44,269 nt of DNA from a virus: positions 1 to 44,269 of the IMG/VR virus record IMGVR_UViG_3300044621_001189; one strand, given 5' to 3'. Position numbers and translations under genes: made by a program. Numbering within the stretch: position 1 is the first letter of the stretch; the number at the start of each line of letters is the position of its first letter. Below the pieces are notes generated by a model that did no database searches, was not told the DNA's origin, and worked only from the letters and a program-made list of their open reading frames with translations. This document shows, one piece after another, positions 1 to 44,269 of the stretch.

Positions 1-127
1 TCATCTGCTCAAGCATAGCCGCGACTTGTTCAATCTCTTTCTTGCGCTTGGCAATGTCATTGGATCGCTTATCAATCACGTTTTTGATTGTGCGAATGCC
101 GATAATGTCAGCCTTGACCAACTTGTT
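1..127. repeat. terminal direct repeat, copy 1
   Basis: Bases 1-127 are identical to 44143-44269. Both copies lie inside the portal gene, and the portal frame continues without a break when the copies are merged. The exact length of 127 suggests an assembly k-mer overlap of a circular or circularly permuted molecule, not a biological terminal repeat (inference). The unique genome is then 44,142 bp. Confidence 0.97.
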
Positions 128-415
128 ATCACGCATAATCTCAACAGCGGCACGATTGCCAAACGAATTGGCGGCCTCTGTGAGTATGTTTGATTTGAAG
201 TTGGAGGCGTTAGGCCAAGGAATGCTTTTACCGTGGAACTCAGGCTTGCACAGCTCAATGCCTTTGTTCACGCACTCGATCCAATCCTTCATCGAATCCA
301 GATCGTAATCAGCGCGCTCTATCACTTGCTGGGCGATGATATGTAGTCGCTCATCGCTTAGGTCTGCGGCTATGTTTACTGAGCCGATGTAGTTAATTAG
401 TTTTTTTAGGCTCAT
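1..415 (-). CDS. portal protein, N-terminal part (continues at 44269)
   Basis: This is the start of the portal gene, split by the ends of the contig. The ATG at 413-415 overlaps the stop of the 57-aa gene upstream (ATGA). The protein begins MSLKKLINYIGSVNIAADLS and stays open to base 1. Joining through the 127-base overlap adds 98 residues in front of the methionine at 44263, giving about 772 aa, close to the usual P22-type portal size (about 725). The portal forms the dodecameric ring at the capsid vertex through which DNA is packaged and ejected. The assignment comes from gene order (terL, two small genes, portal, scaffold, capsid) and the long Gln-rich C-terminus. Confidence 0.9.
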   Translation of the reverse strand, partial: MSLKKLINYIGSVNIAADLSDERLHIIAQQVIERADYDLDSMKDWIECVNKGIELCKPEFHGKSIPWPNASNFKSNILTEAANSFGNRAAVEIMRDNKLVKADIIGIRTIKNVIDKRSNDIAKRKKEIEQVAAMLEQM

Positions 416-585
416 AGTTTGTGCTTCTCCATTTCCTGCTTAAATACCGCGCTGATTCCGCGCTGCAATTCAAGCTTTAGGTAATTAGGTGCTTTTAGTG
501 ATGGGCAGTCGAATGGAGAACCGCCAGCCGATCTATGCGCTTCCATTTGACTGATAAGAGTTAAAACTTCTTCTACTAGGCTCAT
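412..585 (-). CDS. small conserved-position protein between terL and portal (57 aa)
   Basis: I read this 57-aa frame directly. It begins MSLVEEVLTLISQMEAHRSA and ends EMEKHKL. Its ATG (583-585) overlaps the stop of the 103-aa gene upstream, and its TGA (412-414) overlaps the portal ATG, so translational coupling is likely on both sides. The product is small, helical and soluble, with no recognised domain. Its position in the packaging/head operon suggests a structural or assembly accessory role, but the function is unknown. Confidence 0.75.
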   Translation of the reverse strand: MSLVEEVLTLISQMEAHRSAGGSPFDCPSLKAPNYLKLELQRGISAVFKQEMEKHKL

Positions 586-893
586 ATTTTGTACCCCAGT
601 GAAAACCTTGCCATTGCTGATTGGATTAGCATTCCTGTTCTTGAGTCAGTTTTTGTGCCTGAATCTACAAGTCTTATAAAAGCAACATCAGGCACTTTTA
701 AATCCTTAATGCGTTCATGTAAATCATCAATCAGCATATCTTCAGCGCTTCCAAATGGAGGTTCATGCATAATTGCTGCATGAACCCAAACAAAACCTTC
801 GCCGGTACTGCCATCGGCAAGCGAAATAAACTCCACGCTTGGGAAGCATTCTTTTATCTTGGCTATTACCTTATCTTGTAATGTCATGCCCAT
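582..893 (-). CDS. hypothetical protein downstream of terL (103 aa)
   Basis: A soluble 103-residue protein beginning MGMTLQDKVIAKIKECFPSV. The start overlaps the end of terL by about 10 bp and the stop overlaps the next ATG (ATGA), so it is an integral part of the packaging operon. No signal peptide or membrane segment is visible. The central part (VWVHAAIMHEPPFGSAEDM, then a charged helix) looks like a small alpha/beta fold. I do not recognise the family. A true start at the second methionine (MTLQ) is possible. Confidence 0.8.
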   Translation of the reverse strand: MGMTLQDKVIAKIKECFPSVEFISLADGSTGEGFVWVHAAIMHEPPFGSAEDMLIDDLHERIKDLKVPDVAFIRLVDSGTKTDSRTGMLIQSAMARFSLGYKI

Positions 894-2560
894 CCTCCAT
901 TGCCTTGATCAGGTTCGCTATCGTCATAATCGTCATAATCGTCATTATCGTATATGTCAACTTCTTGTTGAAGCATCATAACAACGTCGGCCATATTTGG
1001 TGATTTGATCTTTTTGGCTTTCATCTCTGGCTTGCTAAGAATCTGGATTTTGCCGTTACTGTTGCTGTACTTTCTCGGGATGCGGCATATCTCAGCGCGC
1101 AGCCCAACCAGCTCCTTAATGCCAGAACTAAAACTTATTAGCTCGTCAGGCGGAAAATACTTGCCCTTCTCAACAGCTAGATAGGTCTTAAACATTTTAT
1201 CACGTAAGCGCCAATAGTTCTGCGCCCGTAAATTCAGTAACATTGCTGAGTTGGTGCGGCCTCGTTCTATGTCAAAGAATCCTTCACCCTCAATGCCATC
1301 ATAGATTTCATTAGGGTGCTGCACTGCCTCGCCGCCGTGGAACGGGACAATTTTTACTTTCTTGCCCTTCAGTCCCTCCATGACCTGACGCCGTAGGCTT
1401 AGGCCGATGCCGTCACTATCCCATAGAAACACATCTGGCTTTAGCTTAACAGCGAACCCAAGCGCCCAATCCGTAGCGGAATTAACATCACCGGCATTGG
1501 TGCTGGACACTCCCGTAACCACTGAGCCATGTTGATAACCAACGGCTTTAGCGTCTCCACTATCGGCAGGGTCATAAGCTAATCGCTCCTGTCCAGTAGG
1601 CTCAAAGCCAAGCTTTATATGCGCATCAACACAAGCATCGAACCACTCGGCCAATATGATTGAATTCTCTACTGTGTCCAATGGTGCCCCCATCCAAATG
1701 TGGTCATATACCGCGCGCGGCTTGTTCTCTAGATCAAACAGCCTCTCGCCCTCAAGCCCTGAATCCATGAACCACGGGTTGTCTGTGTAGTTCATTTTGA
1801 TTATCAGGTGCAGATCGTCTTCGTAGTATCCATCCCTATTCAAGTGGTCAAGGAATGGATTGATAAATCGCTTACTAAACGGGTCTTCACTGGAATTGAT
1901 GTTGGCAATGAAAAACATTTGCACATCATCAATCGCGCCTTTTGATTCTTCTACTGCCATGCCTGGCAATCCAGATCTGGCTTTGTTCCGCGCTGTAGGT
2001 GTCAGGTTAGTTATTGACGCATCGCTTAGTGTTGCCGCCTCTTCAGTCAAGAATCTGCGAAACCCTGCGGCAGACTTGATGCTAGCCGGATTCCTTGCCA
2101 ATCCCATGTACTTGAACTCGCCGCCGTACTTGTAGCGTATGGTCGTATCAAGAACTGAGAAGTTTTCAAGGTTAAGCCGATATATTTCCTCCTTGATTAG
2201 CGCGTGAACTGATTCGGCGATTGACGACTGAAATTCACGAAGGCAAAAAACCTTATCCCCTCTATCCATCACCCCAGCAAGACAAATATCAACAGCGCCT
2301 ACCGACTTCATTGACCCGCGCCCGCCGTAGATAATAACGAAGCGCTTCTTTGTCGTTACTGCGCGCTCTAGCTTCTCTGCGGTGTATATCGTTACCGGCT
2401 TATCAGTTCTTACCCATTCTCCATCTATGCACTCAATGGAGTGTAGGTGCCTGCCGTCAGCGTGGACAATCCCAAACACAGTAGAGTGGCGCTCACCGCT
2501 GGAATTCTTGGCGTATTCCTCTGCCCGCTCGATTGCTTGCAGTGTTAGCCGCTTACGCAT
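884..2560 (-). CDS. terL: terminase large subunit (ATPase-nuclease)
   Basis: This is the packaging motor: an ATPase that pumps DNA into the procapsid through the portal and a nuclease that cuts the concatemer. The 558 aa length is normal. Walker A is GGRGSMKS at residues 79-86, and Walker B with the catalytic acidic pair is RFLTEEA around 169-175. The nuclease half carries acidic residues in AYDPADSGDAKAV (328-340) and in LWDSDGIG about 50 residues later, as in RNase H-like terminase nucleases. The C-terminus is an Asp/Tyr-rich tail (DNDDYDDYDDSEPD) encoded by short tandem repeats. The start overlaps terS by 8 bp. A circular map with a P22-like head gene set suggests headful packaging (inference). 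Confidence 0.95.
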   Translation of the reverse strand: MRKRLTLQAIERAEEYAKNSSGERHSTVFGIVHADGRHLHSIECIDGEWVRTDKPVTIYTAEKLERAVTTKKRFVIIYGGRGSMKSVGAVDICLAGVMDRGDKVFCLREFQSSIAESVHALIKEEIYRLNLENFSVLDTTIRYKYGGEFKYMGLARNPASIKSAAGFRRFLTEEAATLSDASITNLTPTARNKARSGLPGMAVEESKGAIDDVQMFFIANINSSEDPFSKRFINPFLDHLNRDGYYEDDLHLIIKMNYTDNPWFMDSGLEGERLFDLENKPRAVYDHIWMGAPLDTVENSIILAEWFDACVDAHIKLGFEPTGQERLAYDPADSGDAKAVGYQHGSVVTGVSSTNAGDVNSATDWALGFAVKLKPDVFLWDSDGIGLSLRRQVMEGLKGKKVKIVPFHGGEAVQHPNEIYDGIEGEGFFDIERGRTNSAMLLNLRAQNYWRLRDKMFKTYLAVEKGKYFPPDELISFSSGIKELVGLRAEICRIPRKYSNSNGKIQILSKPEMKAKKIKSPNMADVVMMLQQEVDIYDNDDYDDYDDSEPDQGNGGWA

Positions 2561-2984
2561 TCTTATCCGCTAACAGTTTTTCAATAGCCTCCAGCCGCTT
2601 GGCCAGCTCGGTCACTTCCTCAATGCCCAATGACTTGCTTATTGCCTCAATGAGTATTGACCCGACGTCAGGAGGTATTGTGCCGTCAGTGATGCAGTCG
2701 AGCACCTTATTGGCTTTTTCAGCAGGAGTGCCGTCTTTTGGCCAACCTTCGACAATGATTGATTCGTGGGATTGCTTCGGTACAGGGTTGTAGCGCTTCA
2801 GTAGCTCTTGTAGAAACACGCCGCCATCGGCTATAGCTCTTTCGACCAGCATGTCAATAAAGTCATCCTCGGTCATATTCTTGCGCTTTAACGACTCTAT
2901 CAGCTTTGTTTTGAATGACTGACCACGAGGCGGACGATCAACCGGTTGGTTGTTGGAGTCAAATGATGTTTTACTTTTTGCCAT
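2553..2984 (-). CDS. terS: terminase small subunit (putative)
   Basis: The DNA-recognition subunit that would bring terL to the packaging site. It has 143 aa, the usual size, and lies directly upstream of terL with an 8-bp overlap. The sequence is basic at the N-terminus (GQSFKTKLIESLKRKN), then helical (DDFIDMLVERAIADGG), and ends in a charged helix (LAKRLEAIEKLLADKNA), consistent with an HTH plus oligomerisation helix. The identity rests mainly on position and size. It starts about 50 bases below a terminator (3034-3058), so its own promoter or read-through is needed. The leader has the direct repeat AACGGGCT TTT AACGGGCT. Confidence 0.75.
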   Translation of the reverse strand: MAKSKTSFDSNNQPVDRPPRGQSFKTKLIESLKRKNMTEDDFIDMLVERAIADGGVFLQELLKRYNPVPKQSHESIIVEGWPKDGTPAEKANKVLDCITDGTIPPDVGSILIEAISKSLGIEEVTELAKRLEAIEKLLADKNA

Positions 2985-3033
2985 GATAGCCCGTTAAAAG
3001 CCCGTTATTTTTGTAATTTTAGCACATTTCAGG

Positions 3034-3058
3034 CAATAAAAAACCCACAGAAGTGGGC
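3034..3058 (-). terminator. rho-independent terminator after tRNA
   Basis: Read on the minus strand: stem CCCAC, loop TTCT, stem GTGGG, then TTTTTTATT. It separates the tRNA transcript from the terminase genes and would insulate the early minus-strand transcript from the late operon. Confidence 0.8.
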
Positions 3059-3068
3059 AGTCTAATCT

Positions 3069-3143
3069 TCAATATGGCGGGACTCGAACCCGCATCTACA
3101 CCAAGTTTCCCGGTGTCCTCTAACCTAGTTGGGGCACACATTG
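3069..3143 (-). tRNA. tRNA-like gene, atypical anticodon loop (centre AAA)
   Basis: A 75-nt cloverleaf can be drawn. Acceptor CAATGTG pairs with CATATTG (one G-U). The D arm CCCC/GAGG has one mismatch. The anticodon stem is CACCG/TGGTG with 7-nt loop GGAAACT, followed by a 5-nt variable region. The T arm is a perfect GCGGG TTCGAGT CCCGC, and the discriminator is A. No CCA is encoded. Counting the loop gives anticodon AAA (Phe), but position 33 is G where nearly all tRNAs have U. It may be degenerate, repurposed, or decode oddly. A terminator follows immediately. Confidence 0.7.
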
Positions 3144-3149
3144 AAATTC

Positions 3150-3271
3150 TTTATGGCGCTGGAAATCCTATCCCGCGTTTTGCGCTATGCAGTAATAATG
3201 GTGCACGCCAATAATCTAGGACAGACCACGCACCGACAACACCCTAGATAGCTGTAAACAAATAATACCAC
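3150..3271. other. non-coding stretch upstream of the tRNA, with hairpins
   Basis: About 120 bases without a gene. The 7-base inverted repeat ATCTAGG (3214-3220) / CCTAGAT (3243-3249) encloses 22 bases. A second potential pairing joins GGCGCTG (3155-3161) with ACGCC (3205-3209). It probably lies in the leader of the tRNA transcript. I could not draw a cloverleaf here. Confidence 0.4.
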
Positions 3272-3298
3272 AAATAAAAAAGCCAGCACTAGGCTGGC
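3272..3298 (-). terminator. rho-independent terminator
   Basis: Minus strand: GCCAGC CTAGT GCTGGC followed by TTTTTTATTT. It overlaps the stop codon of the 55-aa gene (TAG lies in the loop). Together with the terminator at 3034-3058 it brackets the tRNA. Confidence 0.85.
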
Positions 3299-3456
3299 GA
3301 AGGTGCGGACTGATACGCCCTAACAATGCTTTTGTATGCAAATCGCATTTTTGCTCCAAAATATAAGCTAGCGACCGAAACAAAAGCATCTAATCCATTT
3401 TTACTATCAATGCGAATCTGTACGCGGCTTTTAAGTTGATTTCTATTTGATGCCAT
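3289..3456 (-). CDS. small basic protein (55 aa)
   Basis: I read this 55-aa frame directly. It starts MASNRNQLKSRVQIRIDSKN and ends YQSAPSPA. The ATG at 3454-3456 follows a strong Shine-Dalgarno (AGGGGGAT, 5 bases away). The stop lies in the terminator loop, so this is the last gene of the minus-strand early transcript. The product is basic with one central amphipathic helix. Function unknown. Confidence 0.7.
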   Translation of the reverse strand: MASNRNQLKSRVQIRIDSKNGLDAFVSVASLYFGAKMRFAYKSIVRAYQSAPSPA

Positions 3457-3464
3457 AAATCCCC

Positions 3465-3671
3465 CTATATCGCATTCTCTGGCCAGTCATACCCCCTGCA
3501 AGGCTCGACCGGTCTTGATTGAGTCTCCCAAAACTTGTGCGCGACAGGCGGCTGATTAGCTTGAGCAAGTATCTGCGCGTGAAATTGGTTGCGCGGCTTT
3601 GGCTCTTGCAGTTCCTCAACTTCTGGTAGCGGTAAATCTTTGGGTTGGCTCATTGTTTTAAGCAGCGCCAT
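3465..3671 (-). CDS. small Pro/Glu-rich hypothetical protein (68 aa)
   Basis: The ATG at 3671 (MALLKTMSQPKDLPLPEVEE) is preceded by GGAG nine bases upstream. The frame can be extended to a TTG at 3731, but that would overlap the upstream 56-aa gene and has no ribosome site, so I prefer 3671. The protein is Pro-, Gln- and Glu-rich, probably poorly structured, and ends CRGYDWPENAI. It lies 8 bases upstream of the next small gene. Function unknown. Confidence 0.65.
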   Translation of the reverse strand: MALLKTMSQPKDLPLPEVEELQEPKPRNQFHAQILAQANQPPVAHKFWETQSRPVEPCRGYDWPENAI

Positions 3672-3693
3672 GTAGTCGCGCTCCTGTAATAAA

Positions 3694-3864
3694 TTAAACG
3701 TATCCAAAGTATCTAGTTCCAGCTTGCACAAACAATGAAGGGCAATCGATTTCTTTTTCGCTGCACTCTACCCAATCCCCTTTGGCGGGCTTTACACCTT
3801 GAGCAAATTTGATAACAGTGCATTCTGCGTTTTCGTCAAAGTTTGCATTTTTGAATGTGGTCAT
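3694..3864 (-). CDS. small hypothetical protein (56 aa)
   Basis: I read this 56-aa frame directly. It starts MTTFKNANFDENAECTVIKF and ends RYFGYV. The ATG at 3862-3864 follows GGAGATAG at good spacing, and the gene lies just downstream of promoter 3926-3953. Its 3' end overlaps the next gene's possible TTG-extended frame. It is small and acidic with alternating hydrophobic residues, probably an all-beta fold. Function unknown. Confidence 0.7.
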   Translation of the reverse strand: MTTFKNANFDENAECTVIKFAQGVKPAKGDWVECSEKEIDCPSLFVQAGTRYFGYV

Positions 3865-3914
3865 TTTCTATCTCCAATCTAGCTACCGGCTAGGCGGTGG
3901 TCGCTGTATCGCTT

Positions 3915-3959
3915 CCATGTGTTTCATTATACGCGCATAAAGACTAAAAGCAAGCATTA
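3915..3959 (-). promoter_or_regulatory. sigma70 promoter, copy 2 of a repeated 45-nt element
   Basis: Minus strand: -35 TTGCTT (3953-3948), 16-base spacer, perfect -10 TATAAT (3931-3926). The surrounding 45 bases align with 4412-4456 without gaps, sharing TAATGCTTGC, GCGTATAAT and CACATGG. It would drive the small genes 3864-3289. Confidence 0.8.
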
Positions 3960-3979
3960 AGACTAAGAATATGTAATCT

Positions 3980-4153
3980 TTACACTTCCTTACGTTCGCA
4001 ATATTCCAGCCATGCACCGCGAACCATTGAACGGAATTTAACAGGGTTTGATTTGGCTGTGCGCCCCATTGAGTTTTCACCCAATCCTAAAAAGCGCTCG
4101 CAGTCTTTCAGTGAGCGCCAGCCGATGCTTTTTGCGTATTGTGATGGGGACAT
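3980..4153 (-). CDS. small basic protein, possible HTH (57 aa)
   Basis: I read this 57-aa frame directly. It starts MSPSQYAKSIGWRSLKDCER and ends EYCERKEV. SQYAKSIGWRSLKDCERFLG followed by a basic stretch (GRTAKSNPVKFRSMVRGAW) resembles a small helix-turn-helix or excisionase-like protein, but this is only a guess. Its ATG lies 2 bases from the stop of the 74-aa gene upstream. A different frame over 3883-4080 would include promoter 3926-3953 and is rejected. Confidence 0.7.
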   Translation of the reverse strand: MSPSQYAKSIGWRSLKDCERFLGLGENSMGRTAKSNPVKFRSMVRGAWLEYCERKEV

Positions 4154-4154
4154 T

Positions 4155-4379
4155 TTATAAAACCTTTACAAAGTTTCCGCTCTTTGTGAAGCGGTAGAAC
4201 ATTCCGCCTTGCACTGATCTTTTTCCGCTCTTTAAAGCTTTGCTTGCATAGTAAACTACAGCATCCTTACCTGACTTCAAAAGAGCATCTTTAACAAATT
4301 TCAAATCATCAGAAACATTTTCAAAGCTGTCTACGACGTATTCTGTGCTTCCTATAAAAAATTTAGTGCCTATCATCAT
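4155..4379 (-). CDS. hypothetical early protein (74 aa)
   Basis: The start at 4379 (MMIGTKFFIGSTEYVVDSFE) is chosen because AAAGGAGTTAAG precedes it. The in-frame ATG at 4415 lies at or before the expected transcription start of promoter 4423-4450, so it is unlikely. The protein is 74 aa, beta-rich at the N-terminus and Lys-rich at the C-terminus, and ends MFYRFTKSGNFVKVL. No known domain. It is the first gene after its promoter, so it is probably expressed early. Confidence 0.75.
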   Translation of the reverse strand: MMIGTKFFIGSTEYVVDSFENVSDDLKFVKDALLKSGKDAVVYYASKALKSGKRSVQGGMFYRFTKSGNFVKVL

Positions 4380-4411
4380 CTTAACTCCTTTCGGCTTAGC
4401 GTTATTGCTTA

Positions 4412-4456
4412 CCATGTGGGTTATTATACGCGTAAATTAGTTACTTGCAAGCATTA
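4412..4456 (-). promoter_or_regulatory. sigma70 promoter, copy 1 of a repeated 45-nt element
   Basis: Minus strand: -35 TTGCAA (4450-4445), 16-base spacer, -10 TATAAT (4428-4423). It is a near-duplicate of 3915-3959. It drives the 74-aa gene and the genes after it. Confidence 0.8.
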
Positions 4457-4479
4457 TGACTCACCAAGAAGTGTAAAGA

Positions 4480-4683
4480 TTAGTTGAGCAAAGCAACTAT
4501 GATGCGCCCCTTTTCGCTGCCGCTTTTGATTTCGCGCTTGAATTTGGCGAATAGGATAGACTCCTCGATCTGTTCCGCTGTCCAGTTGTTCAGCGTTCGC
4601 GGCGTGACGTTAATCAGCGCCGCGAACTCTTTGGCCGATTTAAAACCGGCCTCTTTGATTTGATCAGCTACGGCCTGGGTCAT
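4480..4683 (-). CDS. small HTH-like protein (67 aa)
   Basis: A 67-aa protein beginning MTQAVADQIKEAGFKSAKEF. Residues about 5-35 (FKSAKEFAALINVTPRTLNNWTA) fit a helix-turn-helix with recognition helix TPRTLNNW, as in small phage DNA-binding proteins. The C-terminus is basic. The start overlaps the stop of the DUF3560 gene upstream (ATGA). It is probably a regulator or DNA-binding accessory protein (inference). Confidence 0.75.
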   Translation of the reverse strand: MTQAVADQIKEAGFKSAKEFAALINVTPRTLNNWTAEQIEESILFAKFKREIKSGSEKGRIIVALLN

Positions 4684-5360
4684 TGCCGCTCACCCCACAG
4701 CACAATAGCAGTATCAAGATTTTTCTTGGCATCCTTCACCGCTTTGTTTGCATATTGAATAGACATGCTGTGCGGCCTTGGGATGCTGCCATCTTTTAGC
4801 CCTGCATGATATGCCGTGGCCTTTTCCAGCTTGTGAGCGTAATAGTCGACAGACTCCGGCATAGCCAGCGTGATTTTCCCCTCTTGCGCCTCCCAGTAAG
4901 CCGCACGGCGTGCGTACTCCTCGGCTTTTCTGCTTTCTTCTACGCATTTGGCCATGCGGTTATGATTGCGCTCGATTAAGGCGCGGTGGCGTTTTTCGCT
5001 GTGGTGCCCAACCTTGATAGGCTCGGCCAGTGACAAAAATTCCGCACCTTCTTTGCTCGCCTCGTATGCCTGATCGCTGCGCTTTTCAGCGTTAGCGGCA
5101 AACCCATTTAGGCGCTCAGCTTTACGCTTTGCGCGCTCTTGAGCGTTAAAACCATCTTCGCGGGTGATGCTGTAGTACCAAAATCCGTCTTTTTCCAACA
5201 CCAGGTTATGTACCAGGCATTGATGAGCATTGTATTTGCCTTGCACCTCGATCACCTCACCTTTTTCGTGCGGCTCGCTGCATTTCGCCAAAAACACGTT
5301 TGGGCAGTATTTAACGTAGATCGGCATTGAACTGTGTGCTACCTGTTGTGCTGTGTTCAT
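4680..5360 (-). CDS. DUF3560-family protein (226 aa)
   Basis: The start at 5360 (MNTAQQVAHSSMPIYVKYCP) has GGAG eight bases upstream and overlaps the stop of the preceding gene (ATGA). A longer frame to 5423 has no such support. The N-terminal 70 residues are a beta-rich part with Cys/His (YCPNVFLAKC, HQCLVHN). The middle is a long charged helix (ERAKRKAERLNGFAANAEKR, then GHHSEKRHRALIERN) typical of DUF3560 proteins of phages and plasmids. The molecular role is unknown. Confidence 0.8.
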   Translation of the reverse strand: MNTAQQVAHSSMPIYVKYCPNVFLAKCSEPHEKGEVIEVQGKYNAHQCLVHNLVLEKDGFWYYSITREDGFNAQERAKRKAERLNGFAANAEKRSDQAYEASKEGAEFLSLAEPIKVGHHSEKRHRALIERNHNRMAKCVEESRKAEEYARRAAYWEAQEGKITLAMPESVDYYAHKLEKATAYHAGLKDGSIPRPHSMSIQYANKAVKDAKKNLDTAIVLWGERQ

Positions 5361-5530
5361 TTTTGCGGCTCCAAATTTTGGGCTATTTGCTCGTTGGTCA
5401 AAAATACAGTTGCGCTCATCCACTGATAATCACCTTTATTCCCGCCAGCCGCGTGGAATACAACACCGCCTTCAACAGGTTTTTTTGGCGTGTATGTTGC
5501 GCCGTTTGTTTTGTGTGTGTATTTAGACAT
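5357..5530 (-). CDS. small hypothetical protein (57 aa)
   Basis: I read this 57-aa frame directly. It starts MSKYTHKTNGATYTPKKPVE and ends QIAQNLEPQK. The ribosome site and spacer CGGAGAAAGAAA-ATG are identical to those of the next gene upstream (5825). Its stop overlaps the start of the DUF3560 gene (ATGA). No recognised domain. Confidence 0.75.
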   Translation of the reverse strand: MSKYTHKTNGATYTPKKPVEGGVVFHAAGGNKGDYQWMSATVFLTNEQIAQNLEPQK

Positions 5531-5547
5531 TTTCTTTCTCCGGTGTT

Positions 5548-5563
5548 GCCCGCCGTAGCGGGC
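5548..5563 (-). promoter_or_regulatory. GC-rich hairpin in intergenic leader
   Basis: A perfect 6-bp stem GCCCGC/GCGGGC with tetraloop TACG lies between two small genes, 7 bases before the Shine-Dalgarno of the 57-aa gene. No T-run follows on the minus strand, so it is not a terminator. It may be an RNA-stability or translation-control hairpin. Confidence 0.5.
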
Positions 5564-5570
5564 TTGTTAT

Positions 5571-5825
5571 CTAAACGCAGTCAAGGTTAAAAAATGTGTA
5601 TGTGCCGCTTTTTTCATGCAGTGATACTGGCTGCGTGCGCTTAGCTTTTTCTATGTTTTTTACTGCATGACTTACTTTGTACTCAGACACATTCACAGCC
5701 TCACCAGTGCTTGTGTAGCAGCCTGCAACATCAATGCGCTTTAGTGATTTTGGCGCGTTTACAATGTAACCCACTACGTCACTGGTTCTTTTGCTTACTA
5801 CTGCCGCTAAAGTAATTTTGCTCAT
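5571..5825 (-). CDS. hypothetical early protein (84 aa)
   Basis: An 84-aa protein starting MSKITLAAVVSKRTSDVVGY, with CGGAGAAAG upstream and promoter 5877-5904 about 60 bases away. It is beta-rich at the N-terminus (VVGYIVNAPKSLKRIDVAG) with a basic helix (SHAVKNIEKAKRTQ). It is the first gene of a minus-strand transcript that continues through the DUF3560 gene. Function unknown. Confidence 0.8.
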   Translation of the reverse strand: MSKITLAAVVSKRTSDVVGYIVNAPKSLKRIDVAGCYTSTGEAVNVSEYKVSHAVKNIEKAKRTQPVSLHEKSGTYTFFNLDCV

Positions 5826-5876
5826 TTTCTTTCTCCGGTTAGTTACTGGCCGCCTTATTGCGTCTCAGTGATTACA

Positions 5877-5904
5877 AATATACATCATTTTTCGCATTGT
5901 TCAA
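5877..5904 (-). promoter_or_regulatory. sigma70 promoter for the 84-aa gene
   Basis: Minus strand: TTGAAC, 16-base spacer, TATATT. It lies just below the terminator at 5945-5968, so it starts a new transcript. Confidence 0.65.
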
Positions 5905-5944
5905 CTATTTTCTGCAATTATTTCTTGGTTTCGCAAAATTCAGG

Positions 5945-5968
5945 CAATAAAAAAGCCCCGAAGGGCTT
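5945..5968 (-). terminator. strong rho-independent terminator after ncRNA/tRNA
   Basis: Minus strand: AGCCC TTCG GGGCT followed by TTTTTTATT. The UUCG tetraloop and long U-run make it strong. It probably ends the transcript carrying the large structured RNA and the tRNA-like gene. Confidence 0.9.
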
Positions 5969-6095
5969 AGTGCGCAGTCAACAGAGGCGGAAAGGTGAAC
6001 CGCTGGAGCCTAGCAATGTTAGGTCTGTCCTGCGCTGCGGGCGGTTGTAACGCCACTATCCCGCTATGCGCGGCCTATGGGTAGGCGGGGGAAAT
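5969..6095 (-). other. structured RNA tail between tRNA-like gene and terminator
   Basis: No gene. Three compact stems are visible: CCTA/TAGG (6009-6023), GGCG/CGCC (6040-6054) and CCGC/GCGG (6061-6073). This could be the 3' domain of the large RNA or tRNA trailer sequence. Confidence 0.45.
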
Positions 6096-6210
6096 TGGAG
6101 CTGGTGACAGGATTTGAACCTGTGCGCACGGCATATGAAGTCTGCAAGCTTCGCCGCCACGGGAGGATTGACCCGCTGTTTTCCGCTCTAACCAACTGAG
6201 CTACACCAGC
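6096..6210 (-). tRNA. tRNA-like gene with an enlarged middle (115 nt with CCA)
   Basis: The ends are canonical. The acceptor GCTGGTG pairs perfectly with CACCAGC. The D arm is TAGCTCAGTTGGTTAGAGC, the T arm is ACAGG TTCAAAT CCTGT, and an encoded CCA follows discriminator T. Between the D and T arms lie about 61 nt instead of about 22. A hairpin GGCGAAG-cttgcaga-CTTCatatGCC could act as an extended anticodon arm (candidate anticodons TGC or GCA), with a preceding CGGG/CCCG hairpin. It may be a tRNA with an insertion, a tRNA-like domain of the adjacent large RNA, or a decayed gene. I cannot assign an amino acid. Confidence 0.7.
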
Positions 6211-7047
6211 AAATAACCGCGCAGGGTTTAAGTGCCTGCGCTCACTACCGCTTTTGGTTTGCCAAGGTAAAACTGCCGCGCCTTGGCTCGCTTAACAAAC
6301 TGTTCGGGATGCTTCGCCGCGTGTCCGGCCTTTCTTCACTCCCGAACCCGTATTTGTAGTCCACGACACTGCAAAAACGGTTTGGTTTTAATTTAGTCTT
6401 TTATCATTTTGCCGACATCAGGAAAATGATCTAAAGCGCTAAAGGCTGCCCACTATTGCTAGTGGGCGTATGCCGCCCTTTCTGACGGCCTGCCAGCTCT
6501 TCGCCGGTCTTCGGCTATGGCCACACAGCCAATCATTGCCTACTGCTCTTTTTGCCATTGCTGGCGAATTTGGCAGGGAGTCTTTCATCTCCCTAGTCAT
6601 GGTAATTCTGGCAAAACGCTGCAACCCATTGACCGGTTAGATTACAACTATCAAGCCATCACAGCCCATGCGCTCTGATCTTTTTGCCTTTCGGCTAATT
6701 CTTGCCAGTCATGGCACCGGACTGGCACGGCCATCTGTTTTATCGTCTTGCCAAGACTATTTCGCAATAACCCGCCTGTATTTCGGGTTATTGCTGAAAA
6801 CCTACCTAGTTTTAACAGCAAAACACACTCAGGCTTTAGTCAGCATTAACTGATTCTGAGGCATCTCTTAGAACTTTCGACTGCTCGATTTAACCCAGTG
6901 GTGGTCTGTTTCAACTCCAATCTGGGACAGCCGCCACATCCTGAGCGTGTTTTGCTGTGCCCACTCTTGCGAATGGGCGGATGTTGAATGATTGCCGCCA
7001 AGAAAAGCTAATCATTTAAAGAGCTTGGCTCTCACAACAATTTCATT
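6211..7047 (-). ncRNA. large structured non-coding RNA, GOLLD/ROOL-like candidate (about 840 nt)
   Basis: There is no credible gene over about 840 bases, but pairing is dense on the minus strand. An 18-bp long-range helix joins 6940-6957 with 6816-6833 (one G-U). It encloses other elements, including an 11-bp stem 6764-6774/6784-6794. Hairpins closed by GNRA loops are seen at 6960-6977 (7 bp, GCAA), 6448-6467 (8 bp, GCAA) and 6686-6695 (GAAA). Others are 6302-6309/6340-6347 (8 bp), 6261-6267/6281-6287 (7 bp), 6575-6580/6589-6594 and 6703-6709/6721-6727. A tRNA-like gene and a strong terminator follow directly. Giant phage RNAs of the GOLLD and ROOL classes are known for this size, ornate folding and tRNA proximity. 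The class assignment is inference. Confidence 0.75.
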
Positions 7048-7200
7048 TTAACACTTGCCAGCTTTTGCGGTAATACCTTTGCACAACTTAACAGTTTCAA
7101 ATTGCGCTTTGCATTGAGAGTTTGCGCAGATTGTTTTGCCAGCCTCGGGCATTCTGTAGAGTGAGTAGTGATTGCAGTTTGGGCATTTACTTGAGTTCAT
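7048..7200 (-). CDS. small zinc-ribbon protein (50 aa)
   Basis: I read this 50-aa frame directly. It begins MNSSKCPNCNHYSLYRMPEA, then KTICANSQCKAQFETVKLC. CPNC followed by a C-x4-C pair about 16 residues later is a zinc-ribbon pattern. The ATG lies 14 bases inside the end of ninG in another frame. It is the last gene before the large RNA. Probably a nucleic-acid-binding zinc protein; function unknown. Confidence 0.7.
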   Translation of the reverse strand: MNSSKCPNCNHYSLYRMPEAGKTICANSQCKAQFETVKLCKGITAKAGKC

Positions 7201-7807
7201 TTTCAAGTTCTCTGATTTGTTTATTCCACTCCTTGCGCATTGCTATAAGCTCGTCGCAAGTCCATTTTCTTGTTTCTGTGTTTGTTTCGCAGTAATCAAT
7301 AATCTTTTGCGCTTCTTCATCGCCAAATCTATTGCGCAATCCTTGCAAATAACCGTGCGTTGTTTTTGTTCCGTAGATGTCGCCGCTTAGGTCGCTATTG
7401 CATCGCCGGTTGTGCTGAAGATAAACGTTTTTAGGGTCGAATCTAAGCCCGCTTTGCGCGCCTCTAGTCTTAAAGTGTCCAGCACACCAAATATCGCCGC
7501 CCATTGGCTTTCCGCAGCTAATGCACGCTGGCTCCATGCCTCTATCATCAAACCATTTTAGCTCCTGCAAGCGCCTAAGCTTGTTAAAAGTCTTTTGACA
7601 TAAATCTAGCTGCTTTGGTATGTCGTTTTTGTAAAACTCATTCTTGCGCGATCTAGCTGCCTTCTCTGCCTCCTTTGCTCTAACCCCTTGCGCGTAATCA
7701 AGTCTGCATCCTGCATTGTCACAGCAACGAGTTAGGCGCAGGCCGTAGCGCTTAGGGGTGTACATCTCTTGGCATACTGGACAGCGGCGCTCCTTTGGTT
7801 GCTTCAT
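7187..7807 (-). CDS. ninG: NinG-like recombination protein (Rap family)
   Basis: A 206-aa protein matching lambda NinG/Rap in layout. The N-terminal zinc motif is CPVCQEMYTP (9-18) with paired Cys further on (CCDNAGC). A long basic helix follows, then a second Cys/His cluster CISCGKPM...WCAGHFKTRGA and LRFDPKNVYLQHNRRCN near the centre. Lambda Rap is a structure-specific endonuclease acting on recombination intermediates, so a role in phage recombination together with the Sak3 and NinB-like proteins is expected. The start overlaps the stop of the 58-aa gene (ATGA). The C-terminus is a charged coiled helix. Confidence 0.88.
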   Translation of the reverse strand: MKQPKERRCPVCQEMYTPKRYGLRLTRCCDNAGCRLDYAQGVRAKEAEKAARSRKNEFYKNDIPKQLDLCQKTFNKLRRLQELKWFDDRGMEPACISCGKPMGGDIWCAGHFKTRGAQSGLRFDPKNVYLQHNRRCNSDLSGDIYGTKTTHGYLQGLRNRFGDEEAQKIIDYCETNTETRKWTCDELIAMRKEWNKQIRELENELK

Positions 7808-7980
7808 GCTTTATTCCTGTTTCCGCGAACACACGCAAGCTTTGCCCATGCTACTGCATTGGTTAGCCTTGCCCTTACCATCGCATAGCTGTCCCAATTA
7901 AGCTCACAAGCGCACTCAAGGCCGCATGTGGTCGCGTGTGGTATTTTCACCGGATTGATCTTGCATACTTTGCACAACAT
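7804..7980 (-). CDS. small Cys-rich protein (58 aa)
   Basis: I read this 58-aa frame directly. It begins MLCKVCKINPVKIPHATTCG, then LECACELNWD. Two CxxC/CxC pairs suggest a small zinc-binding fold. Its ATG overlaps the stop of the upstream gene (TAATG) and its TGA overlaps the ninG start (ATGA). The NinG N-terminus also has a CxxC pattern, so the two may be functionally linked (inference). Confidence 0.72.
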   Translation of the reverse strand: MLCKVCKINPVKIPHATTCGLECACELNWDSYAMVRARLTNAVAWAKLACVRGNRNKA

Positions 7981-8474
7981 TAAATCACCACCGCTCTGAA
8001 TTTTGTCGTCTCGTAAAACTTCTTGTTTTTGTGATCATCTGGAACGCAAGCAAATTGCAGATTTTTTGCCATGTAGAAAATATCGCGATGCTTTTTGAAC
8101 TTCTCAGTCATAGGGAAAATTGTACCGAAAAACTCAAAGTAATGCGGCTCAACGTGATGCTTTTCATGCTCTTCGCGATTAGGCATTGAGTAGTGCAGCT
8201 CCATCTCCACGCCCCATTGAAGCGGGATATTAACGTACTGACTAACATCGGTTAAGCCCTGCTTTTTCAATAACAGGTCGGTCATTATCGACGTGTTAGA
8301 ATCAAAGAAAAAGTGAAGCGCATCATCCATGTTTTGGCTCATCGGCTCTTTATCAAACCAGACTATTTCAGCACCGATCAAAAGTTTTTTCATTTTCTGC
8401 GGTATGTCGTAGCCACGCGATTTCCCATAAATCGTTTTGATATTGTCGTGGCTTTGTCTCATTGGTGCGTTCAC
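7980..8474 (-). CDS. hypothetical protein (164 aa)
   Basis: A soluble 164-aa protein beginning MNAPMRQSHDNIKTIYGKSR. It contains ALHFFFDSNTSIMTD, and a His-rich segment EHEKHHVEPHYFEFFG around residues 105-120 that could bind metal. There is no signal peptide or membrane segment. It overlaps the ribbon-helix-helix gene upstream by 4 bp (ATGA) and the Cys-rich gene downstream (TAATG). I do not recognise the family. Confidence 0.8.
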   Translation of the reverse strand: MNAPMRQSHDNIKTIYGKSRGYDIPQKMKKLLIGAEIVWFDKEPMSQNMDDALHFFFDSNTSIMTDLLLKKQGLTDVSQYVNIPLQWGVEMELHYSMPNREEHEKHHVEPHYFEFFGTIFPMTEKFKKHRDIFYMAKNLQFACVPDDHKNKKFYETTKFRAVVI

Positions 8475-8662
8475 AACAGAACCTCGCGCTCATTGCCATC
8501 CTGCACCAAAATCACCTTTTCGCTTTCGCTCGCAAGCTTTAGCAGCGTGATCGCTCTACGCAAAACCGCTGAGTTATTTTCCAGCTCAAGTTTTTGCTTG
8601 ATTGACTTAATTACTTCGAGCGTGTTTTCATCCATTCTGTAACTTACTAGTCTTTTTTTCAT
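8471..8662 (-). CDS. ribbon-helix-helix DNA-binding protein (63 aa)
   Basis: A 63-aa protein starting MKKRLVSYRMDENTLEVIKS. The short basic beta strand (KRLVSYRM), followed by two helices (DENTLEVIKSIKQKLELE and NSAVLRRAITLLKLASE), is the ribbon-helix-helix layout of Arc/MetJ-type repressors. AGAGGC precedes the ATG. The context between recombination genes suggests a local transcription regulator (inference). Confidence 0.8.
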   Translation of the reverse strand: MKKRLVSYRMDENTLEVIKSIKQKLELENNSAVLRRAITLLKLASESEKVILVQDGNEREVLL

Positions 8663-8680
8663 TGCTGAGCCTCTGGATAA

Positions 8681-9145
8681 TTATGCGCCATTATGTTCGC
8701 GCTGAAGTTTTTTGAATTGACCCTTTGACTCCAAAATGCAGCCTTGCGTGCCTGCGTAATTTTGCAGCCACGTAAGCACCAGAAACATTTCGCCATGAAG
8801 CCATGAAGCCGAACTTGTGTAATCAACTTTTTCGCGTTTTGTCAGCGGACAAATTACCTTATGGATCATCCACTCATAGCCATACTCTCGATAAAACATC
8901 CCCTTCGTTGTGCGCTTTATCCCATCGAGCATTCCGTCCGTAACATCTTTTGTATGGCACGGCGTAAGGAATGCAGCAAACTCAGTTAGCCAAACATGGT
9001 AAAGGCTGTTTTGTGATATCGATCTATCTTCGCCAACTCTTGGAGGATCAAACGTCAGCCACTTATCTTCTTCCCATCGACGATCAACGTAGGCATGGTA
9101 TGCAGCCTTTGTTTGTGCGCTGTTTACTGTAAATGACTCACCCAC
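8681..9145 (-). CDS. NinB/Orf-like recombination mediator (putative)
   Basis: A 154-aa protein with a GTG start at 9145, chosen for GGAG upstream and overlap with the preceding gene's stop. The segment PPRVGEDRSISQNSLYHVWLT (residues about 34-54) resembles the RSxxQNxxxW stretch of lambda NinB (Orf), which helps load recombinases on SSB-coated DNA. The C-terminus (FLVLTWLQNYAGTQGC) is helical. A position two genes upstream of ninG supports a recombination role. The similarity is short and read by eye. Confidence 0.55.
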   Translation of the reverse strand: MGESFTVNSAQTKAAYHAYVDRRWEEDKWLTFDPPRVGEDRSISQNSLYHVWLTEFAAFLTPCHTKDVTDGMLDGIKRTTKGMFYREYGYEWMIHKVICPLTKREKVDYTSSASWLHGEMFLVLTWLQNYAGTQGCILESKGQFKKLQREHNGA

Positions 9146-9320
9146 GGCGCCACTCCAAACCCATCAAATGCTTTTCCCATGCCAGCGCGATCATACAATC
9201 TGTGTATGTGTCGCCGTCACGGTTTTGCTTTATCATCTCCTTTGCTTCTTTGTAGTTGTCTTGCGGGTGATATTCGCGCACGTAGTCAACCTCCCAAAAG
9301 TCTCTTGGCGTAATGCTCAT
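9138..9320 (-). CDS. small hypothetical protein (60 aa)
   Basis: The ATG at 9320 overlaps the stop of the coiled-coil gene upstream (TGATG). The protein starts MSITPRDFWEVDYVREYHPQ and is acidic and helical, with QNRDGDTYTDCMIALAWEKH. Its end overlaps the GTG of the NinB-like gene. Function unknown. Confidence 0.75.
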   Translation of the reverse strand: MSITPRDFWEVDYVREYHPQDNYKEAKEMIKQNRDGDTYTDCMIALAWEKHLMGLEWRRG

Positions 9321-9535
9321 CACTTGCCCTCTGGCTTTGGTGCTGATGATAAAATTGCCGCATCTAATTTCTTTTTAAGCTCAAAATTCTCAATTGCTAG
9401 CTCGTGATTAGCTTCGCGTAATTTTTTCGCATCAGCTACTGTGCAGCCTTCCGGTATATCTTCTAATTGCTTGCGCAAAATCTCAATCTCAGCCAGCGCA
9501 TTAGCTAACGTTTTTGTGTTGTCTGTTATTTCCAT
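9320..9535 (-). CDS. short coiled-coil protein (71 aa)
   Basis: A 71-aa protein starting MEITDNTKTLANALAEIEIL, with heptad-like hydrophobic spacing over most of its length (ALAEIEILRKQLEDI; ANHELAIENFELKKKLD). AGGGGGCAGCA precedes the ATG. Probably a helical dimer, function unknown. Confidence 0.78.
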   Translation of the reverse strand: MEITDNTKTLANALAEIEILRKQLEDIPEGCTVADAKKLREANHELAIENFELKKKLDAAILSSAPKPEGK

Positions 9536-9603
9536 TGCTGCCCCCTGTTAATTTATTCCATTGTTTCAGATTTGCGCTTTACATAAAGCTGATTTGCTTA
9601 TCT

Positions 9604-9714
9604 TTACTTTGCCCAATCTGTTGAAAAACTATCGTGTTCAAAACTTGGCAAAATCACTAAGCCGTAAAAGTCTGCCCAGTAGCAGAATAAATCTAGTCGT
9701 TGCTTGTATGTCAA
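9604..9714 (-). CDS. very small protein with TTG start (36 aa, tentative)
   Basis: The frame begins with TTG at 9714-9712, overlapping the stop of the 52-aa gene (TTGA), with AGGGGG eight bases upstream. The product is TYKQRLDLFCYWADFYGLVI then LPSFEHDSFSTDWAK after the initiator. The strong ribosome site and stop/start overlap favour a real gene; the short length and rare start keep confidence low. Confidence 0.4.
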   Translation of the reverse strand: MTYKQRLDLFCYWADFYGLVILPSFEHDSFSTDWAK

Positions 9715-9869
9715 AATAAAACCCCCTGCTTGTCGTTTTTTTCTTCAGCTTGTTTAATTATCACTTTCTTATCAGAATACCCGCGCCGCTTTGCGCACTC
9801 GATCCCGTAAGGCTTACCGTTTACATAGTAAACCTCACGGACTCTTTTATTGCATCGTGCGCAGCGCAT
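9711..9869 (-). CDS. small zinc-finger protein (52 aa)
   Basis: I read this 52-aa frame directly. It starts MRCARCNKRVREVYYVNGKP, then YGIECAKRRGYSD, and ends in a Lys/Glu-rich tail. CxxC plus a later Cys suggests a small zinc ribbon. Its ATG overlaps the stop of the helicase-methyltransferase gene (TAATG), so the two are coupled. Function unknown; it could be a nucleic-acid-binding accessory to its large neighbour (inference). Confidence 0.7.
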   Translation of the reverse strand: MRCARCNKRVREVYYVNGKPYGIECAKRRGYSDKKVIIKQAEEKNDKQGVLF

Positions 9870-12349
9870 TAGTCGATAAAATCAAACAGCGACGGCATTG
9901 TCATTTCTTTTTCTGCTGCAACTAAATACTTAACTCCATCCATAAAATAACCAGTGTTTAATTCGCTAGCTCGCCCCTTGCGACCTTTTTTTATTGCCCG
10001 ATATGGTACTGTTTGCAATCCTCCAAATGGGTCAAAAATCAAATCGCCTTTATTACTGTATCGGTCGATTAATCGATCAACAATATCGAACTGAAGTGGG
10101 CATACGTGCATTTGCAAGTTTTTTGATTTTTGCGCACCGTTTAATGTCAACATGCGGTTCACATCATGCCAAACGTCAGGATTATGCGAACCCGGCGCAA
10201 GGCTCATAAAGCTAGAAGGTAAACATCCTCTACTCTCCAAAGACTCACCTATTTTAATATGGTGTTCATAGTCATATATGTTTTCTAAGCTCCATTCTGT
10301 AAATGCTTTCGCCAATTTATCTGGCGTCATTTCTGCCAGCTCATCTACTGTTAGTTGACGGTTTCCACTGCTTCTCCAAAATGCGTGAGCATCTACCTGC
10401 CAATGTGCGCGAGTATATTCATCTTTTGTTTTTGTCACTGGAACATCAGCATAACCTCGCGTTCTGTCTGTTTGCGGCTTGTGAAATAACAAAATATATT
10501 CTGGCGAACCTGCGCCCATTTTTGTGCCGTCTTTGCATTGCTCTGACCAACCTAAACGGTAGGTTTGATTGTTCTCTCTAACCACATCGGTTACTACTGT
10601 AATCATTCCCATGTAGTCAAACCCGTGTTTTATCCCGTGCATCAAAGCTTCAGCATGAAATGGGCTTACAGTTGGAATGCCAGCGCCGGTTGTGTTACCA
10701 AACAAAATTCGATCCTTTACGTGGCACGCATACACTCGACCTGGGCGCAAAATCTTTAACAGGTTAGGCGTTAAATGATCCATTTGCGACCAGAAGTGAT
10801 TGTTGTTATCTGTGTGACCAAAATCATTGTAGCTGGGCGTGTATTCGTAGTGATTGCTAAATGGTATTGACGTAATAATCATGTCAACGCTGTTTTCATC
10901 CATCATTTGCGTTTCTTTTACGCAATCATTATTAGCTACTAAAAAGTCTTCTCCTTTGATTTCCAACCGCTCAACACCTATGCTGCGGCGCAACAAATCA
11001 GCGTGGCTCAAATTCCCCAATCCATGCTCTTTAATTATGTTTGTCATGTTATTTACCATCTCTTTGTGTTGAGTCCATTTTGTTTCGAGTGCGCGCAATA
11101 TCTCTTGTTCGGATTCTGCATAAATTATGTGAATTTCAACTTCACTTGTTTGCAAAAATCTATACAACCGGTGTATCGCTTGAATAAAATCATTGAACTT
11201 ATATCCAATGCCCATAAAAATAGCTTTATGGCAGTGCCGCTGGAAATTACACCCGCTGCCAGCAATTACAGGCTTTGCACTTAGGTACTTAAATTTACCG
11301 TCTGAAAAGTCCACGATAGCTTGTTCGCGCTCTTCTAAATCTTGCGACCCATAAACGGCCACCGATTCAGGCATTATTTTTTGAATTGAATGCCGTTCAT
11401 CTTCCAAATCATGCCATATAATAAAGTGATCTTCTGGTGATAAATCGATAATCTCTTTCACTTTTTCAGCTCTCAAATCTAAGCTGTCGCGCTTTTCTCT
11501 TGAAGCGTCACGCAAGCTAAGTGCGCTATCCCTAAACATTTTATGCTGTCCCCAGTCATCATGCCCTGCGCTGGAATGGTCAACTTTTATCTCATGATAA
11601 ATAACTTTTAACGGTGGAAGATCGTACCCCTCTGCCGAATGTCCTAAGTCCGCCGGGGATTGAACAAATACTGCCCATGAATTCAACCAAAACCAAAACT
11701 CTTTTTCTTTGTGCGGATATAGCGTTAGGTTATTTGCTTTTGTGCTGTCACGCTGAAAAAACCGCGTCAATGCCTGCCCTGTGTCCATCACCCCCAAATA
11801 ACCAGCGTAGTGAATTAGCTCTTTGTACTTGTTCGGGCTTGGTGTCGCAGTGGCAACAAATTTATATTTAACGTTTGCAAAAAGATCTAAAAATGTTTGA
11901 TATGTTTTTGACCCAAAACTACGCAAAACACTAGCCTCATCTAAGCTGCAAGCTGTAAATATATTTGGGTCTAGTTTTCCATCGCGAACTGATTCGTAAT
12001 TTGTTATATAAAATTCATGCTCATCCATTTCATCCGCAGTGCGGATAAACTTAAAATCTACGCCAAGCATTTTTCCGTCGCGCCTAAATTCTTGCCTCAC
12101 GCCTAGCGGCGCAATAACCAACGCTTTGCCGCCTGCGTTTTTAATCACAAGTCTAAGCGTTTCGATCTGCATTACAGACTTGCCAAGGCCGAAAGCTGCA
12201 AAGATTGCCCTTTTCCCGCCGTTTACTGCCCACTTTACAATGTCGCGCTGGTGCGGTTTTAGGATTGGATTTACTTCTTGATCGTCAACCTCAAAACCTT
12301 GCATTTCGCAAAGCTTTATTTTCCCCTCCAAAAACTCCTCATATTTCAT
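9869..12349 (-). CDS. SNF2-like helicase fused to a DNA methyltransferase (826 aa)
   Basis: A two-domain enzyme. Residues 1-430 are a superfamily-2 helicase: KPHQRDIVKW (31-40), Walker A AFGLGKS (52-58), motif II LDEAS (136-140), motif III VATATPSPN (165-173) and motif VI QAIHRLYR (390-397). Residues about 460-826 are an amino-methyltransferase of the permuted order: motif IV ITSIPFSNHYEY (492-503, catalytic IPF instead of the usual PPY), motif X near 748-761 and the SAM-binding FDPFGGLQT (772-780). No nuclease domain is seen, so it is probably a modification or anti-restriction enzyme, not a restriction system. It overlaps the HTH gene upstream by 11 bp. Confidence 0.88.
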   Translation of the reverse strand: MKYEEFLEGKIKLCEMQGFEVDDQEVNPILKPHQRDIVKWAVNGGKRAIFAAFGLGKSVMQIETLRLVIKNAGGKALVIAPLGVRQEFRRDGKMLGVDFKFIRTADEMDEHEFYITNYESVRDGKLDPNIFTACSLDEASVLRSFGSKTYQTFLDLFANVKYKFVATATPSPNKYKELIHYAGYLGVMDTGQALTRFFQRDSTKANNLTLYPHKEKEFWFWLNSWAVFVQSPADLGHSAEGYDLPPLKVIYHEIKVDHSSAGHDDWGQHKMFRDSALSLRDASREKRDSLDLRAEKVKEIIDLSPEDHFIIWHDLEDERHSIQKIMPESVAVYGSQDLEEREQAIVDFSDGKFKYLSAKPVIAGSGCNFQRHCHKAIFMGIGYKFNDFIQAIHRLYRFLQTSEVEIHIIYAESEQEILRALETKWTQHKEMVNNMTNIIKEHGLGNLSHADLLRRSIGVERLEIKGEDFLVANNDCVKETQMMDENSVDMIITSIPFSNHYEYTPSYNDFGHTDNNNHFWSQMDHLTPNLLKILRPGRVYACHVKDRILFGNTTGAGIPTVSPFHAEALMHGIKHGFDYMGMITVVTDVVRENNQTYRLGWSEQCKDGTKMGAGSPEYILLFHKPQTDRTRGYADVPVTKTKDEYTRAHWQVDAHAFWRSSGNRQLTVDELAEMTPDKLAKAFTEWSLENIYDYEHHIKIGESLESRGCLPSSFMSLAPGSHNPDVWHDVNRMLTLNGAQKSKNLQMHVCPLQFDIVDRLIDRYSNKGDLIFDPFGGLQTVPYRAIKKGRKGRASELNTGYFMDGVKYLVAAEKEMTMPSLFDFID

Positions 12350-12548
12350 TTTTTTTCTCCAACAAATATTTCATAGCTAAAATGGTTTCGTTTTTAACTT
12401 CAGCGCGCCCAGTTACTCGCTCTGTCATTGCCCTTGTGCTTATGCCTAGTTCGTAGGCTAGCTCCTTGTCTAACTTTCCTAGCTTTCTGCGTAAAAGCAT
12501 AAACTTGGTGTAGTTATCAAGTTCACCGATTAAATCAGCTTGATCCAT
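12339..12548 (-). CDS. small HTH protein (69 aa)
   Basis: A 69-aa protein starting MDQADLIGELDNYTKFMLLR. KLDKELAYELGISTRAMTERVTG (27-49) is a helix-turn-helix with STRAMTERV as recognition helix. AGGGGGAAATT precedes the ATG. It overlaps the helicase-methyltransferase start, so it may be its regulator or a DNA-binding partner (inference). Confidence 0.78.
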   Translation of the reverse strand: MDQADLIGELDNYTKFMLLRRKLGKLDKELAYELGISTRAMTERVTGRAEVKNETILAMKYLLEKKNEI

Positions 12549-12615
12549 AATTTCCCCCTAATTAATCAAGAGGCTTTATCTTCTCTTTTAAGCTATTGAG
12601 TGTAAAACCCTTTAA

Positions 12616-12795
12616 CTATTCTTTACCTTCAATATCATCCGCCCACCCCTTTGCGATCATTCCAGCACCAACCAATTCCTTGCCCTTTTCCGCAATCTCT
12701 GCGTTAAACCCGCCGAAGTAGTCCATCTCCGTTCCCAGTTGGATCATTTGCTCTGATAGATCGCGTAGGCGATTTACTATGTCATGTGTTTTCAT
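12616..12795 (-). CDS. small hypothetical protein (59 aa)
   Basis: I read this 59-aa frame directly. It starts MKTHDIVNRLRDLSEQMIQL and ends AKGWADDIEGKE. It begins 8 bases after the stop of the 54-aa gene, with AAGGTGCAAC upstream. Acidic, mostly helical. Function unknown. Confidence 0.7.
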   Translation of the reverse strand: MKTHDIVNRLRDLSEQMIQLGTEMDYFGGFNAEIAEKGKELVGAGMIAKGWADDIEGKE

Positions 12796-12803
12796 GTTGC
12801 ACC

Positions 12804-12968
12804 TTATTTGCTAATCGCATCACGTCGCGCTACTGCATCAGCTAACCGGCTGAATTGGCGCTTTTCGTGGCCGTAAACGTAAACCGTGAACTGGTCGTTT
12901 TCTATCTTGATAAACCTGTACTTGCTACGGTTTGAAAAGTATTCGGTTTTGTCTGCGTTACTGACCAT
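12804..12968 (-). CDS. small basic protein (54 aa)
   Basis: I read this 54-aa frame directly. It starts MVSNADKTEYFSNRSKYRFI, then KIENDQFTVYVYGHEKRQFS. The ATG lies 11 bases inside the end of the helicase-loader gene. A beta-rich N-terminus and a basic C-terminal helix are visible. No recognised family. Confidence 0.7.
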   Translation of the reverse strand: MVSNADKTEYFSNRSKYRFIKIENDQFTVYVYGHEKRQFSRLADAVARRDAISK

Positions 12969-13569
12969 TGCGAATGCGCTCCAGTTTTTCCAAGTCTTCG
13001 CGCTCGGCTGCGGTTAGTTGTTTAGGCTCTGGCGTTTCGTTTAGCAGCCCTAGCATCTTATCTAGCTCTGCGCGGCCTGCTTGCTTTGCCTTGCTCATTG
13101 CTGTCATATCAGGTAGCTGCAGCCGCTCAAAAGGCTTGTGTGCCAGCGTATCGCGATTGGATGCAGGGAAAGCTAAAGCCCTGAACTCTGCATAGCTTGG
13201 CGGCCACATTTCCTCCCCATCCCTATAGCATTGCTCTGCGCGCTTTTCTAATCCTTCCATTCCACGCTTAAAATCTTCAGCGGTTAAGTCATCCAGCTTC
13301 CACCCCCACAAATCAAATTGCTCAGAGTAAATTCCTTTTGACTCATCAAAGTAAATTACAAGCCCCTTGTTAGCCGCTTTACTGCCGAATAAATCCGCTA
13401 GGCGGGTAAACAGAAGAATAATCATTTTCTCTGTCGATACGCTGTAGCGCCGCGTCAGCTTGCGCTCTTGTCCGGTCTGCATGCCCAACCTTGCCTGAGC
13501 TTGAATAACTGCCATTTGATTGTTGATTTGATCCACGGTTAAACCTCTCTGCGCGTTTGTTTCTGCCAT
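12958..13569 (-). CDS. P-like replicative helicase loader (putative)
   Basis: A 203-aa protein. The core FTRLADLFGSKAANKGLVIY (54-73), an acidic linker, then a C-terminal EEMWPPSYAEFRALAFPAS recalls the lambda P/replication-protein-P family (WPPS-EFR motif), which loads host DnaB helicase at the phage origin. The first about 65 codons overlap the upstream gene in another frame by 191 bp. A start at the ATG of residue 49 (MIILLFTRLADLF) would reduce this overlap to about 47 bp, so the start is uncertain. Confidence 0.6.
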   Translation of the reverse strand: MAETNAQRGLTVDQINNQMAVIQAQARLGMQTGQERKLTRRYSVSTEKMIILLFTRLADLFGSKAANKGLVIYFDESKGIYSEQFDLWGWKLDDLTAEDFKRGMEGLEKRAEQCYRDGEEMWPPSYAEFRALAFPASNRDTLAHKPFERLQLPDMTAMSKAKQAGRAELDKMLGLLNETPEPKQLTAAEREDLEKLERIRNGQ

Positions 13570-13756
13570 TTAGCCTAGCGATACATTCGCTAAACCATTT
13601 CTTTACGTTACCGCCTTCCATCCGCTTTGCGTCTAGCTCCATGTCCAACTGCTGCAATTCTTCGACTAGATTTATGTGCTTGTACATGTCCTGCCATTTG
13701 TAAAAGTCTTTAGCTGCTAACTTGATTATCTCGCCTTCAAACACGTATTCGCTCAT
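13379..13756 (-). CDS. replication-region protein (125 aa)
   Basis: The start at 13756 (MSEYVFEGEIIKLAAKDFYK) has AAAGGTG upstream and overlaps the preceding stop (ATGA). Residues 1-66 (IIKLAAKDFYKWQDMYKHIN, MEGGNVKKWFSECIARLN) match the pattern of phage replication/helicase-loader accessory proteins. After residue about 66 the frame is Ser/Arg-rich and low-complexity, and overlaps the P-like gene. The real fold is probably only the N-terminal half. Confidence 0.65.
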   Translation of the reverse strand: MSEYVFEGEIIKLAAKDFYKWQDMYKHINLVEELQQLDMELDAKRMEGGNVKKWFSECIARLNGRNKRAERFNRGSNQQSNGSYSSSGKVGHADRTRAQADAALQRIDRENDYSSVYPPSGFIRQ

Positions 13757-13977
13757 TTTGCGCACCTTTCAATGTTTCGTCTGATTGCTTTGTTTTTCTT
13801 AACCTTTGCTTCACTTTCCGATATTGCCAGCTTTTCATCCCATCCCTTCAATCTCTTTTCCATTTCGGTAGCTGCAAGAACTCTGATTATTCTCAGTTCT
13901 TCGGGTGAGCACCATGCTATAAGCTCTCGCGCTCTTTCCCAAAATTCTTCACGCGGTTTATTAGAATTTCTTGCCAT
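13753..13977 (-). CDS. hypothetical protein (74 aa)
   Basis: A 74-aa basic, helical protein starting MARNSNKPREEFWERARELI and ending in a Lys/Arg-rich tail (KVKKNKAIRRNIERCAK). AGGTGATTTT precedes the ATG. It is the first gene of the replication module, just after a 454-base gene-poor stretch. Possible nucleic-acid binding, but no family recognised. Confidence 0.75.
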   Translation of the reverse strand: MARNSNKPREEFWERARELIAWCSPEELRIIRVLAATEMEKRLKGWDEKLAISESEAKVKKNKAIRRNIERCAK

Positions 13978-14431
13978 AAAATCACCTGTTTTTCAGTGTT
14001 TCGCCCAAAGTTGGCCACTTCTCCCTTCTGGTATCCTCTAAGCTATCAGCCTTACTCAGCTTCTTAACTTAGACCAGCATTACGGGATAGTCTCTCTCCA
14101 GTTTCCTAGGGACGTGAACAGACAAGTGGACAGTCATTGGCATTGAAGCCTAGTCACGCATTGGGTATCGGTTTCGTTTTTGCCTGTGTAAACCGTTACT
14201 GCATCAAATGAACAGGCATTGCTTTTGATGTAATCGCAGGCGCAATGAACGGACTAGGGCTATGAAGCCTTTAAACAATTTTTTGGGAGATTTTTGGCAG
14301 GAACGCCTAGAATTACCCATCTCTGTATTAGTCGCCTTTTTTACTTTGTTTGGTCAAAGCCCTTCGACTGCGGCAGCTCAAGAGAAGGGAAAGAGCTTGT
14401 CAGCTATAAATAACCTAGCCGCACACAAATA
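13978..14431. other. gene-poor region next to replication genes
   Basis: 454 bases with no convincing minus-strand gene. An inverted repeat CATCAAA (14202-14208) / TTTGATG (14224-14230) has flanking TTAC/GTAA pairing. The motif GACTAGG/CCTAG with nearby GAAGCC recurs (14144-14155, 14251-14270). A weak 57-aa plus-strand frame lies at 14262-14435. Position beside the helicase-loader genes makes it a candidate replication origin or antisense RNA region (inference only). Confidence 0.35.
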
Positions 14432-14435
14432 TTAG
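14262..14435 (+). CDS. possible small membrane protein on the opposite strand (57 aa)
   Basis: The frame begins MKPLNNFLGDFWQERLELPI, then a hydrophobic stretch SVLVAFFTLFG, and ends NLAAHKY. The only ribosome-like signal (AGGG) is too close to the ATG, and all neighbours are on the other strand. Recorded because it is the longest plausible protein in this gap. Confidence 0.22.
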   Translation: MKPLNNFLGDFWQERLELPISVLVAFFTLFGQSPSTAAAQEKGKSLSAINNLAAHKY

Positions 14436-15037
14436 CTAGTTGCCTTTAATATTGCAAGCCTTACCGCTTGCTCATTGTTATTCAAAACATCGGCAAGTAA
14501 TGCAATATCATTATGAAGCTTATCGCGAAGCTTTAGTTGCGACTCGGTCGCATGCTGCCAATCCGTTACACGGCAAGCCAGCTTGATTTTATTGGCCACG
14601 TCTTGCACAAATTGGTAAAATGTTGATTTGTTGCTGCATCTTGCAAATAAATACCCGCACATCTTTTTGTAACTATCGCCGGAGTCGTTGCGGCTTTTTA
14701 TCAGTTGATCAAATAGCCAGCTATAAACCTCAATTTTTAATGTGGGGCTAATTGCTAAAGCCATATCAATGAATAGCAGCGGGTGAACCCATGTGTGTGA
14801 ATTTTTACCGCGAGAATTTATTTTTACTTGCCCGAACTTTGATTCCAGCTCGCCCATGAACTCTTTTGTTGACTTGTTGGCCATCCAGTCGTTAATAGAA
14901 AACAGCGGCATTTCATTGGCAACCCTCCACTTGTTACCGGCCTTAACAAGGTCTGTAGCGCTTAGAAATTCGTTTTTGCTGTTTTGCGATACCTGAGAGC
15001 CAAGCAAATCGCGCTTCATAATAACTGTAGTTTCCAT
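14432..15037 (-). CDS. KilA-N domain protein (201 aa)
   Basis: A KilA-N DNA-binding domain is recognisable in residues about 20-115: NEFLSATDLVKAGNKW at the start and TWVHPLLFIDMALAISPTLK followed by EVYSWLFDQL at the end. The C-terminus is helical and may be the partner-binding part of these phage proteins. AGAGGTAAAT precedes the ATG. It has its own promoter and lies below a terminator, so it is an independently expressed unit. KilA-N proteins are often antirepressors or host-takeover factors; the exact role is unknown. Confidence 0.85.
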   Translation of the reverse strand: METTVIMKRDLLGSQVSQNSKNEFLSATDLVKAGNKWRVANEMPLFSINDWMANKSTKEFMGELESKFGQVKINSRGKNSHTWVHPLLFIDMALAISPTLKIEVYSWLFDQLIKSRNDSGDSYKKMCGYLFARCSNKSTFYQFVQDVANKIKLACRVTDWQHATESQLKLRDKLHNDIALLADVLNNNEQAVRLAILKATS

Positions 15038-15067
15038 ATTTACCTCTAGCTTGTTTTTGGTAAATTA

Positions 15068-15096
15068 AGCTTACAGTAATATCGGTATGCTTTCAA
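15068..15096 (-). promoter_or_regulatory. probable promoter of the KilA-N gene
   Basis: Minus strand: TTGAAA, 17-base spacer, TAAGCT (imperfect -10). It lies between the terminator at 15128-15155 and the KilA-N gene. Confidence 0.45.
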
Positions 15097-15127
15097 ATAT
15101 ATTTTTAGGCAATAGGTTAAATTTTTG

Positions 15128-15155
15128 ACAATAAAAAAGCCGACATAAGCCGACT
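15128..15155 (-). terminator. rho-independent terminator
   Basis: Minus strand: AGTCGGC TTAT GTCGGCT (7 bp, two G-U pairs) then TTTTTTATT. It ends the transcript that starts at the XRE regulator. Confidence 0.75.
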
Positions 15156-15220
15156 TTGTTTACGCTTTCGCCGCTGGGGGCAAGCTACTAGCGCGGGATT
15201 AGTATAATCAATATTTAGGA

Positions 15221-15364
15221 TTAAGCAATAAACTCAGTCGATAAAACTAACAGCCCGTGCTGCCGAGTTGCGAGATAGGCCGCCTTTCGGTGGCTATCTG
15301 CGATTACGTCAACAAACTTTGACTGCCCAAAGTCTGTGCGAAGCTCTACGCGGTATTGGAGCAT
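15221..15364 (-). CDS. small hypothetical protein (47 aa)
   Basis: I read this 47-aa frame directly. It starts MLQYRVELRTDFGQSKFVDV and ends LLVLSTEFIA. The gene starts 3 bases after the stop of the 72-aa gene; AGGTGATTT precedes the ATG. The layout (beta strands, then a short helix SHRKAAYLATRQ) fits a small alpha/beta protein. It is the last gene before the terminator at 15128-15155. Confidence 0.68.
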   Translation of the reverse strand: MLQYRVELRTDFGQSKFVDVIADSHRKAAYLATRQHGLLVLSTEFIA

Positions 15365-15367
15365 AAA

Positions 15368-15586
15368 TCACCTGTGTAGTAAGTTATCCTTTGGCATATC
15401 AAAAAACCATTCTGAATCAATCCAATCGGCATTGCTTGTGCGCCTTAATGCAGGATTTACTCGGTACATCACTCCGCTTTGACTAACGCCAGTTTTTTTA
15501 TCGGCAATGGTGTGCCTAGTTATAACGCCAGAGTCCCACTCGCATAAAACATCATCGCCTATTTTTCTATCTGTTTTTTCTTGCAT
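15368..15586 (-). CDS. hypothetical protein (72 aa)
   Basis: A 72-aa protein starting MQEKTDRKIGDDVLCEWDSG. The alternating pattern (VLCEWDSGVITRHTIADKKT, GVMYRVNPALRRTSNADWID) suggests a small beta-barrel of SH3 type. AGGTTAATGAT lies upstream. Function unknown. Confidence 0.72.
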   Translation of the reverse strand: MQEKTDRKIGDDVLCEWDSGVITRHTIADKKTGVSQSGVMYRVNPALRRTSNADWIDSEWFFDMPKDNLLHR

Positions 15587-15617
15587 ATCATTAACCTGTA
15601 TTTATAGCGGGTAGGGG

Positions 15618-15893
15618 TTAAATATCCAATGCGTATGAGTATCGGTATATTTTACCTCCACTCTCGGCAACATCCTCGATTCTGTTAAGGTAGCCAAGCT
15701 CATAAAGCCGGTTTAGCTGAATGCTTGCAGAGCTTATGCTGATTTCCTTTGCGTCAGAAAGGTCTCTCGATGTTACTGCCACACCAAAGTCGCGAACAAA
15801 ATTAACTACAACGATTTGATTATCGCTAATCGTTATTTTTCTGAACGCATCCGGCATTGATAGGAACATCGCAAGGTATTTTTTACTCACCAT
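15618..15893 (-). CDS. winged-helix regulator (91 aa)
   Basis: A 91-aa protein beginning MVSKKYLAMFLSMPDAFRKI. Residues 30-85 (NFVRDFGVAVTSRDLSDAKE, ISSASIQLNRLYELGYLNRI then KIYRYSYAL) form a MarR/IclR-like winged helix: HTH followed by a wing. A GGAG lies about nine bases upstream. Probably a transcription regulator of early genes (inference). Confidence 0.78.
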   Translation of the reverse strand: MVSKKYLAMFLSMPDAFRKITISDNQIVVVNFVRDFGVAVTSRDLSDAKEISISSASIQLNRLYELGYLNRIEDVAESGGKIYRYSYALDI

Positions 15894-15920
15894 AATTCCA
15901 TACTCCTGTGGTTAGTGGTG

Positions 15921-16322
15921 TTAATTGTTAGCCGGTGGCAAGTTGTTGTCGATAAGGTACTGGTCTCGCGCTGCTACTGCCTCGGCCTCAGTTGCGTATG
16001 CTCCGATGTACTTTTTGTTGATAATGACCTGCGGCGATTTTGTGCCGTTAAAGCGTATATACTTGCGTTTCTTTTTTGGTGTGTTTTTCTGCGATCTTGA
16101 CCTGCCACGGTCGAACTGTTCGCGCAGTTTAATGCTTAGATCGTCCGCTGCTTTTGGTTTGTAATCCGGCGCCACAATCACGTCAACTTTACCGCCACGT
16201 CGCAAGAACTCTTTACGGTGTCGGTCGATTTCCTCTTGCTCTCGCATCTTTGCAGATATTGCAGCGCTGTGGCTTGTAAACGGGTTTTGCTGGGTTACTC
16301 TTTCTTCCATTATGCGCATCAT
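15921..16322 (-). CDS. AP2-like DNA-binding protein (133 aa)
   Basis: A 133-aa protein. The C-terminal part KYIRFNGTKSPQVIINKKYI followed by GAYATEAEAVAARDQYLIDN is the AP2 fold (three strands plus a helix) seen in phage proteins and HNH endonucleases. It lacks an HNH core. The preceding segment is very basic (KNTPKKKRK). The ATG overlaps the stop of the 38-aa gene. Probably binds DNA; role unknown. MMRIMEE has several possible starts. Confidence 0.72.
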   Translation of the reverse strand: MMRIMEERVTQQNPFTSHSAAISAKMREQEEIDRHRKEFLRRGGKVDVIVAPDYKPKAADDLSIKLREQFDRGRSRSQKNTPKKKRKYIRFNGTKSPQVIINKKYIGAYATEAEAVAARDQYLIDNNLPPANN

Positions 16323-16435
16323 TTAATCCTCATCAAAACAAACATTTTGCGCGTCACTTCTTCAACGCTTGATCCTTTAACGGTGTGGCCGCCGTATTGG
16401 CATTTAATGCCTGTGGGGGTGCGGGTGTATTTCAT
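16319..16435 (-). CDS. very small protein (38 aa)
   Basis: The frame starts MKYTRTPTGIKCQYGGHTVK and ends MFVLMRIK. The ATG follows the stop of the upstream gene by one base, and its TGA overlaps the ATG of the AP2-like gene, which supports coupled translation. Function unknown. Confidence 0.55.
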   Translation of the reverse strand: MKYTRTPTGIKCQYGGHTVKGSSVEEVTRKMFVLMRIK

Positions 16436-16436
16436 A

Positions 16437-16658
16437 TCAAACCTCCGGCAATTCATGCCAAGCGAGCGGCTTTTTATCTATCTCATTTTCCCACCAGCAA
16501 TCTACATCACCGGTCTCCATTTTCTGCGCCTGCAAATTAGCGTACGTCCATGCCTGTTCAGCTTCGTTCCACTGGCCGATTACTGCCCACGGATACCCAA
16601 CGTTTAGCAGTATTGGCTTGTCAGTTGGTGCGCTTCCCATTGATTGCCAGCTATTCAT
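16437..16658 (-). CDS. DUF551-like protein (73 aa)
   Basis: The start at 16658 (MNSWQSMGSAPTDKPILLNV) has GGAGGCGG upstream and lies inside the end of the previous gene. The pattern WQSMGSAPTDKPILLNVGYP at the start and LAWHELPEV at the end is that of DUF551-like phage proteins (W-x-P-L-P near the C-terminus). Function of this family is unknown. Confidence 0.75.
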   Translation of the reverse strand: MNSWQSMGSAPTDKPILLNVGYPWAVIGQWNEAEQAWTYANLQAQKMETGDVDCWWENEIDKKPLAWHELPEV

Positions 16659-16848
16659 AATCCGCCTCCACTTCCACAAAATCCCATAACATAACGCATT
16701 CTTTGCCTGACTTTTCGCAGTCGGCTTTGGCGTATTTAATGTAGCTAATACTCAAACCAATTGCTTTTTCGTCTCGATAATGATCGTAAGCTGCGTATAT
16801 GCAGCAGGCGATAAATGACCCGATAAGCATTTTAATGAATTCTTTCAT
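16651..16848 (-). CDS. small membrane-anchored protein (65 aa)
   Basis: A 65-aa protein starting MKEFIKMLIGSFIACCIYAA. One N-terminal transmembrane segment (residues about 5-20) is followed by a charged soluble tail with two Cys (DCEKSGKEC). The start overlaps the stop of the XRE regulator (ATGA). Function unknown; a membrane protein next to the switch could be a superinfection or host-takeover factor (speculation). Confidence 0.75.
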   Translation of the reverse strand: MKEFIKMLIGSFIACCIYAAYDHYRDEKAIGLSISYIKYAKADCEKSGKECVMLWDFVEVEADYE

Positions 16849-17054
16849 TTTGCCGCCTTGTAGTAAGTGGTTGTTGTGGTTTTGCTGTATCCGTAGCGCT
16901 CCAATAAATAATCAGGAATATCTACGGTTTTGTCATTTAGTGCCAGCGACAAGTTATTGCGAGACACCCCCATAGCCTCAGCGGCCTTATTAATACTGGC
17001 AAACTCTTGCCCAACTTTGCGCCTAATAGCATTTAAAACAGTTTCTTTGTTCAT
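16845..17054 (-). CDS. XRE/Cro-like regulator at the divergent switch (69 aa)
   Basis: A 69-aa HTH protein starting MNKETVLNAIRRKVGQEFAS. Residues 19-45 (FASINKAAEAMGVSRNNLSL, ALNDKT) are a helix-turn-helix with SRNNLSLAL as recognition helix. The strong TTAGGAGG precedes the ATG. It is the first minus-strand gene of the switch, and a 17-bp palindrome lies between the divergent promoters, so it is the likely operator-binding regulator of 17101-17117. At 69 aa it has no CI-type dimerisation domain. Confidence 0.85.
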   Translation of the reverse strand: MNKETVLNAIRRKVGQEFASINKAAEAMGVSRNNLSLALNDKTVDIPDYLLERYGYSKTTTTTYYKAAK

Positions 17055-17077
17055 GGGTTTCCTCCTAATGAGATTGC

Positions 17078-17106
17078 ATAGTAAACCATATTTATTTGCA
17101 ATGCAA
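17078..17106 (-). promoter_or_regulatory. minus-strand promoter of the switch
   Basis: Minus strand: TTGCAT (17106-17101), 17-base spacer, TACTAT (17083-17078). It drives the XRE regulator and the minus-strand early genes. Confidence 0.7.
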
Positions 17107-17117
17107 CGCTATTGCAT
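17101..17117. promoter_or_regulatory. palindromic operator candidate
   Basis: ATGCAA-CGCTA-TTGCAT is a perfect 17-bp palindrome. It covers the minus-strand -35 and ends one base before the plus-strand -35. More half-sites (TTGCAT, TTGCAA) lie at 17074-17079 and 17095-17100. Confidence 0.65.
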
Positions 17118-17118
17118 G

Positions 17119-17147
17119 TTGACACGTTAAATCAATGCGATTATAGT
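17119..17147 (+). promoter_or_regulatory. plus-strand early promoter
   Basis: A consensus -35 TTGACA (17119-17124), 17-base spacer and -10 TATAGT (17142-17147). It drives the recombination genes and the attC cassette array to 22183. Confidence 0.85.
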
Positions 17148-17201
17148 GGCTCACATACCGCATGGGGCGGGATTAAGGGGCGGGCTAATGAGGTGGGATG
17201 A

Positions 17202-17321
17202 ATGAAAACAAATTACTTAGTGTTTCGTGCGCTTGGCTTTGACAAAGATGTAAGTGTTGAGCTTGCTTGCGGAAATTACAATGTACTAGCCGCAATCGCA
17301 GCGGCAAAGGGGGAGATATGA
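17202..17321 (+). CDS. very small protein, first gene of the plus operon (39 aa)
   Basis: The frame starts MKTNYLVFRALGFDKDVSVE and ends AIAAAKGEI. GAGGTGGG lies upstream, and its TGA overlaps the ATG of the next gene (ATGA). Function unknown. Confidence 0.6.
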   Translation: MKTNYLVFRALGFDKDVSVELACGNYNVLAAIAAAKGEI

Positions 17322-17497
17322 GCCAATCATCTACGCATCTAGCACAATCAGCGCAACACTATGACCTTGTTGAATTTCGCGATGGCGTAGAGGACTGCAA
17401 AAACGGTAATCCACATAGCATGGGTAAATCTGACGACTACTGCGCAGGCTATGCTGCGCAGTATGAAATAGAGCAACAATTTCAAGGGGTGAACTAA
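17318..17497 (+). CDS. small hypothetical protein (59 aa)
   Basis: The start at 17318 (MSQSSTHLAQSAQHYDLVEF) is chosen for GGGGGAGAT upstream; the frame is open further upstream but without a ribosome site. The protein is acidic, with FRDGVEDCKNGNPHSMGKSD and YCAGYAAQYEIEQQ. Its stop overlaps the start of the Sak3-like gene (TAATG). Function unknown. Confidence 0.72.
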   Translation: MSQSSTHLAQSAQHYDLVEFRDGVEDCKNGNPHSMGKSDDYCAGYAAQYEIEQQFQGVN

Positions 17498-18114
17498 TGA
17501 GTGCAGCAGAAATATGGAATACGCTTGCATCGGTTAATGTGGGCGACAAAATAGAAAAAAAAGCAAACCTTTCTTACTTGTCTTGGGCTTGGGCTTGGGG
17601 CGAACTTATGAAGGTTTACCCAAATGCAGCATATAAGTTTGATGACCCTGTTACGTTCCCAGATAGCACTGTTGAGGTGTGGTGCCATCTAACAATAGGC
17701 GATGTCACACGATCTATGTGGCTTCCTGTAATGGATCACCGCAACAACTCTATAGTTAAGCCAAGCTCTAGACAGATTAGTGACACCAGAATGCGATGCT
17801 TAACCAAGTGCATGGCCATGTTTGGGCTTGGCCATTACATTTATGCTGGCGAAGATATGCCCGATCCAGATGTTGCAGAGCAAAAAGCAGAGGCTGACTA
17901 CAAAGCTCTTTGTGATGAGCTTGCGTTTAGCATAGGCCAGATAAAAGAAGGTATTGAAACTGGCGATTTGACTACGGCCTGCTTGGCGTGGAGAGAAATA
18001 CCACAAGAAAAACAAATGATTATATGGAAAGCTCCATCTAACGGCGGGTGCTTTACAACAAAAGAGCGCGAGATTATGAAATCCAAAGAATTTCGTGAAG
18101 CAGGCAACATTTAA
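17497..18114 (+). CDS. Sak3-type single-strand annealing protein (DUF1071)
   Basis: A 205-aa protein. NLSYLSWAWAWGELMKVYPN (25-44), followed by a beta-rich stretch and PSSRQISDTRMRCLTKCMAM (about 89-108), is the DUF1071/Sak3 signature of phage annealing recombinases, distant relatives of Rad52. It would anneal complementary single strands during phage recombination. The adjacent SSB gene is its usual partner. Confidence 0.85.
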   Translation: MSAAEIWNTLASVNVGDKIEKKANLSYLSWAWAWGELMKVYPNAAYKFDDPVTFPDSTVEVWCHLTIGDVTRSMWLPVMDHRNNSIVKPSSRQISDTRMRCLTKCMAMFGLGHYIYAGEDMPDPDVAEQKAEADYKALCDELAFSIGQIKEGIETGDLTTACLAWREIPQEKQMIIWKAPSNGGCFTTKEREIMKSKEFREAGNI

Positions 18115-18128
18115 CAAGTGAGATAAAT

Positions 18129-18581
18129 ATGCACACAGTACCATTTCGACTAAAAGAAGACGCCCAAGAGTTCAATACTGGCGAATACACCGGCTTTGGA
18201 ATACGCACTGGGGTTAAATACCAAGATCGAAACAAGCAAGACCAGTGGACTAACTACAAGGCCGCTATTTTTGCCAAGTCGCCCGCACAGGTTGATTTTT
18301 ACCGCGCAAATCTGATTAAAGGCGCTCTGGTTGTAGTCACTGCCGAGAAGCAAGAGGTAGAGCTATTCACCAAGCAATCAGGCGAGACCGTGGCGGCAAT
18401 TAAACTGATAAACGCTAATGTGGTAGCGGTTAAAACTGATCGCGCTCCAGATGCGGCGCAGCAGGCTTACGCTAATGCAGCCGCCAATTCAGGGGTTGGC
18501 ATGCAATCACAAAGACCAGCGGCACAGTCAGCGCCACAACAGCCAGCCGGTTTTGATTCATTCGAAGATATTCCTTTTTAG
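18129..18581 (+). CDS. ssb: single-stranded DNA-binding protein
   Basis: A 150-aa protein: an N-terminal OB-fold-like domain (KYQDRNKQDQWTNYKAAIFA around residues 30-49, GALVVVTAEKQEVELF), an Ala/Gln/Pro-rich linker, and the SSB acidic tip FDSFEDIPF at the very C-terminus. It protects single strands and recruits partners through the tip. It follows the annealing protein by 14 bases. Confidence 0.88.
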   Translation: MHTVPFRLKEDAQEFNTGEYTGFGIRTGVKYQDRNKQDQWTNYKAAIFAKSPAQVDFYRANLIKGALVVVTAEKQEVELFTKQSGETVAAIKLINANVVAVKTDRAPDAAQQAYANAAANSGVGMQSQRPAAQSAPQQPAGFDSFEDIPF

Positions 18582-18623
18582 ATTACACAGCGCGGCTAAT
18601 CCCCGCGCCAATTCGAGGTATTT

Positions 18624-18782
18624 ATGAAACGACTACAGGTAGGCGATGAGTGCTATGTGCGAGACATAGAGACAATGACAATAAAGCGCAAGATATTCGA
18701 CTTGGATATTATTTTTGGCTGCAAAATGGGGTATTGCCGACTCGTTTATCCATACCCAATAATCAAGCAGCTTGCTAAGTAA
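18624..18782 (+). CDS. small basic protein (52 aa)
   Basis: I read this 52-aa frame directly. It starts MKRLQVGDECYVRDIETMTI and ends YPIIKQLAK. CGAGGTATTT precedes the ATG. A short beta-barrel-like pattern is suggested (VGDECYVRDIE). Function unknown. Confidence 0.65.
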   Translation: MKRLQVGDECYVRDIETMTIKRKIFDLDIIFGCKMGYCRLVYPYPIIKQLAK

Positions 18783-18866
18783 CATTAACCCAACTTAACA
18801 CTTAGCTTACTCTCATTAACAAATAACGGATTTATAATGAGTCATCAATAACGCAAGGGGAAGGAA

Positions 18867-19256
18867 ATGAAAATAACGTCAGCAAAAACGCTAATGGCGT
18901 GGTGCAAGCAGGCTCCTAAAGTGCGCGAGCGTATCGTTTGGGATGAGTTGCCAGATAATCAAAAAGATTCTGCTGTAGTAGCTTTCCAGCTTGATCTAGG
19001 AACGCCTCACGCTATCACAATAGCTAACAGGCTCAATCTTAAAACCTGCGCTCAAAACGTAAAGGAAAGCGCGCTACGCAATACCGAGTATGAGCTTCAA
19101 TACTTGGTTAGACAGTACAACGATATGCTTGATTTGCAAGATGCTGAGCTATCAACCGAACGTGAACAAAGCTACTGCAAAAAAACATTTAACAGCATCT
19201 TTGGAGTTAACCAATCAATGTTCGACGCAGGGCACAAACCGAGCGACTTTTGCTAA
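18867..19256 (+). CDS. hypothetical protein (129 aa)
   Basis: A 129-aa protein starting MKITSAKTLMAWCKQAPKVR, with AAGGGGAAGGAA upstream. It is mostly helical with FQLDLGTPHAITIANRLNLK in the middle, and ends AGHKPSDFC. No family recognised. It lies upstream of the first attC site and is separated from the next gene by only 10 bases. Confidence 0.78.
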   Translation: MKITSAKTLMAWCKQAPKVRERIVWDELPDNQKDSAVVAFQLDLGTPHAITIANRLNLKTCAQNVKESALRNTEYELQYLVRQYNDMLDLQDAELSTEREQSYCKKTFNSIFGVNQSMFDAGHKPSDFC

Positions 19257-19266
19257 GGGGTAAATA

Positions 19267-19605
19267 ATGGAACACTATCACAGCGTAATTGCATTTATCG
19301 CATTCTTTGCAGCGATCTTTTTTTACATTAGGTTGAGCGACGCAATTAGCAAAAAGCTGAAAAATAGATTGGCAAAAAAGCGCGGATTTGCAAACTTAAA
19401 GGTCGGTAGCGTGATCACAAACAAAATACCAGAGCCGGGAATGCCGTCAATCCCGATTTGGGGCAATGCGATAGTAGAGAACCGCGAGACCGGAAAGCGC
19501 CTACCAGTGTGCATAGATACTACAGGCATGTGGCACTTAGGCGGTGAAGAAACAGTTCCTCTTCGGCTGTCTAATCGCGAGTGGTTTATTGTTGATAAGA
19601 GATAA
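19267..19605 (+). CDS. membrane-anchored protein, first cassette-like gene (112 aa)
   Basis: A 112-aa protein starting MEHYHSVIAFIAFFAAIFFY. One N-terminal transmembrane segment (residues 7-22) precedes a basic stretch (SKKLKNRLAKKRG) and a beta-rich soluble domain (SIPIWGNAIVENRETGKRLP, ending NREWFIVDKR). Its TAA stop is part of the first attC site, as is common for integron cassettes. Function unknown. Confidence 0.78.
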   Translation: MEHYHSVIAFIAFFAAIFFYIRLSDAISKKLKNRLAKKRGFANLKVGSVITNKIPEPGMPSIPIWGNAIVENRETGKRLPVCIDTTGMWHLGGEETVPLRLSNREWFIVDKR

Positions 19606-19684
19606 CGCTGAGTTAAAAGGCGGCGGGGAATATGATTTAAGAACGGCGGCTTAAATTCCGTCAATTTTCATAGCCTTGTTACAT
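19600..19684 (+). repeat. attC-like recombination site 1 (85 nt)
   Basis: 5' box AGATAAC-GCTGAG; 3' box GTTACAT preceded by AGCCTT. An inner stem TTTAAG/CTTAAA and GGAAT/ATTCC is present. The L-arm pairing CGG/CCG with an unpaired T is weaker than in the other copies. The stop codon of the preceding gene lies in the 5' box. Confidence 0.65.
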
Positions 19685-19709
19685 TTATTTAATTTTATTG
19701 AGGTGATGT

Positions 19710-20240
19710 ATGGAATTTAAAGAGTTTCCGAAAATGGCGCGTTGGTCACGCGAGATAATTATAACCGAGAAATTGGACGGTACAAACGCAAGTATTTTTA
19801 TTGGCGAAGATGGCGAGTTTTTGACTGGTAGCCGCACCCGCTGGATTACACCAGAAGACGACAACTTTGGGTTTAGCAAGTGGGCGCATGAAAACAAAGA
19901 AGAGCTTTTAAAGCTTGGGGCTGGCACCCACTTTGGTGAGTGGTGGGGTCTTGGGATTCAAAGAAACTACGGGCTAAAGGAAAAGCGCTTTTCGCTTTTT
20001 AATGCGCACCGATGGGCAAATGATAGGCCAGAATGTTGCGGAGTTGTGCCTGTGATTTACAGTGGTATTAACTACGCTGGCGCGGTAGATGATGCAATGG
20101 CAAAGCTTGTTAAAAATGGAAGTTTTGCCGCTGAAGGTTTTATGAATCCAGAGGGGATTGTGCTGTTCCATGTGGCCGCACAAACAGGATTTAAGAAAAC
20201 AGTACATAAAGACGAGCAGCCAAAGTCATTAGCCCGCTGA
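19710..20240 (+). CDS. RNA ligase (T4 Rnl2-like) carried between attC sites
   Basis: A 176-aa covalent nucleotidyltransferase. Motif I is EKLDGTN with the AMP-accepting Lys21. Motif III is FGEWWG (75-80) with IIIa RFSLFNA (93-99), motif IV is PEGIVLF (147-153) and motif V is FKKTVHKDE (161-169). All catalytic elements are present, and the protein ends soon after motif V, so it is a minimal ligase core. It would seal 3'-OH/5'-PO4 RNA ends, for example after tRNA cleavage by host defence nucleases (inference). Flanked by attC 1 and 2. Confidence 0.85.
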   Translation: MEFKEFPKMARWSREIIITEKLDGTNASIFIGEDGEFLTGSRTRWITPEDDNFGFSKWAHENKEELLKLGAGTHFGEWWGLGIQRNYGLKEKRFSLFNAHRWANDRPECCGVVPVIYSGINYAGAVDDAMAKLVKNGSFAAEGFMNPEGIVLFHVAAQTGFKKTVHKDEQPKSLAR

Positions 20241-20243
20241 TGA

Positions 20244-20327
20244 ATGTAACGCCGAGCTAAAAGGCGCTGGCACATTAAACGAAATTTAACCGACGCTAGC
20301 AGCGTCCTTTTCAACGACTTGTTACAT
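20244..20327 (+). repeat. attC-like recombination site 2 (84 nt)
   Basis: 5' box ATGTAAC-GCCGAG and 3' box GTTACAT are perfect inverse complements. Arms AAAAGG-CGCT and AGCG-T-CCTTTT pair with one unpaired T, the attC hallmark. CGACTT precedes the 3' box. It starts 4 bases after the ligase stop. Confidence 0.88.
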
Positions 20328-20368
20328 GTTGTAGCAGGTTTAATTTAACCAAGTGAGAGGTTTTTAAA

Positions 20369-20572
20369 ATGCCATTGTTTCGCAAAAAAGGCACGCAAGA
20401 ATTAACACCGTGGATACCTGAAATTGATATGAATGGAGTTAGTATTTCCGACTCAGACAAAACCAACGGAAGCCCAAAAGCAGGCGATATGATCGCCATA
20501 AATAAAAACGACCCAACAGACCGATGGCTGGTAGCTGAGAAATTCTTTAACGACAACTACGAGCCTGCATAA
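20369..20572 (+). CDS. small cassette protein (67 aa)
   Basis: A 67-aa protein starting MPLFRKKGTQELTPWIPEID, then DSDKTNGSPKAGDMIAINKN, ending FFNDNYEPA. GAGAGG lies upstream. The pattern PKAGDMIAINKNDPTDRWLV resembles small phage proteins with a beta-barrel. Function unknown. It lies between attC 2 and a degenerate site. Confidence 0.75.
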   Translation: MPLFRKKGTQELTPWIPEIDMNGVSISDSDKTNGSPKAGDMIAINKNDPTDRWLVAEKFFNDNYEPA

Positions 20573-20645
20573 ATTAACCGCCGCGCTCTCACAGGCAGCA
20601 TGTAACGCTGCGATAAAACGCAGCCCACAAAACAACTAATTTATT
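20573..20645 (+). repeat. degenerate attC-like remnant
   Basis: CATGTAACGCTGCGATAAAA (20599-20618) matches the 5' end of attC 2 and 7 closely, and a GCTGCG/CGCAGC hairpin follows, but no GTTRRRY 3' box is present. The bases just before resemble an internal part of attC 2 (AAATTAACCGCCGC). It may be a site that lost its right half. Confidence 0.4.
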
Positions 20646-20658
20646 GGAGTAAGAATTT

Positions 20659-20934
20659 ATGAAAAACTTAAAACCAAGCTACTTATGGGCTGTCGTTCTC
20701 ATTGCCTTGTTATGCGCTGCTTGCAACAAGGTTCCGGAAGAAACTAGCCAAACCTCAAACCCAAATGTGAAGGTTGAAAAGCTATTCACGCATGACGGTT
20801 GCACCGTTTATAGATTCTACGATGGCGGGCGCGACCACTATTTTTCAAAGTGCGAGAATGCGAAAACCCAAACAATAAGCGAACAAAGCTGTGGCAGAGG
20901 CTGTGTTAGAGACGAAGTTATTTCTGGTAATTAA
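20659..20934 (+). CDS. small lipoprotein (91 aa)
   Basis: An N-terminal signal MKNLKPSYLWAVVLIALLCA ends in a lipobox-like CAAC (acylated Cys22 expected; Leu at -3 is replaced by Cys). The mature part is Cys-rich (DGCTVYRFYDGG, SKCENAKTQ, SCGRGC) and likely periplasmic with disulfides. TTGGAGTAAG precedes the ATG. It is followed by attC 4. Short phage lipoproteins of this kind often block superinfection, but here this is only inference. Confidence 0.8.
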   Translation: MKNLKPSYLWAVVLIALLCAACNKVPEETSQTSNPNVKVEKLFTHDGCTVYRFYDGGRDHYFSKCENAKTQTISEQSCGRGCVRDEVISGN

Positions 20935-20935
20935 C

Positions 20936-21022
20936 GCATAACGCCAAGTTCAGCGGTGCGCTGACTGAGCAAAATTAAGAACTGATATGGCAACGCATCC
21001 GCGCTGCAACGACTTGTTATAT
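20936..21022 (+). repeat. attC-like recombination site 4 (87 nt)
   Basis: 5' box GCATAAC-GCCAAG and 3' box GTTATAT preceded by CGACTT. Arms CAGCGGTGCG and CGCATCCGCGCTG pair with extra bases in the right arm. The site starts 2 bases after the lipoprotein stop. Confidence 0.85.
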
Positions 21023-21034
21023 TGGAGAGATGAA

Positions 21035-21238
21035 ATGTTTTGCAAACACCAATGGGAAGTGCTTTCAGAAACTACTACAGAAAGCCAGTTTGAACACGCA
21101 ATGAAAGTGGCTCAATCAAGAGGCGCGCAGGGTAGCATCAAAATACCCGGACAAATGAGTTGCGCCGAAAGAAAGCATATTTTAGTTGTTACCTGCAAAA
21201 AATGCGGAAAGATTAAGAGATTTGTTGAAACAATATAA
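21035..21238 (+). CDS. small zinc-binding cassette protein (67 aa)
   Basis: The start at 21035 (MFCKHQWEVLSETTTESQFE) has GGAGAG seven bases upstream. An upstream in-frame ATG lies inside attC 4 and is rejected. An N-terminal CKH and a late CKKCGK give a Cx(H)-CxxC zinc-binding pattern seen in small phage proteins. The C-terminus ends IKRFVETI, and the stop lies in attC 5. Function unknown. Confidence 0.78.
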   Translation: MFCKHQWEVLSETTTESQFEHAMKVAQSRGAQGSIKIPGQMSCAERKHILVVTCKKCGKIKRFVETI

Positions 21239-21318
21239 CGCCGAGATTTGCGGCGCGCATTGCGATAGTAACGACTGGGCGCGACCTACGCCGCGTCCGC
21301 AACATTGACTTGTTATAA
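21233..21318 (+). repeat. attC-like recombination site 5 (86 nt)
   Basis: 5' box ATATAAC-GCCGAG and 3' box GTTATAA preceded by TGACTT. Arms TTGCGG-CGCG and CGCG-T-CCGCAA pair perfectly with a single unpaired T. The stop of the zinc-binding gene is within the 5' box. The clearest attC of the array. Confidence 0.9.
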
Positions 21319-21328
21319 AGGTGCTAAC

Positions 21329-21544
21329 GTGAAAAACAAACAACTAGTTGATCTTGGCAAAAAGATTAAAGCCTTGCGCAAAGCCAGAAAAATGAGCCAA
21401 GAGACTTTGGCTTTTGACTCCAATATTGACCGATCACACATAAGCCGAATTGAGCGCGGTGAGACAAACCCGACTTATTTGATGCTGTACGCAATGGCAC
21501 AAGCGTTTGGTATTTCTGTGCTTGAGATTTTCTTGATTGGGTAG
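21329..21544 (+). CDS. XRE-family regulator cassette (71 aa)
   Basis: The GTG start at 21329 has AAAGGTG upstream; an upstream TTG in frame lies in attC 5 and is rejected. The protein is a typical XRE/Cro HTH: LGKKIKALRKARKMSQETLA, then DRSHISRIERGETNPTYLML and YAMAQAFGISVLEIF. It could control cassette or early-operon expression, or host genes. Flanked by attC 5 and 6. Confidence 0.85.
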   Translation: MKNKQLVDLGKKIKALRKARKMSQETLAFDSNIDRSHISRIERGETNPTYLMLYAMAQAFGISVLEIFLIG

Positions 21545-21546
21545 CT

Positions 21547-21629
21547 TTATAACGCCGAGATTTGCGGCGGCTGGGAATAAACGAACAGGGCGAGATTCTA
21601 ATTCCGTCCGTAATATTGACTGGTTACAT
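21547..21629 (+). repeat. attC-like recombination site 6 (83 nt)
   Basis: 5' box TTATAAC-GCCGAG and 3' box GTTACAT preceded by TGACTG. Arms TTGCGG-CGG and CCG-T-CCGTAA pair with one G-U and an unpaired T. It contains ATTCTAATTCCGTC, shared with site 7. Confidence 0.85.
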
Positions 21630-21662
21630 TTGCATAGCAATTTACTTTTTGGAGTATTGGTG

Positions 21663-21842
21663 ATGCTAAAAGAATTTTTAAAACGGTTATTTTGCAGGCA
21701 CAAGAATATTTATTTTATTCGCAACATTTACGGAGATGAAATAAACCAAGTATCAGACTCAAAAACGTACCGCTCTTGGTGGAAGTGCGCGGATTGCGAT
21801 AAATTTGTTAAGAAAGAAAAGCTGGCTGAAAAGTATTGGTGA
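21663..21842 (+). CDS. small zinc-binding cassette protein (59 aa)
   Basis: The start at 21663 (MLKEFLKRLFCRHKNIYFIR) follows GGAG at 21651; a GTG one codon upstream is possible. CRH near the N-terminus and KCADCDK near the C-terminus give the same Cx(H)...CxxC layout as the protein at 21035, and a Trp pair (SWWKC) precedes the second site. Function unknown. The stop lies 1 base before attC 7. Confidence 0.75.
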   Translation: MLKEFLKRLFCRHKNIYFIRNIYGDEINQVSDSKTYRSWWKCADCDKFVKKEKLAEKYW

Positions 21843-21926
21843 ATGTAACGCCGAGCTAAAGCGCGGCTGAACCAAGCTGCGTAAATGTGAAATTCTAATT
21901 CCGTCGCTTTGAGCGACTTGTTAAGT
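21843..21926 (+). repeat. attC-like recombination site 7 (84 nt)
   Basis: 5' box ATGTAAC-GCCGAG and 3' box GTTAAGT preceded by CGACTT. Arms AAAGCG-CGG and CCG-T-CGCTTT pair perfectly with one unpaired T. Confidence 0.9.
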
Positions 21927-21967
21927 GCAACGCTAACGGTAAAAACTAAACTACGGAGTAGGTGAGA

Positions 21968-22183
21968 ATGAACGTAGGTGAATTGAAAAAATTGTTGGAG
22001 CAATACCCAGATGATATGGAAGTTATACAAGAGATTTATAGTGACTATGGCATGGTTGGTGAAGGTGATTTCTCAGTTGTTAAGGCGGTGCCAAAGCAGG
22101 GGTGGATTATGCGCGACCACCCGACAATGAGCCAAGAGAATAAACTAGCAGCTAGAGAGTATTTGTGTATTGCGGGTAACTAG
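21968..22183 (+). CDS. small conserved phage protein (71 aa)
   Basis: The start at 21968 (MNVGELKKLLEQYPDDMEVI) has ACGGAG nine bases upstream; a GTG two codons before is too close to it. The N-terminus matches the common phage/plasmid pattern LKKLLEQYPDDMEV followed by a short acidic strand. Function unknown. Last gene of the plus-strand operon, followed by terminators, with no attC after it. Confidence 0.8.
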   Translation: MNVGELKKLLEQYPDDMEVIQEIYSDYGMVGEGDFSVVKAVPKQGWIMRDHPTMSQENKLAAREYLCIAGN

Positions 22184-22194
22184 CCACACTTAAC

Positions 22195-22224
22195 AGCGGA
22201 ATAAACGGTCAAGGCCGCTTTTTA
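22195..22224 (+). terminator. possible terminator of plus operon
   Basis: Stem AGCGG/CCGCT with a 15-base loop followed by TTTTT. Weaker than the next one. Confidence 0.45.
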
Positions 22225-22285
22225 CGCAAATCACCTGTATAGATTTCAACAACTTACGCGGGTTTTGTGAAAAAAGCTGGGCAGG

Positions 22286-22309
22286 CCGTATATTTACGGT
22301 TTTTATTTT
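22286..22309 (+). terminator. rho-independent terminator of plus operon
   Basis: CCGTA TATT TACGG followed by TTTTTATTTT. It overlaps the 3' end of the convergent Rz gene by 7 bases and separates the two converging transcripts. Confidence 0.65.
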
Positions 22310-22791
22310 GGTTGGCAAAAATCAGGATGCGATCTGGCTGCAACTTCGGACTGCAACCCCTGAATCATCCAAAGCGCCTTTTTCTGAGCTTCGATCAAAC
22401 GGTAATAATCTGATCCGTTAATTTCTGCAAATCCGGCGCTGGTTGCATTAGATCCTGCGGCGCTGGTGGCGGCACCGGACACTGGGCAGGTGGATTTGAT
22501 GCGCACCCGAGGAACACAAGACTTATCAGCGATGCAAGCGTGAAGTTTTTCCAGTTCTTTGGCATTTTCGTTGGCTCTCTGTTGTGATTCGATTGCGCGC
22601 TCGCTTGCAGCTTTTGATTCTGCGCGTTCTTTCGCTATCAGCGCTTCGCCAGCTTCGATTTCAGCTTGTTTCGCCTCAATCTCTACCGCTAGCCGCCCAT
22701 TAGCCTGTATCTGCTTGTAAAGGCCATAGGAGGCCAATGCAAGCGACACAGTTAAAGCTCCTGCAGTGATCAATAGCGGCTTTGCTAGCAT
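22303..22791 (-). CDS. Rz: Rz-like inner-membrane spanin (162 aa)
   Basis: The N-terminal transmembrane anchor (LLITAGALTVSLALASYGLY, residues 6-25) is followed by a long charged coiled coil (residues about 30-85: AVEIEAKQAEIEAGEALIAK). The periplasmic C-terminus has several Cys (ACIADKSC, CPVS). This is the i-spanin layout: with Rz1 it fuses inner and outer membranes at lysis. The start overlaps the adhesin gene stop. Last gene of the late operon. Confidence 0.9.
   Translation of the reverse strand: MLAKPLLITAGALTVSLALASYGLYKQIQANGRLAVEIEAKQAEIEAGEALIAKERAESKAASERAIESQQRANENAKELEKLHACIADKSCVPRVRIKSTCPVSGAATSAAGSNATSAGFAEINGSDYYRLIEAQKKALWMIQGLQSEVAARSHPDFCQPK
22395..22565 (-). CDS. Rz1: Rz1-like outer-membrane spanin lipoprotein, nested in Rz
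   Basis: I read this 56-aa frame in the +1 frame inside Rz, starting MPKNWKNFTLASLISLVFLG. The lipobox LVFLGC predicts acylation at Cys21, and the mature protein is Pro-rich (CPVPPPAPQDLMQPAPD), the classical Rz1 pattern. It is entirely embedded in Rz, as in lambda. It pairs with Rz across the periplasm. Confidence 0.9.
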   Translation of the reverse strand: MPKNWKNFTLASLISLVFLGCASNPPAQCPVPPPAPQDLMQPAPDLQKLTDQIITV

Positions 22792-23972
22792 AGACCCACC
22801 GAAGTTAGGCCGATTTGTGTTAGGCCGGTTGATGTGAGTCCGACTGATGTTAGGCCTTTTACGCTGACAATTGAGCCGTTAAGCAGCGTGATATCGAATA
22901 GATACGCATTGCCCGAAGTAGCGCCAGATGACGGGATAAACGTAGCGCTAAACGTGCCGCCTGCTGGGTCACTTGTCCACGATGTATCAGCATTAACCGT
23001 GAGGGTAGAGACTTGGTTTGTTCGGTAGTAAAACGTGCCGCCGTTTACGGTGTGCCCATTGGCTGCTAAGTGATACCCAATCAGATTAGGGTCATCAGTA
23101 ATTGCGCCGCTAAAAGTCACTTGAGCATAGTTTGCTGGCTTAGTGAGAGTCTGCGTTGCTGATGCTGATTCTGCACCACGGGTGCATGTAAAAGTGACTG
23201 TATTGTCTACGACCGGATAAGCGCCACCCTCCACCCACCCGCTTACAGTTACGGTCGTGGAGCTAGCATCGCCTGCTGTAATTGCACACGTAACACCTGA
23301 TCTGTTTGTTGTTACGCTGGTTACCGCTCCGGTAAATCCTGTGTGCGCGATGACTACGCCGGTTTGGCCTACTGTGATTGGGTTGCCGCTGTTGATGCTT
23401 GTGATTGTTTGTGCGGCGGTGAACTCGCTTTCCATATTGCGCAATAGGCCTAATCGGCTGATCGCTGCCGCGTAGATCGGCGTGTAGCTAGTGTCGTTAA
23501 AATTAGAGCCAATTTGTGACCCATTTACCCAGAGGCTTATTACTCCACCGGTTTCCCAGCGAATCTCTCTTACTTGATTATCTGCGTGAGTCTGTGTGAT
23601 TGACGAGCCGACTTGCGCACCGAGTTGACTGTTTACAACTTTAAATAAACGGGTGTTGCCTGTTCCGTCACTGGTCAACGCGACATAGCCATTATCGCTA
23701 GCATCTAAAAGTGCTGGTCCATTTGAGCTGCCGTTGGTAACACCAAGCGTTACCCTTGATCGTCTTACGCCGCCGGTCAGTATTGTGTCGTCGCGAAAAA
23801 CCGCATTAGAACTATTTGCCGATCTGAAGTATTTAACCGCACCAACATCGACGATCACAATATCGGATGAACCAGCAGGCTTTGTGTAACCGCTTAAATT
23901 ATCAGGAGCAGACCCAATTATGTAAGGCGATGAGGCAGTTAAACTATTAAAATTTAATGTTTTTGTTGGCAT
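22785..23972 (-). CDS. Ig-like/lectin-like adhesin or tail-spike accessory (395 aa)
   Basis: An N-terminal beta-rich part (residues about 1-200) with SLWVNGSQIGSNFND resembles a concanavalin-like domain, and an Ig-like module follows (GQTGVVIAHTGFTGAVTSVT, residues about 202-280). A third beta-rich module follows, and the C-terminus is a short repeat, GLTSVGLTSTGLTQIGLTSV then GLC. There is no signal peptide. It lies between the beta-helix protein and the spanins, in the position of a receptor-binding or virion-decorating protein (inference). The start overlaps the previous stop (TAATG). Confidence 0.7.
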   Translation of the reverse strand: MPTKTLNFNSLTASSPYIIGSAPDNLSGYTKPAGSSDIVIVDVGAVKYFRSANSSNAVFRDDTILTGGVRRSRVTLGVTNGSSNGPALLDASDNGYVALTSDGTGNTRLFKVVNSQLGAQVGSSITQTHADNQVREIRWETGGVISLWVNGSQIGSNFNDTSYTPIYAAAISRLGLLRNMESEFTAAQTITSINSGNPITVGQTGVVIAHTGFTGAVTSVTTNRSGVTCAITAGDASSTTVTVSGWVEGGAYPVVDNTVTFTCTRGAESASATQTLTKPANYAQVTFSGAITDDPNLIGYHLAANGHTVNGGTFYYRTNQVSTLTVNADTSWTSDPAGGTFSATFIPSSGATSGNAYLFDITLLNGSIVSVKGLTSVGLTSTGLTQIGLTSVGLC

Positions 23973-25480
23973 TATTTACCTACCTGCGCGCCGCGCTTGT
24001 ACAGATATGCGATGTATGATGATGATAGCCACCCTTGACTGTCTACTACCCCGCTAGTGCCGCTACACTCAGCCCTAACTGATGTAAAGCCTACGCTAGC
24101 AGCCGCTACACCTCCGTCAGTGTTTTGAATTACATTACTGTCGAAATATGTGCGCCGCACAGCAGTTGGAGTGCCGCCCTCGTCCCAGTTGAATGACTGC
24201 ACTTTTCCGCCGATAATTGTGTTTCTCTGAACATAGACGTTAGCTGTAATCGAAAAACCACCGTTCGAAGCGCGATTGCTCAGCAAAGCGTTTCCGCCGT
24301 TGCATCGCACAAAATTATTTGCTACGAGCGCGGTAAATTGTGTTCCATATGTAGCGGCTCCGTATGGGTAAAGTATCCCTTCTGTGCCGCCGCTCACTGT
24401 AGGGTTATCAAATTTATTAAAGCTGATCTCTATGTCGTTTACACCAGATTTTGGGAACCACAACGGTTGTAGTAAAGCTGTTCTCATCGGGTCTGTCACA
24501 ACAAACTCATCGCGCTCTGATAGATAATTATCTACAGAGTACAAATCCATCACCGCAACTTCCACATCCTCGAAATAATTCTGACTTGCACCAATGTTTT
24601 GCCGGAAAACGCCGCCACTTCCAGTAGAGCAGTAGCAAGACTGATTATCCGTACCGCCAGATATACCTATATCGACAAATCTGTTTTTCCAGTGGAAAAG
24701 GTTATTGACATTATCGTTTGTTTGGATAACACCCTCGTAAGACTGGGTAAACCCGCTCCATTGGATTCCAGTTAAAAATCTATATGACCCGTGATCATGG
24801 AATCTGCACTGGAAAACTGGCGGGGAATCAGCGGGGAATCCACCTATGTTTCGTGTGTGGTACTGAGGGTAAAGTTGCACAGCAGTAGCTGGATAATTGC
24901 CACCGCGCAGCAACAAAACCTTATTTTGAGATGGAGAAAGCGTAGTGTCGCCCAAATACGTGTTTGCCCATGAAATAGTGTTATTTGGGTCTGACCCACT
25001 GCCGTTACCGGTGCCGGATACGCTGCCAAACAAATGCGCACCCGTACCACATATATGCTGCCAGCGGAACGTTTGCCAGCTAGTTTGATCAAAAACATCT
25101 ACAACAATGTTATACGTGCCCGCTACTGGATTTGGCCAGTAGAGATTCCCTGCCTCGCCTTGTTGATAGTCGCCGTTACCGTCTGGAGCCGCGTTTCCTA
25201 TTGTCATTCCGGCGGGGGCTTGCCGTAAGACCCAATACCGCTGACCAGCTCCGTACATCACGCGCACAGGGCAACTCCAAGGAACAGACGGGTAGCTGCA
25301 CTTATGCCACGATATTAGCGGGGTATTCGCGTCTTCAATAGGCCATACTTTGCGCATCGGCTTAACGGCAGCAAGCCAATTTGACGAAGGAAAAACGGCA
25401 GAGCTTGGTATTTGCACATAAGTCGGGTCTAGAAGCCCAGTCGCTGGGTTTACTAGCCCAGTCATACTAAAAGCTGTCAT
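23972..25480 (-). CDS. beta-helix tailspike-like protein (502 aa)
   Basis: A 502-aa protein. The N-terminus has SFMTGL-like short repeats (MTGLVNPATGLLDPTY) and an Ig-like part (VAGTYNIVVDVFDQTSWQTF). From about residue 150, Gly/Asn/Ser-rich repeating beta turns (NYFEDVEVAVMDLYSVDNYL, NDIEISFNKFDNPTVSGGTE, NNFVRCNGGNALLSNRASNG) fit a right-handed parallel beta-helix. Such folds act as tailspikes or depolymerases binding or cleaving surface polysaccharide. Catalytic residues cannot be assigned. It lies between endolysin and adhesin. Confidence 0.75.
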   Translation of the reverse strand: MTAFSMTGLVNPATGLLDPTYVQIPSSAVFPSSNWLAAVKPMRKVWPIEDANTPLISWHKCSYPSVPWSCPVRVMYGAGQRYWVLRQAPAGMTIGNAAPDGNGDYQQGEAGNLYWPNPVAGTYNIVVDVFDQTSWQTFRWQHICGTGAHLFGSVSGTGNGSGSDPNNTISWANTYLGDTTLSPSQNKVLLLRGGNYPATAVQLYPQYHTRNIGGFPADSPPVFQCRFHDHGSYRFLTGIQWSGFTQSYEGVIQTNDNVNNLFHWKNRFVDIGISGGTDNQSCYCSTGSGGVFRQNIGASQNYFEDVEVAVMDLYSVDNYLSERDEFVVTDPMRTALLQPLWFPKSGVNDIEISFNKFDNPTVSGGTEGILYPYGAATYGTQFTALVANNFVRCNGGNALLSNRASNGGFSITANVYVQRNTIIGGKVQSFNWDEGGTPTAVRRTYFDSNVIQNTDGGVAAASVGFTSVRAECSGTSGVVDSQGWLSSSYIAYLYKRGAQVGK

Positions 25481-26106
25481 CAGTTAAGCTCCTGTGCGCG
25501 GGCGAGGCGTGCTTTGCGATCATCCAAGCCCTTTATTCCGCCGTTTATGATTCGCGTCTGTGCCTCGAAATTAGGCGCCTTTCCGCACTTGTTTTTAACC
25601 CAAAACCAAACCGCCACGCGTGCGGCGCAATCAATTCCGCTTATCATGTCGGGATTATCCATGCACCGAATTCCAAGCGCTTCTTGTGCTGCTTGGTAGT
25701 TTGATTTGCCGGTCAGCTGGATAATTCCGCGCCCACGATATTTCCACCCCTCTCCAGATTCCGGCGATCCGTTGCCCATGCGATTGGCGTATACATAATT
25801 ACCAATTAACTCAGGATTGCGGGCGATTTTAACGGCCAATTCATTGGGCGATTTGTCCGCCATTGCGAACCGGTTTGGCCATGTGCGCGCCAAGCCTTCA
25901 GCGCTGTAATTCAGGTTTTCAATCAACCGACGAAAGCCGCCAGACTCATGCGCGCATTGGGCGCAAAATTCTGCAATCTCTTTGGGGTCGGTGATGCCAT
26001 TCTCTGGCAATAGTTTTGACAGCGGCAAATAGACCGCTTGCGCGCCTGCAGTAGATTCTGTTTTATCGCATACTGCAAAAAGGATTTTTTTCAGTTGCTC
26101 ACTCAC
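25480..26106 (-). CDS. GH19 (chitinase-class) endolysin
   Basis: The GTG start at 26106 is chosen because AGGGGCGAAGA precedes it and it overlaps the previous stop (GTGAGTGA). The protein has 208 aa. The GH19 fold is marked by CAHESGGFRRLIENLNYSAE (catalytic Glu54), RTWPNRF, the second acid in SGEGWKYRGRGIIQLTGKSN (Glu119), and INGG near the end. No signal peptide. It hydrolyses peptidoglycan at lysis, with a holin from the adjacent membrane proteins for export. Confidence 0.9.
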   Translation of the reverse strand: MSEQLKKILFAVCDKTESTAGAQAVYLPLSKLLPENGITDPKEIAEFCAQCAHESGGFRRLIENLNYSAEGLARTWPNRFAMADKSPNELAVKIARNPELIGNYVYANRMGNGSPESGEGWKYRGRGIIQLTGKSNYQAAQEALGIRCMDNPDMISGIDCAARVAVWFWVKNKCGKAPNFEAQTRIINGGIKGLDDRKARLARAQELN

Positions 26107-26407
26107 TCTTCGCCCCTGTTTTTCTGATTGCGGCCTTATCAACAAGATAGCCGGTTGTGACTGCGGCTAGAACAAGCCCAGCGATAATTTGGAGTGTGTC
26201 GGCGGCAATGCGCACGATATCAACCTGATCGCGCCCGCTTGATGCTAAGACTGATGCGGTGATTACTCCGCCAAGACCAAGCATAACCCCACACAAAACT
26301 GTTACAGCCAAGGCAAGGCCGAAACGTTTAACGCTCGGGCGCCCGCTTTGCGAATCTTCCACAAAGTCGCCAAGCCAGAGAATGAATTGCTCAGCCTTCT
26401 CTCTCAT
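26099..26407 (-). CDS. two-helix membrane protein, holin candidate (102 aa)
   Basis: The start at 26407 (MREKAEQFILWLGDFVEDSQ) overlaps the end of the previous gene. There are two transmembrane segments: FGLALAVTVLCGVMLGLGGV (about 28-50) and ADTLQIIAGLVLAAVTTGYL (about 67-88), with a charged tail. Immediately upstream of the endolysin and of holin size, but the family is not recognised. Confidence 0.7.
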   Translation of the reverse strand: MREKAEQFILWLGDFVEDSQSGRPSVKRFGLALAVTVLCGVMLGLGGVITASVLASSGRDQVDIVRIAADTLQIIAGLVLAAVTTGYLVDKAAIRKTGAKSE

Positions 26408-26705
26408 CAGTTGCCCGCCTTTTGTGGTTAGCTTCGCGTTGTGCGGCTTCAAGCTGGAGTTGCAAGATTTTTGTTTCTAAGTCGAGCTTCTTTGTGTTTT
26501 TCCGCCAATACTGGATCATGACAATTGACAGGATTCCGCCAACAAGCGACACGCCCTTGCCTATGTCATCTGGGATCATCCCAACAAACGATGCAAAGCC
26601 GCTAGCGACCGTCCCCAGTGCTGTCGCGCCCGCAACCTTTGCGCTTGCAGCGGCGTCGATTAAACGACTCAACGGCGCAAAGTCCGATAAGGAGCGCGGA
26701 ACCAA
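26391..26705 (-). CDS. small membrane protein with cytoplasmic coiled tail, holin candidate (104 aa)
   Basis: A 104-aa protein with moderately hydrophobic N-terminal helices (SAKVAGATALGTVASGFASF; GVSLVGGILSIVMIQYWRKN) and a long charged C-terminal helix (LDLETKILQLQLEAAQREAN). This is a class II holin-like layout. It overlaps the next membrane protein by 17 bp. Which of the three neighbouring membrane proteins is the holin cannot be decided here. Confidence 0.7.
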   Translation of the reverse strand: MVPRSLSDFAPLSRLIDAAASAKVAGATALGTVASGFASFVGMIPDDIGKGVSLVGGILSIVMIQYWRKNTKKLDLETKILQLQLEAAQREANHKRRATDEREG

Positions 26706-27088
26706 GTAGGCACACGCTTATTATTATTACCGTCATCATCTGTTCCAACCATTGCCGCTCCGAATATTCCCGCCAGCCCAATTATAGCAAGCTCAGCAAT
26801 GTAAGCAGTCAGCTGTAATGTCGTGTAATGTACTGCGGCGAAAATTTCGGCACGTAAACCCCAATTTGCGGCTATGTAGCAGTTTGTCGCTATCAATCCA
26901 AGCTCAATAATCGCTATTGCATAAGAGTAAATGCTACGCGATAGGCTCATCATGACTATGATCAACGCGAAAGACCTGTAAGCATTTTCGCGCAAATTTG
27001 CCAGCTCTGTATAAGCCCCGTCGTAGTAAACTGGGAAATTAAAGCACAGCAAAATAGCAAGCAAAGCGATAGCAATACGTATCAACAT
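26669..27088 (-). CDS. polytopic membrane protein in the lysis cassette (139 aa)
   Basis: About four hydrophobic segments: IRIAIALLAILLCFNFPVYY at the N-terminus (preceded by MLI), RSFALIIVMMSLS, IAIIELGLIATNCYIAANWG, and YIAELAIIGLAGIFGAAMVG, ending in a basic tail. It overlaps the next gene by 37 bp. Function unknown; a lysis or lysis-timing role is possible from its context. Confidence 0.75.
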   Translation of the reverse strand: MLIRIAIALLAILLCFNFPVYYDGAYTELANLRENAYRSFALIIVMMSLSRSIYSYAIAIIELGLIATNCYIAANWGLRAEIFAAVHYTTLQLTAYIAELAIIGLAGIFGAAMVGTDDDGNNNKRVPTWFRAPYRTLRR

Positions 27089-27092
27089 AAAA

Positions 27093-27155
27093 TTACTTCG
27101 GCTTTTTTACAGTTGGCTTTGATTGCGGTTTGATTGGTTTTGATTTTGTGGCCAT
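27093..27155 (-). CDS. 20-aa Lys/Pro-rich micropeptide
   Basis: The frame MATKSKPIKPQSKPTVKKPK is preceded by AGGAGTAAGTC at ideal spacing and fits exactly between its neighbours. A highly basic KP-rich peptide of unknown role. Confidence 0.55.
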   Translation of the reverse strand: MATKSKPIKPQSKPTVKKPK

Positions 27156-27164
27156 GACTTACTC

Positions 27165-27584
27165 CTAAAGTGGTACGCCTTGAATGATTATTTCTTTTCT
27201 GCCTTCAGCCAAAATACCCAGAGCTTCAAAACATATCAGGCTTGGGTAAGTTAGTTCGTCGTCGGTATCTATGCCTCTGCCCTCACCGCTCGTTGCCTCT
27301 GTAAACGCATTGAATACAGTGCGCAAGAAAGTGCGGTAAGTAATTGCAAGCCCAATCGCCGCTGCAGGAACGTCCAAGCTAACAGGGCTATCTGGCACCT
27401 GATATGACATGTTGTTGATGTTAGCGCGAAGCTCATCGATGATGAATGGCTCATCTGGCAAAAATAATCTGCGCCACTCAATCGCGCTTATTCCGCGTGT
27501 TTTGTGTGTAGGCGCTGGAGGTGGTGAAACCCACTCAGTAATAGTCGCGCCGTTTTCTAATTGCGTCTCAATGTATTCGCCCAT
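27165..27584 (-). CDS. hypothetical late protein (139 aa)
   Basis: A 139-aa soluble protein beginning MGEYIETQLENGATITEWVS, with SAIEWRRLFLPDEPFIIDEL in the middle. The segment after WRRLF resembles small tail-fibre assembly or tail-associated proteins, but I cannot name a family. It lies just downstream of the tail-fibre and 153-aa genes, 2 bases from the latter's stop. Confidence 0.72.
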   Translation of the reverse strand: MGEYIETQLENGATITEWVSPPPAPTHKTRGISAIEWRRLFLPDEPFIIDELRANINNMSYQVPDSPVSLDVPAAAIGLAITYRTFLRTVFNAFTEATSGEGRGIDTDDELTYPSLICFEALGILAEGRKEIIIQGVPL

Positions 27585-27586
27585 GA

Positions 27587-28048
27587 TTAAGCCTCAGTGT
27601 TGTAAATCCACTCAATGGTTAATTTGTCGGTCTCTGTTAAGGATGATGCAATCTCAACAACAAAAGTGCTATTCCATTTTATGGACGGAGTAATCAATGG
27701 ATTGGATGCGTTTACAGGCCCTGCCAAAACAACACCAGATCCTGACGAACTTAGGCTGGCGCTTGTGATGTCGTAGGCAATGCCGTCCACTGTAATTTTA
27801 ACTCGTATTGTCCGCGCAGTAGCGTCATTTGTCCTAACGCTTAAAATTGGCATTTCGCCGCCAATCCCGCTTACATTCAAAAACGTTTTAAGCGTTGCCC
27901 CAGTCATCACCCCTGATAGAGTTGATATTGATTGCCCTAAAGTGGTAATGCCAGCGCCAGCTGTCCCGGCGATAGCGTACTTATTAAACAGCGCTCTTGT
28001 AGCTTTTCGCTGGCCAGCAGACGGAAACATTGATGATCTTAAAAACAT
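27587..28048 (-). CDS. hypothetical tail-region protein (153 aa)
   Basis: A 153-aa protein starting MFLRSSMFPSAGQRKATRAL. The C-terminal two thirds is beta-rich with repeated Ser/Thr/Gly (ITSASLSSSGSGVVLAGPVN, then KWNSTFVVEIASSLTETDKL). It looks like a small fibre or virion decorating protein. No family recognised. It starts 1 base after the tail-fibre stop. Confidence 0.72.
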   Translation of the reverse strand: MFLRSSMFPSAGQRKATRALFNKYAIAGTAGAGITTLGQSISTLSGVMTGATLKTFLNVSGIGGEMPILSVRTNDATARTIRVKITVDGIAYDITSASLSSSGSGVVLAGPVNASNPLITPSIKWNSTFVVEIASSLTETDKLTIEWIYNTEA

Positions 28049-28049
28049 T

Positions 28050-29099
28050 TTAAAAGCTCCACTGATTGGTGCCGTTTGAATACAGAATCATGGAATCTGC
28101 CCATTGGGTATCTATTTGAAATGATGTATCAGTGCCGCCAAGCCATCGAATAGTGTCTGCGCCGGATGCGGTGACAATCGGGTAAAGCGTGCGGGCAATA
28201 TCTGATTTTGCGATCACCAAACATGTATCAGATGGAACGGTATTAGCGAGAGGCAACAAATAGCCAGCATTACCATCGGTTAGCATGTTGCACCATTCAG
28301 CCTTCAAAGTGCCGCCTCCGGCCATTGTGTTTGTTTTAAATAGCTGCGGATTTGCATCAAAAATAACGCGGTTTAATGGTTTCCACCACGTATATGCAGT
28401 ATCACCTACAGGGTTATGGTTTAGGTTGTTGTTTTGCTGTGATACAACGACAGCGCCGTTAGAGTCGATGGCAAGGTCATAGTGGCGATAGGTTGCTGTG
28501 CTGCCCCAGTGGGGAATATTGTGAATGCGCTGCCAATAAGCATGCGCTGTTTGTGGGTTTTGACCGGTTGCAGCTTGGAAGCACTTGAAAAGGCCGCCGT
28601 CGTGAGTAATGTAATCGCCTACGCCGTAGGTCTCGGTCGAAACATACTCGCCAATGATAAAGACCTGCTTCCAGTAGGCAGTTACGTTTGCAGGATTAGT
28701 TGGGTCTCTGTTTAAGTTGCTGTTTGCGGTTGACTCGTACCGATTGCCATCTGAGCCTGTCACCAATCGCCCAATCGTATAAGAAACTACGGCAGACCAG
28801 CTATCAAACTGACCCTGAATCTCTTCGCCGCCTACGTTATCAACTGGCCAGCCGGTTTGAGTTATTCCGGCTGCGCTTTTAAGCTCTACGCGGTATGTGC
28901 CATCCAAAAAGATAGGGGCAAACACGCCAGCGGAATCTGCTACAACTGGGTGCGCGTGCGGCGTTGTTAGCTCGATGTTTTGATATACAACCTTTGGCGT
29001 GCTGGTGCCGTTCTCGTAAAAATACAATAAAGCACCTGGCAACGTTTTTAGCGTGTCGGTCGTGTATTTTATGACTGGATTAGTAAATCGTTGCGGCAT
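28050..29099 (-). CDS. tail fibre/spike with head-binding N-terminus and carbohydrate-binding repeats
   Basis: A 349-aa protein. The N-terminus (MPQRFTNPVIKYTTDTLKTL to about residue 95, ending GWPVDNVGGEEI) is the type of virion-binding domain found at the start of phage spikes. It is followed by three repeats with the CBM5/12-like pattern Y-x2-G-x2-V/I...G-x-Y/F...NP...W: SAVVSYTIGRLVTGSDGNRY, STETYGVGDYITHDGGLFKC, and SAT-like STATYRHYDLAIDSNGAVVV. The last about 80 residues form a beta-rich tip. It should attach to the virion and bind a surface glycan. The start overlaps the 24-aa gene stop (TAATG). Confidence 0.75.
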   Translation of the reverse strand: MPQRFTNPVIKYTTDTLKTLPGALLYFYENGTSTPKVVYQNIELTTPHAHPVVADSAGVFAPIFLDGTYRVELKSAAGITQTGWPVDNVGGEEIQGQFDSWSAVVSYTIGRLVTGSDGNRYESTANSNLNRDPTNPANVTAYWKQVFIIGEYVSTETYGVGDYITHDGGLFKCFQAATGQNPQTAHAYWQRIHNIPHWGSTATYRHYDLAIDSNGAVVVSQQNNNLNHNPVGDTAYTWWKPLNRVIFDANPQLFKTNTMAGGGTLKAEWCNMLTDGNAGYLLPLANTVPSDTCLVIAKSDIARTLYPIVTASGADTIRWLGGTDTSFQIDTQWADSMILYSNGTNQWSF

Positions 29100-29173
29100 T
29101 ATTTATCCTCGAGGAAGAAAGCTGGCAACCAAATGCCAACTAAGATAATTGCAGCGAACCATAACTCTATCAT
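29099..29173 (-). CDS. 24-aa transmembrane micropeptide
   Basis: The frame starts MIELWFAAIILVGIWLPAFF and ends LEDK. Its ATG overlaps the stop of the ejection protein upstream (ATGA), and its TAA overlaps the tail-fibre ATG (TAATG). Almost the whole peptide is one transmembrane helix. Position and coupling argue that it is translated. Confidence 0.65.
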   Translation of the reverse strand: MIELWFAAIILVGIWLPAFFLEDK

Positions 29174-31185
29174 TTTTTACTCTCCAATTCTTCTGCTAGC
29201 TGCTGGATAACTGCCGCGTCATCAGCGGATGATTGATTGGCCACATTCACCAAGGAGCCTATCGCAGCGGATGCGTTGCTTGCTGGTATTTTTGAGCTTT
29301 TCGCTAGCCATTTCACAAACGTTGGGTTTGTCATTAATCGCGCCCCCGCGTTGTTCATCGCTATGCTTGACGCCACCACACTCAAGACAACAGGGTCAAC
29401 AGTTGCGACACCACCGGCAAGGCCTGCACCTGCTGCTATTCTTGAACCTGCCTGCACTGTGCCGCTGTAGTTTGCGCCCTGCTTTCCTGCATACTTTACC
29501 GTACTTGCTACACGGGCAAGCTTGGAAAGGTCATCATAATACGAATTCAGCTTGTCACCGCCAGAAAATAGCGCTTTTTTTGCTGTGCCGAGCTTATCCC
29601 AATCAGTCACAAACTTGTCGATAGAGAACGCATCACCTTCGGCATTTTGCGTGCCCGATGTTGCGCGCCCCATTCTGCGAATAACGTTAGATGCAACAAC
29701 TTCCCACTCTTCAGGTTTTAGGCTGCGCTTTACTGCGTTGATTGTTTTTGTGCCTTCGCCACCCTTTGCCACTGCGTTAAAAATCTTGTCGGTATCAACT
29801 TTTGTGGCGATGCGCTCAAGATAGTCGTCAATCCTATCGTGCCCAGTGCGAGTGTATGCGTTAGCGCGCTCAAACGCCTTTAATGCTTCGGGGCTGGATT
29901 TTGCAGCGGCAGATTTAATGTCCTGTGTGAGCGCACCATAAACACGCTTTAGCTCGGCGCGTGGGATGTCGCTAATCAGCTCATTGTTGCCGATCTTCTG
30001 CCCAATAGATGACCGAAGGCTTTTTAATGTTTGATAGTCAACGGTAGGCGATTCATCCAATACTTGCTGCAATTGCACGAGCTTTGGGTTATCCAATATC
30101 TGGCCTACGCCATCACCGCGAACCAGCTGCCCAAGCATAGATTTGGTGTTAGTTGTATCGACCGGCAAGGCTGGATCAATCATTTGATCGGCTTTGTTCC
30201 ACAATGCGGATGATGAAGTGCGGAATCGATCAAGGAACCCGCCGCGCCCCTGAATGCCCTTTTTAATCTCAAGACCTGCCGCCTCTGCACCTGTTTTTGT
30301 GCTGAGATTGTCGGCCATATCTGCTACTCGCTTCTGAATGTTTTCGGCGATAGATGCAGACTTATCCCTAATCCTGCCGCCACCCATTACACTGCCTGAA
30401 ACGGTTTCAGCCTTTTGAATTGCGGGCGATCCGGTAGCCATTCCGACGGTAGGAGTCTCACCAATAAATGCAAAGTCATCGATGCTTTTTGCTATTGCCT
30501 GTTGATTCCCACCTGCGAATATTTTCTTGATTGCCTGTCCTGCTAATTGTGGTGCAAGTGTTACCGCTGCTGGTGCCGCAATAGCGCCGATCATCGCGCC
30601 TTCTTCGCCACCAACCTCGCGACCAACAGCAGAGCCTGCGCCAGATAATGCAGCAAACCCAGCATCCTGCGCCATTGTAGATGACCCCAATTGGCGCAAC
30701 GCACCAACCCCGACAGATTCGGAACCAGTTGCAAGCTGAGGAAGTGTGCCAACATTACCGACTTGCCCAGTAACCATTCCTGTTAATGGCTGAGCCGCTG
30801 TGCGCAAAGCGCCGCCCATAGCCAATGCAGATGGGATAGTCTCGCCCGCCGCCCGCACAACATCACGCCCTAAGCCTTGCTCCATGAAGTTGCCCTGTGT
30901 GGCAGGCGCCCATGCTTGTGTAAGTGACGGGACGCGCATATCCGAACCTGACAGCTCCATCGCTGCATTTACAGGCGACATTACAAAATCAACTAGGCCA
31001 GTGGCGCCACGGTTTACGGCGGCCATACCCTCAAGAACAGGGTTAACAGCGTAATCCATTGCGGCATCGCCAGCCTGCTGAAGAATGCCTTTTTCTTTTG
31101 GCTGCTCTTGAGATATAGGCTTTGCACTGGAAATATCAAAGCCTTTCTTCTGCACTGGCCGCGCTGTACTCATATCAAATGCCAT
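29170..31185 (-). CDS. DNA ejection/transfer protein, large (671 aa)
   Basis: A 671-aa virion ejection protein. The N-terminus MAFDMSTARPVQKKGFDISS, with its two STARP/SSAKP-type repeats, is typical of P22-like DNA-transfer protein families. An Ala/Gly-rich hydrophobic region follows (residues about 120-230), then a long helical part, and the C-terminus has a hydrophobic stretch (RIAAGAGLAGGVATVDPVVL). In P22, gp7/gp16/gp20 are ejected to form a conduit through the cell envelope. Identity is by pattern and position. Confidence 0.75.
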   Translation of the reverse strand: MAFDMSTARPVQKKGFDISSAKPISQEQPKEKGILQQAGDAAMDYAVNPVLEGMAAVNRGATGLVDFVMSPVNAAMELSGSDMRVPSLTQAWAPATQGNFMEQGLGRDVVRAAGETIPSALAMGGALRTAAQPLTGMVTGQVGNVGTLPQLATGSESVGVGALRQLGSSTMAQDAGFAALSGAGSAVGREVGGEEGAMIGAIAAPAAVTLAPQLAGQAIKKIFAGGNQQAIAKSIDDFAFIGETPTVGMATGSPAIQKAETVSGSVMGGGRIRDKSASIAENIQKRVADMADNLSTKTGAEAAGLEIKKGIQGRGGFLDRFRTSSSALWNKADQMIDPALPVDTTNTKSMLGQLVRGDGVGQILDNPKLVQLQQVLDESPTVDYQTLKSLRSSIGQKIGNNELISDIPRAELKRVYGALTQDIKSAAAKSSPEALKAFERANAYTRTGHDRIDDYLERIATKVDTDKIFNAVAKGGEGTKTINAVKRSLKPEEWEVVASNVIRRMGRATSGTQNAEGDAFSIDKFVTDWDKLGTAKKALFSGGDKLNSYYDDLSKLARVASTVKYAGKQGANYSGTVQAGSRIAAGAGLAGGVATVDPVVLSVVASSIAMNNAGARLMTNPTFVKWLAKSSKIPASNASAAIGSLVNVANQSSADDAAVIQQLAEELESKK

Positions 31186-32456
31186 TACAGTTCCTCATAT
31201 GAGCCGTCAGGGTAAACAATAGCGCGATTGCCGTTTGCGTCTGTCATTTCTACGCCGCCGGACTTTCCTGTTGCCGCTGGATTCGCTATGCCTTGAGTTG
31301 CACCAGTGGGGGCGGATTTCATTTGCTCCTGCTGCTGCTTGCGCCATGATGAAATAAGGCTTTCGCCCGATCTTGTTCGCAAACTGCCATTTTCTGATAT
31401 GAAATTGGCTTTGTATTCCGAGAACTCCGCACGCTTTTCATTTAGTCGGGCAACTGCTGACAGCCAATTAGCGACGTACTCAGGAGATGCTTTATCAGTT
31501 GGGAATGGCGCACGAACCATCTCAATATCACGATCAGTAGCAGGACCAGGGGGAAGGTTCTTGATCGCCTCACTATTTACGATCTGCATTGCCTGTTTGC
31601 GAAGACCAGTTACCTCGTCTTGATTCCCAGTTTGCTCTTTGATGTATTCTGTCCATGTTGACTTTAGGCCGCCAGACATCGCCGACGCTTTTATCTGATC
31701 TGCTAACGTCATATACCGGCTTGCAGCAGATGATGCCTCTGCCGCGTCTGTACTTGCCATGTCCAGCTGCTTTTCAGCATAGGCTGATAAATCCATGCCC
31801 TCGCGGGATATCATATTCAGCTTACGCCCAACAGCTTCTTTCTCTGCGCCTTCTGGCAGGCTGTTGTAATACTCAATTTCTTGAATTGACGCTGGAGTCT
31901 GGCCTGCTGCGGCTGCGCTTGGGTTATTCTTCTGCCACTCAAACTTCTCACGCGCTAAGCTAGCCTTCTCCTGTTCGTATGCACTCATTCCACTATCTTG
32001 CGGATTAAGTGACCTGTGCATAACAAACAAGGATGTGACCGCCTTCATTGGGTCTTCGTTCATGCCTTGAACCCACTTTTCAAGGGTAGATGTATCCTGA
32101 CCTTGAGCCTTGCGGGATTCGATTAGCTGCTGCGCGTGTGCGTATGCTTGATTGGGATCTGACTGCGCCAAGGTATAGAGCTGGGTCACGTCGTTTGAGT
32201 ACTGATTAAATCTATCCCCGTCGTTAAGCGGGATATTTAACACCTTTGCAACCAAAGCAAACTTTTCAGGATCGTTTTCAGCTAACCAGCGAAAGCTTGA
32301 GCCTTCCTGAAGATTTGGAAGTGCCTTAGCAATAGCGCGCCCCATTTCAACCTTGGCGAGTGCGGACTGCTGTTCTTTTACTCTTTGCTGGCGAATATCG
32401 ATTGCCTGAGCAATGTTAGCCATGCGCGGGTTTGCTATTTGTCCGAGAATATCCAT
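31185..32456 (-). CDS. DNA ejection/transfer protein, middle (423 aa)
   Basis: A 423-aa, mostly helical, Gln/Ala-rich protein starting MDILGQIANPRMANIAQAID. The acid/basic amphipathic helices are rich in EKA repeats (AEKQLDMASTDAAEASSAAS) and there is no membrane segment. The start overlaps neither neighbour; the stop overlaps the next ATG. It lies between the two other ejection proteins, matching the P22 gp20/gp16 cluster. Confidence 0.7.
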   Translation of the reverse strand: MDILGQIANPRMANIAQAIDIRQQRVKEQQSALAKVEMGRAIAKALPNLQEGSSFRWLAENDPEKFALVAKVLNIPLNDGDRFNQYSNDVTQLYTLAQSDPNQAYAHAQQLIESRKAQGQDTSTLEKWVQGMNEDPMKAVTSLFVMHRSLNPQDSGMSAYEQEKASLAREKFEWQKNNPSAAAAGQTPASIQEIEYYNSLPEGAEKEAVGRKLNMISREGMDLSAYAEKQLDMASTDAAEASSAASRYMTLADQIKASAMSGGLKSTWTEYIKEQTGNQDEVTGLRKQAMQIVNSEAIKNLPPGPATDRDIEMVRAPFPTDKASPEYVANWLSAVARLNEKRAEFSEYKANFISENGSLRTRSGESLISSWRKQQQEQMKSAPTGATQGIANPAATGKSGGVEMTDANGNRAIVYPDGSYEEL

Positions 32457-32462
32457 TACTTT

Positions 32463-34043
32463 TTACCCCCCAAGTTCACCGGAAGCTATCAACTGTTCTG
32501 TCCCGCCCTGCAATGCGTTACTCATGCCCAAAGTCCCCGCTGCATTGGCCGCGCCGATATTGCTATAACCCTGCGCAACAGTTGATGCTTGGCCGCCTGA
32601 GATATTAGCAAGAATCGCCGCTAATTGTTGCGCGTCGATTTTCTCTTGCATTCCAGATTGGTAAATCATATCCGTAACGGTCGATATGTCTTTTGCCATC
32701 ATGTCGCTAATCGCTACGCCGTTTTGTGCGAGCATGTTGGATATGTTCGACGCTGCCTGATTAGCGTTTTGCGCGATGGCTTGACCGGCTTGCGTGCGTC
32801 CGCCTGCTATTTGTTGCGCTGTTCCAGTGTACAGGCCTGCTGTGTTTAGTCCGTTGGCTTGGGCAAGGCTGGCCAGCTGTGAATAAGCGTCAGCCTTAAG
32901 CTTGGTGTTCTGTGCGTTTCTTGCTTGATCAGCCTGAAATTGCATAACCTGATTTTGAGCCTGAAGCTCAGCGTTTTGTGCGTTACGTTGAGCATCAGCG
33001 CCAAATTGCGTTAATTGATTTTGAGCCTGTAGTTGTGCATTTAACTGATTGACACTTAGATCGCCTTGGAATTGGCGGCCCGCCAAATCAGCCTGCAATC
33101 CTAATTGCTGCCCATAAATACTCGCCTCATTGCCCATTTTTTGTGCTTGAAGCTGGGCATCTGCCGACATTTTTCCAGCCTCTAAATTACCAAGAATTCC
33201 TGCTTGCTGGCCGCGCAATTGGCCGATCTGCCCCGCTGCCTGCAATCCAGTGTTAGTAACTTGGCTCAAGTTGTTGAACTGATTTTGATAGTCCTGTGAA
33301 GCTATGCCTGATGCGTTTCTTTGCAGTTCTTGCAGCACGTTACCGCCAAGCAAGCCGCCCCTAGCTGCCGCGCTTTGCTCTGTTGCGCGCTGCATTTGCT
33401 CCATCTGGTACTGCATTGCTGGCGAGCCTTGATAGGCTGCGTATGCCGCTTGTTGCGCTGCCTGACCGTTCGCACCTGATAAGTCCGCCTGCAATTTATT
33501 GGCCGAATTGCCTTGTGTAGAATATCCGATTAATGGGTCGACGCCTTGCTGAATAGCTGCATTTGCCTTTGATGGATCATACCCTGCGCTGCCAGCCGAT
33601 TGTGTGTATTGCTGGCTTATCCCCAATGGCGCCCTGATAATGGCTGATTGAACTTGCGGGGCACTGCCAATTTGTGCACCTGCTATTTGCGGCGCCGCAC
33701 CTATTTGCGATGCAGGCATTTGTAAATCGGCGATTTTATTAAGATTGCTCGTCGCTAAAGTGTTGCCTGTGAACATAGCCCCAAGCGCCGCCGATTGACC
33801 GCCAAGCAAAGCCTGCTCTGAACCTATTAGTCCAGTTTGCGGTACTGCCACATTAGGCGCGGGCTGGGCTGTCGGCAGCATTGTAGTGGTTGCTGGGCGC
33901 GGAATAGCTTGTTGCGGTTGCTGCTGATTAGGCAGGCTAGTGTTTGGCATTACAGTTGTGCTAATTGGCGCAGGTGATCCTCCCAACATGCCAACCCTTT
34001 GGTTTGGTGCCATCATTACTGCTGGATTCATCATTTTAGTCAT
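32463..34043 (-). CDS. Gln/Ala-rich internal virion protein (526 aa)
   Basis: The start at 34043 (MTKMMNPAVMMAPNQRVGML) has AGGTGTGTC upstream, 8 bases after the previous stop. A longer frame to 34097 would overlap that gene. The N-terminal 120 residues are Pro/Gln-rich (PQQAIPRPATTTMLPTAQPA); the middle has repeated AQ/NAQNA units (QAQNQLTQFGADAQRNAQNA, ELQAQNQVMQFQADQARNAQ) and the rest is helical. The composition and location fit the gp20-like ejection protein family. Confidence 0.72.
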   Translation of the reverse strand: MTKMMNPAVMMAPNQRVGMLGGSPAPISTTVMPNTSLPNQQQPQQAIPRPATTTMLPTAQPAPNVAVPQTGLIGSEQALLGGQSAALGAMFTGNTLATSNLNKIADLQMPASQIGAAPQIAGAQIGSAPQVQSAIIRAPLGISQQYTQSAGSAGYDPSKANAAIQQGVDPLIGYSTQGNSANKLQADLSGANGQAAQQAAYAAYQGSPAMQYQMEQMQRATEQSAAARGGLLGGNVLQELQRNASGIASQDYQNQFNNLSQVTNTGLQAAGQIGQLRGQQAGILGNLEAGKMSADAQLQAQKMGNEASIYGQQLGLQADLAGRQFQGDLSVNQLNAQLQAQNQLTQFGADAQRNAQNAELQAQNQVMQFQADQARNAQNTKLKADAYSQLASLAQANGLNTAGLYTGTAQQIAGGRTQAGQAIAQNANQAASNISNMLAQNGVAISDMMAKDISTVTDMIYQSGMQEKIDAQQLAAILANISGGQASTVAQGYSNIGAANAAGTLGMSNALQGGTEQLIASGELGG

Positions 34044-34050
34044 GACACAC

Positions 34051-34662
34051 CTAGAATATTTTCTTAAAGAGTTTTCGCGCTGGATCTTTCGATTCAATTT
34101 TCTTCACGATAGCTTTTGCGCCGCCTAATGGATTTTTTGCGTAATTCAGCGGGTTCATAAGCTGCGCCGTGCTGGCTGGCTGTTTTGCTCCTTGCTGTGC
34201 TGGCTGAGCCTGTTCTACGGTTGGCTGCTCTGCCGCTGAATCTGCGGCTCCAAGAATCGGCGCTTGTGTTAATTGCGCTTGATCCATGTATCCAGCGGGT
34301 GCCTGTTGCACTTGTTGATTGGTAAAGCTCATATCGACCGGCAGACCAAGGATTGCATTATTAGCCTGCTGTGCGCCTTGGCCTAATACATTAATACCCT
34401 GCTGAAATCCTTGTGTTACTGGCGCCATTCTTTGCGGTGCTGCTTGTCGGTAGAAGTTGAACGCGCCCTCTATTCCTGATCGACCTTGCGATGCGCCTTG
34501 CTGGAATAGACGGTTAACATCATCCCGCGCCTGTTGCGCTAAAGCAGAAGATGCTTCAATGCCCTTTTCTATCCCTTTGGTTTGCTGCTTAGATGCTTTG
34601 TTTGATGCGTAAGCGCCAGCCGCCGCAGACACCACAACTGCCCCACTTATGAAGAAAGACAT
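34051..34662 (-). CDS. internal virion/ejection protein, small (203 aa)
   Basis: A 203-aa protein with an N-terminal hydrophobic segment (MSFFISGAVVVSAAAGAYAS), a charged helix (NKASKQQTKGIEKGIEASSA), then Gln/Ala/Pro-rich sequence, and a basic C-terminus. This is the layout of P22 gp7-like ejection proteins. It starts inside the end of the 149-aa gene upstream (16-bp overlap). Confidence 0.72.
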   Translation of the reverse strand: MSFFISGAVVVSAAAGAYASNKASKQQTKGIEKGIEASSALAQQARDDVNRLFQQGASQGRSGIEGAFNFYRQAAPQRMAPVTQGFQQGINVLGQGAQQANNAILGLPVDMSFTNQQVQQAPAGYMDQAQLTQAPILGAADSAAEQPTVEQAQPAQQGAKQPASTAQLMNPLNYAKNPLGGAKAIVKKIESKDPARKLFKKIF

Positions 34663-35096
34663 TTTTTTTCTCCCGCTATTCGATCAAATACGTTGTAGTC
34701 ATTGGTCACAATCTCGGCCTCAGCCTCTTCTACGGTTAGCTTGTCGGTAGTGTGATAAGCAGTCCATAGAGTGTCTTCGTGCATGAATAGGGCACGCTTA
34801 CTGCCGGGCTTGCCAACAAATGTGCATGGGCCTTTAACGCGAACAGATCCGAACTCATCAGTTATCGTCACATCACCATAAGCTATTGAGCAAAGGTGCT
34901 CCTTAATGTGGATCTTCCCTGTAACTACTGAATTTTTTGGCATCCATAATTCACGAGCGTAAATTCCACCGCCAAAATAATGCTTAGGCTGGAAGTCAAT
35001 TTGCGGCATGGCCAATACTTGTTCTTCGAGCGCCTTTATTGACTCTCGCGTCTGCCGAAAGTCATCATCAAATACGGTTAGATTAATATCACTCAT
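34647..35096 (-). CDS. cupin-like hypothetical virion-region protein (149 aa)
   Basis: The ATG at 35096 overlaps the stop of the 83-aa gene (ATGA); the two codons upstream are not needed. The 149-aa protein starts MSDINLTVFDDDFRQTRESI. The second half (NSVVTGKIHIKEHLCSIAYG, TITDEFGSVRVKGPCTF, then KRALFMHEDTLWTAYHTTD) has the alternating strands and His/Glu of a cupin-like barrel, seen in many P22-like phages between connector and ejection genes. Function unknown. Confidence 0.78.
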   Translation of the reverse strand: MSDINLTVFDDDFRQTRESIKALEEQVLAMPQIDFQPKHYFGGGIYARELWMPKNSVVTGKIHIKEHLCSIAYGDVTITDEFGSVRVKGPCTFVGKPGSKRALFMHEDTLWTAYHTTDKLTVEEAEAEIVTNDYNVFDRIAGEKKCLSS

Positions 35097-35344
35097 ACCC
35101 ACCCCAGCGCAGTATCACCACCAACATCATCAACGCGCTTTATGTACGTTTGTCCGGTTGCATCATCCATGTATTGCCTGAGCTTTCGCGCACTCACAAC
35201 ACCTTCTGGTGAACCTGTGCCACTCAAGAATGCCAGCGCCGCGACCTGCTCCGAAAACACCTGCAAATTCTGCAATGGCCGAAGCTGCTCATCGACTATC
35301 GGCTGGTTTCGTGTCAATGGATTAAGCGCCAATTTCAACCTCAA
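35093..35344 (-). CDS. small hypothetical protein after gp10-like gene (83 aa)
   Basis: The frame begins TTG (MRLKLALNPLTRNQPIVDEQ) and overlaps the gp10-like gene by 23 bp. Another TTG four codons later is also possible, and neither has a strong ribosome site apart from GAGG at 35339-35342. Contains EQVAALAFLSGTGSPEGVVS. Small and soluble; function unknown. Its stop overlaps the ATG of the cupin-like gene. Confidence 0.65.
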   Translation of the reverse strand: MRLKLALNPLTRNQPIVDEQLRPLQNLQVFSEQVAALAFLSGTGSPEGVVSARKLRQYMDDATGQTYIKRVDDVGGDTALGWV

Positions 35345-36794
35345 GTTTTACGAATGCAATTTTTATAGGTTCGCTAATATCAAACCGAAAACATGCCGAT
35401 CTTGGGAATCTTCCTAAACACGGCCATGAAATAGGGTAACGATACTGACCAATTGAACCCATAAATCTGGATATCTCAGGGCTATAAGTTTGGCCGCCGT
35501 CATAGGATACGGACAACCTAGTTACGGGCGCGCTGCCTTGGCCTGAAATTGGATTGGTGCCGGATTCGGCAACTAGCTCTAGCTGGTAGACTGAAAACGG
35601 TTTGCCGCCGTTATCAATTGGGGGTGTAGTGAAATATCGTCTGATTTCTTCGTCGTATTCGTAAAATACATTCTCAGACAATAAGCCAATCTTACCACTT
35701 AATTCATCACCAACCAATAGCACAGAATAGGCATCAACCAGTGACGTTACGCGCCATGGCTGCGGGCTGTAGAATCTATCGATTGACTCACGGCGGAACC
35801 ATGTGCCTGTACTTACGTCATAAACTATTGTGCATACCGTTGGGACGGTAAAGGTGACAAGTACGTGGCCTTTTTCTGAGTGGCGCAGCGCAAATGCTTG
35901 GCTTACTTTCTCAATACCGCCCGAGTAAATGAGCTTGTCAACTGAAGATGGCGAAATCTTTACCGGCTGGCCGCCATTGGTACTGTAAATCCCGGGCTGC
36001 TCATTCTCGCCAGATCCTATCCACACCAACGTCCCATTGACCTCAATTAATGACTTTGCCGCCGCGCATCCTTTCTGCTGAATTCCGCTTGATATTCTTT
36101 CGTAAGGCATCCCAGCGCCGCCAACGTTCTGATATGGCTCAAATGTGCGTGAGCCAAACACGTAAAGCAGGCCGTTTAATGGGGATATTGCGACAAGGTT
36201 GTCGGGGTCAGATTCGGCGCTTGCAAAATCCAAAGCATTGTAGGCAAGGCCATTCCTAAGCTCAGATTTGAACCACTTATTAGAATTTGCCTTGGGAAAT
36301 AGGAAATAACCATCTTGGAAATCAACGCCAAGAACTGGGCCATCAAAATCACTATCGGATATTTGCACTAATCCACCGGCTACGGTGTAAATCCATGCGT
36401 TGAATTGATTGTTGTAATCCGGCGCCACAATACAAATCTGTGTTCCGTTCTGCGCCATAAACACCAACGCGGAACCATCGATAGATTCTGCGCCGCTTAC
36501 GTTGTTTGTGGTGTACGTCCTAACACCGAAGCTATCAGTGGTAAAAGTCACACTATAAAGCGCATTGCCGCAAACAAAGTACGGCACCCCGCCCATCTCA
36601 ATGCCGCCACGATTAAAGGCATTGACTGCGGTGTCGGCCACTTCTTCAATGCCGAATGTGGCGATCAACGCGCCATCGGTAATAGTTAGGCCGTCAGGAA
36701 CATGCGGGCGAAGGTTTACACAGTCTCTAGCCGAAATGGCAAGAGAGTCATCTTTGTAATAACCAAGGGCAATAGGAATACCAGAGCGAGGCAT
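35322..36794 (-). CDS. P22 gp10-like head-closure/tail hub protein (490 aa)
   Basis: A 490-aa protein close to P22 gp10 in length (472 aa). It starts MPRSGIPIALGYYKDDSLAI, then SARDCVNLRPHVPDGLT, and is beta-rich throughout (propeller-like repeats such as GTLVWIGSGENEQPGIYSTN and RLSVSYDGGQTYSPEISRF). In P22 it plugs the packaged DNA and binds the tail needle and spikes. It follows the gp4-like gene directly (stop/start overlap). Confidence 0.85.
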   Translation of the reverse strand: MPRSGIPIALGYYKDDSLAISARDCVNLRPHVPDGLTITDGALIATFGIEEVADTAVNAFNRGGIEMGGVPYFVCGNALYSVTFTTDSFGVRTYTTNNVSGAESIDGSALVFMAQNGTQICIVAPDYNNQFNAWIYTVAGGLVQISDSDFDGPVLGVDFQDGYFLFPKANSNKWFKSELRNGLAYNALDFASAESDPDNLVAISPLNGLLYVFGSRTFEPYQNVGGAGMPYERISSGIQQKGCAAAKSLIEVNGTLVWIGSGENEQPGIYSTNGGQPVKISPSSVDKLIYSGGIEKVSQAFALRHSEKGHVLVTFTVPTVCTIVYDVSTGTWFRRESIDRFYSPQPWRVTSLVDAYSVLLVGDELSGKIGLLSENVFYEYDEEIRRYFTTPPIDNGGKPFSVYQLELVAESGTNPISGQGSAPVTRLSVSYDGGQTYSPEISRFMGSIGQYRYPISWPCLGRFPRSACFRFDISEPIKIAFVKLEVEIGA

Positions 36795-37723
36795 TAACGG
36801 CGATCCTCAGGATAGAACGAAAAACTTGAGAATTCGTTGTCTGTGCTCATCGCATCTTCAAGATACTGCGCGGCTTTTTGCTCCAAAACTATTTGCTTGT
36901 TTGGATCGATGGCGTAAGTAATGCCAAGGTCAGCGGCAAGCTTAAATTTCAGCGGAGCGTACCACTCAGGCGGAATAAGAATGTCTTCGCTTTGGTCTTC
37001 GGGAATGTACTGGGGCTTAATAAAGGTAAACCGTAAAACGCGAGTGCAGTTATCGGCAATCGGCCAAATGTTTAATTTTCCGATTGACAGGTCGCGCCAG
37101 TAGTACCATGAATTTGTGGCGCCGGTAGCGGTTTTTGATGGCTGGTTGTAATATTCATCACGCGAGACTTGCCATGTCGGTATCTCGTCGAATGAATGCC
37201 CGTCAGCATATCTAACGCTAAGCACCCTGACCGGCTGGTCAATTTTAGTGGTGTAGACATACACACTTGCGGATGCAGCAACGGCAGCAGTTAGTGCGGT
37301 ATCAATCACCAGCTCAGTGCCATCGGTAATAGTGTCGATTGTTGTCCACTGCCTTGCGCCTGTGCTTAGTTCAATGCCTATAAACTGTCCTGCCGTCATT
37401 CCTGTGGTATCAAGTTCAATAGTGGTGGCGCCAGCCAATGCCGCGGCGGTTGTAGTGGTGTATACGCAATCAGTAAAGCAATGCTCGCCAGTCAAGCCTA
37501 GGCTGTACTGTTGTTGATTGGGGTTAAGTGGAAGCAATGCCTCGGTGTTCGACCATACGTGTATTTGCTTGGTCTGCCAGCTTGCTAGGATGTCATTTAA
37601 CAACATTTGACCTTGGGCAAAGTCGCTAGCCTGAACTGGTAATGATATGCCGGTAATGGTCGCAGCTCTCAGCGCGTCACGAATTAAATCACCAGCTGTT
37701 TTTTCGTATACGCCTGTGCTCAT
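36794..37723 (-). CDS. P22 gp4-like portal adaptor (309 aa)
   Basis: The N-terminus (TAGDLIRDALRAATITGISL, then ASDFAQGQMLLNDILASWQT) is the helical adaptor core of gp4-like proteins that extend the portal. A beta-rich insertion follows (residues about 88-165, ATTIELDTTGMTAGQFIGIE), then a return to the core with Y-W-rich sequence (SWYYWRDLSIGKLNIWPIAD, LIPPEWYAPLKFKLAADLGI). It is longer than P22 gp4 (166 aa) because of the insertion. The ATG overlaps the previous stop. Confidence 0.85.
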   Translation of the reverse strand: MSTGVYEKTAGDLIRDALRAATITGISLPVQASDFAQGQMLLNDILASWQTKQIHVWSNTEALLPLNPNQQQYSLGLTGEHCFTDCVYTTTTAAALAGATTIELDTTGMTAGQFIGIELSTGARQWTTIDTITDGTELVIDTALTAAVAASASVYVYTTKIDQPVRVLSVRYADGHSFDEIPTWQVSRDEYYNQPSKTATGATNSWYYWRDLSIGKLNIWPIADNCTRVLRFTFIKPQYIPEDQSEDILIPPEWYAPLKFKLAADLGITYAIDPNKQIVLEQKAAQYLEDAMSTDNEFSSFSFYPEDRR

Positions 37724-37953
37724 ATCATTTGGTCTGGTGTTAGAGGTGGGTCTTGGGCTGGCTGTGTTCTTTGTTCGTTTCTCGCATCTACTACCCGAGT
37801 ATCATCTACCGGAACCCGAATGAAGTCTTGCGGGTGCCGAGGCTCCCACAAGTCAGCGCGAACAATCATGCCATTCCACATTTTGCGGCACTGGCTTCTC
37901 TTAAGGACAAAGCCAGTTTTGTCGCATGTCACATTGTGGTCATTAGATTGCAT
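37720..37953 (-). CDS. small conserved virion-region protein (77 aa)
   Basis: A 77-aa protein starting MQSNDHNVTCDKTGFVLKRS, with the pattern QCRKMWNGMIVRADLWEPRH followed by PQDFIRVPVDDTRVVDAR common to small proteins between head and tail genes of podophages. Two Cys could bind zinc. Function unknown. It overlaps both neighbours. Confidence 0.75.
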   Translation of the reverse strand: MQSNDHNVTCDKTGFVLKRSQCRKMWNGMIVRADLWEPRHPQDFIRVPVDDTRVVDARNEQRTQPAQDPPLTPDQMI

Positions 37954-38269
37954 CGGTTTGCGTAACCCCGAATGATACGGTTGCGCCAGTAGTGAATGAA
38001 TTCACCTTAATGCGAATGAATCGAGGGATTGCGTTAAACGTCAGCCACTTGCTGGCGGTGATGCCTTCAGAGTTTGCTGAGTCAGCAAACCATGTAGCAG
38101 CAGCTGTAGAGTTTTGCAGATCACTATTACTTGATTCAATATCAAAATCGATAGTGCCGGTAACAGTAATCTGTAAACCAACTGGGCCGCCTCGCCAGTT
38201 AAGTGGATATGGCGGCGTTGTATCGTCTACAGACCAATCAGCCTCAACGTAAGTCTTGTTTTTAGACAT
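37943..38269 (-). CDS. hypothetical virion protein (108 aa)
   Basis: The start at 38269 (MSKNKTYVEADWSVDDTTPP) has AGAGGCG upstream and lies 2 bases after the previous stop; a longer frame would run into that gene. 108 aa, beta-rich (VGLQITVTGTIDFDIESSNS; FIRIKVNSFTTGATVSFGVT), consistent with a small virion decoration or connector protein. Family not recognised. Confidence 0.75.
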   Translation of the reverse strand: MSKNKTYVEADWSVDDTTPPYPLNWRGGPVGLQITVTGTIDFDIESSNSDLQNSTAAATWFADSANSEGITASKWLTFNAIPRFIRIKVNSFTTGATVSFGVTQTDAI

Positions 38270-38271
38270 GA

Positions 38272-38670
38272 TTACGCCTCTTTGGTGACAATGCCACGCT
38301 GTGCGGTTAGGTGCCAAGCTGTTACGCCAGTAGCGCCGTAGCCGGAAATTATCGTTACATAATCGCCTTGCTTGATTGTTGCAGATGCCAAGATCAAATC
38401 TTTATTGACCACTGCCGAACCAACAGCTGCGATGCCATCGGCGGCAACCGGCGACACTTGGATTTGGCCTTGCCCGTCATTTCCTGTGTACTGGAAAGTG
38501 TAAACCAGACCAACAGCAGTGGCAGGAAGAGTGAAGATAGATGTGCCACCAGAAACTACAAACGTTTTACCCGTGTCCGCAGCTACCAGCGTTTTATTGC
38601 CGGTAATTGACTCGCTACGGTTTGAGTCGTTTGGAGCGCCGTCAAGGCCATTCAAAAAACGTGAACTCAT
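38272..38670 (-). CDS. hypothetical virion protein (132 aa)
   Basis: A 132-aa beta-rich protein starting MSSRFLNGLDGAPNDSNRSE, with TVSGG-like strands (TGKTFVVSGGTSIFTLPATA) and repeated Val/Gly/Thr strands to the end (LTAQRGIVTKEA). CGGAGATTATT precedes the ATG. It lies just after the capsid gene and its terminator hairpin, so decoration/stabilisation is possible (inference). Confidence 0.75.
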   Translation of the reverse strand: MSSRFLNGLDGAPNDSNRSESITGNKTLVAADTGKTFVVSGGTSIFTLPATAVGLVYTFQYTGNDGQGQIQVSPVAADGIAAVGSAVVNKDLILASATIKQGDYVTIISGYGATGVTAWHLTAQRGIVTKEA

Positions 38671-38680
38671 AATAATCTCC

Positions 38681-38705
38681 GATAAAAGAAAGGGGCTTTC
38701 GCCCC
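38681..38705 (-). terminator. terminator-like hairpin after the capsid gene
   Basis: Minus strand: GGGGC GAAA GCCCC followed by TTTCTTTT. Located 7 bases below the major capsid gene; probably an attenuator that keeps capsid transcript levels high relative to the downstream genes. Confidence 0.7.
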
Positions 38706-38711
38706 AGTCTG

Positions 38712-39626
38712 TTAGGCTCCTGAAGAACCGTAAATGCCGCGTGGATCACTGTAGCCAGTCACAAAACGCATATACGCTTTGTAGCGGGTTACTTCGTTCA
38801 GGAAAGACAAGTCCTGATCGAACTCCAATGCGGTGCGGTCGTAGTATTGCAGACCATCTTCAGCATCGGTCAGAATAAACCATGCATCGGTATCAGCGGT
38901 GAGCCAAGGAGAAAGCACGATTTCATCAAAGGTGCCCTTAACAACGTTTTTGGCGTTCTCGGCGGTATTGCTTTGAAGGTCAGAATAAAGCACACGCTCA
39001 AACTCAAACTTGTTATCAGTGTGGCCAACAAGCTTCTTCGGCATTAATGCTTTAGCCAGTCCGCGATCATCAGTAGCACGCATGATTAGCTTCAGCATAT
39101 CTTCAAGTGAAGCCTGCGAGAAGTCGGCATCAACAGCTAATCGGTTCGCAAAAGTGCCGCCAGATGGGCCATTGATATGAGCGGTAGAAATCATCGCCAA
39201 GCCATCGCCGCCGGTCATTGCCGAAGCGGTAGAGAATGCAGTGTTAAGCAGTACGTGTGTGCGCACTTCTTTAGTCACATTCATTGCGCGGGCAAGCATA
39301 CGAGCGCCTTTGTTGTACAGGCCGTATTGATTGTCGTCGCGAGCTTCGCGTGATACTTGGAAGCCTTTACCGTATGCCACATGCACATATTTCGGTGCAA
39401 ATGACTGGCGGAATGAATCCATCACGATGTCATCGGCTTCATTCTTAACTGAAGCCAAGCCCATGCCTTCAACTTGTACATCAACTTCATAGGCTTTATT
39501 TGACTTGCCTACTTTGTAGATGCGCGAATAAACAGGCTGATGATCTTTAGCGGTTACATAGAAGACTTTCTTGACGCCTTCTTGCAATAAGCGGGGCGTG
39601 CTGCCAGTAACGATAGTTCCAGTCAT
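38712..39626 (-). CDS. major capsid protein
   Basis: A 304-aa capsid protein starting MTGTIVTGSTPRLLQEGVKK, with AGGAGTATAAGCC upstream. It contains QSFAPKYVHVAYGKGFQVSR, EVRTHVLLNTAF and DDRGLAKALMPKKLVGHTDN, ending VTGYSDPRGIYGSSGA: an HK97-fold type sequence of the compact (about 300 aa) class. The position after scaffold and decoration genes and before a terminator hairpin supports this. Confidence 0.9.
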   Translation of the reverse strand: MTGTIVTGSTPRLLQEGVKKVFYVTAKDHQPVYSRIYKVGKSNKAYEVDVQVEGMGLASVKNEADDIVMDSFRQSFAPKYVHVAYGKGFQVSREARDDNQYGLYNKGARMLARAMNVTKEVRTHVLLNTAFSTASAMTGGDGLAMISTAHINGPSGGTFANRLAVDADFSQASLEDMLKLIMRATDDRGLAKALMPKKLVGHTDNKFEFERVLYSDLQSNTAENAKNVVKGTFDEIVLSPWLTADTDAWFILTDAEDGLQYYDRTALEFDQDLSFLNEVTRYKAYMRFVTGYSDPRGIYGSSGA

Positions 39627-39629
39627 GGC

Positions 39630-40187
39630 TTATACTCCTGTTGCGCCGCTTACGGCGGTTGAGTTATTAACACGAACTTTGCAGCGAGAACCAAGAACGC
39701 CATCCGAACCAACAACCAAAGCTGTTACACGGAAAGGAAGGGTTGCAGTGGTTGCTTTGCCGGTTGCGTTCACTGTCATGTTTGCGACAGTAAGACCACC
39801 AGATAGAGTTGCTGCGGTTGCCACCAAGTCGACGTTAAGACCAACATCAGCCACAGCTAAGGGGCCGCTTGATACATCAACTTCGTATTCTGCGTGCGGG
39901 TCAACAATAACCTGAACTGAACCAGCCGTTGAAGCTGGAAGGCTTACATCGGTAAAGTTTTCAGTTGCAAAGTTGGGGGAAATACCAGAAACAACGCCGG
40001 TAACAGACTGAGTTGCGGTTGCTACGTCAACTTCCGGTTCGCCGGTTGTTGCGTTAGCTGTACCTGAGATGCGAACCACATCACCAATGGCAATACGGCT
40101 TGCGTGAGATGCTGCCACACCAAAGGTGCGCAGTTTACCTGTGTGTCCATCTGACAAAGAGCCAGAATAATCGAATCCACCTGGCAT
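39630..40187 (-). CDS. capsid decoration/cement protein (putative)
   Basis: A 185-aa protein starting MPGGFDYSGSLSDGHTGKLR. Ala/Val/Thr/Gly-rich and all-beta (GDVVRISGTANATTGEPEVD; DLVATAATLSGGLTVANMTV), with no long helix, as in phage decoration proteins. It sits 3 bases upstream of the capsid gene. Putative. Confidence 0.7.
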   Translation of the reverse strand: MPGGFDYSGSLSDGHTGKLRTFGVAASHASRIAIGDVVRISGTANATTGEPEVDVATATQSVTGVVSGISPNFATENFTDVSLPASTAGSVQVIVDPHAEYEVDVSSGPLAVADVGLNVDLVATAATLSGGLTVANMTVNATGKATTATLPFRVTALVVGSDGVLGSRCKVRVNNSTAVSGATGV

Positions 40188-40272
40188 GGTGAACCTCCGC
40201 TAAAAAATGATTAATGAATGGGTGTAATCTCATCGTTCAAATTCCAGCGAAGGGTCGCTGCCTGAATGTGAG
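40188..40272 (-). promoter_or_regulatory. leader upstream of decoration and capsid genes
   Basis: About 85 bases with a CAGCGA/TCGCTG hairpin (40242-40257) and a possible promoter (TTGAAC near 40236 with a weak -10). One of the few gaps in the late operon, so it may carry an internal promoter or RNA-processing site for abundant capsid expression. Confidence 0.4.
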
Positions 40273-40782
40273 CTAACTAGCAAAAGGGTCAGATGTGACC
40301 TTGATCTTGTTGGCTTCGCCATTTGGCGTGTAGCTTTCTACGCCGTCACCCAAAGGTTTGTCAGCGTCTTCGCCTATACTAGCTTTATATCTTGACATTT
40401 GCAAATCTTTGTCCTCCTTGTGGTGCTCTATGCGCTTAGCCATTAACACCATTTTGCGGTTGCCAGATGTTCGGGTGATGTTAGTCCCCGTAGAATCCTG
40501 AACATGACCCCACCATCCCTCAATGGCTCGATCAATTTCACCTTGGCCTGAGTCTTCAAACCAGCGGCCAACCATGCCGGATGGAATAGTCCCCTCTGGT
40601 ACACTCAGGTTTAGCTCGGCATCACGGCTGCCACGTCGCGGGCGGTCACCATGCTTAAACTGTACGCGGCTGCCGGTAACACTCTCAACAATCTCGGCAT
40701 TAGCCAAGCTAACATCAGAGGTCGATCTGGCACGGCGCACGACTGGTTTTTTAACTTCGGTAGTTCCTAATTCTTCACTCAT
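40273..40782 (-). CDS. hypothetical head-region protein (169 aa)
   Basis: A 169-aa protein starting MSEELGTTEVKKPVVRRARS. The N-terminus is basic and disordered (RRARSTSDVSLA), the middle is mixed (VGRWFEDSGQGEIDRAIEGW) and the C-terminus ends VTSDPFAS. AGGGGCTATAGCC precedes the ATG. It lies between scaffold and decoration genes; role unknown. Confidence 0.75.
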   Translation of the reverse strand: MSEELGTTEVKKPVVRRARSTSDVSLANAEIVESVTGSRVQFKHGDRPRRGSRDAELNLSVPEGTIPSGMVGRWFEDSGQGEIDRAIEGWWGHVQDSTGTNITRTSGNRKMVLMAKRIEHHKEDKDLQMSRYKASIGEDADKPLGDGVESYTPNGEANKIKVTSDPFAS

Positions 40783-40784
40783 GG

Positions 40785-41615
40785 CTATAGCCCCTTTTTG
40801 GAGTCGGCAACCGACTGTAGATATTCTTTTTTGCTTACCCCTGCATCAGCCCAAACCTCATCATAGATCGCCTGCTCTTGGCTTGTTAGGCTGCTCCATG
40901 AGAGATTACTCTGACTCTTAACAACTGCGCCACCCTTTGGGCTGTCAACAATTGCGCGAGGCGTTTTCTTTTGTGCTGGCTCAGACTTTAACAATTGAGC
41001 CGCGAGCCTATCAACTGCACGCAATGCACCGGCAATTGTCTTACCTTCGGCTATGGCATTGGAGTAGGCTTCATTGATCTGGCCTCGCAATGGGTGATCT
41101 GCAGTTAGCCATTGATTCTCGGCGTTCCACTCAATAACCTCTGGCGGAATACCAGATTGCTCAACTGGAACCGGCTTAATTGACTGCTCAAGCTCATCAA
41201 TATCGCGCAGCTCTTTGTCGATCCGCTTAACCTCTTTGGTGTCAGCTTCAAGAATGGCATTTTCTTTGCGCGCCTCCAATTCTTGGCGTTGGCGATCAAG
41301 CTGCACTTGGTGCATCCGATTGTTAAGCTCAAGCCTGCGCTCAAATTCCCGCTGCTGCTGATTAAGTTGGGATTTCAGCTTGATGCGCTCTGTGCGCTCA
41401 CGGAATACATCGGGAGACACCCAAAGCTCAGGGTCGCGCCCTTGCTTTACCCATGTTTCCTTATCGATAAACATCTTATCGGCGCCGGTCTTTGGTGTCT
41501 CTTGCTGCGCCTCATCCTGCCCTACCTGCTCATCGCTTTCATCATCAGGTAATTCCTGATTTTCCAACTCTTCATCCAGCTCAAACGCTTCGCTTATTGC
41601 TTGATCTTCTTGCAT
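40785..41615 (-). CDS. scaffold-like protein (276 aa)
   Basis: A 276-aa protein with an acidic N-terminus (EDQAISEAFELDEELENQEL, DDESDEQVGQDEAQQE) and a long coiled-coil core (LKSQLNQQQREFERRLELNN, QLDRQRQELEARKEN) followed by a basic C-terminal region. The composition and the place between portal and capsid genes match phage scaffolds, which guide procapsid assembly. CCGAGGGAATCCCCT precedes the ATG. Confidence 0.8.
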   Translation of the reverse strand: MQEDQAISEAFELDEELENQELPDDESDEQVGQDEAQQETPKTGADKMFIDKETWVKQGRDPELWVSPDVFRERTERIKLKSQLNQQQREFERRLELNNRMHQVQLDRQRQELEARKENAILEADTKEVKRIDKELRDIDELEQSIKPVPVEQSGIPPEVIEWNAENQWLTADHPLRGQINEAYSNAIAEGKTIAGALRAVDRLAAQLLKSEPAQKKTPRAIVDSPKGGAVVKSQSNLSWSSLTSQEQAIYDEVWADAGVSKKEYLQSVADSKKGL

Positions 41616-41633
41616 AGGGGATTCCCTCGGTTA

Positions 41634-42020
41634 TTAAAAATCTGCTTTGGTTAACTCGAAATTGCCTTTAAGTACGCCCTTCAGCCGCTCGTCATTCACA
41701 AGCCTGAAATTTTCATAGCCTGCGATCTTAATCACATCACCTTCATAGCGCGGGTAGTAAACAAAAGAGCCCACTTCAATGCCCCATATCTGGTGCGGCT
41801 CCATGGTGTAGCGTGGATTGCTTGGCGGGTATTCACTTGGAACGCAACCGGGGAACCCATGGCAAACAGTTGGGCCGATGGCAATAACCTTGGCCACCTG
41901 CGTCGCTGCCTGCTCTTTCTCAACATTGGCAAAAATAATCCCGCCTTTCGATTGCTTGGCGATTTCTACCATTTCAACCAAAACATAATGGCCGGTCGGC
42001 TCAATAGTTATATCAGTCAT
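41634..42020 (-). CDS. GroES-like co-chaperonin (128 aa)
   Basis: The sequence GHYVLVEMVEIAKQSKGGII, then VAKVIAIGP, SFVYYPRYEGDVIKIAGYEN and FRLVNDERLKGVL follows the GroES fold: strand, mobile-loop-like KGGI motif, then the final V-x-I-x-G-x-x-Y-x-x-V/L segment. An inserted loop (GFPGCVPSEYPPSNPRY) replaces the GroES roof. T4 gp31 is a known phage GroES analogue needed to fold the capsid protein. The position just before scaffold and capsid genes fits this role (inference). Confidence 0.7.
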   Translation of the reverse strand: MTDITIEPTGHYVLVEMVEIAKQSKGGIIFANVEKEQAATQVAKVIAIGPTVCHGFPGCVPSEYPPSNPRYTMEPHQIWGIEVGSFVYYPRYEGDVIKIAGYENFRLVNDERLKGVLKGNFELTKADF

Positions 42021-42264
42021 TCTTGTCTAGCTCCGATGGTTTCCAGTTTAAAACTTCTGTTAGTGCGTCGATTACTGCATTGCTTGCGCTGGCATTTTCT
42101 TCGGTAATATCTAAGTGAGAATCCAGAATCTCAAGTTCCAGCTCTGCCAATAGCCTCTTGGTGCATTCGTTGTCTAGCCAGCGGTCATAACTGTCTTGTG
42201 TGATTGGAGCGCCAGACTCTAAAGTCTTGCGTTTTTGGTCAATTATCCTGCTGAGTGGATTCAC
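42013..42264 (-). CDS. small helical protein after portal (83 aa)
   Basis: An 83-aa, acidic, helical protein starting MNPLSRIIDQKRKTLESGAP and ending DALTEVLNWKPSELDKND. It overlaps the portal end by 26 bp and the GroES-like gene start by 8 bp. No family recognised. Confidence 0.75.
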   Translation of the reverse strand: MNPLSRIIDQKRKTLESGAPITQDSYDRWLDNECTKRLLAELELEILDSHLDITEENASASNAVIDALTEVLNWKPSELDKND

Positions 42265-44269
42265 TTATTTTCTCCTGTATTGATGATTCAAGCCTTGCAG
42301 TCTCTTGGCTTACTGCCGTGTAGGTGTTGATCTGGTTGTTCACCTGCTCAGTCTCGGCCTTCTCAAGAGTCAGCGTCTTATCAGCCTGCATGTTGTCGAT
42401 CTTTTGGCGCAACTCGTCGATCTGTGCAATGGTTTTCTGTGCATTAACCTGCGCTTCGGCGTCTTTGCGTTCTTCGCCCTTGCGTAGCAGCTCGGTTTGC
42501 AGCTCGATCATTTGCGTCTGTTGCTGCTGCGCCTCAAGTGTGGCCTGCTGCATTTGTTGCATTTGCTGCATTTGCGCCTTCTCGTCAGGCGACATTTCGG
42601 CTTCGTTCGGGAAATATTCGTGGGTGTTTGGTGATCCGATAGAGTCGTAGTAGTTCTTCAGGATTGCGACCGCGTTACCGCCGGCTTGTATCACATAGGG
42701 GAGTTGCGCCATTTCAGCTTCAGCCAACATCATTCGTTGCATACGGCTAGACATCTCAGGGTTAGCGCCGCATGAAATAGCTAGTCCGTCAGTGTTGAAG
42801 TCGTCACTAAACACCGCCTCATCATCACCGACCACTTCTTTGTATTCTGCCTCGTCAACATAGTCACGATTCAATGCAAAGATGATTTGGAATTCTTCGC
42901 TCATTGAGTCCACGATCATAGACATGTGCGCGGTATGCTGGATGCGAGATTCTTGAATCATTGCCAGCGCGGTAGTAGGCGCGGTGTTTGATTGGATCAT
43001 CCCGCCATTATCAACGTTTGCGCTGAATGAACGGGCAGACGTTTCCATCTTCTCATTGAGGGCAAATAGGGTTTGGCTTGGCTCTGAGTATGGAAGGCGA
43101 ACCAGACCACTCTGTAGCTCTTGTGCCGTTAGCTCTGTTTGGGTGAACTCGCCCATTTTCACTGAGAAGTTACCAGGGCGTTTGCGGAAATTCTTGGCAA
43201 CGATACCGGTTTGACTAGTTGCCAAGGTGCCAGCATTAAGCAGGTCGTTAGTGGTTTTGTTCACCCCCATAGCAGTAGCGCCGATCAGGTGATAAAAACC
43301 GACATCAAGATAGGTGCCGTCGAAGCTCGGAATCATGCCGTACTTAGTAATGATCCCAATCGGCTCAACGCGAACCAGTTCATAACCCTCTAAATCAGTA
43401 GGCGCTTTGTATTCTTCGCTGGTGTTGTATTCCTTGTTCAGTGCATCAATGCGCGCCGCTGCCTTACGCTGAGCGTCAATCAAAGACATTGGCGTGTAGT
43501 CTTCGGACTTAACGATCAAGCAGTCTTCATCGTAACGGGCTACGATGCGAACGACTTTACCGCTCATCACATGCACAGTGACAATGTAAGGTTCTTCGAT
43601 GCCATCTTCGTCTAAGTCTATCCAGCAGTATTGTTCGTAAAACTTGTCTGGGTTGTCGGTGGTATCTTCGGCCTCGCTACTCTCATTGCTTCCAGCTTCG
43701 TTGGTTTGAGCTTCTTTGAACAGCTCACAATCAACCCAAAGCCCTTGCTGCACACGAATATCATGCTCTGACTTGGTAAAGGCCATCACATGCGTAAATG
43801 ACCGGCAAGTCTTCATGCACTCTGTGTGCTGGTTAACAATGAAGTCAGGGAACTGGATCACCTTCGACACGCAGCGCCCAAGGGTTGCATCAAAGAAGGT
43901 TTTCTTGAATAGCGTTCCAACGTTAGGCAGGGAGTACATCAGGCGCTTTTGTTGCGAGCGCCACTCAACCATCTTCACGTTGATCTGCCAATTCATCATC
44001 TCGGCAACGCGGTCAGCGCGCTCTGTGCGCTTGCGTAGCTGCTCTTTCTTATCCTTAATCACCTGCTCATCGGCTTTGGTCTTTTCTTGCAGCTCTTTGA
44101 GTAATTGGGCTGCCTTTTCGTCAGGGGGCGTACCCGCTTGGCTCATCTGCTCAAGCATAGCCGCGACTTGTTCAATCTCTTTCTTGCGCTTGGCAATGTC
44201 ATTGGATCGCTTATCAATCACGTTTTTGATTGTGCGAATGCCGATAATGTCAGCCTTGACCAACTTGTT
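42239..44269 (-). CDS. portal protein, main part (continues at base 1)
   Basis: The main body of the portal gene; the 5' part continues at 415-1 after the circular join, giving about 772 aa. The frame is open to 44269. Within it, DERADRVAEMMNWQINVKM-like helix then LMYSLPNVGTLFKKTFFDAT and YEQYCWIDLDEDGIEEPYIV mark the wing region. LIGATAMGVNKTTNDLLNAG and PYSEPSQTLFALNEKMETSA follow. The C-terminus is a very Gln-rich coiled barrel (QMQQMQQATLEAQQQQTQM). P22-type portals have such C-terminal barrels. The last codons overlap the 83-aa gene. Confidence 0.92.
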   Translation of the reverse strand, partial: NKLVKADIIGIRTIKNVIDKRSNDIAKRKKEIEQVAAMLEQMSQAGTPPDEKAAQLLKELQEKTKADEQVIKDKKEQLRKRTERADRVAEMMNWQINVKMVEWRSQQKRLMYSLPNVGTLFKKTFFDATLGRCVSKVIQFPDFIVNQHTECMKTCRSFTHVMAFTKSEHDIRVQQGLWVDCELFKEAQTNEAGSNESSEAEDTTDNPDKFYEQYCWIDLDEDGIEEPYIVTVHVMSGKVVRIVARYDEDCLIVKSEDYTPMSLIDAQRKAAARIDALNKEYNTSEEYKAPTDLEGYELVRVEPIGIITKYGMIPSFDGTYLDVGFYHLIGATAMGVNKTTNDLLNAGTLATSQTGIVAKNFRKRPGNFSVKMGEFTQTELTAQELQSGLVRLPYSEPSQTLFALNEKMETSARSFSANVDNGGMIQSNTAPTTALAMIQESRIQHTAHMSMIVDSMSEEFQIIFALNRDYVDEAEYKEVVGDDEAVFSDDFNTDGLAISCGANPEMSSRMQRMMLAEAEMAQLPYVIQAGGNAVAILKNYYDSIGSPNTHEYFPNEAEMSPDEKAQMQQMQQMQQATLEAQQQQTQMIELQTELLRKGEERKDAEAQVNAQKTIAQIDELRQKIDNMQADKTLTLEKAETEQVNNQINTYTAVSQETARLESSIQEKISESTQQDN
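44143..44269. repeat. terminal direct repeat, copy 2
   Basis: Identical to 1-127; see copy 1. Confidence 0.97.

Follow-up and report, generated by a model that had tools for sequence, protein, structure and literature searches.

The 44,269-nt viral record analysed here (the window) is best read, at a probability of about 0.8, as carrying an array of seven mobile cassettes at attC-type sites, which would move as circles with a host integron integrase (IntI) as the most likely enzyme. Six of its sites are true attC-type sites, and they are inverted relative to the genes that they accompany; this inverted polarity, overlooked in the original prediction, is the main novelty of the array. As far as could be found, reversed polarity and array turnover have not been reported in the literature. 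Clusters of attC without an integrase (CALINs) have already been published for virulent phages, where a survey of 10,705 genomes yielded 17 CALINs and IntI1 recombined five of six phage attC tested, two from Pseudoalteromonas phage H101 (PH101) among them (Qi et al. 2023, PMC9892861). No mention of gene-relative inversion, turnover between relatives, sharing of units or a phage-specific pool was found in the available text of that work (PMC9892861).

Sites and layout of the array

The phage identity of the record is evident from its terminase, portal, capsid, head-closure, endolysin and spanin genes. All six predicted attC-like sites of 83–87 nt are present, with TAAC..GTTA cores of 77–81 nt that reach 83–87 nt when the outer trinucleotides are included. 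A covariance model made from 24 bacterial attC only (R1), run with filters disabled over all 44 kb of the window, placed exactly these six at ranks 1–6 with 46.9, 46.4, 43.6, 40.4, 25.7 and 15.7 bits, no other match exceeding 10.2 bits; the sequence part of R1 is partly non-independent, because its bacterial sites were picked with a pattern derived from the window. The tests of pairing, polarity and trinucleotides are free of that pattern. To the predicted count of six can be added a weak seventh site at 20603–20712 (27.6 bits with R2, a phage-trained covariance model), overlapping the start of the open reading frame at 20659, and a terminal half-box, ACT-TAAC, at 22188–22194. The sites possess the R''/L''/L'/R' arms and extrahelical base of attC, and an unpaired base does occur in the right arm as predicted, though it is not a T in every site.

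Similar sites, about 190 in all, occur across 33 viral contigs with several terminase types, with up to 11 in one stretch. In the stem arms of 108 phage attC, 94.0% of cells are paired versus 74.3% after shuffling, and the covariation score is 0.473 versus 0.108 (slid versions, at most 0.11). It is conceivable that such elements act in RNA, as 5' leader hairpins or terminators of an early operon, and not as DNA recombination sites, as each stands just before a start codon and the arms make covarying hairpins. G-U, however, accounts for only two among the standard pairs of 1,078 phage attC cells (1 of 240 cells in bacterial attC), the extra base, R boxes and spacers agree with those of bacterial attC, and RNA elements would predict neither the complementarity between neighbouring sites nor the cassette turnover described below. 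An RNA-only role is thus exceedingly improbable, and a secondary leader role for sites that are attC is possible.

A home-made hairpin score based on TAAC..GTTA pairing failed to separate sites from Markov shuffles, and covariance models were chosen for this reason. Unconstrained folding of single-strand DNA did not recover the attC hairpin as the minimum, a point against the cassette reading. Forcing the hairpin costs ~3.6 kcal/mol in phage sites, 1.6 in bacterial sites and 7.8 in random sequence, so that recombination at phage sites may be rarer or may need the help of IntI or SSB. Rfam at its gathering threshold reported no attC, an INPHARED nucleotide search found no relative, phages TJE1 and P12002L matched neither R1 nor R2, and sites of this kind are absent from two Manatee Spring phages whose capsid protein is related.

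Fixed phage genes border the array on both sides. On its left are two conserved plus-strand genes, one with no assigned function (18867–19256; 89–90% protein identity with the related loci L027 and L105) and a second (19267–19605; 77–80% in the same two loci) whose stop codon, TAA, doubles as the first R box. The units then follow, each site having its canonical orientation on the minus strand and each gene lying on the plus strand. Site A (19603–19681; R1 15.7 bits, R2 42.8 bits) precedes an RNA-ligase family gene (19710–20240; PF09414, 5.7e-10; phrog_548, 8.6e-31), and site B (20247–20324; R1 40.4, R2 55.2) precedes an open reading frame with no family match below E 0.1 (20369–20572). The weak site, B2, contains the start of the next gene, which encodes a lipoprotein-like product (20659–20934; DUF4884/phrog_6360, phrog_902), and its outer trinucleotides, TGC and GCA, are complementary. 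Site C (20939–21019; R1 46.4, R2 69.1) is followed by a gene of the phage family phrog_5841 (21035–21238; 4.2e-17), site D (21236–21315; R1 46.9, R2 59.0) by one for a small Cro/C1-type HTH protein (21329–21544; PF01381, 1.6e-17), and site E (21550–21626; R1 25.7, R2 57.9) by a member of the phage family phrog_3036 (21663–21842; 3.5e-08). Finally, site F (21846–21923; R1 43.6, R2 61.6) precedes an open reading frame at 21968–22183 that closes the last unit, where the AGT after site F pairs with the ACT before the terminal box.

The plus-strand half-box at 22188–22194 forms the right boundary of the array and is followed by the terminator-like AGCGGAATAAACGG..CCGCTTTTT. A terminator had been predicted here, and the T-run after 22194 is plausible, but a terminator scan did not pick it up. 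Beyond it lies a conserved minus-strand gene for an Rz-like spanin (22303–22791; phrog_13, 2.8e-10; 82–85% in L027, L102 and L103). The consensus early promoter said to drive the array corresponds to one sigma70-like site, TTGACA-17-TATAGT (17119–17147, plus strand; 11/12 consensus), which precedes and may serve the annealase/SSB operon leading into the array but lies 2.4 kb ahead of site A. The number of promoter-like sites in this region does not exceed chance (7 versus 9.5 expected).

Inverted polarity and the circle signature

In a canonical cassette, the gene runs in the same direction as its attC, which sits at the 3' end of the gene. All six R1 matches in the window are on the minus strand and the genes are on the plus strand, the inverse of the integron convention. 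The same holds for phage units in general, where the gene runs against its attC in 109 of 120 and the attC therefore stands before its gene, whereas 34 of 36 genes in bacterial intI-linked arrays run with it (109:11 versus 2:34 inverted, p=2e-22). By record, inversion is found in 27 of 27. PH101 likewise has attC clusters without an integrase and with attC inverted relative to the genes. The claim of integron attC architecture was incomplete in this respect.

Sedentary chromosomal integrons of gammaproteobacteria, such as those of Rheinheimera nanhaiensis, Marinobacter alexandrii and Simiduia, share with the phages the attC core, the covarying arms, the extra base and the signature described next. 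Unlike the phage arrays, they possess intI and genes running with attC (34 of 36), and their attC have GC-rich inner stems and fold more easily.

A second regularity concerns the bases just outside the sites. The trinucleotide to the right of one site complements that to the left of the next in each of the seven units of the window, in 108 of 119 units over all phages (17.5 when shuffled), and in bacterial intI arrays in 21 of 34 cases (2.1 shuffled). Within single attC, the outer trinucleotides show no such excess (18 versus 19.6 shuffled), because the complementary halves sit across the unit. The box that closes the array shows the complementary trinucleotide too, in the window as in L105, L092 and L031. 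Complementary R-box halves thus lie at opposite ends of a unit, and this complementarity is a fossil of circular cassettes that were split at the R box.

Turnover between phages and the probable enzyme

The comparison of related phages bore out the expected gain and loss of single cassettes with limits at the TAAC/GTTA box. Homology of L027 and L105 with the window covers the left flanks and stops at the TA(A/G)C of the second flanking gene, beyond which each of the three phages has a different attC and a different set of cassettes. On the right, homology of the flank in L105, L092 and L031 begins at the terminal half-box. Three phages with both flanks in common have entirely different cassettes from the TAAC box on. 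Sharing is seen as well: L015 and L032 have one unit in common (97% over 459 nt, TAAC to TAAC), and GTTA..TAAC blocks are common to L009/L015, L019/L027 and L019/L023. No relatives of the window's own cassette genes were found among the phage loci searched. As the small genes sit between attC sites, they are swappable singly, much as in bacterial integrons.

Genes for a Sak-like annealase and an SSB lie directly upstream of the array, and these could conceivably shuffle genes by homologous recombination, with the sites acting merely as repeats; similarity within an attC family reaches 90%, enough to permit exchange between its members. The breakpoints, however, fall on boxes of 4–7 nt with unrelated sequence beyond, random attC pairs are only ~60% alike, at one and the same TA(A/G)C three phages change over, each to a different attC, and annealing would not account for the complementarity between the end of an attC and the beginning of its neighbour. 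Annealase shuffling is already disfavoured and seems distinctly unlikely.

Nor are the arrays readily viewed as host integron pieces, that is, ordinary CALINs taken up by illegitimate recombination and passively carried, a view published for some phages (PMC9892861) and consistent with an attC core that is the same in kind as that of bacteria. Against it stand the opposite polarity, the phage-typical attC families, the several cassette genes that fall in phage families (PHROG), the conserved ends with entirely different content, the single cassettes common to different phages and the unbroken circle signature in 108 of 119 units; passive carriage is very improbable. Integron-style cassettes in a phage without an integrase, as originally proposed, are strongly supported and have withstood the refutation test set with that proposal, with covariance hits at all six positions and turnover cassette by cassette between phages with common flanks. 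The phage is not simply collecting host cassettes, since it differs from bacterial ones in polarity, its attC belong to a phage-typical family and several of the genes look like phage genes.

No integrase had been visible in the window, and indeed no Phage_integrase domain (PF00589) was found in the record, so that its seven sites represent a CALIN (at least two attC with no integron integrase nearby). With no intI in the record, no attI seen and the record possibly incomplete, it does not qualify as a complete integron. The domain is absent from 30 of 31 related records. The chromosomal integron of R. nanhaiensis contains one reversed cassette of phage type, with an attC 85% identical to an L105 attC, a stop codon in the R box and TAG/CTA ends; for its 63-aa product, the searched phage loci yielded no relative and PHROG no match. 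The integrons of the genus Rheinheimera that were examined for more units of phage type looked canonical. The lack of tyrosine recombinases in 30 of 31 records and the reversed Rheinheimera cassette together favour gene gain via host integrases, and with no integrase of the phage's own, host IntI is the most likely enzyme.

A phage-borne or mobile-element recombinase unrelated to IntI, missed by PF00589, could account for a polarity unlike that of bacterial cassettes, for shared gene-only blocks that imply exchange at both R boxes, and for the weak hairpins. Yet no candidate appeared among the proteins examined (part of the total), IntI1 recombines attC of PH101, which are likewise inverted, as seen here (recombination, PMC9892861), and a phage-type unit sits inside an IntI integron; such an enzyme is unlikely. 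In the preferred reading, with host IntI, a unit comprises an attC and one downstream gene, with the stop codon in the next R box or a few bases before it. Site-specific recombination at R boxes, which are cut at plus-strand TAA|C (minus-strand G|TTA), would release units as circles and insert them again, and IntI supplied in trans would act on folded, single-stranded phage attC, probably during infection. As the array is flanked by fixed genes of the phage, the phage operon would also provide the expression of newly arrived cassettes.

A phage cassette pool

Cargo across the phage arrays includes Lar-like, Acb2/Tad1-like, methyltransferase and RNA-ligase genes, and some of the exchanged cargo resembles known counter-defence genes in appearance and may act as such. 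Phage accessory and anti-defence clusters are generally known to hold similarly short genes, some counter-defensive-looking (here Lar, Acb2/Tad1 and methyltransferase), whereas in these arrays every gene forms a separate cassette with boundaries and an exchange site of its own. The same enzyme could recombine phage units and bacterial cassettes, and either kind, placed in an array of the other, would be read in reverse; the phage pool may therefore be largely separate from, and insulated against, host cassettes. That several phage lineages maintain a private, reverse-polarity pool of units with phage-typical attC, rich in counter-defence genes and exchanged via host IntI during co-infection, is in our judgement an even bet.

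Phage attC clusters known so far have been isolated curiosities; here a set of phages has fixed landing zones with cassettes fully replaced between relatives. Reversed polarity provides a simple rule to separate phage from host cassettes, and it predicts two gene pools that have the enzyme in common but not the direction of expression. If host IntI acts on these sites, bacteria supply the enzyme by which phages exchange counter-defence genes, and an arms race between phages and integrons becomes directly testable. The private phage pool, if true, would match on the viral side the store of defence genes that the host keeps in its integron.

Layout of the array and identity of its sites

The 44.3-kb window is a phage record whose minus strand encodes a terminase, portal, major head protein, head-closure protein, endolysin, and spanin, and whose plus strand carries an annealase/SSB operon. 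Seven small genes on the plus strand, every one with a site of ~80 nt ahead of it, occupy the interval from this operon to the spanin gene. Elsewhere in the record, a single 826-aa protein (9869-12349, minus strand) matches a phage DNA helicase family from end to end, and its C-terminal half also matches a DNA methyltransferase family. A tRNA-Phe with the unusual anticodon AAA was called by ARAGORN at 3068-3144 (minus strand; Rfam tRNA, 36 bits). A second tRNA match at 6099-6210 (minus strand; 46 bits, 112 nt), for which ARAGORN makes no call, carries ~40 extra bases between the D and T arms, which may have been inserted within the anticodon region.

The original prediction held that six of the sites ahead of the small genes are attC, the recombination sites of integrons. 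Bacterial loci sharing this core motif were retrieved from genome_contigs, and 24 were aligned in the canonical integron orientation to give a covariance model (R1) encoding pairs of the R and L arms only. With filters off, R1 placed exactly these six sites at the top of its matches in the window, the next scoring 10.2 bits, in agreement with the prediction. A phage model (R2), derived from 108 phage matches, adds a weak seventh site at 20603-20712. Among the 108 phage sites, 94.0% of arm cells are paired (74.3% when shuffled), the covariation score is 0.473 (shuffled, 0.108; slid versions, ≤0.11), and G-U pairs are almost absent from the arms, as in the bacterial set. The arms, extrahelical base, and R boxes (the TAAC/GTTA end boxes) are those of attC. 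Long variants of 110-139 nt occur at 20603-20712 of the window and in the contigs L105 (12302-12718), L005 (3671-3809), and L012 (6378-6511); in the window the next gene's start codon lies inside the attC, and this appears to be so in L105 as well.

Reversed polarity and the ends of the units

In 12 intI-linked bacterial stretches, every attC was canonical relative to intI, and genes ran with the attC in 34 of 36 intervals, whereas phage genes ran against it in 109 of 120 intervals and in 27/27 records (Fisher p = 2e-22). This is not a selection effect, since the pattern searches of the database covered both strands and disregarded genes. The phage unit is therefore an attC plus its downstream gene. 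Of 109 such units, 59 have a TAA stop that overlaps the following R box. By our own reading, attC polarity is likewise inverted in Pseudoalteromonas phage H101/PH101, the attC of which recombine with IntI1 (Qi et al. 2023, PMC9892861). L030, a contig from the viral collection, has a single attC (577-677) in the canonical bacterial polarity and is perhaps not phage DNA.

When a cassette has integrated, one R box pair is split, with a half at each end of the unit. Of 119 phage units, 108 have, to the right of one site, a trinucleotide that is the reverse complement of the one to the left of the next (shuffled, 17.5; P<0.0002), whereas within a single attC the ends are complementary only at chance level (18 vs 19.6). 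All six window intervals keep the rule when the weak seventh site is counted (CAT/ATG, CAT/ATG, TGC/GCA, TAT/ATA, TAA/TTA, CAT/ATG). It also holds for the final unit when compared with the terminal box at 22191 (AGT/ACT), and for the final units of the related contigs L105, L092, and L031 with theirs. Bacterial intI arrays keep it in 21 of 34 cases (vs 2.1). These complementary ends are direct evidence that the units once were circles closed at the R box.

Exchange between phages and its probable agent

Cassette-wise gain and loss bounded at the core box, as had been anticipated, is apparent among relatives. The left flanks of L027 and L105 are ~88% like the window up to the first site's TA(A/G)C, beyond which their attC and genes are wholly different; homology with the window resumes at TAAC 22191 in L105, L092, and L031. 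Relatives without any attC site are represented by L001, L002, and L003, and the record of the last holds the terminase closest to that of the window (86%). Single units are also common to otherwise different phages: L015 and L032 have one in common (97% over 459 nt) from the TAAC of its attC to the next TAAC, and the pairs L009/L015, L019/L027, and L019/L023 have a common block running exactly GTTA...TAAC, with differing attC. Crossovers thus occur at both R boxes, and the simplest explanation is that both strands are used; folding the canonical bottom strand costs less than folding the other in 74% of phage and 91% of bacterial sites.

As noted at first, the array stands without an integrase: a search for tyrosine recombinase domains gave none in the window and none in 30 of 31 related records, the 65-kb record L024 being the only attC-bearing viral record among them to possess one. 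Since attC are substrates of IntI, a host IntI acting in trans would be the best-supported agent. A weak point of this mechanism is that bacterial attC fold more readily than those of phages. Movement of units by the phage's own Sak annealase is disfavoured because the junctions sit on boxes of 4-7 nt between attC only ~60% alike.

In Rheinheimera nanhaiensis, the chromosomal integron (intI at 3808-4755 of L138) includes a single unit whose attC is phage-typical and has 85% identity to an attC of L105 (random attC pairs, 60%). Its 63-aa gene is reversed, with the stop within the next R box, and its ends are complementary (TAG/CTA). We take this to be a phage-type cassette inserted by a host integrase, with its orientation set by the attC. 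Further integrons examined in the genus were canonical in appearance.

Distribution and cargo

A tally over distinct contigs gave ~190 attC sites in 33 viral contigs. Several attC-bearing records of 33-65 kb lack a homologue of the window's terminase, and the arrays therefore occur on more than one phage backbone. Two separate clusters were observed in L176 (2246-4880 and 11041-11640) and, facing opposite ways, in L015 (860-2810 and 6998-7356). Phage-type arrays or flank in L074 and L092 were binned with an intI-bearing gammaproteobacterial genome (F1-60-MAGs008; intI on G017:C150), which is possibly the host of these phages, or the association is a binning effect.

Published work already describes attC clusters in virulent phages and the action of IntI1 on these sites (PMC9892861). 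The open-access literature searched gave no mention of reversed polarity, of a landing zone whose content turns over completely, or of a phage cassette pool.

Family searches over 119 units identified three Lar-like restriction-alleviation genes (one slightly below Pfam's cut-off), one Acb2/Tad1-like gene, one DNA methyltransferase, one exonuclease, and one HTH protein, as well as numerous phage families of unknown function; a window cassette carries an RNA-ligase-like gene. These family assignments suggest that counter-defence may be a theme of the cassette cargo.
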